A stretch of DNA of 38,305 bases from a virus. The stretch covers positions 1 to 38,305 of the IMG/VR virus record IMGVR_UViG_3300031857_000536; one strand, given 5' to 3'. The position numbers and the translations under genes were made by a program. The notes beneath the pieces are model-generated. The model made no database searches, was not told the origin of the DNA, and saw only the letters and a program-made list of their open reading frames with translations. Below, in pieces: positions 1 through 38,305 of the stretch (position 1 is the stretch's first letter; every line of letters begins with the position of its first letter).

Positions 1-149
1 CAAACAAGGAAACAACCCCTGAGTTGGTAAGGCCTTACCCGGACTCAAGAGAAGTAAAGTTACTAGATGGGTGCGTAACGCCTTGGACTACTAAGAATGA
101 ATGATACGAGTTTCATAAGCTCGAAAGGAGTCAGGTAGTAGTCAAAAAT
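1..149 (+). ncRNA. structured non-coding region at left edge, including an armless tRNA-like unit
   Basis: There is no credible ORF. The stretch can fold into hairpins, including the perfect inverted repeat GGTAAGGCCTTACC near 25-38. At 86-144 a 7-bp acceptor-like stem (GACTACT at 86-92 with AGTAGTC at 137-143) encloses a 5-bp anticodon-like arm (107-111 with 119-123) whose 7-nt loop TTCATAA has U33 and a CAT anticodon. The D and T arms are replaced by short loops of about 14 and 13 nt. This looks like an armless, mitochondrial-style tRNA or part of a larger RNA cut by the window edge. The pairing is visible; the identity is not known. Confidence 0.35.
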
Positions 150-221
150 TCTTCTGTCGTATAAAGGTTATTACGGTTGACTGTTAATCAATTTATGGTG
201 GTTCGAGTCCACCCGGAAGAG
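150..221 (+). tRNA. tRNA-Asn (GTT)
   Basis: Acceptor TCTTCTG pairs with CGGAAGA. The anticodon loop CTGTTAA carries GTT, and the T arm is GGTGG-TTCGAGT-CCACC. The discriminator is G and no CCA is encoded. First clear tRNA of the array. Confidence 0.85.
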
Positions 222-229
222 CGAGGTTT

Positions 230-277
230 CCCCACACCTCCATATGGCACTCGGTCCGTTAAGCCGGGGAAGTGGGG
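230..277 (+). ncRNA. small hairpin RNA element between tRNAs
   Basis: CCCCAC (230-235) pairs with GTGGGG (272-277) around an inner CGG...CCG hairpin, ending GGGGAAG just before the 3' strand. It has no anticodon arm and no T loop. It resembles in outline the elements at 5916-5992 and 6297-6386. Function unknown. Confidence 0.3.
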
Positions 278-285
278 TTATATAT

Positions 286-359
286 GGTGATTGTAGCTGA
301 AATGGTAAAGCGTCTGATTGTGGTTCAGGAGATTGTGGGTTCGACCCCCACCTTTCACA
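286..359 (+). tRNA. tRNA-His (GTG)
   Basis: The anticodon loop TTGTGGT sits on a TCTGA/TCAGG stem, and the T arm is GTGGG-TTCGACC-CCCAC. A G lies 5' of the acceptor at the -1 position expected for His. The acceptor has two T-T mismatches (positions 5:68 and 6:67), so the stem is weak. Confidence 0.8.
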
Positions 360-369
360 CTTAAAAATT

Positions 370-443
370 GTCTCCATAGTTTAATTGGAAAAATACTTGA
401 ATACGAATCAAGAGACGTGGGAGTTCGACTCTTCCTGGAGACA
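370..443 (+). tRNA. tRNA-Arg (ACG)
   Basis: Perfect acceptor GTCTCCA/TGGAGAC. The anticodon loop ATACGAA on a CTTGA/TCAAG stem gives ACG. T arm GGGAG-TTCGACT-CTTCC. No encoded CCA. Confidence 0.88.
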
Positions 444-475
444 CAAAAAAGTTTATTAATTTAATTTATATAAAA

Positions 476-799
476 ATGGAAAAAATCACCTTACAAAGAA
501 ATATGGATGATGGGTATGGTACTGTTTATTGTATTCAAAAACAAGATTTTGAACTCGGAAATATTCACGAATATTTTGAGATTGAAGAAAAATTCGAGAA
601 TGTTGAGTCAGTTGTAAATTATTTGAAAGAAAAATATGAACAAGACGATTATGATTTTATTGAAGATGTTAAATGTAATTTAGATGATTCTGAAGATGCT
701 GACCATTTCCAATCAACCGCGAACCCTAATGGTTCCGGAAATAATGTTGATAATCTTGTTTTGATATATAATGGAAAAGTTTTATTTGAAACTTTTTAA
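476..799 (+). CDS. small acidic hypothetical protein
   Basis: A 107-residue acidic protein that I do not recognise. It is rich in Glu, Asp and aromatic residues, with a predicted mixed helix/strand layout and no membrane segment or signal peptide. The ATG follows an AT-rich leader right after the Arg tRNA, so it may be co-transcribed with the tRNA array. It is followed within 11 bases by a Ser tRNA. Small acidic proteins inside phage tRNA arrays are common and mostly uncharacterised. The call as a real gene rests on ORF length, good codon use and the absence of an RNA structure in the same span. Confidence 0.65.
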   Translation: MEKITLQRNMDDGYGTVYCIQKQDFELGNIHEYFEIEEKFENVESVVNYLKEKYEQDDYDFIEDVKCNLDDSEDADHFQSTANPNGSGNNVDNLVLIYNGKVLFETF

Positions 800-809
800 A
801 TTAAATTTT

Positions 810-895
810 GGAGAGTAAAACAATCAGGGTATTGTCACCGCCTGCTAAGCGAGTGGTTCGGTAAAATGGATGGATTTCGAATATTCTGCTCTCCG
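810..895 (+). tRNA. tRNA-Ser (GCT)
   Basis: Acceptor GGAGAGT pairs with GCTCTCC. The loop CTGCTAA gives anticodon GCT. It is a class II tRNA with an extended variable arm, 86 nt in total, followed by G and CA. Confidence 0.82.
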
Positions 896-910
896 CAGAC
901 AAATTATATT

Positions 911-982
911 AGGGTGTAGGAAAGTTGGTTAATCCGCTATATTTGGGATATAGAGAACGCTGGTTCGAGTCCAGTCACCCTA
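911..982 (+). tRNA. tRNA-Pro (TGG)
   Basis: Acceptor AGGGTGT pairs with TCACCCT. The loop TTTGGGA on CTATA/TATAG gives TGG. T loop TTCGAGT. Discriminator A. Confidence 0.88.
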
Positions 983-989
983 ACAACTC

Positions 990-1061
990 GGGTACGTAAT
1001 TCAGTGGTAGAAGCCCATTCTGATGAAATGGTCGTCGATGGTTCGAATCCATCCGTACCTA
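990..1061 (+). tRNA. tRNA-Ile (GAT)
   Basis: Acceptor GGGTACG/CGTACCT. The loop CTGATGA on CCATT/AATGG gives GAT. T arm with TTCGAAT. Discriminator A. Confidence 0.88.
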
Positions 1062-1144
1062 CAAATGTGGCTCACAAACTTTGATTATTAAGTTCAAATT
1101 AGTTATATTTTGAGCCAAATAACAAAGTGAAATGAGCTCAAATT

Positions 1145-1216
1145 GACCTCGTAACTCAGCGGTAGAGTACCAAACTTTTAATTTGGGAGTCGAGATTTCG
1201 AAATTCTCCGGGGTCA
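1145..1216 (+). tRNA. tRNA-Lys (TTT)
   Basis: Acceptor GACCTCG/CGGGGTC. The loop CTTTTAA on CCAAA/TTTGG gives TTT. T loop TTCGAAA. Discriminator A. The spacer at 1062-1144 holds nothing I can identify. Confidence 0.88.
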
Positions 1217-1249
1217 CAAAAAAGAATGTTTAATTAAAAATCAAAAGTT

Positions 1250-1756
1250 GTGAATAAGTACGGAAAAACTTTGGTTTTGGATTCAAGTTTTATGCCAAGG
1301 TCCATCATAAATACTGAGAGGGCTTTTGTTATAAGTTATAAAGGTAATGCTGATATTATTGCCGAACATCCGGAATCATTCAAATTAGTAAATCCTGAAT
1401 TGGATATCAAAAAACCTTCAATTATTAGAGTTTTCAAATATGTGAATCAGGTAATTCAAAAGGTTCCTTTAAGTAGAGAGAATGTTTATCGTAGAGATAA
1501 TTTTGAGTGTGTTTATTGTGGATGTGATAACAGAAAGACATTAACATTAGACCACGTAATACCCCAATCTAAGGGAGGTAAAGATACGTGGGATAACTTG
1601 GTAACCGCTTGTAGAAGATGTAATAGTGAGAAGTCTAATTTGACGTTGGAGGAGTATGGTAAAGAAATTCCCCAACCAAGACGACCACACTATTTGATGT
1701 TAATGAGACAGGTCCATTATATCCCGCAAGAATGGGAACCATATTTATTATTTTAA
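1250..1756 (+). CDS. HNH endonuclease
   Basis: A 168-residue HNH nuclease of the McrA-like group. Two CxxC-type knuckles (CVYC near residue 87 and CRRC near 121) flank the HNH core LDHVIPQSKGG, with NLV and N further on, as in phage and bacterial HNH proteins that cut DNA using a beta-beta-alpha-metal fold. The likely start is GTG at 1250; the only nearby upstream ATG (1226) reaches a stop after three codons. It lies alone between the tRNA array and the restriction-modification operon. It could be a free-standing homing nuclease or a phage DNA-processing enzyme; the sequence does not tell which. Confidence 0.85.
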   Translation: MNKYGKTLVLDSSFMPRSIINTERAFVISYKGNADIIAEHPESFKLVNPELDIKKPSIIRVFKYVNQVIQKVPLSRENVYRRDNFECVYCGCDNRKTLTLDHVIPQSKGGKDTWDNLVTACRRCNSEKSNLTLEEYGKEIPQPRRPHYLMLMRQVHYIPQEWEPYLLF

Positions 1757-1762
1757 AAAAAA

Positions 1763-1794
1763 TTTGATGGATTACAAAATAAGTATTATCTTTG
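1763..1794 (+). promoter_or_regulatory. Bacteroidetes-type promoter for the restriction-modification operon
   Basis: TTTG at 1763-1766 and TATCTTTG at 1787-1794, 20 bases apart, 18 bases before the nuclease start codon. Confidence 0.75.
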
Positions 1795-1811
1795 TAAAAA
1801 AATAAATAACT

Positions 1812-2498
1812 ATGAAAAAAGTAATAAATGAACTAAGAAGAGTTAATTTTGTTGATTATGCGTTTTTATATATTGAAAACAATTTAATTGTCCAACAATT
1901 TTATGGGGCTTGTAAAAATAATGAATCTCTTAATGAGTTTTATAACTTAGAGGAAGTTAGTCAAGTTGGGGTTCAATTAACCGCACAAATATCACACAGT
2001 TTTTATACATTCTTAAAATATAATTTAAACGATTTCTTAGAGTCTCAAAAATCATTTTTAAGAGTTGTTTTAGAGAGAGAATCAAATCAAATTAAAAGTT
2101 ATGATTTGGTGTTTATTGATATCACTACTAATGAAAAATATTACTTGGAGATTAAATTGAGTCAAAATGATAACTCTTGGCAAGGTTCAACATCTTCAAC
2201 TTCTAAAGTGGATAATTTCTTATTAATTAATTTTAAAATTGATAGAGACAAAAAGTTATCGTTAACTAACAATAATGGTTTATTTAGCGGTGTATTTGCC
2301 GGAATATTTAATTTAGGTTCACATAAATGGAATGGTGATGCTAAATCTAACAATCATAGAACTTCTTTTGATTTTAGAATGACCGATTGGTCCATTGATA
2401 ATCTAACTGAAAACTGTATAATTAAAGGAGGGGTGATTCCTAAACAAAAAAAATATCACCTAAAATTAAATCCGGTAAATTATGAGATTATTAAATAA
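1812..2498 (+). CDS. type II restriction endonuclease, PD-(D/E)XK-like
   Basis: A 228-residue protein, probably the cleavage subunit of a restriction-modification pair. A PD-(D/E)XK-type core is visible: Asp98 in the strand SYDLVFID, then Glu113 and Lys115 in YYLEIK, followed by a Gln/Ser-rich segment (SWQGST) typical of catalytic helices in this fold. It shares no obvious sequence family with a named enzyme that I can recall, so the recognition site cannot be given. The gene has its own Bacteroidetes promoter, and its last 17 bases overlap the methyltransferase gene, the tight coupling expected of R-M operons. The assignment rests on motif plus partner; a plain unknown protein is the alternative. 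Confidence 0.72.
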   Translation: MKKVINELRRVNFVDYAFLYIENNLIVQQFYGACKNNESLNEFYNLEEVSQVGVQLTAQISHSFYTFLKYNLNDFLESQKSFLRVVLERESNQIKSYDLVFIDITTNEKYYLEIKLSQNDNSWQGSTSSTSKVDNFLLINFKIDRDKKLSLTNNNGLFSGVFAGIFNLGSHKWNGDAKSNNHRTSFDFRMTDWSIDNLTENCIIKGGVIPKQKKYHLKLNPVNYEIIK

Positions 2499-3342
2499 TA
2501 ACACAACAGGTGATTTTGTTGAACTAGCAAAAGAAATACCAAATAATTATGTTGACTTAACAGTTACATCACCACCATACGATAATCTAAGGACTTATAA
2601 TAACAAAATTACAGGTGTTAAAGAAAGTGGATTTAGCTTTGATTTTGAAACAATGGTTTCTGAATTATATCGAATTACTAAAGATGGTGGAATCGTTGTG
2701 TGGGTTGTTGGTGACCAAGTAAAAAATGGTGGAGAAACTGGTAGTTCATTTAGACAAGCCTTAGGATTTATGTCCAAAGGTTTTTTGTTATATGACACAA
2801 TGATTTATATGAAAAATGGGGCACCGTTTCCTGAAAAAAAACGATATTCCCAAGTTTTTGAATATATGTTTGTATTTTCAAAAGGGAAACCTAAAACCGT
2901 GAATTTATTAAAAGATAAGAAAAATAAATGGGCGGGATATTCCAATTTTGGGAAACGTGTAATGAGAACTAAAGATGGTGAATTAAAAGAAATGCCTGAG
3001 TTTACAATTGCGGAATATGGTAATAGATATAATGTTTGGCAATACAATACCGGTAAAAATTATTCAACAAAAGATTCATATGCGTTTGAACATCCCGCAA
3101 TTTTTCCGGAAGAATTGGTTGAAGACCATATTTTAAGTTGGTCAAATGAAGGTGATATTGTTCTTGACCCAATGGTTGGTTCCGGAACAACATCAAAGAT
3201 GGCAAAATTAAATAACCGTAATTTTATTGGAATCGATATTAGTGATGAATATATTGAAATATCAAATAAACGGGTTGAAAATGTTATCCCTTATACTAAT
3301 GAAAATAAAAATCCAAAAAGTGATTTTATTGTTGTGAAATAA
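2482..3342 (+). CDS. DNA methyltransferase, beta-class (N4-cytosine or N6-adenine)
   Basis: A 286-residue site-specific DNA methyltransferase. Catalytic motif IV TSPPY is at residues 29-33 and the AdoMet-binding motif I DPMVGSGTT at 229-237, so the order is catalytic region first, as in beta-class enzymes. SPPY favours N4-cytosine methylation, though some N6-adenine enzymes share it. The start ATG lies inside the end of the restriction gene, giving translational coupling. It would protect phage DNA, and host DNA once expressed, from the paired nuclease, or protect the phage from a host enzyme of the same specificity. The family call is strong; base and target site are unknown. Confidence 0.92.
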   Translation: MRLLNNNTTGDFVELAKEIPNNYVDLTVTSPPYDNLRTYNNKITGVKESGFSFDFETMVSELYRITKDGGIVVWVVGDQVKNGGETGSSFRQALGFMSKGFLLYDTMIYMKNGAPFPEKKRYSQVFEYMFVFSKGKPKTVNLLKDKKNKWAGYSNFGKRVMRTKDGELKEMPEFTIAEYGNRYNVWQYNTGKNYSTKDSYAFEHPAIFPEELVEDHILSWSNEGDIVLDPMVGSGTTSKMAKLNNRNFIGIDISDEYIEISNKRVENVIPYTNENKNPKSDFIVVK

Positions 3343-3362
3343 AAAATTTAGTTATATCTTTG
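3329..3362 (+). promoter_or_regulatory. Bacteroidetes-type promoter before the ABC membrane protein
   Basis: TATCTTTG at 3355-3362, with a weak TTG near 3332 about 20 bases upstream. It shows that the TTG at 3360 is promoter and not a start codon. Confidence 0.6.
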
Positions 3363-3383
3363 TCAAAATTAAAATGGAAAGAT

Positions 3384-4235
3384 ATGAATAAGTTAAAAGT
3401 AATGTTTAAGGAGAATTGGAAATCGATTATGTTTTCATACTCCCTGTTTATGATAAACTCAATATTGATGGTGATGTATCCCAAAGTTTTGGGTAATGCG
3501 ATTGACCATTTGATAGCAAAAGATTATTCATACATTTGGTATTTGGTTTCAACATTTGTTGCCATTATGTTCTTTGGTTATATTAGTAAAATTTACGATA
3601 CCAAAGTATTCTCCGGGATTTACCGAAGATTTGCATCGATTGAAACTCACAAACAAATTGAGAGTGGTGTTGAGACAACCAAAATTAACGGACGATTGAC
3701 GTTAATGAATTATATTGTTCATTTCTTTGAACGAGATATGTTGGTTATATTACAAACAATAATTGGTTTGGTTGGGGCAATTTACTTCTTGTCTATGGTT
3801 AGTTTAACAATAGTTGGATTCTTAATGATTAGTGCAGTTTTAATCTTGGGGGTTAGTTTTTATTACTCACCAAAGATTGCTGAGGTGACTAGTTTAAATA
3901 ATGACTTATCTGAAGAACAAACGGATGTGATTAGCACAAGAAACATTTCATCAATCAATAACTTGTTAAAAAGAGGTCAACATTTATCTCTTAAATTATC
4001 CGGTATTGATGCTAAATTTGGAATTTGGATTCAAACAATTGTATATGGAAGTGTAACGGCTTTATTAACATACTATGTAATGTTTAATAAGGTTAGTGTG
4101 GGAAGTGTATTCTCAACATACAGATATATGTTTGATTTTTGTAATTCTCTTCTTGGGACACCGATGATTATCATATCATACATCAACATTAAAGATGTTA
4201 TTAAAAGATTGGAGACAGAAAATTTGGTAGATTAA
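3384..4235 (+). CDS. orphan ABC-exporter-like transmembrane domain protein
   Basis: A 283-residue membrane protein with about five to six hydrophobic helices (near residues 14-33, 47-65, 117-137, 141-160, 217-240 and 250-270). The arrangement and the long soluble helices resemble the six-helix domain of type I ABC exporters, but there is no Walker A or signature motif, so the nucleotide-binding half is absent. The start is ATG 3384; an upstream in-frame TTG at 3360 lies inside the promoter. It is transcribed alone, directly after the methyltransferase. It may alter the host envelope or act as a superinfection or permeability factor; that part is inference. Confidence 0.6.
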   Translation: MNKLKVMFKENWKSIMFSYSLFMINSILMVMYPKVLGNAIDHLIAKDYSYIWYLVSTFVAIMFFGYISKIYDTKVFSGIYRRFASIETHKQIESGVETTKINGRLTLMNYIVHFFERDMLVILQTIIGLVGAIYFLSMVSLTIVGFLMISAVLILGVSFYYSPKIAEVTSLNNDLSEEQTDVISTRNISSINNLLKRGQHLSLKLSGIDAKFGIWIQTIVYGSVTALLTYYVMFNKVSVGSVFSTYRYMFDFCNSLLGTPMIIISYINIKDVIKRLETENLVD

Positions 4236-4253
4236 AATTTAATTGTATCTTTG
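4223..4253 (+). promoter_or_regulatory. Bacteroidetes-type promoter
   Basis: TTTG at 4223-4226 and TATCTTTG at 4246-4253, spacer 19, overlapping the end of the membrane protein gene. It serves the two small genes and the Cys and Trp tRNAs. Confidence 0.75.
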
Positions 4254-4269
4254 TAAAAAAATAAACGAT

Positions 4270-4413
4270 ATGACAACAACAGAAGAGATTTTAGGTTTTA
4301 CGAATTGGTTATACATCAACAATTGGAAATTAATTGGTGATGGAATGTGTTTGAATCTTGAAACAAAGGCGATTGGTTATATTAACGAACTGATGGTTGA
4401 ATATAATAAATAG
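4270..4413 (+). CDS. small hypothetical protein (47 aa)
   Basis: The ATG lies 17 bases after a strong promoter box, and the ORF ends in TAG at 4411-4413. The product begins MTTTEEILGF and contains NWKLIGDG. No domain is recognised. Promoter position and the tight 5-base gap to the next gene support expression. It would be the first gene of a short two-gene unit that runs into tRNA-Cys and tRNA-Trp. Confidence 0.55.
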   Translation: MTTTEEILGFTNWLYINNWKLIGDGMCLNLETKAIGYINELMVEYNK

Positions 4414-4418
4414 AAATA

Positions 4419-4661
4419 ATGATACCAAAAAATGAAATGAAACAGGGTTGGTATAACGGGTTTAGTAGGAATAATCACGTCGCTTATTGGGATGGTGATA
4501 AATTTCAATATCTTCGTTATAGTTTCAACTATTACTTGGACACCATAGAACATTTTGAAGATGTTAAAGAAAGTGGATTTGATGGGTTTGTTCCGGTTGA
4601 TAGAATTGAAAGATTGACTCCGGAGGAACAATGGAAAATTAAAGATGAAATAGGATATTAA
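4419..4661 (+). CDS. small hypothetical protein (80 aa)
   Basis: An 80-residue soluble protein starting MIPKNEMKQGWYNGF, rich in Tyr, Trp and Phe, with no known motif that I can name. It follows the 47-residue gene by five bases and is followed three bases later by tRNA-Cys, so protein genes and tRNAs appear to share one transcript. The aromatic-rich N-terminal half followed by a basic/acidic helix (ERLTPEEQWKIKDE) suggests a small globular fold. It is probably a phage accessory protein made early; function unknown. Confidence 0.6.
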   Translation: MIPKNEMKQGWYNGFSRNNHVAYWDGDKFQYLRYSFNYYLDTIEHFEDVKESGFDGFVPVDRIERLTPEEQWKIKDEIGY

Positions 4662-4664
4662 ATT

Positions 4665-4734
4665 GGTCAGGTTGGTCGAGGAGGCCGGTAAGTCTGCAAA
4701 ACTTACGGAGGGGGTTCGATACCCTCCCTGACCT
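4665..4734 (+). tRNA. tRNA-Cys (GCA)
   Basis: Acceptor GGTCAGG/CCTGACC. The loop CTGCAAA on TAAGT/ACTTA gives GCA. T loop TTCGATA. Discriminator T, as usual for Cys. Confidence 0.88.
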
Positions 4735-4742
4735 CAATAAAT

Positions 4743-4814
4743 GCGTCATTGGTGAAATGGTTATCATTTTAGTCTCCAAAACTAAAGTTTCAGATTCGAG
4801 TTCTGAATGGCGTG
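4743..4814 (+). tRNA. tRNA-Trp (CCA)
   Basis: Acceptor GCGTCAT pairs with ATGGCGT. The loop CTCCAAA on TTAGT/ACTAA gives CCA. T arm TCAGA-TTCGAGT-TCTGA. Discriminator G, as usual for Trp. Confidence 0.88.
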
Positions 4815-4889
4815 CAAAATAATTCTTACCAATATTTGACTTTTTACAAAACTAACGTATATTTATTAGAAATTATAATAACACAACAA

Positions 4890-4964
4890 ATGCAAACTTT
4901 AAACATATTACTTACGATAGCAGGAACTGAGGGTAGAAATACAACTTGGAAGCAGATGGTATGA
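4890..4964 (+). CDS. possible 24-aa peptide before a terminator
   Basis: A short ORF, MQTLNILLTIAGTEGRNTTW then KQMV, ending TGA, placed about 30 bases before a strong hairpin terminator. It could be a tiny phage peptide or chance; nothing else in the stretch 4815-4990 explains it. No ribosome site is visible. Confidence 0.3.
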   Translation: MQTLNILLTIAGTEGRNTTWKQMV

Positions 4965-4992
4965 TATATATTTAAGTGAAAAAAATATTCAA

Positions 4993-5026
4993 AAATCCAT
5001 CTTCAAAAAAGGTGGATTTTTTTTTG
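4993..5026 (+). terminator. intrinsic terminator
   Basis: An 11-bp stem (AAATCCATCTT with AAGGTGGATTT) with an A-rich loop, running into a long T tract. It closes the Cys/Trp tRNA unit. Confidence 0.85.
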
Positions 5027-5034
5027 GTTTATAG

Positions 5035-5064
5035 TTGGTAGAATGAAATAAAGTATTATCTTTG
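5035..5064 (+). promoter_or_regulatory. Bacteroidetes-type promoter
   Basis: TTGG at 5035-5038 and TATCTTTG at 5057-5064, 25 bases before the start codon at 5089. Confidence 0.68.
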
Positions 5065-5088
5065 TAAGGAATTAAAAATGTAATTATT

Positions 5089-5301
5089 ATGTCGGACAAA
5101 AAAACGATGAATGAAGAGTTAGCGATGGAATATTCTCCCATCTTAGGAGTAACCTACGGATTAGTAAATGTTACGGAAAATGAGGATAGTGAAGAACGTG
5201 ATGAATTACACGACTTTGATTTAGTTATGAATCTTATGGTTGGTGATTTAGACGAAGGACCGGAATATGATGGCGCCGGGTTTTCTATCGAGGATAGATA
5301 A
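5089..5301 (+). CDS. small acidic hypothetical protein (70 aa)
   Basis: A very acidic 70-residue protein (many Asp and Glu, for example NEDSEERDELHDFD), with no recognised domain. It has its own TATCTTTG promoter and sits between two terminator/promoter units, so it is a monocistronic early-type gene. Strong negative charge on a small protein is a common feature of phage DNA-mimic or host-takeover inhibitors, but nothing in the sequence proves that role here. Confidence 0.62.
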   Translation: MSDKKTMNEELAMEYSPILGVTYGLVNVTENEDSEERDELHDFDLVMNLMVGDLDEGPEYDGAGFSIEDR

Positions 5302-5316
5302 AAAAAATAAAAAAAG

Positions 5317-5347
5317 TTTGGTATAATGAAATAAAGTATTATCTTTG
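5317..5347 (+). promoter_or_regulatory. Bacteroidetes-type promoter for tRNA sub-array
   Basis: TTTG at 5317-5320 and TATCTTTG at 5340-5347, spacer 19, about 47 bases before tRNA-Glu. Confidence 0.8.
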
Positions 5348-5393
5348 TACCATCAAAATGAGATAAGTTATTTGAAATATCGGTAATACAAAC

Positions 5394-5465
5394 GGCCCTA
5401 TCGTCTATCGGTTAGGACATTAGGTTTTCATCCTAAAAAGTCGGGTTCGACTCCCGGTGGGGCTA
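5394..5465 (+). tRNA. tRNA-Glu (TTC)
   Basis: Acceptor GGCCCTA/TGGGGCT. The loop TTTTCAT on TTAGG/CCTAA gives TTC. T arm CGGG-TTCGACT type. First tRNA after a promoter. Confidence 0.88.
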
Positions 5466-5470
5466 CAATT

Positions 5471-5542
5471 GGGGATATAGTATAACGGCAATTACAATGG
5501 TTTTGCAAATCGTAAATTAGGGTTCAACTCCCTATATCTCCA
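5471..5542 (+). tRNA. tRNA-Ala (TGC)
   Basis: Acceptor GGGGATA/TATCTCC with a G3-T70 wobble, the main alanine identity element. The loop TTTGCAA on ATGGT/ATCGT gives TGC. T arm TAGGG-TTCAACT-CCCTA. The D stem is short. Confidence 0.82.
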
Positions 5543-5546
5543 CAAA

Positions 5547-5618
5547 GGTCTCATAGTTAAACGGCTATAATGCAGCCCTGTCACGGCTGAGTTCGGAGTT
5601 CGATTCTCCGTGGGACCG
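5547..5618 (+). tRNA. tRNA-Asp (GTC)
   Basis: Acceptor GGTCTCA/TGGGACC. The loop CTGTCAC on CAGCC/GGCTG gives GTC. Discriminator G. T loop TTCGATT. Confidence 0.9.
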
Positions 5619-5633
5619 CAAAAAAAATACATC

Positions 5634-5707
5634 GCAAGTGGGGGGCATAGAGTTTCCGCGAGTCTCATAAACTCGACGTAAGACAGGGGCGGTACCTGTA
5701 CTTTGCT
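5634..5707 (+). tRNA. tRNA-Met-like (CAT) with a non-standard T loop
   Basis: The anticodon arm CGAGT-CTCATAA-ACTCG is perfect and carries CAT. The T-position arm ACAGG-GGCGGTA-CCTGT has the right size (5 bp, 7 nt) but its loop lacks the near-universal TTCRA. The acceptor GCAAGT pairs with ACTTTGC only if one T bulges. The D region is not canonical. Either a degenerate tRNA or a tRNA mimic. It shares the CGAGT...CAT arm with the unit at 86-144. Confidence 0.5.
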
Positions 5708-5734
5708 ACTAATTATTAATCTAAAAACCAACGT

Positions 5735-5908
5735 ATGGCAACAGTTCAACAAAGGTCAAGACAATCAAGAGTATTGTCTATGTTAGAACACCAACTGAAA
5801 AGTGGTGTGAAGACACAAAAGAAAACGAGGGACGTAAAAGTTCCATTAACAGATTCTGACAAGAGAAGAATCGAAAAAGAGATGGGGATTCTCCAATCTA
5901 AGTTATAA
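5735..5908 (+). CDS. small basic hypothetical protein (57 aa)
   Basis: A 57-residue Lys/Arg-rich protein beginning MATVQQRSRQSRVLSMLEHQ, probably helical, with a charged C-terminal helix (DKRRIEKEMGILQSKL). It is embedded in the tRNA array about 27 bases after the Met-like tRNA. Its basic composition suggests binding to nucleic acid or ribosomes, but no motif confirms this. Confidence 0.55.
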   Translation: MATVQQRSRQSRVLSMLEHQLKSGVKTQKKTRDVKVPLTDSDKRRIEKEMGILQSKL

Positions 5909-5915
5909 AAAAAAT

Positions 5916-5992
5916 AGATGAATAGACCACACCCGGGGTTAGTGATTTAATTAGTGGGTCTCATTTCGGTACACAAGTCCGAAGTTCATCTA
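5916..5992 (+). ncRNA. tRNA-sized structured element without an anticodon arm
   Basis: A perfect 7-bp closing stem AGATGAA (5916-5922) with TTCATCT (5985-5991), followed by an A in the discriminator position. Inside are GACCAC with GTGGGTC and a TTCGG...CCGAA hairpin. It lacks both a T loop and a readable anticodon arm. It lies between a protein gene and tRNA-Gly. Confidence 0.4.
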
Positions 5993-5996
5993 ATGT

Positions 5997-6070
5997 GACG
6001 GTATCGCCTAGTAGGTATGGCACCACACTTCCAATGTGGAATAAGGTCGGTTCGAGACCGACTATCGTCT
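5997..6070 (+). tRNA. tRNA-Gly (TCC)
   Basis: Acceptor GACGGTA/TATCGTC. The loop CTTCCAA on CCACA/TGTGG gives TCC. T arm GTCGG-TTCGAGA-CCGAC. Discriminator T. Confidence 0.88.
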
Positions 6071-6077
6071 CAAAATT

Positions 6078-6149
6078 GCCTCCATCGTTCAATGGATAGG
6101 ACATATCCCTTCTAAGGATAGTATCGGGGTTCGAGTCCCTGTGGGGGTA
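6078..6149 (+). tRNA. tRNA-Arg (TCT)
   Basis: Acceptor GCCTCCA/TGGGGGT. The loop CTTCTAA on TATCC/GGATA gives TCT. T loop TTCGAGT. A T-rich tract follows at 6152-6159. Confidence 0.88.
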
Positions 6150-6217
6150 CCATTTTTTTTATTTTCATTTCTTTATAATTTGTTATAGAAAACAGATGGG
6201 TTAAAGTCCCATCAAAC

Positions 6218-6290
6218 ACCCCGGTGGTGGAATGGTAGACACGCTTGTCTTAGGAACAAGATTTTGAGGGTTCGAATCCCTCCTGGAGTA
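6218..6290 (+). tRNA. tRNA-Leu (TAG) with a short variable loop
   Basis: The loop CTTAGGA on CTTGT/ACAAG gives TAG. The D arm is Leu-like (GGTGGAATGGTAGACACGC). T arm GAGGG-TTCGAAT-CCCTC. The variable region is only about 5 nt (ATTTT), whereas bacterial Leu tRNAs normally have a long class II arm. The acceptor ACCCCGG/CTGGAGT has one mismatch. Confidence 0.82.
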
Positions 6291-6296
6291 CAATAC

Positions 6297-6386
6297 ATTA
6301 TCATAACTCGGTGTGATACACCGCCAAACTACCTCCTTAAACAACGTGGGAACTGCGGTTCTCCCAATGTGGCCGAAGTGATGATG
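6297..6386 (+). ncRNA. 90-nt structured element closed by a tRNA-like 7-bp stem
   Basis: ATTATCA (6297-6303) pairs with TGATGAT (6379-6385) and is followed by TA, as in a tRNA. Inside are the hairpin CGGTGT-GAT-ACACCG and a GGGAAC...GTTCTCCC stem. There is no T loop or anticodon arm. The 3' strand is preceded by CCGAAG, exactly as in the element at 5916-5992. Confidence 0.38.
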
Positions 6387-6395
6387 TTAAAATAG

Positions 6396-6469
6396 GCTTC
6401 CTACGCACGAATGGTGGTGCACCGGATTTGTAACCCGGAATAGAGTCAGTTCGATTCTGACAGGAAGCT
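6396..6469 (+). tRNA. tRNA-Thr (TGT)
   Basis: Acceptor GCTTCCT/AGGAAGC. The D stem is GCAC/GTGC. The loop TTTGTAA on CCGGA/CCCGG gives TGT, with an A-C mismatch at the base of the loop. T arm GTCAG-TTCGATT-CTGAC. Confidence 0.85.
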
Positions 6470-6695
6470 CGAGTCGTTTTTTGTGAGTTCAGTCTGTGAG
6501 TTCTGTTTTTCTGTTGTTAAGAAAAATCAGTGGGAAGTGGATAGTTTGTTAGAAGTTTCTTTGTCTTAAAAGAAAGGATGGTTCGGTTTAGGATGAGATT
6601 GACGATACTTATTAGGAAATCTCTCAAAAAAAAGGAAAAATTATAAAGACAAACTCAAGTCGAAGATGGTAAACGTAACCATCAGTTTTTCCGGT
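6470..6695 (+). other. 226-base stretch with no gene found
   Basis: No convincing ORF, tRNA or promoter. The only structure seen is a 6-bp hairpin GATGGT...ACCATC at about 6665-6683 followed by TTTTT, which could be a weak terminator. Confidence 0.4.
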
Positions 6696-6696
6696 A

Positions 6697-6772
6697 GGTC
6701 AGGTGGAAGAGTTGGTACTTCGTTCGGTGGGAAACTGCCGAAAGGTCACGGGTTCGAATCCCGTCCTGACTT
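6697..6772 (+). tRNA. tRNA-like gene with an enlarged anticodon loop
   Basis: Acceptor GGTCAGG/CCTGACT, D arm GAAG...CTTC and T arm ACGGG-TTCGAAT-CCCGT are all canonical. The anticodon stem TTCGG/CCGAA encloses a 10-nt loop TGGGAAACTG in place of 7 nt, so no anticodon can be assigned with U33 in place. The body is well conserved, so this is not simple decay. Confidence 0.7.
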
Positions 6773-6777
6773 CAAAT

Positions 6778-6850
6778 ATCCTCGTGGTGAAACGGTAAAC
6801 ACAACAAGTTTAAGCCTTGTAAGCTGCAGGTTCGACTCCTGTCGGGGATA
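6778..6850 (+). tRNA. tRNA-Leu (TAA) with a short variable loop
   Basis: Perfect acceptor ATCCTCG/CGGGGAT. The loop TTTAAGC on ACAAG/CTTGT gives TAA. T arm GCAGG-TTCGACT-CCTGT. The variable region is about 5 nt, again unusual for Leu. Confidence 0.86.
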
Positions 6851-6865
6851 CTAAATATTATCAAT

Positions 6866-6955
6866 ATGGGGAAAAAAATTATTAAGGTAATAAAGATAAT
6901 ACTACTAATAACAGTATTTTTTTTAACTTGGAGATTTAGACATCATTTTATCTAA
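6866..6955 (+). CDS. 29-aa single-span membrane peptide
   Basis: A short ORF starting MGKKIIKVIKIILLITVFFL then TWRFRHHFI, with one hydrophobic helix flanked by basic residues. It lies between tRNA-Leu and tRNA-Met. Size and layout fit a small phage membrane peptide (for example a holin-like or inhibitory peptide), but there is no direct evidence of function. Confidence 0.4.
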   Translation: MGKKIIKVIKIILLITVFFLTWRFRHHFI

Positions 6956-6967
6956 AAACCCATAAAA

Positions 6968-7043
6968 GTCCTATTAGCTCAGTCCGGTTAGTAGCAGTTC
7001 GCTCATAACGAAAAGGTCGCAGGTTCGAATCCTGCATAGGACA
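6968..7043 (+). tRNA. tRNA-Met (CAT)
   Basis: Perfect acceptor GTCCTAT/ATAGGAC. D arm GCTC...GAGC-like. The loop CTCATAA gives CAT. T arm GCAGG-TTCGAAT-CCTGC. It could be elongator Met or an Ile tRNA whose C34 is modified to lysidine; sequence alone does not decide. Confidence 0.85.
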
Positions 7044-7166
7044 CAGCGGATATTTTAGTGTAAGCAAGTACAATATCTATCGTTAGTCTCTTACAGGTGG
7101 TGAACGGTGGTCTGATTGTCATTAATCAGTGTAGGTACCCGGTAACCCTACATTTATCAGAATAGA
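7044..7166 (+). ncRNA. possible structured RNA after the last tRNA
   Basis: There is no ORF. Paired segments are visible: TGTAAG with CTTACA, GGTCTGAT with ATCAG...AGACC, CTGATT with AATCAG, and GTAGG with CCTAC. It runs straight into a terminator. It might be a tail of the tRNA transcript with a regulatory or stabilising fold. Confidence 0.35.
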
Positions 7167-7193
7167 CCTCCAAGGAAACTTGGGGGTTTTTTT
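7167..7193 (+). terminator. intrinsic terminator ending the tRNA array
   Basis: CCTCCAAG-GAAA-CTTGGGGG followed by seven T. Strong GC stem with a GNRA loop. Confidence 0.9.
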
Positions 7194-7228
7194 ATTAATA
7201 AAAGTTTACATATATGAATATGTTTTGA

Positions 7229-7236
7229 TATTTATA
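7229..7236 (+). promoter_or_regulatory. TATTTATA box, putative phage promoter
   Basis: The octamer TATTTATA ends 14 bases before the start codon at 7251. The same box precedes many genes here at a similar distance. Confidence 0.5.
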
Positions 7237-7250
7237 AATAAACGATAAAA

Positions 7251-8252
7251 ATGTCAAAAAAAATACTATTCATCACCTGTGACCGTGTAAAAATTGAGTA
7301 CGGTATAACTTCAGGTTTATATAATTCAGCAAAATTTGTTGTTGATTATTTATCAACATTTATGGATGCTAAATTAGTTTCCGTTACTGATGGAAATGGT
7401 GTTGATAAAGTAGTTACAGAGTTTGACCCGGATATTGTTGTATTAGAAGCATTATGGGTTTCTCCCTTAAAACTTAATGAATTGGTTAACATCCCAAGAC
7501 ATAAAAAAAGAAAATGGATAATTAGGATTCATTCTAAAGCACCATTCTTGGCAAATGAAGGTGTTGCTTTAAAATGGATATACGAATATGGGTTAATTGA
7601 TAATGTGTTAATTGCTCCAAACACAAAAGAATTAACCAAACAATTGAGTTTTGCATTACCATTAGGGGAATATATTTATTTACCTAATATCTATAAATTT
7701 GAAAAATTTAAAGATAAGTCACATTTAACTAAAAATGATAAGTTTATTGATATTGGATGTTTTGGGGCAATAAGACCTATGAAAAATACGTTTCATCAGG
7801 CTTTATCTTGTATTGAGTTTGCCGAGGTTAAAAATAAAATACTTAGATTTCACGTTAATACTTCAAGGATTGAACAATCCGGAGAAAATGTTGTTAAAAA
7901 TTTAAGAGCAATTTTTGATAATAATTGTCACGAATTAGTTGAACATAAATGGTACCACCATAAAGATTTTTTAAGTACAATATCAGAAATGGATATGGGA
8001 GTTCAGGTATCATTTACCGAATCTTTTAATATTGTAACCGCTGATTTTGTGGCGGCAAATGTGCCAATAATTGCGGGAGAAGATATTGGATGGATGCCAA
8101 AATTTTTAAAATGTCGTCCAACATCTCAAAAGGATTTAGTTAATCGTTTAAAATGGGTTTATAGAAATAGATGGTTATCAAAAATAACACAAAAAATATT
8201 TTTACATATTTACAATTATAAAGCCAAACTAGTTTGGAGAATAACAATTTAA
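7251..8252 (+). CDS. GT-B type glycosyltransferase (family 4-like)
   Basis: A 333-residue protein with a two-domain GT-B layout. The N-terminal Rossmann half starts KKILFITCDRVKIEYGITSG, and the C-terminal half has GCFGAIRPMKN (as in the second domain of family 4 enzymes) and an FTESFNIVTADFVAANVPII segment that matches the donor-binding E-x7-E region (the E of ESFN). It would transfer a sugar from a nucleotide-sugar donor, perhaps to phage DNA bases, virion proteins or host surface glycans. Transcribed from a TATTTATA box directly after the tRNA terminator. The family call is good; the substrate is unknown. Confidence 0.78.
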   Translation: MSKKILFITCDRVKIEYGITSGLYNSAKFVVDYLSTFMDAKLVSVTDGNGVDKVVTEFDPDIVVLEALWVSPLKLNELVNIPRHKKRKWIIRIHSKAPFLANEGVALKWIYEYGLIDNVLIAPNTKELTKQLSFALPLGEYIYLPNIYKFEKFKDKSHLTKNDKFIDIGCFGAIRPMKNTFHQALSCIEFAEVKNKILRFHVNTSRIEQSGENVVKNLRAIFDNNCHELVEHKWYHHKDFLSTISEMDMGVQVSFTESFNIVTADFVAANVPIIAGEDIGWMPKFLKCRPTSQKDLVNRLKWVYRNRWLSKITQKIFLHIYNYKAKLVWRITI

Positions 8253-8265
8253 AAAAAATAAAATT

Positions 8266-8433
8266 ATGGGATTTTTTTCAAAATTATTAAAAAACACAAA
8301 AATTGGCAAATTTCTAAAAGGAGTTGGTATTACTATTGGTGATGAAAAATGTGAAGAAAAACGTAAGCTAAAGAAAAAAAAGCGTAATTGTGATTTTTCA
8401 GATAATCACGATGATGATAATTGGACTTACTAA
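8266..8433 (+). CDS. small hypothetical protein (55 aa)
   Basis: A 55-residue protein beginning MGFFSKLLKNTKIGKFLKGV, with a hydrophobic/basic helix, a very basic middle (KRKLKKKKR) and an acidic end (DNHDDDNWTY). It follows the glycosyltransferase by 13 bases and likely shares its transcript. The amphipathic N-terminus may associate with membrane. Not recognised as any family. Confidence 0.55.
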   Translation: MGFFSKLLKNTKIGKFLKGVGITIGDEKCEEKRKLKKKKRNCDFSDNHDDDNWTY

Positions 8434-8579
8434 TTTTTAATTTACAATAAAATAAATTACCCTTATATTTATTTATGAAACCTTGTTGCTGAGGTTCTCG
8501 TGTCCACAGAGGCATTTGAGTTGGAATTGATACCAACGAAGAGAAGTTCAATAAACATAAAAAATAAAATAAGGAAATT
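8434..8579 (+). other. intergenic leader, no gene seen
   Basis: Holds TATATTTATTTATG-like AT-rich promoter sequence near 8462-8477 and a short reading frame at 8475 that is broken by two TGA codons. Probably the leader of the gene at 8580. Confidence 0.35.
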
Positions 8580-9449
8580 ATGTATTACCAAACAAAAACA
8601 GGTACGCCTTGCGCGTACATCACAAAAGACAGAAAACGTCTTAAACAATTTGGACAAACTGTCTATCTAAACAATGGGGATGAATTCGAACTAGAATTAT
8701 TTAACCCATCAACTACCACAGTATTAGCGAAAATTAAACTTGACGGAAGTTATATTTCCGGAGGAGGTATTGTTCTTAAACCGGGACAACGAGTATTTCT
8801 TGAGAGATATCTTGATGACCCACGTAAATTTAAGTTTGAAACTTATGAGGTTGACGGAACATCAAATGAGGTGTTGGACGCCATCGCCGGAAATGGTGAT
8901 GTTGTTATTGACTTCTTTGATGAGTATAAACAACCGGTATTGAATAACCCAATTACTTTTGTTGGTGGTTCTTATTTTAATGGAAACACTTACACACCAC
9001 CTACATATGTTGATAATCCTTATACTGTAAATGGGGGTGTATCAACATTCACAACAACAAATGTAAATTATTCATCAACTAATACGGGTGGTATTAATTT
9101 TAATACCGCATCAAGTAATACTTTTGCAAACCCAAACTTACGAAGTGAGACTTCAAGATTATTAAAAAAATCTAAACCTAATTCTCGTAGTGAGGTTACT
9201 ATGGATATGTTATCTATGGACTCAATCGAAACCGGTAGAGTTGAAAAAGGTGGTTCATCTGACCAATCATTTAAAACTGTAGATAAAACTTTTAATCATC
9301 ACACTTGTTCAACATCTATATGGAAAATTCTTCCTATGTCACAAAAGGTATATGATAAACAAGAATTAAAAGTGTATTGTACTAACTGCGGAAAGAAAAG
9401 AAAAAAAGATTCCGATAAATTTTGTTCTTCTTGTGGGAACAAATTCTAA
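8580..9449 (+). CDS. phage protein with C-terminal zinc ribbon
   Basis: A 289-residue protein. The N-terminal ~125 residues look like a beta-rich domain (NGDEFELELFNPSTTTVLAK, LKPGQRVFLERYLDD) of a kind I would expect in a virion or capsid-decorating protein. The middle is Ser/Thr/Asn-rich linker, and the C-terminus is a zinc ribbon with CTNCGKK and CSSCGNKF knuckles. A beta sandwich joined to a zinc ribbon suggests a structural or assembly protein. Ends at a bidirectional terminator shared with the minus-strand fibre gene. Function is inferred from domain layout only. Confidence 0.65.
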   Translation: MYYQTKTGTPCAYITKDRKRLKQFGQTVYLNNGDEFELELFNPSTTTVLAKIKLDGSYISGGGIVLKPGQRVFLERYLDDPRKFKFETYEVDGTSNEVLDAIAGNGDVVIDFFDEYKQPVLNNPITFVGGSYFNGNTYTPPTYVDNPYTVNGGVSTFTTTNVNYSSTNTGGINFNTASSNTFANPNLRSETSRLLKKSKPNSRSEVTMDMLSMDSIETGRVEKGGSSDQSFKTVDKTFNHHTCSTSIWKILPMSQKVYDKQELKVYCTNCGKKRKKDSDKFCSSCGNKF

Positions 9450-9474
9450 AAAATAAACAATAACAAGGTTTCAT

Positions 9475-9505
9475 AAAAAAACCCCTTCTTTCAGAGGGGG
9501 TTTTT
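9475..9505. terminator. bidirectional terminator between convergent genes
   Basis: CCCCTTCT-TTC-AGAGGGGG flanked by A and T tracts, so it works on both strands. It separates the zinc-ribbon gene (+) and the Pro-Thr repeat gene (-). Confidence 0.88.
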
Positions 9506-9520
9506 AATTTTATATTAATT

Positions 9521-10930
9521 TTATGATGTTGGAGTTGGAGTTGGTGTTGGTGTGGTTGTTGGTGTTGGAGTGATACATCCATTAGGGTCTGATGAGATAA
9601 TTAAACCTGAACCACCACTTACTAAGAACCAAGCGGTACCATTAGAGTAATAACCGTCAGGTACTGCATCTGTTAATGGAATACCTGGTGTTTCATATAA
9701 TGATTCACCTACATTAGGACCAATACCACCTGAAACAGTTCCGTATATTGTTGTCGGAGATGCACCGTATGCAATACAAGCCTCATTTGGTGTGGCACCT
9801 GTACCTAAACTATATGTGTAGTATGCAAAAGTTGGTGTAGGTGTATTAGTTGGGGTTGTTGTTGGTGTATTAGTTGGTGTTTCTGTTATTGTAGGTGTTG
9901 GAGTATTTGTTGGTGTTTCAGTTACTGTTGGTGTCACAGTTGGTGTAGGTGTATTAGTTGGTGTCTCCGTAGGAGTATTTGTTGGTGTCTCAGTTACTGT
10001 AGGTGTAACTGTAGGTGTAGGAGTTTCCGTTGGTGTCACAGTTGGTGTCACAGTTGGTGTAGGAGTATTTGTTGGTGTCTCAGTTACTGTTGGTGTCACA
10101 GTTGGTGTAGGAGTTTCCGTAGGAGTATTTGTTGGTGTCTCAGTTACTGTTGGTGTAACTGTAGGTGTAGGAGTTTCCGTTGGTGTTGGAGTATTTGTCG
10201 GAGTTTCAGTTATTGTAGGAGTTGGGGTTGGAGTAATTGTTGGACATAATGAGAAACCGTTTACTTCACCACCGGATAATAACTCAACAACTATCTGAGA
10301 GTAGTTATAATATCCTGTCAATATACCTACACTATTACCTACCATTGTATCATAAAATATGGTATTTTCATCAAACAATAAATTTTCACCATAAATGATA
10401 AATGATGGTTGGTTAACTTGGTTACACGCGTCATCTGATGTGGTCCCCGAATAAACCATAAATGCAAATCTATTACGTGTTGGTGTTATCGTAGGTGTCG
10501 GTGTGTTAGTAGGTGTTTCTGTAATAGTAGGTGTCGGTGTATTAGTCGGTGTTTCAGTTATTGTTGGTGTAACTGTAGATGTCGGTGTATTAGTAGGTGT
10601 TTCTGTAATGGTTGGCGTTACAGTATTTGTTGGTGTCGGTGTATTAGTAGGTGTTACGGTATTTGTTGGGGTAGGTGTAGGTGTTTCTGTAATAGTTGGC
10701 GTAGATGTAGGGGTAGGTGTTATACCACAAATATCCGTAGGTAATTGTGTAATTTTTATATTAGTTAATCGTCCCGTATAACTTAAAGTTCCGGGTGTAG
10801 ACCAAATATGTTTTGTTTGACCTGGTAACAAAGAGGACTGATATATCCACATACCATCACTTGAATTTTGATATGTTAGTAAAATAATTACAGACCCTAT
10901 ATTTGTAACTTCAAATTTAGCTATACTCAT
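9521..10930 (-). CDS. Pro-Thr repeat fibre-like protein with adhesin-type domains
   Basis: A 469-residue modular protein: an N-terminal beta domain (about residues 1-70), then long runs of TPTPT, TPTNTP and TETPT repeats separating two compact domains (about 150-230 and 370-450), ending again in Pro-Thr repeats. The two domains share a pattern with AC...IYG...LY or FYDT...GYY...V.GG...C, also found in the gene at 34631. Such stiff extended linkers carrying small domains suggest a virion surface fibre or host-binding appendage. On the minus strand, with a TATTTATA box 14 bases upstream of its ATG. The long ORF on the opposite strand here is a shadow of the repeats. Confidence 0.75.
9841..10712 (-). 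repeat. degenerate Pro-Thr coding repeats
   Basis: Imperfect 6- to 24-base units coding [13 protein letters not shown] and VTPTVTETP, interrupted by one unique domain at about 10241-10470. Synonymous codons vary between units, so the protein pattern is more conserved than the DNA. Confidence 0.85.
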
Positions 10931-10944
10931 AATGTTTTTTTATA

Positions 10945-10952
10945 TATAAATA
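10945..10952 (-). promoter_or_regulatory. TATTTATA box (minus strand)
   Basis: Reads TATTTATA on the minus strand, 14 bases before the fibre gene start codon. Confidence 0.5.
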
Positions 10953-10995
10953 TTTGTTTTTTTTAAATAAACGTTCTTTATAATAAAATTTTATT

Positions 10996-11003
10996 TATCT
11001 TTG
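10996..11003 (+). promoter_or_regulatory. TATCTTTG promoter box of the RNA-repair operon
   Basis: A perfect TATCTTTG 16 bases before the ATG at 11020. A clear TTTG at -33 is not seen. Confidence 0.65.
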
Positions 11004-11019
11004 TAAAAAAATATAAATT

Positions 11020-11469
11020 ATGGAAAGAATTTATTTAGATGATGTAAGAACTCCCACCGGAGATAACTGGATTGTTGTGAGAAATTACGATGAATTTGTT
11101 AATAAAGTTAATGAGATTGGTTTAGAAAATATAGATATAATATCTTTAGACCACGATTTAGGTGACACTGCTATGAAGGAGTATTTCAATAATGTTTCTC
11201 CAAACTATACTTTAGATTATAACAATATTGATGAGAAAACCGGATATGATGCTGCCAAATTCTTGGTATCATTATTTCACAATACTAACGAAGCTCGTTT
11301 CAATATGAGTAGAAGTGAAAGAAAAAGAGACAAGTTTGTTTTTCCAATTGTGTATGTTCATTCTGCAAACCCAATCGGGAGTGCGAACATTATGGGATAT
11401 TTGAACAATTTTTATATGAACGAGGGTCAAGCGCAAACTTGCGTGAGAGTCCAAATACCACACGTATAA
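11020..11469 (+). CDS. cyclic-phosphate-processing receiver-like domain protein
   Basis: A 149-residue protein matching the receiver-like domain often encoded with RNA-end processing enzymes (called cyclic-phosphate processing receiver). It has YLDDVRTP at residues 5-12, SLDHDLG at 42-48, TGYDAAKFL near 74-82 and VHSANPIG at 113-120. In that family the acidic and His positions are proposed to act on 2',3'-cyclic phosphate RNA ends or related nucleotides. First gene of the operon that ends with RNA ligase, which fits such a role. Stop and next start overlap by one base (TAATG). Family recognition is good; activity is by analogy. Confidence 0.75.
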   Translation: MERIYLDDVRTPTGDNWIVVRNYDEFVNKVNEIGLENIDIISLDHDLGDTAMKEYFNNVSPNYTLDYNNIDEKTGYDAAKFLVSLFHNTNEARFNMSRSERKRDKFVFPIVYVHSANPIGSANIMGYLNNFYMNEGQAQTCVRVQIPHV

Positions 11470-11966
11470 TGAATATATTTTTTTTGGATGAGAATCCCAC
11501 ATTATCGGCACAATACCACGTAGATAAGCACGTAGTGAAAATGATATTGGAAACTGCTCAGTTATTATGTTCGGTCCATCACGTAACCGACCAAGTTACC
11601 GACCAAGTACCGTACAAGTTGTCACATAAGAATCACCCTTGTGCGGTATGGGCTCGTCAGAGTTTATCAAATTATTTGTACTTGTGTGAGTTGGGATTGG
11701 AGTTAGGAAAAGAATATACCCACAGGTACGGTAAAAGACACAAATCAATAGATGTAATTAATTGGTGTATAGTTAATAAACCAAACATCCCGGACATTGG
11801 TTTTACTACTCCGGCTATGGCGATGCCGGATGAGTTTAAGACAGATTCTGTTGTGGAATCTTACAGAAATTATTATATGGGAGCTAAAATTAGTTTGGCA
11901 TCTTGGAAAAACAGAGAAAAACCTTTTTGGTTTGGAAAAAAAGAATTAGATTTGCAATATGATTAA
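11469..11966 (+). CDS. conserved phage-type protein of unknown function
   Basis: A 165-residue protein starting MNIFFLDENPTLSAQYHVDK. The motif YHVDKHVVKMILETAQLL, a following NHPC...WAR segment and EYTHRYGKRHKS are the kind of His- and Lys-rich conserved blocks seen in a family common in large phages; I cannot name a proven function. The start at 11469 is preferred because it overlaps the upstream stop in TAATG. Its position inside the RNA-repair operon and its conserved His/Asp/Lys residues suggest an enzyme acting on nucleotides or nucleic acid. Confidence 0.65.
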   Translation: MNIFFLDENPTLSAQYHVDKHVVKMILETAQLLCSVHHVTDQVTDQVPYKLSHKNHPCAVWARQSLSNYLYLCELGLELGKEYTHRYGKRHKSIDVINWCIVNKPNIPDIGFTTPAMAMPDEFKTDSVVESYRNYYMGAKISLASWKNREKPFWFGKKELDLQYD

Positions 11967-12621
11967 AATAGAAAAAGATAGAAAAGTTTTTGTTACGTCC
12001 GATACACACTACGGACACAAAAACATATGTAGAGGAGTGACCGCTTGGAGATTACCGGATGGTAGTATTCCAATAGACCAAACGAGAGATTTTGATACGA
12101 TTGAACAAATGAATGAATCAATCATAAGTGGAATAAATAGTGTTGTTGGTGAAGATGATGTGTTAATTCATCTCGGAGATTGGAGCTTTGGTGGATACGA
12201 TAACATCCAAAAGTTCAGAGATAGAATTGTTTGTAAAGAGATTCACCTTATATTAGGAAATCACGACCACCACATTCAAAACAACAGAGGTGAATGTCAA
12301 GAACTATTTGCAAGTGTTAATCGTTCAACGACGATGAGTTACAAATTCAAAACATTTGAATTGTTTCACTATCCGATAGCATCTTGGGAAAATTTAAACA
12401 GAGGTGTTATTCACCTTCACGGACACGTGCACCTCCCGACAAATCTAAGATTTGGTAAGGGTAAAAAAATGGATGTTGGTATGGATGGTCACCCAACGTT
12501 TGGTGTTTATGATATGGACGATATCATAAGAATGATGGATAAACGTGATATTGTGTCAGATATGTTATTTGACCACCACACGGATGAGATAGAAACTGAA
12601 GATGGAAAAAAACGTAAATAA
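11959..12621 (+). CDS. calcineurin-like metallophosphoesterase
   Basis: A 220-residue metallophosphoesterase with all signature blocks: SDTHYGH (14-20), GDWSFG (73-78), GNHDHH (100-105), a later His in FHYPIASWE and HGHVH (154-158). These bind two metals and hydrolyse phosphomono- or diesters. Its gene overlaps the previous one by 8 bases in an operon with an RNA ligase and a kinase, so a role in trimming or healing RNA 2',3'-cyclic or terminal phosphates is likely, though a nucleotide phosphodiesterase is equally possible from sequence alone. Confidence 0.85.
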   Translation: MIKIEKDRKVFVTSDTHYGHKNICRGVTAWRLPDGSIPIDQTRDFDTIEQMNESIISGINSVVGEDDVLIHLGDWSFGGYDNIQKFRDRIVCKEIHLILGNHDHHIQNNRGECQELFASVNRSTTMSYKFKTFELFHYPIASWENLNRGVIHLHGHVHLPTNLRFGKGKKMDVGMDGHPTFGVYDMDDIIRMMDKRDIVSDMLFDHHTDEIETEDGKKRK

Positions 12622-12622
12622 T

Positions 12623-12898
12623 ATGGAAAACGAAAGAGAAATTGTTATCTGTGCTTGTCATAGTACGGAACATCAAATGGTGATATCCTATACTGAGGAT
12701 GTTATCGATGGTGAGAAATATCCGGAAGTATATCTTCACATACATTTAACTAAAAAACCATTTTGGTTGAGAGTTAGATATGGAATTAAATACATCTTTG
12801 GTTATCAATGTCGATATGGTGCATTCGATGAAATGATTATTGATAAAAAAGATGTGGATAAGTTTAAGAGAGTTGTTGAACATTTAGAAAGTTTATAA
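12623..12898 (+). CDS. hypothetical protein (91 aa) in the RNA-repair operon
   Basis: A small protein starting MENEREIVICACHSTEHQMV and ending in a helix (KDVDKFKRVVEHLESL). CACHSTEHQ looks like a metal or turn motif, but no family is assigned. The ATG at 12623 is chosen because it follows the upstream stop immediately; an in-frame ATG at 12602 would add seven residues and overlap the phosphoesterase gene. It shares an ATG-TAA junction with the next gene. Probably a virion-independent accessory protein; function unknown. Confidence 0.6.
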   Translation: MENEREIVICACHSTEHQMVISYTEDVIDGEKYPEVYLHIHLTKKPFWLRVRYGIKYIFGYQCRYGAFDEMIIDKKDVDKFKRVVEHLESL

Positions 12899-13104
12899 TG
12901 AAAGAGTTAATATTAATTTTAATTGTGTTTATTCTAACGTCTTGTAGTGTTGAACAAAGAATCTATAAACATTCATATACTAATGAATCGTATTATACTG
13001 CCAAGATGAGATATCAAGTTTATAAAACCATATTTGGTAAAAGGTATATAATCGTATTAAACGAAAAACAAACAAAATTTAAACGACAATACATAAAGCG
13101 ATGA
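12898..13104 (+). CDS. small lipoprotein
   Basis: A 68-residue protein with a lipoprotein signal: a hydrophobic stretch followed by the lipobox LTSC with Cys16. The mature part is short and very basic (Lys, Arg and Tyr rich). It overlaps the upstream gene by one base and the kinase gene by four (ATGA). Phage-encoded small lipoproteins are often superinfection exclusion or lysis-control factors, but here it sits inside an RNA-repair operon, so co-expression may be only a matter of timing. Confidence 0.65.
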   Translation: MKELILILIVFILTSCSVEQRIYKHSYTNESYYTAKMRYQVYKTIFGKRYIIVLNEKQTKFKRQYIKR

Positions 13105-13484
13105 AAGAATTATTTTTATTAAGAGGATTACCGGGAAGTGGTAAAACAACGTTGGCGGAATCATTAGGGGGGTCACATATGGAAGCGGATAAATACTTTA
13201 CCTATGATGGTAAGTACGAATTTGACGTTACTAAATTAAAAGACGCACACGATTGGTGTCAAAACGCTGTAAGGGTTTTTATGGAAAATAAAAGCAAAAG
13301 AGTTGTGGTATCAAACACATTTACTCAAGAGTGGGAAATGTTACCATATTATGACTTAGCAGAAAAACACGGATATAAAGTTTATTCTTTGATTGTTGAG
13401 AACAGACACGGAGGTGTTAATGAACACGGGGTTCCGGAAGATAAATTAAAATTAATGAAAAAACGTTTCGAGATGAAACTTTAA
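13101..13484 (+). CDS. P-loop kinase (polynucleotide-kinase-like)
   Basis: A 127-residue P-loop phosphotransferase. Walker A GLPGSGKT is at residues 9-16, followed by an EADKYF segment typical of the 5'-kinase half of T4 Pnkp and related AAA_33 proteins, and GVPEDKLKLMKKRFE near the end, also typical. It lacks the phosphatase half of T4 Pnkp; the separate phosphoesterase at 11959 may supply that activity. The gene begins within the lipoprotein stop (ATGA) and ends 10 bases before RNA ligase. Likely role: phosphorylating 5'-OH RNA ends before ligation; an unrelated small-molecule kinase is the alternative. Confidence 0.78.
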   Translation: MKELFLLRGLPGSGKTTLAESLGGSHMEADKYFTYDGKYEFDVTKLKDAHDWCQNAVRVFMENKSKRVVVSNTFTQEWEMLPYYDLAEKHGYKVYSLIVENRHGGVNEHGVPEDKLKLMKKRFEMKL

Positions 13485-13494
13485 CTAAAAAATT

Positions 13495-14520
13495 ATGTTA
13501 GAAAAACTAAACAAATATTACGAAGACGGATTACTTTACAAACAAGTACATCCATCGCTTCCATTAACCATATGGAATTATACTGAAAAAGTTCAGTACG
13601 AAAACCTGTGGGATGAGGTGACTCTTATGTGTAGAGGTTTAGTTACCGACGACAATGGAGATATAGTCGCAACACCATTCCAAAAGTTCTTCAACATAGA
13701 AGAAGGAAAATTTGAACCAACTGAAAAATTTGAAGTTTATGAAAAAATGGACGGTTCGTTAGGTATTGTATTTTGGTATCGAGGTCAATGGGTAGTTGCC
13801 ACTCGTGGTTCATTCACCTCAGACCAAGCAAACAAAGCAAGAGAAATCTTAAAAAAATACAACACCGACATAATGTTCAGACACCTGACTTTCTGCTTTG
13901 AAATCATCTATCCGGAGAACAGAATTGTTTTGGATTATGGTAATGATGAGAAACTAGTCCTATTAGGAACCTTTGACAAAAACGGAAAAGAAACTGATTC
14001 TGAAATATGGTCACAATGGGGGTTTGACGTGGTTAAAAAATACGATGGTATCAACGACTACAAAGAACTTAAACAAATGGTTAAAAACGACCAAGAAGGG
14101 TTCGTGGTGAAGTTCTCCAATGGGGATAGAGTTAAAGTGAAAGGTGTTGAATATCTACGTCTTCACAAAATAATGACTAATGTTACCACAACCGGTATAT
14201 GGGAGTATTTGAAAAATGGTGAGGATGTGATGGAATTATTAAAAGATGTTCCGGATGAATTTTATAAAAAAATTGAATCTTACATCAAAGATTTAAGATA
14301 CTCTTACTTCCAAATATCTGAAGATGCGGGTAAAAGATTTGATTATATGATGTATGGTAAATACAACGACAAAGAACCAATCACAGATAGAAAAGAGTTT
14401 GCTGAGTGGGTATTTACCCAACCTAAACATATGTCAGGAATTCTATTTAGAATGTTTGATAAGAAAGATTACTCAGAAATCATATGGAATCTAATCAGAC
14501 CTGAATTCAAAAAATTGTAA
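13495..14520 (+). CDS. T4 Rnl1-type RNA ligase
   Basis: A 341-residue ATP-dependent RNA ligase, close to T4 Rnl1 in length and motif order. Nucleotidyl-transfer motif I is KMDGSLG with the adenylated Lys84, motif III FCFEIIYPENRIV near 133-145, motif IV EGFVVK at 201-206 and motif V KVKG at 214-217. It seals 5'-phosphate to 3'-OH RNA ends, classically repairing tRNAs cut in the anticodon loop by host nucleases. Last gene of the repair operon, followed by a terminator. It could also join or circularise the permuted tRNA-like RNAs encoded at 18044-18314; that link is inference. Confidence 0.93.
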   Translation: MLEKLNKYYEDGLLYKQVHPSLPLTIWNYTEKVQYENLWDEVTLMCRGLVTDDNGDIVATPFQKFFNIEEGKFEPTEKFEVYEKMDGSLGIVFWYRGQWVVATRGSFTSDQANKAREILKKYNTDIMFRHLTFCFEIIYPENRIVLDYGNDEKLVLLGTFDKNGKETDSEIWSQWGFDVVKKYDGINDYKELKQMVKNDQEGFVVKFSNGDRVKVKGVEYLRLHKIMTNVTTTGIWEYLKNGEDVMELLKDVPDEFYKKIESYIKDLRYSYFQISEDAGKRFDYMMYGKYNDKEPITDRKEFAEWVFTQPKHMSGILFRMFDKKDYSEIIWNLIRPEFKKL

Positions 14521-14549
14521 AAAAGTGGGACATTAGTTCCACTTTTTTT
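14521..14549 (+). terminator. intrinsic terminator of the RNA-repair operon
   Basis: AAAAGTGGGAC-ATTA-GTTCCACTTTT with a T tract; one G-T pair in the stem. Confidence 0.88.
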
Positions 14550-14559
14550 ATTTAATTAC

Positions 14560-14567
14560 TATTTATA
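14560..14567 (+). promoter_or_regulatory. TATTTATA box, putative phage promoter
   Basis: Ends 20 bases before the GAF protein start codon, right after the terminator. Confidence 0.4.
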
Positions 14568-14587
14568 GGTTATATAAATATGTAAAT

Positions 14588-15193
14588 ATGAGTGCATCAA
14601 TAATAGTGGCGTTTATTACAGGGGTTTTAGGTCCCGTTCTATTATTATTCATTAAGAATAAATTAGAGAAAAAAACAGAAAAACCGGATATGGTATTGGA
14701 AACATTAAAAGTTAGTGAACTTGTAATGACCAAATTAGAACATATTAAGGAAGAGTATAAGTCAGATAGAGTTTGGATAACTCAATTTCATAATGGGGGT
14801 AATTTTTATCCAACCGGAAAATCAATAGCAAAATTCAGTATTATGTATGAAGTTGTTGGTGCCGGAGTACCATCAGTTCAATCAAATTTCCGAAACATCC
14901 CTGTTAATTTATTTAGCCGTTCAATAAATAATTTATTAGAAAATGGTTCTATTGAAATCCCTGATTATAAGGATGAGACAGTTGCTACTTATGGTTTAAA
15001 ATATATCGCTGAAGATACAGGTTGTAAATCCGGATATTTATTCGCAATAAAAACTATCGAAGGTAAATTCATAGGGACATTAGGTTTAGACTATACAAAA
15101 AGAAAAACTAAATTAGATAATGATTCGATAAATGATTTAGAACATCAATCAGCTTTAATTGGAGGTGTTTTAATGACACATTTACAACAATAA
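14588..15193 (+). CDS. membrane-anchored GAF-like domain protein
   Basis: A 201-residue protein. A single N-terminal hydrophobic span (about residues 3-23) is followed by a Lys-rich linker and a GAF/PAS-like domain, recognised by WITQFHNGGNFYPTG, a long helix and YLFAIKTIEGKFIGTLGLDY, a typical GAF strand-turn-strand ending. GAF domains bind small molecules or mediate dimerisation; in phages the role is unclear. It opens a three-gene unit with two cell-wall-hydrolase-like proteins, so a role in lysis timing or membrane placement of these is possible. Confidence 0.6.
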   Translation: MSASIIVAFITGVLGPVLLLFIKNKLEKKTEKPDMVLETLKVSELVMTKLEHIKEEYKSDRVWITQFHNGGNFYPTGKSIAKFSIMYEVVGAGVPSVQSNFRNIPVNLFSRSINNLLENGSIEIPDYKDETVATYGLKYIAEDTGCKSGYLFAIKTIEGKFIGTLGLDYTKRKTKLDNDSINDLEHQSALIGGVLMTHLQQ

Positions 15194-15194
15194 T

Positions 15195-15863
15195 ATGAAA
15201 AAACTAATACAATTATTAGAAATATCTACATCTGAATTTAGAACTAAAATAAAAGGTTTAGGACATTCTGAAAAGGGGAGTGAATTAACTTCAGGTGGTG
15301 ATTTAAATGCGGAATTTTTAGATATATTATCTTTATTATTTGCTGAATGGGAAACAACAAACCCTAATTGTAATTTAATTTTTACTTCAGGAAATGATGC
15401 GTTCCATAAAGGAATTACAACATATGTTAGTAGACATACTAAAGGTGAGGCAGTCGATGTTACATTAGACCAATCTTGTCGTTCAGCGTTTATCACATTA
15501 TTGAATACGTATAAATCAAAATATAATGGTTTCTCATTTATTGATGAATACACTAATCCTACAGCAAAAGCTACTGGAGGACATTTTCACATATCATATA
15601 GAAAAGGTGACCCTGAAGGTTCAGGTAAGTCTTCATCAACAGATGCTTCATCAACAGATGCTTCATCAACAGATACTTCATCAACAGATACTTCATCATC
15701 AACAACAACAAACTCTTCTTCAGGTGAATTTGACACAGTCGCACAAAACATTCAAAATGGTATTTTAGGTTCTTTAACCAGTGCCGCTATTATGAAAGAA
15801 AGTGTATCTCTTAAAGAACAACGATTAATTAATAATATTAAAAAAATAAAAAAATTATTATAA
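15195..15863 (+). CDS. M15-type endolysin (zinc peptidase)
   Basis: A 222-residue protein with an M15 peptidase domain. The zinc and catalytic set is His81 and Asp88 in RHTKGEAVDVT, and His130/His132 in GGHFHISY, as in D-Ala-D-Ala carboxypeptidases and phage L-alanyl-D-glutamate endolysins. It would cut peptidoglycan peptides. The catalytic part (to about 140) is followed by a Ser-Thr-Asp repeat linker (about 145-175) and a basic coiled tail ending LINNIKKIKKLL. No signal peptide, so release needs a holin or the tail structure. A closely similar C-terminal tail occurs in the next protein, suggesting a shared docking tag. Confidence 0.85.
   Translation: MKKLIQLLEISTSEFRTKIKGLGHSEKGSELTSGGDLNAEFLDILSLLFAEWETTNPNCNLIFTSGNDAFHKGITTYVSRHTKGEAVDVTLDQSCRSAFITLLNTYKSKYNGFSFIDEYTNPTAKATGGHFHISYRKGDPEGSGKSSSTDASSTDASSTDTSSTDTSSSTTTNSSSGEFDTVAQNIQNGILGSLTSAAIMKESVSLKEQRLINNIKKIKKLL
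15640..15706 (+). repeat. Ser-Thr-Asp coding repeat in the endolysin linker
   Basis: Tandem 12-base units coding SSTD plus A or T, nearly identical in DNA, so recently expanded. Confidence 0.85.
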
Positions 15864-16432
15864 TGGTTAAGTTTGAATTACCCGTATCAGGTGGTAGACC
15901 ATCTGATTTATCATCTAAAGAAATTACTATAAGTAGTTATCAAGGAAATTTAGTACGTTCACCTTATGATGGTGTTGTAGCAAGTGTGGATGTAAATAAT
16001 TGTGGTGGTAATGTCAAAATTAAACATATTGTTGGAAATGATGTAGTTCACTCTAATTTTTGTGAAGTTAACCGAATAACTGTTAATCAAGGTGATAATA
16101 TCAGAAAAGGTAATAGTATTGGTATTATGGGTGATAAAGACTTAAAATATTCAATTTTAAATAATAGTAATAAAAAAGTAAGGTTAGAACCGTTTTTTGA
16201 TGGAATAGATACAAAAACTTCAGAAAAGGAAAAAGAAAAGGAAAAAGAAAAGGAAAAAGAAAAGGAAAAAGATAAACAATCTTCTTACACTTCGACATTT
16301 CACGACTCATTTATAAAATCTATGTTATTTCCATTTGGGGCAGTTGAAAAACTACTCGGGAGTAAATCTAAAGCTGTTTCGGAGAATAAAATACTCCAAG
16401 AAGAAATAGAAAGAATCAAAAAATTATTATAA
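15863..16432 (+). CDS. degenerate M23-like (LytM-fold) protein
   Basis: A 189-residue protein. Residues 30-92 follow the LytM/M23 pattern (VRSPYDGVVASVD, GGNVKIKHIVGN, VNQGDNIRKGNSIGIMG), but the expected HxxxD and the HLH zinc ligands are missing (HSNF stands at the second site). It is therefore probably an inactive M23-fold or lipoyl-like carrier domain. It has a Lys-Glu repeat linker (about 119-136) and a coiled-coil end ILQEEIERIKKLL. Stop and start overlap with the endolysin by one base. Possibly a tail-associated structural partner of the endolysin. Confidence 0.6.
   Translation: MVKFELPVSGGRPSDLSSKEITISSYQGNLVRSPYDGVVASVDVNNCGGNVKIKHIVGNDVVHSNFCEVNRITVNQGDNIRKGNSIGIMGDKDLKYSILNNSNKKVRLEPFFDGIDTKTSEKEKEKEKEKEKEKEKDKQSSYTSTFHDSFIKSMLFPFGAVEKLLGSKSKAVSENKILQEEIERIKKLL
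16223..16275 (+). repeat. GAAAAGGAAAAA coding repeat (Lys-Glu)
   Basis: Tandem purine-only 12-base units coding KEKE. Low-complexity and likely to vary in length between isolates. Confidence 0.85.
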
Positions 16433-16435
16433 TAA

Positions 16436-16464
16436 AAAACCCCTCCGGAAAGAGGGGTTATTTG
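16436..16464. terminator. bidirectional terminator
   Basis: AACCCCTC-CGGAAA-GAGGGGTT flanked by A-rich and T-rich tracts. It ends both the lysis unit (+) and the lipoprotein gene (-). Confidence 0.88.
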
Positions 16465-16466
16465 TT

Positions 16467-16643
16467 TTATTTCACTTGAGTAGTATCTACTTTGGTAGTG
16501 TCTACGGCTGTTGTATCTACTAATGTAGAATCCACACAAGTTGAATCTGTACATACTTCAGTTGATTCTTCTGTGTTTACTTTTTTACAAGATGTTAATG
16601 ATAATGTTGCAATCACTGTAAGTGCTAATAATACTTTTTTCAT
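16467..16643 (-). CDS. small lipoprotein (58 aa)
   Basis: Minus-strand ORF starting MKKVLLALTVIATLSLTSCK, a clear lipoprotein signal with lipobox LTSC. The mature part is a Val-Asp-Thr-Thr repeat (VDSTLVDTTAVDTTKVDTTQ) like a short extended stalk, plus two Cys in CTDSTC. It ends right at the shared terminator. It looks like a surface or periplasmic lipoprotein made by the phage, possibly for superinfection exclusion; the role is inference. Confidence 0.65.
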   Translation of the reverse strand: MKKVLLALTVIATLSLTSCKKVNTEESTEVCTDSTCVDSTLVDTTAVDTTKVDTTQVK

Positions 16644-16778
16644 AATACTTTTTGTTTAAATTAATTTTTAAGTTCGTTAAATAAATAGTTAATTAAATCC
16701 ACTAAGTCAAACATTATACCAAAAAAAATTTACGTAATCGTTGTAGTAAAAAATATTTTTAAAATTTTTCAAAATAAA

Positions 16779-16809
16779 TTTGGCAGAACAAAAAATAACC
16801 GTATCTTTG
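16779..16809 (+). promoter_or_regulatory. Bacteroidetes-type promoter
   Basis: TTTG at 16779-16782 and TATCTTTG at 16802-16809, spacer 19, 23 bases before the ATG at 16833. Confidence 0.82.
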
Positions 16810-16832
16810 TATCGGATTTAAAACTAATCATT

Positions 16833-17087
16833 ATGGCAAAAGAGAAATTGTATAGAAATGTTAATGGTGAATACCTATATTTATTTAATTGGATTGGTGG
16901 TGGATTTAACGATGTGTGGGCACCAAGTAAAAGAGAGGCTTACGCTAAGGTGGTGAGAGAACACAAAGAGCACGAGAAGAAATACCCAACTCACGTTAAG
17001 TTGAGACCGGATTATAAGACAATGAGAAAATGTACTTATTCCGAGTATCAAGCACAAAACCGAATGGGTTGGATGATGAGTATGTAA
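16833..17087 (+). CDS. hypothetical protein (84 aa)
   Basis: An 84-residue soluble basic protein (MAKEKLYRNVNGEYLYLFNW), with aromatic-rich strands at the start and a Lys/His/Glu-rich helix in the middle. Not recognised. First gene of a promoter-led run of four small genes, the rest of which are membrane or secreted, so it may be an early accessory factor. No motif suggests DNA binding or catalysis. Confidence 0.6.
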   Translation: MAKEKLYRNVNGEYLYLFNWIGGGFNDVWAPSKREAYAKVVREHKEHEKKYPTHVKLRPDYKTMRKCTYSEYQAQNRMGWMMSM

Positions 17088-17100
17088 AAAATAAAAAATT

Positions 17101-17286
17101 ATGAAAAAAAGTTATTTAGTTTGGGTATTGGGGGTTATCTTCCTAAGTTCGGTTACATTAACGTCTTGTGGTTCACATTGTTCAAGAACCAAAAGATATT
17201 GGAGAAATCACAGATGTGTGGAGACAAATCAAACATTAAAATATTTTAATAAAAAAATAAAAAAAACAAAAGTTCAATTAGGATAA
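17101..17286 (+). CDS. small lipoprotein (61 aa)
   Basis: Starts MKKSYLVWVLGVIFLSSVTL and reaches the lipobox LTSC at residues 20-23, so Cys23 should be lipidated. The mature part has three more Cys or Cys-like positions and a strongly basic tail. It resembles the lipoprotein at 12898 in design: short, basic, Tyr/Lys rich. Third small lipoprotein in the window; likely inserted in the inner leaflet of a host membrane. Function unknown. Confidence 0.65.
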   Translation: MKKSYLVWVLGVIFLSSVTLTSCGSHCSRTKRYWRNHRCVETNQTLKYFNKKIKKTKVQLG

Positions 17287-17290
17287 AATT

Positions 17291-17446
17291 ATGGTAATAT
17301 TATTAGTACAATTAGGGTTAATGGGATTAAATCTATATGTGGGAAAAATCAAACAAGAAAATGGTCAAAATCCGGCGTTCACTTATTTCGTGGCAGGAAT
17401 GTGTTGTATGGGAGCCATTCACGCATTTATTAAATTAGTTTCATAA
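17291..17446 (+). CDS. small membrane protein (51 aa)
   Basis: Starts MVILLVQLGLMGLNLYVGKI and has a second hydrophobic span FVAGMCCMGAIHAFIKLVS, so two membrane helices with a short polar loop. Its stop overlaps the next ATG by one base, which supports translation. Holin-like in size and topology but far from the endolysin, so this is only a possibility. Confidence 0.6.
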   Translation: MVILLVQLGLMGLNLYVGKIKQENGQNPAFTYFVAGMCCMGAIHAFIKLVS

Positions 17447-17952
17447 TGAAGAAAGTTTTTATTACATTATCGTTATTAATAGCATTACACTCCTCGTATT
17501 CTCAAAGTAGAAAAGTGGTGGTTGATAAATGTATCAATAAATCAGAGATAAACGGACCAACCGGAGTTATATGTTCTAATATTGAGAGAAATAAATGGTT
17601 TACATTAACACCAAATTTCCAATTGGACGGTAATAGATTAAGTATGTCCGGATTCTTAGTTATAAGAATGGGGATTGGTAATTTAACTAAAGAAGACCAA
17701 TTATTCTTCTCATTTAAAGATGGTACCAAATTAAGATTGGAATTGGGGGGAGAACTTAACTCGGAGAATATAGTTTTTTTTAAATTAACAGATTTAGAAT
17801 TTTCAATCTTGAAACTTAAAGAAATTGAAACTGTACGTTATATTAACGGAAATGATTTTAGTTCATTCCAATATAGTATGGTTGGTGAAGAAAAAACGTA
17901 TTTTATAAATTTATTCAACAACTATTATATCCGAGAGGTGTATTGTGATTAA
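17446..17952 (+). CDS. secreted hypothetical protein (168 aa)
   Basis: A 168-residue protein with an N-terminal signal peptide (MKKVFITLSLLIALHSSYSQ; likely cleavage after the SYS region near residue 19). The mature domain is beta-rich with strands such as FTLTPNFQLDGNRLSMSGF and two Cys at 30 and 43. Similar secreted domains are common in Flavobacteria, so it could be host-derived. It is the last gene of the small-protein operon and ends just before the promoter of the odd tRNA-like array. Confidence 0.62.
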   Translation: MKKVFITLSLLIALHSSYSQSRKVVVDKCINKSEINGPTGVICSNIERNKWFTLTPNFQLDGNRLSMSGFLVIRMGIGNLTKEDQLFFSFKDGTKLRLELGGELNSENIVFFKLTDLEFSILKLKEIETVRYINGNDFSSFQYSMVGEEKTYFINLFNNYYIREVYCD

Positions 17953-17973
17953 ATAAAAAAAAGTAAAAAAAAG

Positions 17974-18005
17974 TTTGACAGATAAAAATAAATGTCTTAT
18001 CTTTG
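17974..18005 (+). promoter_or_regulatory. Bacteroidetes-type promoter for the permuted tRNA-like array
   Basis: TTTG at 17974-17977 and TATCTTTG at 17998-18005, spacer 20. No protein gene follows, so the product is RNA. Confidence 0.82.
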
Positions 18006-18043
18006 TAGAAGAAATAAAGTTCTTAAAATTATTGAAAAAATAG

Positions 18044-18116
18044 GTGGACGTTGTGTCGAGGATTCAAATCCCTCCGGTCTTAACCCCGTAGCTCAGATGG
18101 TAGAGCATACGTCCAC
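18044..18116 (+). ncRNA. circularly permuted tRNA-like RNA, unit A
   Basis: The 3' half of a tRNA (anticodon-stem strand, variable loop GTGTC, T arm GAGGA-TTCAAAT-CCCTC) comes first, and the 5' half (TAGCTCAGATGGTAGAGCA with D stem GCTC/GAGC) comes second. The outer ends pair as an 8-bp helix (GTGGACGT 18044-18051 with ACGTCCAC 18109-18116) that continues the anticodon stem. The acceptor ends face each other across a short linker but pair poorly (CGG/CCG plus AA/TT). No joining of the ends yields a 7-nt loop with U33, so ordinary decoding looks unlikely. Confidence 0.6.
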
Positions 18117-18126
18117 TAACTTATAT

Positions 18127-18217
18127 GGTATTATAGCTCAGTGGGGGATTTATCTCCCTTGGTAGAGCAGGAGTAACGAAAGACTCTGTGCCGGTGGTTC
18201 GAACCCACCTGATACCA
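18127..18217 (+). tRNA. tRNA-like gene with a D-loop hairpin insert and odd anticodon loop
   Basis: Acceptor GGTATTA/TGATACC and T arm GGTGG-TTCGAAC-CCACC are canonical. The D loop holds a 16-nt insert that folds as GGGGGAT/ATCTCCC. The anticodon stem GGAGT/ACTCT closes an 8-nt loop AACGAAAG with no U at position 33, so no codon can be assigned. It lies between the two permuted units on the same transcript. Confidence 0.6.
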
Positions 18218-18218
18218 C

Positions 18219-18314
18219 AAAATGTGTAGTGTAGAGTCGTTGGTTCGATTCCAACAACCGTAATCCTGGTGACCAAGGTTTAGCTGCAGTGGTAGAGCTT
18301 ACACAACACATTTT
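18219..18314 (+). ncRNA. circularly permuted tRNA-like RNA, unit C
   Basis: Same order as unit A: first the 3' half (GTGTA 18229-18233, variable loop GAGTC, T arm GTTGG-TTCGATT-CCAAC), then the 5' half (D arm GCTGCAGTGGTAGAGC, then TACAC 18300-18304). GTGTA pairs perfectly with TACAC as the anticodon stem. After one A-A mismatch the helix continues 9 bp outward (AAAATGTGT with ACACATTTT). AACC...GGTT forms the inner acceptor end. A T-rich run after 18311 would serve as terminator. Confidence 0.65.
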
Positions 18315-18342
18315 ATTTTTTTAAAAAAAGTTTTATAAAGTG

Positions 18343-18373
18343 TTTGACTTCTGAAAAAAATCACTTATCTTTG
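18343..18373 (+). promoter_or_regulatory. Bacteroidetes-type promoter for the giant RNA
   Basis: TTTG at 18343-18346 and TATCTTTG at 18366-18373, spacer 19. Start of RNA expected near 18380. Confidence 0.85.
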
Positions 18374-18379
18374 TAAAAC

Positions 18380-19290
18380 AAATTAGGGAAACCTAATACG
18401 TTCTTAGAAATTTTAGATTATCCATATAGTACTTAGGTATTATAAAAACGATAATGGGTGGTATATCATCCTTAAATAAACCGGGAAACCGGGATAAAGT
18501 GAATCTGTTGTGTTGACAGGTTTGCGGTCTCAGAAATGGGACTCGAGTATACAAGTCGGATATCATCTAACCTTGAGTATCGAGGGAAACTCTTTAGAGA
18601 AAGTGGTTGGGTGACCGGGCGATGTGGGTCGTCAGGTTGAGGTGGGAACACCAATAAGAATAACCGATAGGAATCAAACAAGAAATTAGGTCATCCAACT
18701 TAATGATTGTGGGTTCCAATATCAGAGGGGACTTAAAACCGAAAGGTAAGTTAGAGAACGAGTGGTGTCGCTACTAACCTTACGAAACATCTACCAAGAT
18801 GTCAGTTTGAAGTAATCTTAAAATATGAGAGTGGGGACACTCTACCGAGTAGACAAGTATTTTGTTGTTCAAAAGATAACGAAGCTTACGACAGACCTCT
18901 ACTTGGACACATCCACGACACAAATCTTATTCAAATTAAGTAAAACTAAAGAGATATAAGCAAAAGTGTCTGTCAGGTATCATCGACAAGGTGACTACAT
19001 AGTAACGAGCCGTTCGTTGCACAGGATGACCGCAAGTCAGAATGTATTCTTACGAAAAACCTCTACGGAGTCGAATCCGGAGTCAGGTCGCAAGCTTGAA
19101 GAGAGTTGAATAATAAGAGAGTAGATGATATCGAAAGGAGTGATTGGTCTAACCAATCGGCAATGAGGATTACATTCCAAAAGAATGTGGAAACGAAGGG
19201 AACCAATAATCCTTCCAAAGATTCTCAATAAGACGAGTATTCTCATCGTATTAAGCCAAAAGGTGTTACAGAAATGTGACACCTTTTTTT
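18380..19290 (+). ncRNA. giant structured RNA (~900 nt), GOLLD/ROOL-like candidate
   Basis: About 900 bases with a promoter at one end, a terminator at the other, and no plausible ORF on either strand. Many small hairpins with GNRA or related loops are visible: ATTAGG-GAAA-CCTAAT (18386), CCGG-GAAA-CCGG, GGTG-GGAA-CACC, AGAGTG-GGGA-CACTCT, GATTGGT-CTA-ACCAATC and ACATTC-CAAAA-GAATGT. Base composition is clearly more balanced than the AT-rich coding DNA. GOLLD RNAs are large, ornate, phage-borne and found near tRNA genes; size and setting fit that class best, ROOL being shorter. Membership is inference; it may be a new class. Confidence 0.7.
19258..19290 (+). terminator. intrinsic terminator of the giant RNA
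   Basis: AAGGTGT...ACACCTT stem with inner ACA/TGT pairs and seven or more T. It overlaps the end of the convergent HNH gene. Confidence 0.85.
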
Positions 19291-19292
19291 GT

Positions 19293-19835
19293 TTATAATA
19301 TTTTGTTCGATTTCCTTAAATTATCTTCAGACCATAATGGTTGTAGATTTGTGTAATGACATAATTGGTAAATTTCTTCTTCAGTTTTTGCGGAAGATAA
19401 AGGGATTTTATGGTCTATGTGCCAACCAAATAAACTATGATTATCCCAAGACATATTTTCTAAAAACTGAGATTCAATATGAAATTTTAGTTGTTGAGGT
19501 GTGCATCCAATAATGTCGATTGTTTTATTATTTTTTAATAAATTTTTGGTCTTTAAGTATTTTTTAATTCTATTTCTAACATAACATAATAATCTATATT
19601 GTGGGTCATTCTTAAATTTATCTCTACGATATTTGTTATGATAATCTGGATTATCTGTTATAAATTTTTTATTAGATTCTTTAATTTTTAATTTATTTTT
19701 TTCCTTATATATTTTAGTAATAAGTTTGGTACACTCTCTACATTCGGTTCTATAACCACTACGTCTTGATTTATTTATATTAAACTCACAAACTTCTTTT
19801 TCCTCTTTACACTTACTACAAACCTTTTTTTCCAT
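19293..19835 (-). CDS. HNH endonuclease with N-terminal zinc knuckles
   Basis: A 180-residue protein. The N-terminus has CSKCKEEK and CRECTK knuckles (a common head in phage HNH proteins). A basic helical middle is followed by an HNH core WHIDHKIPLSSA with the downstream HYTNLQPLW...N...K block. This is typical of free-standing homing-type nucleases in phages. It is encoded convergent with the giant RNA and ends on its terminator, so the RNA gene or its flank may be its cognate site. A ribbon-helix-helix gene overlaps its start by 20 bases, forming a two-gene operon. Confidence 0.85.
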   Translation of the reverse strand: MEKKVCSKCKEEKEVCEFNINKSRRSGYRTECRECTKLITKIYKEKNKLKIKESNKKFITDNPDYHNKYRRDKFKNDPQYRLLCYVRNRIKKYLKTKNLLKNNKTIDIIGCTPQQLKFHIESQFLENMSWDNHSLFGWHIDHKIPLSSAKTEEEIYQLCHYTNLQPLWSEDNLRKSNKIL

Positions 19836-19968
19836 AATGTTCTTTTAATAATGTTTCAATCAGACGAGATTTTTTAATCATCTCATCTTCCATTTTTTGA
19901 TATATCACCGGGTCAACACAGATGGTGAATTTTACTTTTTTGTCTTCTTCTTTTTTTCTTAATTTCAT
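19816..19968 (-). CDS. ribbon-helix-helix DNA-binding protein (50 aa)
   Basis: A 50-residue protein. After a Lys/Glu-rich start (MKLRKKEEDKK) comes the strand VKFTICVDP followed by two helices (VIYQKMEDEMIKKSRLIETLLKEHY), the shape of an Arc/CopG ribbon-helix-helix dimer. Such proteins bind DNA through the beta strand and often repress their own operon. It overlaps the HNH gene by 20 bases and would be co-transcribed from a minus-strand TATTTATA box 13 bases upstream. It may control nuclease expression. Confidence 0.7.
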   Translation of the reverse strand: MKLRKKEEDKKVKFTICVDPVIYQKMEDEMIKKSRLIETLLKEHYGKKGL

Positions 19969-19981
19969 AATGTCTCTTTAT

Positions 19982-19989
19982 TATAAATA
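19982..19989 (-). promoter_or_regulatory. TATTTATA box (minus strand)
   Basis: Reads TATTTATA on the minus strand, 13 bases before the ribbon-helix-helix start codon. Confidence 0.5.
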
Positions 19990-20014
19990 TCTAATAAAAT
20001 ACCAAAAGTCATAC

Positions 20015-20042
20015 TTTGTATAAAAAAAAAGTATTATCTTTG
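20015..20042 (+). promoter_or_regulatory. promoter of smpB, likely giving a near-leaderless mRNA
   Basis: TATCTTTG at 20035-20042 ends only four bases before the ATG at 20047; TTTG at 20015-20018 is a candidate -33 with a short spacer. Transcription should start at or close to the start codon. Confidence 0.65.
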
Positions 20043-20046
20043 TCGT

Positions 20047-20484
20047 ATGAAAAAATCAGTTAGTATAGTCAATAAGAAAGCCAAGTTTGAGTACGAGTTT
20101 CTCCAAACGGAAACTTGTGGAATCCAACTAGTAGGTTCAGAAGTTAAGTCAATCAGAGGTGGTAAGGCATCCATCTCTGAGGGTTATTGTTATTTTAATA
20201 ATGGGGAGTTATTTGTTAAGGGGATGAACATCTCAGATTATGGGTTTGGTTCTTCTCACGATACAACCCGGGACAGAAAACTTTTACTTAAACGAAAAGA
20301 GTTAAACAACTTGGAGAATCAACTCACCAATGGTTTAACCATCATTCCATACCGATTATTCCTGAACGATAAAGGATTAATTAAAATGGAGATTGCGTTG
20401 GCTCGTGGTAAAAAACTCTACGATAAGAGAGAGACGATTAAAAACCGGGACATTGACCGGGATATGAAAAGAGACTTGAAATAG
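20047..20484 (+). CDS. smpB: SmpB, tmRNA-binding protein
   Basis: A full-length, 145-residue SmpB. Recognised by SIVNKKAKFEYEF at the start, GIQLVGSEVKSIR(G)GKAS, LLLKRKEL in the middle, IALARGKKLYDKRETIKNRD and a basic C-terminal tail (DRDMKRDLK) that enters the empty mRNA channel. SmpB delivers tmRNA to stalled ribosomes and takes the place of the anticodon arm. All blocks are intact, so it should be active. The start codon is fixed by the family pattern. It lies 1.1 kb from a minus-strand tmRNA gene. Phage-encoded SmpB is unusual; with tmRNA it forms a complete trans-translation pair. Confidence 0.96.
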   Translation: MKKSVSIVNKKAKFEYEFLQTETCGIQLVGSEVKSIRGGKASISEGYCYFNNGELFVKGMNISDYGFGSSHDTTRDRKLLLKRKELNNLENQLTNGLTIIPYRLFLNDKGLIKMEIALARGKKLYDKRETIKNRDIDRDMKRDLK

Positions 20485-20494
20485 TCTCTTTTTT
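20468..20494 (+). terminator. intrinsic terminator after smpB
   Basis: AGAGACT-TGAAAT-AGTCTCT then T tract; the stem begins inside the smpB stop region. Confidence 0.85.
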
Positions 20495-20499
20495 TATTA

Positions 20500-20507
20500 T
20501 ATTTATA
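20500..20507 (+). promoter_or_regulatory. TATTTATA box, putative phage promoter
   Basis: Follows the smpB terminator, 37 bases before the next start codon. Confidence 0.4.
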
Positions 20508-20544
20508 CCATCAGTTCAAATAAACAAATTAAAAAACAGAAATT

Positions 20545-20904
20545 ATGGTAGATTTAACATCGTTCATTATGGGTATAGGTTTGGTTCTCGGGGTACTGGG
20601 AGTTGGGGTTGTGGTTATGATGTACATTCAGATTAAAAGATTAAAAAATAAATGTGCTCAATTGGAGCAAGGTCAGGGACATATCTATAACAATATAAAT
20701 AGACTAGACGAATCTTTACATCGTCGTATAGATGGTGAGATTAAAAGAACAGACGAATTGTATGCTGAGACCAATAGATATATAAATGCTAGAGCTGAGG
20801 ATACACACAAAGGTCTTGAAGAGGTATACAGAAATATGGATTCAAGATTAGATAAATTAACAAATAAATTAAATCCGGCAAAAAAGGATTTATTAAAAGA
20901 TTAA
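20545..20904 (+). CDS. single-span membrane protein with coiled coil
   Basis: A 119-residue protein. One N-terminal membrane helix (about residues 6-28, rich in Gly, Val and Leu) is followed by a basic stop (KRLKNK) and a long amphipathic coiled coil to about residue 105. This is a spanin- or Rz-like outline, and also that of many phage membrane anchors. Transcribed after the smpB terminator, possibly from a TATTTATA box, and closed by its own terminator. No lipobox partner is adjacent, so a spanin role is only a suggestion. Confidence 0.6.
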   Translation: MVDLTSFIMGIGLVLGVLGVGVVVMMYIQIKRLKNKCAQLEQGQGHIYNNINRLDESLHRRIDGEIKRTDELYAETNRYINARAEDTHKGLEEVYRNMDSRLDKLTNKLNPAKKDLLKD

Positions 20905-20927
20905 AAAATAAAAATTGAACTGATAAC

Positions 20928-20951
20928 AAACCACCTCCGGGTGGTTTTTTT
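20928..20951 (+). terminator. intrinsic terminator
   Basis: AAACCACC-TCC-GGGTGGTTT followed by T. Confidence 0.88.
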
Positions 20952-20985
20952 ATTCACCTCCACTGACTTTTTCCCATCTCCACAC

Positions 20986-20993
20986 TATTTATA
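20986..20993 (+). promoter_or_regulatory. TATTTATA box, putative phage promoter
   Basis: Ends 13 bases before the HNH start codon at 21007. Confidence 0.5.
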
Positions 20994-21006
20994 TATAAAT
21001 GAAATT

Positions 21007-21549
21007 ATGAGTAAGAACAAATCAAAAAGAAAAATGGGTGAATGTACCTGTGATAATTGCGGGATTAAATTTGAAAAACCATTAACCGAGTTAGTTAGAA
21101 ATAAAAAATTAAATAGAAAAAATTTTTGTAGTAGAACCTGTGTGGGTAAGAATAATACAAAAAATTTTGGGGATAAAAGAAATGATTATGATATATCCCA
21201 ACATTCAGGTAATTCTAGAGATGGGTTTACGGGATTACGGGCTCTTTTACGTAGAATTAAGAGTAAATATCATAGTTATGATGTTGATTTGAATTATTTG
21301 AAAGAAGTGTGGGATGAACAAAATATATGTATATATACGGGAGTTAAATTACAATTACCAAAATGGAAAGGTATAAATAATCCTTTATATACGGCATCGA
21401 TAGATAGGATAGATTCTGAGAAAGGTTATGTGAAAGGTAATATTCAATTTATATCTATCACATCAAATCACGCAAAAAATTCGATGTCTCACGAACAAAT
21501 GATAGAGTTTTGTGAATTAATAGTTGAAAACAAAAAACCCATCGTATGA
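21007..21549 (+). CDS. HNH-type homing nuclease-like protein next to ssrA
   Basis: A 180-residue protein. It has an N-terminal zinc knuckle pair (CTCDNCG and CSRTC), a Lys-rich linker and a C-terminal nuclease block TASIDRIDSEKGYVKGNIQF followed by NHAKNSMS, as in phage HNH proteins that use a D-x-I-D core where others have DH. The start at 21007 is used because the longer frame begins inside the preceding terminator. Its stop codon lies in a hairpin shared with the tmRNA 3' end, 14 bases away. Position beside a tmRNA gene fits a nuclease that invades RNA genes. Stop codon is TGA. Confidence 0.78.
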   Translation: MSKNKSKRKMGECTCDNCGIKFEKPLTELVRNKKLNRKNFCSRTCVGKNNTKNFGDKRNDYDISQHSGNSRDGFTGLRALLRRIKSKYHSYDVDLNYLKEVWDEQNICIYTGVKLQLPKWKGINNPLYTASIDRIDSEKGYVKGNIQFISITSNHAKNSMSHEQMIEFCELIVENKKPIV

Positions 21550-21559
21550 TGGGTTTTTC
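21532..21559. terminator. bidirectional terminator between HNH gene and ssrA
   Basis: AAACCCATC-GTAT-GATGGGTTT flanked by A and T tracts, working for the HNH gene (+) and the tmRNA gene (-). Confidence 0.9.
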
Positions 21560-21562
21560 TTT

Positions 21563-21950
21563 TGGTGGAGATGTCGGCTTCGAAGCCGAGTGCTGCTCAC
21601 GCTAAAAATTCAAGACTACACGTTTATTCAATTTTTCTAAACTGACAAAATTCACAATTCCCTTATTTTAGAGTGGTTCGGTTTACTGAGAACTAATCCT
21701 CCACTTGTACCTTTTCGGATAGGTACCACACCTTAAAGAGTTTCTGTTCCTAGGCTTAATACTCACCGGCCCGAATGTGTGTTTGCTTACGCTACGTTCA
21801 CAAGCTCATCTTGACGTACAAGACCTACTAGAGCCATTTTGTTTAAAATGTTGCCATTTATAATTTGTTACTCATAGATTTAAGTGATAGAGAACATCTC
21901 ACTACGTGCCTCAAATAGGTAGATATGCCAGTCGATACCATTTCATCCCC
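21563..21950 (-). ncRNA. ssrA: tmRNA (transfer-messenger RNA)
   Basis: A 388-nt tmRNA on the minus strand. The 5' end GGGGATG pairs with CATCTCC before an encoded ACCA end. The acceptor has a G3-T70 wobble, the alanine identity mark. The D-like region GGTATCGACTGG matches tmRNA, where TCGAC is typical. The T arm is TCGGC-TTCGAA-GCCGA with a loop one base short. After a CTCTAGTA resume signal (E. coli has CTCTTAGTC) comes a tag frame of 12 codons at 21787-21825, ending in TAA. With SmpB it rescues stalled ribosomes. The promoter is a perfect host-type one, and the 3' end reaches the bidirectional terminator. Confidence 0.93.
21787..21825 (-). CDS. tmRNA proteolysis tag frame (GLVRQDELVNVA)
   Basis: Twelve codons GGT to GCG then TAA. 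Translation would resume at GGT after the Ala from tmRNA, adding A-GLVRQDELVNVA. Bacterial tags nearly always end ALAA or similar; this one ends VNVA. The choice of resume codon rests on the TAGTA before it, matching TAGTC in E. coli. An upstream in-frame GCT would give three more residues. Confidence 0.68.
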   Translation of the reverse strand, partial: GLVRQDELVNVA

Positions 21951-21964
21951 ATATTTTGATACCA

Positions 21965-21995
21965 CAAAGATAATACATTTTTGGATAAATCCAAA
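21965..21995 (-). promoter_or_regulatory. Bacteroidetes-type promoter of ssrA
   Basis: On the minus strand, TTTG (21992-21995) and TATCTTTG (21965-21972) with spacer 19, ending 14 bases before the tmRNA 5' end. Confidence 0.88.
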
Positions 21996-22027
21996 TAAAA
22001 TTATATTTATTATTAAAATAAATATCA

Positions 22028-23392
22028 ATGCCGGATACAAAGAGCTTTCACGGAATGAAAAACATATTATTAGACAATGACGATTGGTTGGTTGTAGACC
22101 CATTGGACTACGACGCCTTTGTGTATTACGCACCGGAAAACTATAAATCTGAGTGGAGTAAGTATAGAGAAGGTGATACTTATTTTGTCATAGATAAAAA
22201 TAAGGAACCAATTCAAACATATGTTATCCATAAAACTCAAGATAATAAAATAGAATATTATGGTAATGAAGCTCAAAGACATAGAGAATTAAGTAGACGT
22301 GAATTTGAATCAGATTTACCTGATGAGATTAAATCGGTTGTTGATGAAATTGTAGGACAATCGGATATATACAAATTATTATTGGCAATTAAAAACGGTG
22401 AAAAAGTAACTACTAATCAAATGGAGAGGTCGGATGACCTTATTTCGGGATTCAGATATAACGAAAATAGTCCAATAAAAAGTATGGTTAAAATTGGATT
22501 TGACGATATGGAGGATTATTTGAAATTATTTGAGTTAAATGAATACGATATTGATTTAGCTAACTCAGTATATTCTTATTACAATAGTTTTAGCTTCGTT
22601 GATTATGACTACGGATATAATGAATGGAATGAGGGATATTTAATATATTCTTTCTCAAATGAAAATCTTAATAAGTTTAAACAAATCGTTAGACTTGTTC
22701 TACCAAGTGCAGCTAATTTAGTTGATGAAAGTGAAAAAGAAAAAGCTTGTCAAAGAGTTGAGGATATGTTCTCTCGTGAAATTGATAACATAATTAGTGA
22801 TTGGGTTGACGAACAGAATGAATGTAGAACTAGAGGAGCTAAAGAATGGATTGAGGGTGATGTTTGTAATTATTTCAATAAATTTGGTGTTATTACACAA
22901 GATTGTTTTTATAATTATTATACAACGGTAGGTATATTATTATCATTATATAATACGGTCAATGATAAAACATTAGGTTTAATGGAGGTTTTAAAAGACC
23001 TTGGACATAGAGCCATTTATGTTGGTGGTTGGGATGAAAATAGATGGGATATTGATTGTAACGATTTTGATGATGAATCGTATAACAGAACTGTCGAAGA
23101 CCAATTAGATAAAATATTAGAAAAAATGGAGGATTCCGATGATTTTGTCGATGTTAACAAATACTCTGAGATATTTGATAGAATTTCTAAAAATTATAAT
23201 CTTAACCATAAGTATAAAACTAAAACAGGTAGAGAATTTTTTATTAGAAACATTGACCCAGCAACCAACAAAATAATTGTTCAGGTGAATAAAAAAGAAG
23301 GTGGGTTAGAAGATAGAAGTTATACTGAAGAAGAATTTAATAATTTTTTAGTTTCACCTGAATTATTTGAAGGATTTATTAGAATAAATTAA
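22028..23392 (+). CDS. large hypothetical protein (454 aa)
   Basis: A 454-residue acidic protein that I do not recognise. The N-terminal ~90 residues (NDDWLVVDPLDYDAFVYYAP, then YREGDTYFVIDKNKEPIQTY) look like a small beta-rich domain. The middle is helical with many Tyr and Asp (YYNSFSFVDYDYGYNEWNEG) and three or four scattered Cys. The end holds another beta-rich segment (KTKTGREFFIRNIDPATNK). No membrane span. An AT-rich box TATTTATT at about 22004 precedes it. It may be virion-packaged, but there is no proof. Confidence 0.62.
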   Translation: MPDTKSFHGMKNILLDNDDWLVVDPLDYDAFVYYAPENYKSEWSKYREGDTYFVIDKNKEPIQTYVIHKTQDNKIEYYGNEAQRHRELSRREFESDLPDEIKSVVDEIVGQSDIYKLLLAIKNGEKVTTNQMERSDDLISGFRYNENSPIKSMVKIGFDDMEDYLKLFELNEYDIDLANSVYSYYNSFSFVDYDYGYNEWNEGYLIYSFSNENLNKFKQIVRLVLPSAANLVDESEKEKACQRVEDMFSREIDNIISDWVDEQNECRTRGAKEWIEGDVCNYFNKFGVITQDCFYNYYTTVGILLSLYNTVNDKTLGLMEVLKDLGHRAIYVGGWDENRWDIDCNDFDDESYNRTVEDQLDKILEKMEDSDDFVDVNKYSEIFDRISKNYNLNHKYKTKTGREFFIRNIDPATNKIIVQVNKKEGGLEDRSYTEEEFNNFLVSPELFEGFIRIN

Positions 23393-23414
23393 TTTTTATT
23401 CCTATATTTGCTGA

Positions 23415-24236
23415 ATGGAAAGAGATTATCAATTATTAAAAGACGTTTTGTCGGTTCCGACTAAAACATATCAAGAAGACCTTATGGTAGAATTTCTAAT
23501 CAATTGGTTAGAAGAAAATGGGATTCCCTTCAATGTGGATGAACATAACAACATTTATGCAATAAAACAAACAGATGAGTTTGTGGATTATTTTCCTTGC
23601 GTGATTGCTCATACGGATACTGTTCATAGTATTGACTCAATTAATATTCGTGAGGAATCATTACAAAATGAACAATATTTACTTAAACCATCGTTAAAAG
23701 CGTATAATGATTTTGATGAACCAACCGGTATTGGTGGTGATGATAAATGTGGTGTTTATGCGTGTTTGGAATTATTAAAAGAATTGCCAAATCTTAAAGC
23801 TGCGTTCTTTGTTTCAGAAGAAACCGGATGTCACGGGTCCAAAAAAGCTGACCCAAATTTCTTTATGAATGTTGGATATGGAATTCAGTTTGATGCTCCG
23901 GGTAACAGAATGGTTACAGAAGTTTGTATGGGAACGAGATTATTTGAAAGAGATAGTGAGTTCTTTGAAACTTGTAATAATGTATTAAGTGAGAGTTTTA
24001 ATGGGCAACAAGAATACTTCTCAAACCCATATACGGATGTTTACGCATTGAAGAACAAGTTTGACTTTGCCTGTATCAATTTTTCGATAGGTTATTACAA
24101 CTATCACACAAGAAATGAGTATGTTGTTGTTGAGGATGTTTATAATGGTATAGAGACCGGTAAAAAGATGATTGAGAAACTTGGTAATAAAAAATACCAA
24201 TATGTTACAGAATCAAAATACTATAAATTATTTTAA
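23415..24236 (+). CDS. M20-family-like metallopeptidase
   Basis: A 273-residue zinc peptidase of the M20/PepT type. The metal set is visible: His66 and Asp68 in AHTDTVH, Asp109 in GIGGDDKCGV, Glu135/136 in SEETGC, Asp160 in QFDAPG, and a late His in YYNYHTRNEYV. It is shorter than cellular PepT (about 400), because the dimerisation lid domain is reduced or missing. It would cleave short peptides or deacylate small amides. A phage could use it to recycle peptides released by tmRNA-tag proteolysis or wall breakdown; that is inference. ATG 23415 follows a TATATTTG box by 4 bases, so it may be near-leaderless. Confidence 0.82.
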   Translation: MERDYQLLKDVLSVPTKTYQEDLMVEFLINWLEENGIPFNVDEHNNIYAIKQTDEFVDYFPCVIAHTDTVHSIDSINIREESLQNEQYLLKPSLKAYNDFDEPTGIGGDDKCGVYACLELLKELPNLKAAFFVSEETGCHGSKKADPNFFMNVGYGIQFDAPGNRMVTEVCMGTRLFERDSEFFETCNNVLSESFNGQQEYFSNPYTDVYALKNKFDFACINFSIGYYNYHTRNEYVVVEDVYNGIETGKKMIEKLGNKKYQYVTESKYYKLF

Positions 24237-24239
24237 TTA

Positions 24240-24275
24240 AAAACCCCTCCTGAAAAGAAGGGGTTATTTTTTTAC
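24240..24275. terminator. bidirectional terminator
   Basis: AACCCCTCCT...AAGAAGGGGTT with A and T tracts on either side; separates the peptidase (+) and the Clp gene (-). Confidence 0.85.
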
Positions 24276-24289
24276 ATTAAAAAAGAGGA

Positions 24290-26332
24290 CTATTTGTCCT
24301 CTTTCTTTTTTCTCGTTTTCTTAACAACTTCTTGGAACTTAACTTCCTTATCAACCGATACAAGAGAGTATGGTGTGTTTTCCACCACGTTTCCTTTAAT
24401 AATCTCCTCAGATACAAAATCCTCAAGTTTATCTTGTATTGCTCGTTTAATCGGTCTTGCTCCGTAAGTCTCATCAAAACCAACTTCAGATATTAACTCT
24501 AAAATTGATTCATCAAATGTGATGTTATAATTTAACCCAACAAGTCTGTTTGATAATTTATCCAACTCTAACTTTACAATTTTCTTAACATCCTCTTTTC
24601 CTAAAGAATTAAAAATAACAACCTCATCAATTCTATTTAAGAATTCCGGAGTGAAGAATTTTTTAAGTTCTTTTTTAAGAGTTTCACGTTTGTATTCCTC
24701 TTCGGCATAAGAACTATTACCTGTTTTAAATCCAACACCTGAACCAAAATCCTGTAATTTTTTAACTCCCACGTTTGATGTCATAATGATGACACAATTT
24801 TTGAAGTTAATCTTTCTCCCCATACCATCGGTAAGGTGACCATCGTCTAATACTTGAAGAAGAGTTCCAAAAATATCTTTATTGGCTTTCTCAATCTCAT
24901 CAAATAGAATTACAGAATAAGGTTTGTTTTTCACTTGTTCGGTTAATTGACCACCTTCATCGTATCCAACGTATCCCGGAGGTGCTCCAATTAATCTTGA
25001 AATGGTGTGTTTTTCTTGGTATTCTGACATATCCACACGAATCATATTATCTTCGCTACCGAATATTTGTTTGGCTAGTTGTTTTGCCAAGTATGTTTTA
25101 CCCACACCTGTTGAACCAAGAAAGATGAATGAACCTATTGGTTTGTTTGGGTCTTTGATTCCGACTCTATTTCTACGGATTGATTTAACAATTTTTGAAA
25201 CGGCTTCGGATTGTCCAATAACTTTATCGGATAGGTTTGTTTCCATTTCAGATAGAGTTTTGGTTTCATCGGCATTTAATTTTGTAACCGGGATTTTAGT
25301 CATATTGGAAACCACTTCATACACCAAATCTAATGTGATTTCTTTTTTATTAATTAGGGATTCCTCTTCAAACTTTTTCTTTTCAGTTTCAAGTTTGGTT
25401 AAAATACGTTTTTCTTTGTCACGTAGATTTGCGGCTTCCTCATAACGTTGTTGTTTAACAACATCAACTTTTTCTTGTTTGATGTCGGACGCTTGTTGTT
25501 TAAGTTTCTCGATGGCATCAGGTAACTTAACTTCAACTTGACTTCTCGCCCCAACTTCATCTATAATATCGAATGCCTTGTCCGGGAACTCTCTATCGGT
25601 GATGTATCTGTCTGCTAAATCAACACATACTGATAATACCTCATCTGTATAAGTCACTTTATGATAATCCTCATATTTGTTTTTTACATTTTGAAGGATG
25701 ATTAAAGTTTCTGCTTTGGTTGCGGCATCGACAATAACTTTTTGAAAACGTCTTTCTAATGCTCCGTCTTTCTCAAAGTTTTTTCTATATTCATCTAATG
25801 TGGTTGCTCCAACACATTGGATTTCACCACGAGCAAGTGCCGGTTTAAAGATGTTTGATGCGTCCATTGAACCTGATGAATTTCCTGCTCCAACTATGGT
25901 ATGGATTTCATCGATGAATACGATGATGTTTGGTGCGTTCTGAAGTTCTTCGATAATAACTTTCATTCTTTCTTCAAATTGTCCACGATATTTGGTTCCG
26001 GCAACAATTGAGGTCATATCTAATGATACGATACGTTTGTCCATTAAGTTTCTTGGACATTCCCCATTATAAATCATAATGGCAAGACCTTCAACGATTG
26101 CGGTTTTACCACAACCAGGTTCTCCGATGATTATTGGGTTATTTTTCTTTCTTCGTGAAAGGATTTGGGCGATTCGAGTAATTTCTCTTTCTCTACCAAT
26201 TACCGGGTCAAGTTTTCCTTCTTCGGCTAATTTGATAAGGTCTCGACTAAAATTGTCTAATACGGGTGTTGATGAGTCAGATTTAACTCCTTTATTACCA
26301 CCATTATTTCCACCATCCATAGATTCTATCAT
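24290..26332 (-). CDS. ClpC-like AAA+ unfoldase lacking the N-terminal repeat domain
   Basis: A 680-residue protein with two AAA+ modules. Module 1 has Walker A GEPGCGKT (70-77) and Walker B VFIDE (138-142). A UVR-like motif QQRYEEAANLRDKEK (294-308) marks the ClpC middle domain. Module 2 has GSTGVGKT (406-413), ILFDE (475-479) and the sensor NRIDE near 566. VGF at 533-535 lies where ClpC/ClpA carry the LGF-type ClpP-docking loop. The usual N-terminal Clp_N repeats (~150 residues) are absent, replaced by a Gly/Asn-rich lead. It unfolds proteins, for ClpP degradation or on its own. No ClpP gene is seen, so host ClpP may be used. Confidence 0.93.
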   Translation of the reverse strand: MIESMDGGNNGGNKGVKSDSSTPVLDNFSRDLIKLAEEGKLDPVIGREREITRIAQILSRRKKNNPIIIGEPGCGKTAIVEGLAIMIYNGECPRNLMDKRIVSLDMTSIVAGTKYRGQFEERMKVIIEELQNAPNIIVFIDEIHTIVGAGNSSGSMDASNIFKPALARGEIQCVGATTLDEYRKNFEKDGALERRFQKVIVDAATKAETLIILQNVKNKYEDYHKVTYTDEVLSVCVDLADRYITDREFPDKAFDIIDEVGARSQVEVKLPDAIEKLKQQASDIKQEKVDVVKQQRYEEAANLRDKEKRILTKLETEKKKFEEESLINKKEITLDLVYEVVSNMTKIPVTKLNADETKTLSEMETNLSDKVIGQSEAVSKIVKSIRRNRVGIKDPNKPIGSFIFLGSTGVGKTYLAKQLAKQIFGSEDNMIRVDMSEYQEKHTISRLIGAPPGYVGYDEGGQLTEQVKNKPYSVILFDEIEKANKDIFGTLLQVLDDGHLTDGMGRKINFKNCVIIMTSNVGVKKLQDFGSGVGFKTGNSSYAEEEYKRETLKKELKKFFTPEFLNRIDEVVIFNSLGKEDVKKIVKLELDKLSNRLVGLNYNITFDESILELISEVGFDETYGARPIKRAIQDKLEDFVSEEIIKGNVVENTPYSLVSVDKEVKFQEVVKKTRKKKEDK

Positions 26333-26388
26333 AATTAATTGTTTTATTTAAGTATAAGGATTATTTTCATTTTTTCAAATGATTGGGA

Positions 26389-26419
26389 CAAAAGTAATGT
26401 AAAAATTTGAATGGACAAA
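26389..26419 (-). promoter_or_regulatory. promoter of the Clp gene (minus strand)
   Basis: On the minus strand, TTTG (26416-26419) and TACTTTTG (26389-26396, matching TAnnTTTG) with spacer 19. Confidence 0.72.
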
Positions 26420-26433
26420 ACAATTTTCAAATA

Positions 26434-26441
26434 TATTTATA
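26434..26441 (+). promoter_or_regulatory. TATTTATA box, putative phage promoter
   Basis: Only three bases before the ATG at 26445, divergent from the Clp promoter. Confidence 0.4.
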
Positions 26442-26444
26442 ATA

Positions 26445-26777
26445 ATGGAACGAAAAAAAGCATATCAAAAATATGTGGATAGATTAAATGCTGATAGAGA
26501 ACTACAGGATACTTATCGTGCTTTACGTCACGCATTTAATAGAGAAGGTTGGACAGAAGAAGATTTGGTTAGTCCCCCATATTATCCAAAAGATATTATG
26601 AGAAATTTTCAAGAATTCTCCGGATTAAGAGATAAATTATATCACGAACTAAAAACTTACTTTGATATTATTGACCATAATGAGTTTAGCGATTATATTG
26701 GTAATAGATTAAAATTAATAGATTTAGAAATACCTTTAGAAAATGGCGGTAAAGAAAGAAACAATAGACGGGACTAA
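26445..26777 (+). CDS. hypothetical protein (110 aa)
   Basis: A 110-residue helical, charged protein (MERKKAYQKYVDRLNADREL...), Tyr and Asp rich, with no recognised motif. It starts a long plus-strand run that leads into the head genes. Its last 35 bases overlap the KTSC gene, which supports co-translation. It may be a small structural or assembly factor. Confidence 0.6.
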   Translation: MERKKAYQKYVDRLNADRELQDTYRALRHAFNREGWTEEDLVSPPYYPKDIMRNFQEFSGLRDKLYHELKTYFDIIDHNEFSDYIGNRLKLIDLEIPLENGGKERNNRRD

Positions 26778-26985
26778 AATCATCAACGAGATTGAGTCAA
26801 CGAATATCGTAAGAACTGAATACGATACAGAAACTAAAAAATTAGTTACAGAATTTAAGAATGGTACAAGATATGTATATGATGATGTACCACATAATGT
26901 CTACACTAAATTCAGAATGGCTGAATCACAGGGTAAATTCTTCACAACAGACATTTCAAAAAAATTCAAATATAAAAAACTTTAA
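26743..26985 (+). CDS. KTSC-domain protein
   Basis: An 80-residue protein matching the KTSC domain: a central hairpin TEYDTETKKLVTEFKNGTRY followed by YDDVPHNVYTKFRMAESQGK, where YxVP and the A-S-x-G-x-F turn are typical. KTSC domains occur in phages and in proteins linked to RNA or tRNA metabolism and to lysyl-tRNA synthetase, from which the name derives. Function is not established. It overlaps the upstream gene by 35 bases in a different frame. Confidence 0.75.
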   Translation: MAVKKETIDGTKIINEIESTNIVRTEYDTETKKLVTEFKNGTRYVYDDVPHNVYTKFRMAESQGKFFTTDISKKFKYKKL

Positions 26986-27015
26986 CAATTATACATTTTT
27001 AAGTATTTATTGTTA

Positions 27016-27750
27016 ATGAGTAATTTAGCTAGTATATTATCAAGTTTTCATTTACAAGATGAATTAAATCCTAAGATTTGGGAATCATCAGATAAAATGT
27101 CCTCTAAAGTTAGGGAACGTTTATTAGACATCGCTTATGAGTTTATTGAATTCTTAGGTGTTGATGTTATTATATCCGACGTGGTTATGATGGGTTCGTT
27201 AGCAAATTATAATTGGTCACGATTTTCCGATGTTGATTTACACCTAATTGCCGACTTTGAACAATTTTCAGAAAAAGAACTTCCCCTATATGAAGAACTC
27301 TTCAAATTAAAAAAGACTTTATTTAACGACAAACACGACATCAAAATCTATGGTTATGATGTTGAATTATATGTGCAAGATGATGTTAAAGCGTTTAGTA
27401 GTGGGGAGTATTCAGTATTATTTGATGAGTGGAAAAACAAACCTAAAAAAGATAATACAGAAATAGATACTGATTTAATTAAGAAAAAATCAGAACAATG
27501 GATGAGTCAAATTGATACCATTATTGAAAACGCAAAAGATGAACCATTAGAAGTTGCAATTAAATTAATCGACAAATATAAAGACAAAATAAAAAAATAC
27601 AGAACTGCCGGTCTTGAAAAAGGTGGTGAAATGTCGGATGAAAATCTAGTGTTTAAGGTTTTACGACGAAACGGGTATATTCAAAAACTTTTCGACTTCA
27701 AAAATGAATTTATGGATAAATCCCTTTCATTAAAAGAAACTATTAAGTAA
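27016..27750 (+). CDS. nucleotidyltransferase-fold protein
   Basis: A 244-residue protein. MMGSLANYNWSRFSDVDLHLI is the nucleotidyltransferase motif (GS...SDxDL), with a likely third acid further on (DVELYVQDD near residue 119-124). Such enzymes move a nucleotide onto RNA, protein or small molecules. The C-terminal half is helical. ATG 27016 is preferred over the upstream TTG (27010). It stands at the entrance of the head gene cluster, where related phages often carry this protein. Target unknown; it could AMPylate a host protein or modify tRNA ends. Confidence 0.76.
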   Translation: MSNLASILSSFHLQDELNPKIWESSDKMSSKVRERLLDIAYEFIEFLGVDVIISDVVMMGSLANYNWSRFSDVDLHLIADFEQFSEKELPLYEELFKLKKTLFNDKHDIKIYGYDVELYVQDDVKAFSSGEYSVLFDEWKNKPKKDNTEIDTDLIKKKSEQWMSQIDTIIENAKDEPLEVAIKLIDKYKDKIKKYRTAGLEKGGEMSDENLVFKVLRRNGYIQKLFDFKNEFMDKSLSLKETIK

Positions 27751-27775
27751 AACACGACATTTTTAATTCCGAGTA

Positions 27776-27783
27776 TATTTATA
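27776..27783 (+). promoter_or_regulatory. TATTTATA box, putative phage promoter
   Basis: Thirty bases before the ATG at 27814, in an otherwise empty gap. Confidence 0.42.
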
Positions 27784-27813
27784 TATAAAAATAATTTTCA
27801 AAAAAAAATCAAA

Positions 27814-29328
27814 ATGGGAAACAATTTAAGACCGATTGGTAGTGAGAAATTAGAGGGTATGGATAAAATCGCCCGTATAATGGAGATTGCCAGATATAAA
27901 GAAAATATTCCAACACCTATCAATGAGGATAAATCTGTTGAATACAATAAAGTATTAGCTGATGGTAAAAATTACCAAATCATTAAAGAAAAGAATGGTT
28001 ATGTTATAAAAAGAACATTATCAGAATCTACTGAGTTGGATTATTTGGAACCGATGAAAAATAGAAAATACTATTCGTCATATTCACAAGCGTTAAAAAG
28101 ACTTAACTTAATTGCTAAAGAAGTTAACGTTAATGAAGGTAACGAACGTAATGTTAATTTATTTTACGAAAGTCCTTCGGAGGCTACTAAATATATCCTT
28201 AAAATGGGTAAAAGTGAAACTACTGAACAAGCAGCTCCTGCTTCTGCACCCGCTCCGGCTCCTGCACCCGCTCCTGCACCTGCACCCGCTCCTGCACCTG
28301 CACCCGCTCCTGCTGAAGATGAATTACCGATACCTGCTGAAGATGAATTACCGGTAGAAGATGACGCAATGGACCAAGACGATAACGAACCATTAACTTT
28401 GAAAACAATTCAAAAATTAACAGGTAAGTTAGCTCAAAAATTAAGAACATTCCAAGAAACTGAAACTGAAGGTGGTGAAGAAATGTCATCAAAAGATACA
28501 AAATATGTTATTAACTCAATTTTATCAGCGTTAGATTTAGATAATTTAGACGAAGAAGATAAAGAAGAGATTGTTAATAAATTTGAAGGTGATGAAATGG
28601 GTGCTGAAGATATGGGTATGGAAGATACTGGTATGGAAGAACCATCAGGTGAAGAATTTAGTGATGAAGAATTAGGTATCGGTGGTGGTACTGAAGGTGA
28701 AATGGGTGAAGGTTTTGATGATTTTGAAACAAAAAGTAAATTCTCTGATTACAAAGATGATGATTTTGAAGAAATTAATTTAACAAAACACTTTGGAAAA
28801 CGTCATCCAAAACACGATATTGAAGATGAAGATGAGTTTAATTTTGAAATGGGTGAAGGATATACTTATGACGATGTTGAAGACGATGTGGAATTAGGTA
28901 CAAATATGATTAGTGATATCTTTAATGAAGAAGAAGATTTTGAATCAAAACCACCAAGACATAGAAGTAAAAGAAATACTTATGGTATGGAACCTCATCA
29001 CGCAGAACACGTTGAAAGTATGATTGAAGGATTATTTACAGAATCAAAAGTTGATAGTATCTTAAAAGGATATTTTAAAATTGATGATAAAGAAAAACAA
29101 TTAATGGAAGAGAAAAGAAATTCTCAAAAATTAATTAAAGAAGATAAAAAACAAAAAATTAGTAAAATCAAATCTTTATCTGAAAGTATTTCTCAAGAAG
29201 TTGGTGCGACTAAATTTTTAATTAGTAATCCAACAGCTAAATTAGTTGGTAAAACAAACAAACAAAATTTAGTATTTGAGATGAACAACAAACAAATAAG
29301 AGTTAATACTAAAGGACAGATTTTATGA
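27814..29328 (+). CDS. acidic head-associated protein with Ala-Pro linker
   Basis: A 504-residue protein. The N-terminal ~130 residues form a compact domain (MGNNLRPIGSEKLEGMDKIA), followed by a tandem Ala-Pro linker (about 146-168), then very acidic, Glu/Asp/Gly-rich sequence (about 170-380), and a basic helical C-terminus that ends in a small beta unit (AKLVGKTNKQNLVFEMNNKQ). Long acidic disordered segments are typical of phage scaffold or core proteins, or of proteins packed with DNA. It leads the head operon before terminase and portal. Ends in TGA overlapping the next ATG by four bases. Confidence 0.6.
   Translation: MGNNLRPIGSEKLEGMDKIARIMEIARYKENIPTPINEDKSVEYNKVLADGKNYQIIKEKNGYVIKRTLSESTELDYLEPMKNRKYYSSYSQALKRLNLIAKEVNVNEGNERNVNLFYESPSEATKYILKMGKSETTEQAAPASAPAPAPAPAPAPAPAPAPAPAPAEDELPIPAEDELPVEDDAMDQDDNEPLTLKTIQKLTGKLAQKLRTFQETETEGGEEMSSKDTKYVINSILSALDLDNLDEEDKEEIVNKFEGDEMGAEDMGMEDTGMEEPSGEEFSDEELGIGGGTEGEMGEGFDDFETKSKFSDYKDDDFEEINLTKHFGKRHPKHDIEDEDEFNFEMGEGYTYDDVEDDVELGTNMISDIFNEEEDFESKPPRHRSKRNTYGMEPHHAEHVESMIEGLFTESKVDSILKGYFKIDDKEKQLMEEKRNSQKLIKEDKKQKISKIKSLSESISQEVGATKFLISNPTAKLVGKTNKQNLVFEMNNKQIRVNTKGQIL
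28241..28315 (+). repeat. Ala-Pro coding repeat
   Basis: Tandem GCACCCGCTCCT-type units coding APAPAP. DNA units are almost identical, so length is likely variable. Confidence 0.88.
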
Positions 29329-29735
29329 GTTATTTAATATATGTTAATGAATTAGGTCCAAACTATAAAGGAGATAACATATATGAATTCATATTTTCAG
29401 ACAGTTCAAAAGATATTTGGGGTGAATCTTGGGAATCAAAACCGTCTAACGGTTATCCACTTCCCCCAGACTTAGAACATATTAAAAAAGTAGGAGTTTT
29501 GAAGAATGACCTAATCACTATGTCAGTAATTCAAAACTCTGACTATTTTTCAATGATAGATGCTATGGATGATATAATAGCGTTAGCCTTTGAAAACGAT
29601 AATGAAGACGTTGATTTTGAATATCAAAAACGATTGGTCTTTAAATTTGGGGAAACAGAACAATCTGTAAAAGATAAATTATACGAAAGAGACATCGTAT
29701 TGGAATTTGAAAAAAAAATTGAATATGAACACTAA
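29325..29735 (+). CDS. hypothetical protein (136 aa) of the head operon
   Basis: A 136-residue protein (MSYLIYVNELGPNYKGDNIY), acidic, with an aromatic-rich beta start (IYEFIFSDSSKDIWGESWES) and a helical C-terminus. It starts in the stop codon of the preceding gene (ATGA) and overlaps the next gene by 11 bases. I do not recognise a family. Tight overlap on both sides and position in the head cluster suggest an assembly or structural accessory role. Confidence 0.65.
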   Translation: MSYLIYVNELGPNYKGDNIYEFIFSDSSKDIWGESWESKPSNGYPLPPDLEHIKKVGVLKNDLITMSVIQNSDYFSMIDAMDDIIALAFENDNEDVDFEYQKRLVFKFGETEQSVKDKLYERDIVLEFEKKIEYEH

Positions 29736-30648
29736 TCAGAAAAAATTGAAACTTATTGGTCACGGACTAAAGGCTTCTACATTAAATAAATTGACTGAAG
29801 GTCAAGTTGATGCGTTGTTTGGTAAATTACAAGAACAAATTACAACAACAACAAAACAAGTTAAAACAATTAAGGTTCCTCAAAATATTGCAAAAACTAC
29901 AGGCGCTGACATTGGTAACGTAAATGTTAAAACTGATGCCAATGGTAATGTAATAGCCACTGAAATGCAAGAGAATGAAATTGGTGAAAAATTTGAATCA
30001 AAAAAACAACAAAAATATTTCTTCGCTAAATGTGGTGATGGAAAAACAAAAGAACAAAAAAAATGGTGTAAAATGGCTGATGAGTTTGCAAAAAAAACTA
30101 ACTTTGCAAAACTTCCTGAAAAGAAGAAAGAAACCAAAGAAGAATTTAACTTTGGAGATTATAATAAAAAAGTTATTAGTACTGTTACTAAACTTAATAG
30201 TGATAATTTAAATAAAGTTAATCCGGTTGTAACGGGTATGGGTAACCCGACTACTGATATATTTACTGAAAGTGAAATTGAAAAACAAATTATGAGATTA
30301 GTAGAAAAACACATTACACCTAAGATGTCTAAACAAGATTTATTAAGTCTTATTGAAGGAGATACAAAAACTGCTCCGGCAAAACCAAAAGAAAGAGAAA
30401 AAGAAAAAAAACCGGGTCACCCATTCAAACCGGACCCTGATAAGAAAGGTGCACCTAAAGCGATGAAATCTGAAGTTGGTGAAGGAGACACAAAAACTGC
30501 ACCGGTAAAACCTGGTACAAAACCTGGTACAACACCAAAACCAAAACACCCATTTCAACCGGACCCTAATAAAAAAGGTGCTCCAAAAGCAATAAAAAAA
30601 GAATTACCAAGTTTTTTAACATTTAATGCGTTAGGTCTTAACAAATAA
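29725..30648 (+). CDS. Lys/Pro-rich head-associated protein with a duplicated C-terminal unit
   Basis: A 307-residue protein. It has a soluble N-terminal half and a central segment with paired Cys (FAKCGDGKTKEQKKWCKMAD). The C-terminus holds two copies of a unit GDTKTAP...KP...HPFxPDPxKKGAPKAxK (about residues 212-250 and 256-297). Basic, proline-rich repeats suggest binding to DNA or RNA or to an acidic partner such as the neighbouring proteins. ATG 29725 is used; an in-frame TTG at 29707 is less likely. Not assigned to a named family. Confidence 0.6.
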   Translation: MNTNQKKLKLIGHGLKASTLNKLTEGQVDALFGKLQEQITTTTKQVKTIKVPQNIAKTTGADIGNVNVKTDANGNVIATEMQENEIGEKFESKKQQKYFFAKCGDGKTKEQKKWCKMADEFAKKTNFAKLPEKKKETKEEFNFGDYNKKVISTVTKLNSDNLNKVNPVVTGMGNPTTDIFTESEIEKQIMRLVEKHITPKMSKQDLLSLIEGDTKTAPAKPKEREKEKKPGHPFKPDPDKKGAPKAMKSEVGEGDTKTAPVKPGTKPGTTPKPKHPFQPDPNKKGAPKAIKKELPSFLTFNALGLNK

Positions 30649-30653
30649 TAATT

Positions 30654-32057
30654 ATGAGTGCAAATCTTAAAATGGAAAAAGCGATTATCGCTAAAAAAAT
30701 ATTAGAAAAAAAATTAGTTAACGAAGGATTAACTAATAACGAAAAATTAGTTTTAAGTGAAATTAAAACTCGTTTAAATGAAGCACCGGTTAGTTATGAT
30801 GGTCCTGAAAGAATGGAACCGGGTATTGAAAGACAAATTAATCAAAGACAAACACCATATGCTGAAAATCCTATGTTACCACAAGATGGTGATAGAGATT
30901 TTATTGAGTTAATTACATCACAAAGATTTAAGGACTCAGTAGAGAAAGTAAGAAGATTTTTAGGTGATACTACACCAATACAAGGGAATAATCCAATGAT
31001 GGGACTAATGAGTTCTATTATGGGTAGTTTACAACAAATTAAAAGAGTTGAGGTTCAACATAAAGAATATCTTGAAAATTTAGCGGTTAATTTAGTTAAA
31101 AAAGAATTAGGTATTCCTGAAGGACAATTACAATTTGATGTTGAATTGGTTAGTGGTATGATGGGTGCTGCTGAAGGTATGCAAACACAATCACAAGAAC
31201 CTGATGAGGAAGAAGTGGAAGACGCTTTTAAAGAAGGTGAAGAACACCAAGAAGAAATGGAAGACTTTATGGATTCTATGGAAAAATTCAATTTAGAAAA
31301 AGCAAAAAGAAGAATGATTAACTCATTAGTTCAAGGTGCGGCTTTTAAAGGTGGACATATGTATGTTTTAGTGAGTAACGAGATTAATAGATTAAGCCCT
31401 GAACTATTAAATTTATATGGTGTTACACAATCATTAATGGAACACTTATATTGGTTATATCCTGATATGGAAGGAATGGCAGGTTCCGGTGGTGGTCAAA
31501 TGGGACAATCAGAATCTGACCCTGAAACTGACCCACCAACAATTAAAGCAAAGGCATTCACATTTCCATTATTAGTTCACGAGATAGTTAAAGGTATTTA
31601 TTCTTTATATGGTGACCAAGGATTACCAAACGACCCTGTTCAAAGAAGTATGGTTCTTAGAGCCGAAGATACATTACCATCAGAAATATGGGATTCAAGA
31701 TTGGGACCAATTTTTTGGGAAAAATTTAGAGACGCTTGGCCTGATAAATTATATAAAGATGACCAAAGACACCTTCAACAGTATTTATTTATGAGATTCT
31801 CTCAATTAGAGGCGAAAGACTTGGCAAATTTATCGAAAGCATTTTTAGCGGATAAACCTGAGGCTAAGGAAGTTTTTGACAGAATGGTTAATGAAATCGT
31901 AGAGATTCTTAAAAAACACAAATATGAATCAAAAATGTCTGATGACAATGATGATAGTGATGATAGTGATGATAGTGATAATTACGGAAATAATGATGAT
32001 GATTTTGATGACTTAGATGACTTAGACGATATTGATTTATCCGCATTAGGTTTCTAA
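30654..32057 (+). CDS. large acidic head-associated protein
   Basis: A 467-residue protein. It has a helical N-terminus with Lys/Glu repeats (KMEKAIIAKKILEKKLVNEG), Met-rich patches (NPMMGLMSSIMGSLQQ, SGMMGAAEGMQ), a highly acidic segment (DEEEVEDAFKEGEEHQEEME), and a C-terminal DDSDDSDD tail. The centre has conserved-looking folded sequence (FTFPLLVHEIVKGIYSLYGD). Position just before terminase, with acidic and Met-rich disorder, fits a scaffold, core or DNA-mimic virion protein. The function is not proven. A terminator follows. Confidence 0.58.
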   Translation: MSANLKMEKAIIAKKILEKKLVNEGLTNNEKLVLSEIKTRLNEAPVSYDGPERMEPGIERQINQRQTPYAENPMLPQDGDRDFIELITSQRFKDSVEKVRRFLGDTTPIQGNNPMMGLMSSIMGSLQQIKRVEVQHKEYLENLAVNLVKKELGIPEGQLQFDVELVSGMMGAAEGMQTQSQEPDEEEVEDAFKEGEEHQEEMEDFMDSMEKFNLEKAKRRMINSLVQGAAFKGGHMYVLVSNEINRLSPELLNLYGVTQSLMEHLYWLYPDMEGMAGSGGGQMGQSESDPETDPPTIKAKAFTFPLLVHEIVKGIYSLYGDQGLPNDPVQRSMVLRAEDTLPSEIWDSRLGPIFWEKFRDAWPDKLYKDDQRHLQQYLFMRFSQLEAKDLANLSKAFLADKPEAKEVFDRMVNEIVEILKKHKYESKMSDDNDDSDDSDDSDNYGNNDDDFDDLDDLDDIDLSALGF

Positions 32058-32076
32058 AAAAAAATAAAATTAAAGT

Positions 32077-32110
32077 AAAACCCTCTTTTATTAACTTAAT
32101 TGAGGGTTTT
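32077..32110 (+). terminator. intrinsic terminator before terminase
   Basis: AAAACCCTC with GAGGGTTTT across a 16-base loop. The new TATTTATA box comes right after it. Confidence 0.78.
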
Positions 32111-32112
32111 GA

Positions 32113-32120
32113 TATTTATA
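32113..32120 (+). promoter_or_regulatory. TATTTATA box, putative phage promoter of terminase
   Basis: Ends 13 bases before the terminase start codon, after a terminator. Confidence 0.55.
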
Positions 32121-32133
32121 TATAAATGTTTAT

Positions 32134-33903
32134 ATGAGTTTAACAAAAGAACAAGTATTAATTGAATACGTAAAATGTGCTAGAGATGTTGAATATGCCC
32201 TTAGAACGTACTTAGAAACATACGATAATACGGTTAAAAAATATGTTCCATTGGAACTTTTTCCTGACCAAGTTGCATTACTTAACGACTACGAAGAATA
32301 CAATGAGAATATAGCATTAAAGTACAGACAGGCTGGTGTGTCAACAGTTACCGCAGCTTGGATGTCACGAAAACTTGTATTTGCTAAAAAAGCTACTCCC
32401 GAAAAAATATTGATTATTGCCAATAAGTTGGATACTTCATTGGAGATGGCAAACAAAATAAAGGCATTCGTTTCTCAATGGCCTTCTTGGACCGGTGTAG
32501 AATTTGATAAAACAAAAAATTCCCAAAAACATTATAAATTAACAAATGGGTGTGAGGTTAAAGCCGTTGCAACATCTAAAGATGCCTTGCGTGGATTTAC
32601 ACCTACCATACTTGTATTTGACGAGGCGGCGTTTATTGAAGCCGATAGTGATTTTTGGTCTGCGTGTATGGCGTCCCTATCTACGGGGGGTAAAGTAATT
32701 GTGGTTTCAACACCAAACGGATATGACCAAATTTACTATGAAATATATGACCAAGCATTACGTAATATGAATGACTTCAAAATTACGGAGATGTTTTGGT
32801 ATAGAGACCCAAGATACACTAGTGACTTATTTTTAGTTAAAACTGATGATATAATTCATTTTTTATTAAATAAAGAAGACTATAACCCTGACGATTTTCT
32901 TGATTGGTCAAAAATACCATATGCAAATAGAAATTACAAAGAATTAAGGGTTCTTATGGATGCCGGATATAAACCTTGTTCATCTTGGTTTGAGGCGATG
33001 GTAAAAAAATTAAAATACGATAAACGTAAGGTATCTCAGGAGTTGGAATGTAACTTCTTAGGTTCCGGAGATAACGTATTTGATTCTGTTATGATGCAGA
33101 AAATTCGTGAGAATATGGTATTGGAACCAAAACAAAAATTAATGGGTAATGCCCTTTGGATTTGGAAGGAACCGGTAATTGGTCATAAATATATTATGGG
33201 TGTCGACGTTTCTCGTGGGGATTCTGAGGATTTTAGTTCATTCCAAATTGTGGACTTTGACACACAAGAACAAGTTGCCGAATACGTTGGTAAATTACCT
33301 CCGGATACTATGGCGGAAATTTGCCATAAATGGGCGACAATATATTCTTGTTTTGTTGTTATTGATATCACTGGTGGTATGGGGGTTTCAACATCAAGAA
33401 AATTACAAGAGATGAATTACAAAGATTTGTATGTTGACGGTGTTGATAGTGCGAACAAATGGAAATATGACCCAAAAGCTGCTGAGAAAATTCCGGGAAT
33501 AAACTTTAATAATAAAAGGGTTCAAATTATAGCATCATTTGAAGAAGTGATGAGACACGGATTTAGAATTTATAGTTCTCGTTTGTATAATGAGATGAAC
33601 ACCTTTGTTTATATCAATGGTAGACCTGACCACCAAAAAGGTCATCACGATGACTTAATTATGTCTATTGCTATGGCAACTTATGTTGCTGAGTCATCAT
33701 TCAGTAAATTAACAAAAGTTACCGAACAGACCAAAGCAATGTTAGAGTCTTGGGCTGTAAGTAATAATGAAGTAGTATCTAAAAATTTAGAATTTAACCC
33801 GGTTATACCAAATTATTATGGAACAAATCCAAATCAAATGGGACAACAAAGTATTTCAAAAGAAGATTATATGAAATATGGTTGGTTATTTGGAGGTAGG
33901 TAA
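32134..33903 (+). CDS. terminase large subunit (gp17-like)
   Basis: A 589-residue packaging motor of the T4 gp17 type. The ATPase part has a Walker A-like RQAGVST (65-71, the classic GKT replaced, as common in terminases), Walker B ILVFDEAAF (160-168) and the coupling motif STPNG (192-196). The RNase H-like nuclease part has Asp358 in GVDVSRGD, Asp411 in VVIDITGGMG and a late HHDDLIMSIAMA. It cuts concatemeric DNA and pumps it into the prohead through the portal. Length fits gp17 (~610). It stands alone after a terminator with its own TATTTATA box. Confidence 0.95.
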   Translation: MSLTKEQVLIEYVKCARDVEYALRTYLETYDNTVKKYVPLELFPDQVALLNDYEEYNENIALKYRQAGVSTVTAAWMSRKLVFAKKATPEKILIIANKLDTSLEMANKIKAFVSQWPSWTGVEFDKTKNSQKHYKLTNGCEVKAVATSKDALRGFTPTILVFDEAAFIEADSDFWSACMASLSTGGKVIVVSTPNGYDQIYYEIYDQALRNMNDFKITEMFWYRDPRYTSDLFLVKTDDIIHFLLNKEDYNPDDFLDWSKIPYANRNYKELRVLMDAGYKPCSSWFEAMVKKLKYDKRKVSQELECNFLGSGDNVFDSVMMQKIRENMVLEPKQKLMGNALWIWKEPVIGHKYIMGVDVSRGDSEDFSSFQIVDFDTQEQVAEYVGKLPPDTMAEICHKWATIYSCFVVIDITGGMGVSTSRKLQEMNYKDLYVDGVDSANKWKYDPKAAEKIPGINFNNKRVQIIASFEEVMRHGFRIYSSRLYNEMNTFVYINGRPDHQKGHHDDLIMSIAMATYVAESSFSKLTKVTEQTKAMLESWAVSNNEVVSKNLEFNPVIPNYYGTNPNQMGQQSISKEDYMKYGWLFGGR

Positions 33904-33911
33904 TATTTATA
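33904..33911 (+). promoter_or_regulatory. TATTTATA box, putative phage promoter
   Basis: Starts at the terminase stop codon region and ends 12 bases before the next start codon. Confidence 0.5.
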
Positions 33912-33923
33912 AAATAAAACCAA

Positions 33924-34592
33924 ATGGGATTTGTAAATAGAAAAAAATCAGGTAATATATTTGCGGGGTCAAGACTAGTCGTTGATGGTCAGGGAATTTA
34001 TAATGTTAAAATTCTTAAATTTGGTCCTGAACGACAAAAATCTCCTTTAGAATTTTTCAGACCAGTTGTTGTTCCTCAACCAATACCGGCACCATTATGT
34101 GATTTTAATGGTATTATATTTATGACCCCAACTCCAACACCAACAAATACTGTTACTCCAACAGTAACTCCAACACTAACACCTACAAATACTGTAACAC
34201 CTACTAATACGGTCACACCAACTCCAACACCAAGTTGTAATTGTACTTATATTGATGTTACAATAACTGAAATTGATTTGATACTTGCAATAGGTAATAC
34301 AGACCCCAATGATAATAATTCGGTTTTTGTTAAATATCGTAATTGCGGTGGAGGATTAGTAAGTAAACGATATACAATTGATGGAACATTTTTAAACGAC
34401 ATTTGTGCAAATTCAGGTACTGAACCCAGTGTGTCATATTTTCGCAATAATAACCAACAGTCTGCGTCTAGTACTGCAGTAAATAATGGACAATGTTGTA
34501 CCCCTCCAACACCCACTCCGACAATAACTCAAACACCAACTCAAACTCCAACGACAACTGTGACTCCAACTATAACACCGACAAATACATAA
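33924..34592 (+). CDS. Pro-Thr repeat protein, short form
   Basis: A 222-residue protein. An N-terminal anchor (MGFVNRKKSGNIFAGSRLVV) is followed by a Pro-Thr linker, a compact beta domain with several Cys (CNCTYID... and NNGQCC, about residues 107-190), and then Pro-Thr repeats running to the stop. The absence of any terminal domain suggests truncation, or a bare repeat tail as in the gene at 9521. Probably virion surface decoration or fibre. It interrupts the usual terminase-portal neighbourhood. Confidence 0.68.
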   Translation: MGFVNRKKSGNIFAGSRLVVDGQGIYNVKILKFGPERQKSPLEFFRPVVVPQPIPAPLCDFNGIIFMTPTPTPTNTVTPTVTPTLTPTNTVTPTNTVTPTPTPSCNCTYIDVTITEIDLILAIGNTDPNDNNSVFVKYRNCGGGLVSKRYTIDGTFLNDICANSGTEPSVSYFRNNNQQSASSTAVNNGQCCTPPTPTPTITQTPTQTPTTTVTPTITPTNT

Positions 34593-34614
34593 TCTATACA
34601 GAATAATTAAAAAA

Positions 34615-34622
34615 TATTTATA
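34615..34622 (+). promoter_or_regulatory. TATTTATA box, putative phage promoter
   Basis: Ends 8 bases before the ATG at 34631. Confidence 0.48.
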
Positions 34623-34630
34623 ATTTCAAT

Positions 34631-35677
34631 ATGTCAACATATATTCTAATAACAACTGAAAACTACGACGGTCAAATGGGTCAAATAACGTTCTACCCAT
34701 CAGCGGGTGGTACAATTAATTTGGGTTCAGTTTTGTTACCTTATGAATATTATACTGACGATTTTTATGGGAGATATAGTATTTACATTCCAAGTGAAGA
34801 TGTTACTTGTGAATTTAGACTTATTACACCAACACCAACAAAAACTCCTACAAAAACTCCTACAAATACTCCTACAAATACCCCAACAAAAACTGTTGCA
34901 CCAACTATTACACCTACCATAAGTGTTTCACCCACAAAAACTCCAACGGTTACACCAACAAATACCTCAACTTTAACCCCAACTCCAACGAAAACTCAAA
35001 CTCCAACACCAACGGTAACTAGAACACCAATACCTACTAGAACACCTACTCAAACACCAACACCTACGGTTACAACAACTAGAACACCAATACCAACTAG
35101 AACGCCAACACCATCGGTAACTAAAAGTCCAATACCTACTACAACACCTACTCAAACACCAACACAAACACCTACACAAACACCTACGAAAACCGTTACT
35201 CCAACTATAACACAAACTCCAACAATAACTAAAACACCAACACCAACAAAGACTGTAACTCCGACTATAACACCAACAAACACTGTAACTCCAAGTATAA
35301 CACCTACGAGAACCGTTACTCCAACTATAACACCAACAAACACTGTAACTCCGACTGTAACACCAACTTGTGCAAGACCTGTTGGATTAACAGATTTTTC
35401 TTTTAAGTCTTGTCGAGGTCTTCCAGGTCCTTGTGTTAATTTCACCAGTAGTCTAACCGCTGCGTGTAACGCTCAGCAAACTGGAACAGGAAGTTTTGGT
35501 GGACAGATACATCAAGCTGCGAGTTTAACAATTGGTCAAAATGTTTACTCTACAAGTTTAAGTACAAGCTGTGACTTAATCCCTACAGGATATTATATTG
35601 TTGGAGATGACGTTCTTAATGACCCTATTGTTCAAGTTATTAACGGAGTTATTGTTAGTTTACCAAGTTGTCCATAA
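34631..35677 (+). CDS. Pro-Thr repeat fibre-like protein
   Basis: A 348-residue protein: an N-terminal beta domain (about 1-65, [20 protein letters not shown]), a long Pro-Thr repeat segment (about 66-250, with TPTKTP, TRTPIPT and VTPTITP units), and a C-terminal Cys-bounded domain (CNAQQTGTG ... NVYSTSL ... [10 protein letters not shown] ... LPSC). The C-terminal domain shares the AC...(Y)ST...GYY...C pattern with both domains of the gene at 9521. Likely a virion spike or adhesion protein with an exchangeable tip. Confidence 0.72.
34828..35369 (+). repeat. degenerate Pro-Thr coding repeats
   Basis: Imperfect ACTCCAACA- and ACACCAACA-type units over about 540 bases. The same units occur in inverse orientation at 9841-10712 and in short form at 34122-34224 and 34503-34587. 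Confidence 0.85.
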
Positions 35678-35810
35678 TAAATGGAAGATATAATTGGACA
35701 ATAACTGATGGAGGAGGTGGTTTTCAATTTTAATTGGAATATTAATAGCGGAGGTCCAATATAATAAAACAAAGTATTTATTAAAGGATAATAAGATTTA
35801 GATTTTTAAT
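35678..35810 (+). other. intergenic gap, possible gene remnant
   Basis: One frame reads NGRYNWTITDGGGGFQF then stop, which looks like a fibre-type segment without a start, so it may be a frame-shifted leftover of the upstream gene. A GTATTTATT box lies at about 35774-35782 before the portal gene. Confidence 0.3.
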
Positions 35811-37688
35811 ATGGAAAATAATCAAAATAATAATATGACAGTATGGCAACGTTTATCGAGTGCCTTTGGTCCTAATGCTCAATTAGGTCAAGATTACCCT
35901 GTTTATAAATTAGATAAGAAGGAGTTATTAAAAACAACTTCTCAAGCAGAATACGAAAGAGAAAAATTACAAGCCCAACAAACTTACTATTTAGCCAATC
36001 AATGGACTAAGATTGAAAGTAATTTATATACCCAAGCCGTTTATTATGAACCAACAAGACTAGCGTCATTCTACGATTATGAATCGATGGAATATACTCC
36101 TGAAATATCGGCAGCGTTGGATATCTATGGTGAAGAGTCAACTACGGTTGACCAAAATGGTTTTATGTTACAGATTTATTCTGAATCAAAAAGAGTTAAA
36201 GGTATATTAGCCGATTTGTTTAACAACGTTTTAGATATTAATACAAACTTACCTATGTGGACAAGAAACACTTGTAAATATGGTGATAACTTTGTGTACC
36301 TAAAATTAGATGCTGAAAAAGGTATTATTGGTTGTATGCAATTACCAAATATTGAAATTGAACGTTTGGAAAGAGGTATGGCGGCAAAATCAGCAAACCT
36401 TGAAGAACCTATAGAAAATAAAGGTTTAAGGTTTAAATGGAAAGCAAAAGATATGGAGTTCAACTCTTGGGAGATTGCTCATTTCCGTTTATTAGGTGAT
36501 GATAGAAAACTTCCTTATGGAACATCTATGTTAGAAAAAGCAAGACGTATTTGGAAACAATTATTATTATCCGAAGATGCTATGTTAATTTACAGAACAT
36601 CAAGAGCACCTGAAAGACGTGTATTTAAAGTATTCGTTGGTAATATGGATGATAAAGATGTTGAGGCATATGTACAACGTGTTGCAAACAAATTCAAAAG
36701 AGACCAAGTTGTTGATGGTAAAACAGGTAACGTGGATATGAGATTTAATCAAATGGCTGTTGACCAAGATTATTTTATTCCTGTTCGTGACCCTGCGGCA
36801 ACATCACCAATTGATACATTACCGGGAGCTCAGAACTTAGCAGAGATTGCTGATATCGAATATATTCAAAAGAAATTATTAACCGCTCTTCGTGTTCCTA
36901 AAGCGTTTTTAGGGTTTGAAGAAGTAACCGGTGATGGTAAAAATTTATCATTGATGGATATTCGTTTTGCAAGAACAATTAATAGAATACAGAAATGTAT
37001 GATTGCCGAATTAAATAAAGTCGCAATCATTCATTTATTCTTATTAGGATTTGAGGATGAATTATCAAACTTTACATTAGGATTAACAAACCCATCTTCT
37101 CAAGCGGACTTATTAAAAGTTGACCTTTGGAAAGAAAAAATATTATTATACAAAGACGCTGTTACCGCGATTGAAGGTATTGCTCCGGTATCAGTATCGT
37201 GGGCTAAGAAACACGTATTAGGATTCTCTGATGATGAAATCAAATTAGATTTACAACAACAAAGAATTGAGAAAGCCGTTGGTGCTGAATTAACTAATAC
37301 CGCAACAATTATCACTCATACAGGTATCTTTGATAATATTGATAAATTATACGGAAACCCTGCATCCGGAACAACAGCAGGAGCCCCTCCACCTGCTGAA
37401 GGTGGTGGAGGAGGAAGTTTTTCAAGTTTAGGTGGTGGACCTGAATTAGGTGGACCACCAGGAGGACCTGAATTAGGTGGAACACCTGAAGAGGCACCGG
37501 GAGCACCGGCACCAGCGGCACCGGCACCTGAAGAAGAAACAATTCCTGAAACATTACAACGTGATAACTTAAAAATATTGGTAGAAATAGGGTCAATGAC
37601 TGAGGACGATTCATATATTGATTTATCTAGAGGAAAAAATTCTTTAGGGGAAATTGAGAAACAATTAGGAAAACTTCTAAAAGATTGA
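35811..37688 (+). CDS. portal protein (gp20-like)
   Basis: A 625-residue portal protein of the T4 gp20 type. It has an N-terminal AFGPNAQ...YYEPTRLASFYDYESM block, EISAALDIYGEEST, a crown/wing core with TRNTCKYGDNFVYLKLD, and WEIAHFRLLGDDRKLPYGTSMLEKARR followed by the stem helix region with IYRTSRAPERRVFKV. The end carries Gly/Pro/Ala-rich linkers (GGGGGSFSSLGGGPELGG). It forms the dodecameric ring at the head vertex, where terminase docks. Length is slightly above gp20 (524), because of the C-terminal extension. It is separated from terminase by two fibre-like genes, an unusual order. Confidence 0.93.
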   Translation: MENNQNNNMTVWQRLSSAFGPNAQLGQDYPVYKLDKKELLKTTSQAEYEREKLQAQQTYYLANQWTKIESNLYTQAVYYEPTRLASFYDYESMEYTPEISAALDIYGEESTTVDQNGFMLQIYSESKRVKGILADLFNNVLDINTNLPMWTRNTCKYGDNFVYLKLDAEKGIIGCMQLPNIEIERLERGMAAKSANLEEPIENKGLRFKWKAKDMEFNSWEIAHFRLLGDDRKLPYGTSMLEKARRIWKQLLLSEDAMLIYRTSRAPERRVFKVFVGNMDDKDVEAYVQRVANKFKRDQVVDGKTGNVDMRFNQMAVDQDYFIPVRDPAATSPIDTLPGAQNLAEIADIEYIQKKLLTALRVPKAFLGFEEVTGDGKNLSLMDIRFARTINRIQKCMIAELNKVAIIHLFLLGFEDELSNFTLGLTNPSSQADLLKVDLWKEKILLYKDAVTAIEGIAPVSVSWAKKHVLGFSDDEIKLDLQQQRIEKAVGAELTNTATIITHTGIFDNIDKLYGNPASGTTAGAPPPAEGGGGGSFSSLGGGPELGGPPGGPELGGTPEEAPGAPAPAAPAPEEETIPETLQRDNLKILVEIGSMTEDDSYIDLSRGKNSLGEIEKQLGKLLKD

Positions 37689-37696
37689 TATTTATA
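37689..37696 (+). promoter_or_regulatory. TATTTATA box, putative phage promoter
   Basis: Starts right at the portal stop codon and ends 14 bases before the next start codon. Confidence 0.52.
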
Positions 37697-37710
37697 TTAA
37701 AAAACAAATT

Positions 37711-38305
37711 ATGAAATTCGGTATATTAAAATCAAAAATAGAAAATGTGTTATTGGAATCATACAAAAACAACACATTTAAGGATGAATTAAAAACATTC
37801 AAAAAACTTGTTATTGAGAATAAAAATGTTGCAAAAATATTTTATCTTTATGATGAGTTAAATACCCCTAAAGGGTTAAACGAATCTTACAGTAATGATT
37901 ATATCAATGAATGTATTAAAATTTACGAGAATACCGTAAACAAAATAAAACAATCAGATATTAATCAAATTGTTGCTTGGGTTGGAAATAAAAATGTTGA
38001 AAGTAACTATACTGATATTGATACTTTATTATCTAGCGATATATTAACTATTGAATCAAAAATTAAAAGTAGAAAAATTATTTCGGAATCTCTTAGAAAA
38101 TTACCTATAACAACCACTAAAGGTATTGAATTACCATTGAGTACTATGGTAAGTGTTGCAAACAAAACTATTAAAAACTATATTGATGGATTAAATGAGT
38201 CTGATAAAAAAGAACTTATTAATCTATTGTCAGAAGATAATTCCTTACTAATTGAAAAATATATAACTCTAAAAGAAAGTGTTGTTGAGAAATTAAACAA
38301 TATGA
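37711..38305 (+). CDS. hypothetical head-cluster protein (runs off the window)
   Basis: At least 198 residues, cut by the window edge. It is helical and Lys/Asn/Glu rich (MKFGILKSKIENVLLESYKN), with no membrane span, and looks like an elongated coiled protein. In T4-like gene order the portal is followed by small prohead core proteins and the prohead protease; this may be a core or scaffold protein or carry a protease further on. No catalytic motif is visible in the part present. Confidence 0.6.
   Translation, partial: MKFGILKSKIENVLLESYKNNTFKDELKTFKKLVIENKNVAKIFYLYDELNTPKGLNESYSNDYINECIKIYENTVNKIKQSDINQIVAWVGNKNVESNYTDIDTLLSSDILTIESKIKSRKIISESLRKLPITTTKGIELPLSTMVSVANKTIKNYIDGLNESDKKELINLLSEDNSLLIEKYITLKESVVEKLNNM

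Follow-up and report, generated by a model that had tools for sequence, protein, structure and literature searches.

The DNA that we analyzed (the window, a viral stretch of 38,305 nucleotides) encodes two small RNAs, unit A (18044-18116, + strand) and unit C (18219-18314, +), in which the T-arm half of a tRNA-like fold precedes the D-arm half; both are real, conserved structured RNAs, and we identify them with high confidence as modules of the type that forms the tRNA-like part of the bacterial Y RNA YrlA. This permuted topology is already known; what is new is the orphan form, that is, modules that probably function without Rsr (Ro60), and their setting beside a cloverleaf that lacks an anticodon and the GOLLD RNA, in a phage lineage that is probably of Bacteroidota. 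They show the tRNA-like part of Y RNAs on its own, separated from the usual Rsr-binding stem and kept by selection in phages, so that the role of this part alone is now directly testable (PNPase binding, decoy of tRNA-reading proteins).

Structure and conservation of units A, B and C

Units A, B, and C are predicted to be made as one transcript from a single phage promoter at 17974-18005 (+). This promoter is of the Bacteroidota type (TTTG-N-TATCTTTG), a motif that is enriched in the window (15 occurrences versus 3.9 expected; none of 100 shuffles reaches 15), and its position 5' of A is kept in relatives. A second promoter of the same type, also identified by motif enrichment, is located at 18343-18373 (+) and would serve the GOLLD RNA, whose conserved 3' domain is found at 18845-19249 (+; Rfam RF02032, 310.9 bits); judging from the collinear homology of the entire stretch in relatives, the whole GOLLD RNA probably starts near 18380.

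In A, which is defined by its fold, its covariation, and its scores with YrlA and Y RNA models, the outer ends pair as an 8-bp helix (18044-18051/18109-18116) that continues the anticodon stem and encloses the T-arm (18058-18074), a closed acceptor-like hairpin (18075-18088), and the D-arm (18091-18106). In C, which is defined by the same YrlA and Y RNA models, a model of A, and alignment, the outer helix consists of an outer part of 9 bp (18219-18227/18306-18314), an A-A mismatch (18228/18305), and an inner part of 5 bp (18229-18233/18300-18304), and it encloses the T-arm (18239-18255), a closed hairpin (18256-18280), and the D-arm (18283-18298); all of these elements are on the + strand. An earlier note on this DNA had described both the order of the halves and the pairing of the outer ends, and its coordinates and pairings are correct. 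It had also observed that neither unit yields a 7-nt loop with U33; we find a continuous 8-bp helix in A and an interrupted 14-bp helix in C instead, and its reading of the two as tRNA mimics whose anticodon is replaced by an extended helix is supported. The acceptor-like part of each is a closed hairpin of 3-4 bp, with no CCA.

Shuffled sequences seldom fold as stably as these RNAs (A, z -2.24, 4 of 200 shuffles equally stable; C, z -3.08, 1 of 200; the whole A-B-C transcript, z -3.90, 0 of 100), and complete pairing (8/8) at the spacing of A's outer helix is found at 0.09% of randomly chosen positions in the window. The single-sequence minimum-energy fold of C contains the outer helix and the T-arm, with the D-arm region paired otherwise; thus, the tRNA-like D-arm of C rests on covariance models and one double change (vide infra), not on the minimum-energy fold.

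Relatives were gathered with the downstream SmpB protein as the query, which identified 52 viral loci. A and B are present in 17 distinct islands (window included), always both and in the same order; C is present in seven of the 17. Covariation in relatives, which the earlier note had named beforehand as a check, provides the decisive support for A in this comparison of sequences: its outer helix is 100% paired across 13 distinct sequences (strand pairs include GTGGACGT/ACGTCCAC, GTGGGTGT/ACACCCAC, and GTGAGTGT/ACACTCAC), and three of its pairs are altered on both sides. The 13-sequence alignment contains 11 double-changed cells versus 3.9 in shuffles (0 of 500 have as many); in the control in which the pairing partners are slid by 1-3 columns, no double changes are found. 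The nucleotides of the tRNA elbow are kept in A (U8/A14, G15/C48, the D-loop GG, and the T-loop TTCRA), with exceptions in one locus, L094, in which the G19-equivalent is altered and the T-loop is TTAAA; the loop of the acceptor-like hairpin varies freely. For C the same check is only partly informative: the six sequences are nearly invariant, with a single double change in the D-stem (G-C to A-U), so the unit is too conserved for the alignment to tell much about covariation.

Unit B (18126-18217, +), which is flanked by A and C, is a cloverleaf that is incapable of decoding. It matches the Rfam tRNA model (39.8 bits) and is called a proline tRNA by ARAGORN; the reported ‘anticodon’ is, however, in the region of a hairpin (18143-18158) inserted in the D-loop. 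Covariation is found at 12 pairs over 17 sequences and is strong in every arm that varies, and the acceptor/T stack is intact. The cloverleaf thus covaries, but the anticodon position (18175-18182) is occupied in nearly all 17 sequences by an 8-nt loop that contains GAAA and has no U33, so we rejected B as a decoding tRNA. The covariation in A and B rules out chance or rearranged tRNA debris as the source of these units.

Relation to the tRNA-like module of YrlA

The Rfam model for YrlA (RF02553) scores A at 32.0 bits and C at 24.1 bits; the tandem tRNAs of the window score 12.9 bits at most. The E-value of C in this search (0.007) is weak by itself, and the identity of C stands instead on the model of Rsr-associated Y RNAs and on the model of A. 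Both units miss the Rfam gathering score of 69 bits, as do the Rsr-associated phage Y RNAs, the best of which scores 53.2.

Independently of this, we scanned viral contigs for the bare T-then-D order with the flanks unconstrained; of the 50 records obtained by this topology-only scan, 25 contain a gene for a TROVE protein (Rsr/Ro60). When the records are split with ARAGORN, the gene accompanies 22 of 32 standalone permuted modules versus 3 of 18 tandem-tRNA junctions, so a standalone T-before-D topology is a mark of phage Y RNAs. From 20 of these Rsr-associated Y RNAs we built a covariance model, with no window sequence included; it scores A at 48.8 bits and C at 34.7 bits; the best tandem-tRNA stretch of the window scores 24.8. 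Conversely, a covariance model of A recovers C and 20/20 of the Y RNAs, all with at least 24.4 bits; one tRNA-cluster stretch of the window scores 24.5 with this model, so its weakest matches are not set apart by score alone. In other phages, junctions between closely spaced tandem tRNAs score 40-57 bits with the core model; we therefore dropped the core-model score as sole proof and count a score only alongside the absence of overlapping tRNAs and a covarying outer helix. The earlier note had allowed that the D and T halves might belong to other complete tRNAs; neither ARAGORN nor Rfam places a tRNA across A or C, and none of the ARAGORN tRNAs makes use of one of the halves, so A and C are not the halves of tandem tRNAs.

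The features shared with YrlA are the T-arm located 5' of the D-arm (the D-arm of C being less certain), the closed acceptor hairpin, the helix in place of the anticodon arm, and the conserved elbow nucleotides; two nearby copies of such a module are seen in other phage records, too. The Rsr-associated phage Y RNAs (e.g., L175, L184, and L188) have the same core, and the covariance-model matches are reciprocal; however, these have a GTTACTTC-type 5' strand and a neighboring Rsr gene. A and C differ from YrlA in their shorter acceptor hairpins (3-4 bp versus 5-6 bp), in lacking a stem motif of the Rsr-binding type and, as far as the records of the lineage show, a TROVE gene, and in sharing a transcript with an anticodon-less cloverleaf and adjoining GOLLD. 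In YrlA, the basal stem tethers Rsr, and the tRNA-like domain makes contact with PNPase and is a substrate of the modifying enzymes DusA and TruB (PMC8394870). Mycobacteriophages have Y RNAs, as possibly does Listeria phage CKA15, beside an Rsr-like protein (PMC12282133), and TROVE proteins occur in some jumbo phages (PMC7824862). BLAST searches of phage records with A-B-C gave low-significance matches only, and those listed are annotated tRNAs; a search of bacterial and archaeal genomes with the T-arm pattern retrieved mostly archaeal records, and some bacterial loci gave scores with the core model.

Circularly permuted tRNA genes are known from red algae and some archaea, and the earlier note had likened A and C to these and to permuted tmRNA, that is, to RNAs that are cut in the acceptor loop and have their outer ends joined or held together. 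The points of likeness are that the T half comes before the D half and that there is an outer helix; the same topology is, however, standard in YrlA. Moreover, the 7-nt anticodon loop with U33 cannot be made, no tag frame is noted, and no tmRNA match is found over A or C with Rfam; the phage has a separate, one-piece tmRNA at 21563-21950 (-). The two internal ends do not form the full acceptor stem of a permuted tRNA gene, and the 3-4 bp hairpin found in its place is closed, has no CCA, and in A has a freely variable loop, so neither the proposed kinship nor the proposed cleavage into two-piece RNAs is upheld; the shorter hairpins and the free variation of the loop disfavor RNase P cutting in the acceptor-like loop of A. 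We regard this reading of A and C as barely credible.

The missing Rsr half and the possible function of A and C

A 5' basal-stem strand of the GTTACTTC type, a motif that was defined post hoc, after viewing the TROVE-linked sequences, is present in 23 of the 25 TROVE records versus 3 of the 25 others; it is absent from A and C. No TROVE gene is found in two sets of related records (0 of 20 and 0 of 48; 66 different records); because these are mostly fragments (five are 282-322 kb, none certified complete), this result is not proof of absence. Ten standalone modules without TROVE are found in other viral records, two of which are about 327 kb, so orphan modules extend beyond the A-B-C lineage. 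These two large records, L152 (326,658 bases) and L202 (328,068 bases), contain standalone permuted Y-RNA-type modules that score 77-79 bits with the core model, with no TROVE gene.

In the reading that we consider most likely, and to which we give somewhat better than even credence, A and C are Rsr-independent mimics of the tRNA elbow, made together with B by a phage with neither a detectable Rsr/Ro60 gene nor an Rsr-type stem, that would bind a host protein of RNA metabolism. The topology, the covariation of A and B, the homology of A and C to Rsr-associated Y RNAs, the missing Rsr motif, and the lack of a TROVE gene in the 66 related records are the parts of this reading taken directly from the sequences; the function is inferred. 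A and C would copy the D/T-loop core of the elbow on a closed helix that replaces the anticodon arm. Given the intact acceptor/T stack of B and what is established about tRNA processing, B is expected to be a substrate of host RNase P and RNase Z, with predicted cuts near 18126 and 18217 that would release A and C. Once released, the modules would expose a tRNA elbow that has neither an anticodon nor an acceptor end and could be bound by a host protein that recognizes the tRNA core. The first candidate is PNPase, followed by the tRNA-modifying enzymes (TruB and DusA modify YrlA); because the same module binds PNPase in Deinococcus, competition for PNPase or for tRNA-core enzymes would be the likeliest role. 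As a decoy or an adaptor, A and C may then change how RNA is turned over in the infected host. The target, PNPase or another protein that recognizes the tRNA core, is a tentative choice guided by Deinococcus.

The homology to Rsr-associated Y RNAs would also be expected if A and C were ordinary phage Y RNAs that use host Rsr/Ro60 via a diverged stem and link this protein to PNPase in the manner of the Deinococcus RYPER complex; the host of the phage may have Rsr. However, the 5' motif typical of the TROVE records is missing, the outer helices of A and C are unlike the Rsr-type stem, and none of the 66 related records has a TROVE gene; we consider such a use of host Rsr unlikely. A, B, and C are three anticodon-less mimics in a phage that has many tRNAs, and they might instead be decoys or inhibitors of tRNA-cleaving defense nucleases that shield the phage's own tRNAs; YrlA, which is itself not cut, has been proposed as a competitive inhibitor of an anticodon nuclease (PMC7790460). 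Most such nucleases need the anticodon loop that A, B, and C lack, and no link to defense is seen, so this role is quite unlikely.

GOLLD is a hollow 14-mer cage with no known cargo. The location of the modules directly 5' of GOLLD in 17 of 17 islands and the suggestion that tRNAs are a possible content of the cage (PMC12286853) would be consistent with A-B-C as partners or cargo of GOLLD; however, the two have separate promoters, other copies of GOLLD in this phage family have no A and B upstream, and no contact is predicted between A-B-C and GOLLD, which makes such a partnership improbable.

The modular island upstream of GOLLD

Although A and B are constant, the islands contain variable modules: X between A and B (in L098, L109, and L104), Y (L087, L114, and L094) and Z (L087, L089, L091, L098, L100, L104, L109, L114, and L128) after B, and V, a small RNA with its own promoter, before GOLLD (L094, L098, L114, and L128). 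Each has either a closing helix or a leading promoter of its own; none has an Rfam match, and Z shows no covariation. As in GOLLD neighborhoods described previously (PMC12286853), tRNA-related RNAs are located beside GOLLD in a phage; here, however, the nearest neighbors are non-decoding mimics on their own transcript, and such mimics are now placed beside GOLLD. The permuted Y-type modules, the GAAA-loop cloverleaves, and a further family (AGTCAGG/CCTGACT), in which the acceptor/T-arm is fixed and the middle varies, could conceivably constitute an Rsr-independent set of non-decoding mimics that is shuffled upstream of GOLLD and acts as decoys or GOLLD partners; we offer this as a speculation.

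At its predicted 5' end (18380-18400), GOLLD has a small GAAA-loop hairpin (TTAGG-GAAA-CCTAA), the stem of which changes compensatorily in relatives (TGAGG/CCTCA, TTAAGG/CCTTAA). The phage SmpB (20047-20484, +; Pfam E 5e-50) and the phage tmRNA (Rfam, 64.4 bits) are a trans-translation pair that is close to GOLLD and is kept in relatives.

Members of the AGTCAGG family are tRNA-like RNAs of 73-144 nt that share the same acceptor/T-arm (AGTCAGG ... ACAGGTTCGAATCCTGTCCTGACT) and have very different middles, most with no recognizable anticodon arm. They are found in L087, L089, L091, L094, L095, L096, L098, L103, L104, L109, L114, and L263, often several per phage, and some are located just 5' of the A-B-C island. 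In the window, ARAGORN makes 18 tRNA calls at 150-7044. The sequence at 6697-6773 (+) is reported as ‘tRNA-??? (gaaa)’; a GAAA tetraloop capping a stem of 8 bp is one way to draw its anticodon loop, and, with the acceptor GGTCAGG/CCTGACT, it looks like a further non-decoding mimic of the AGTCAGG family.
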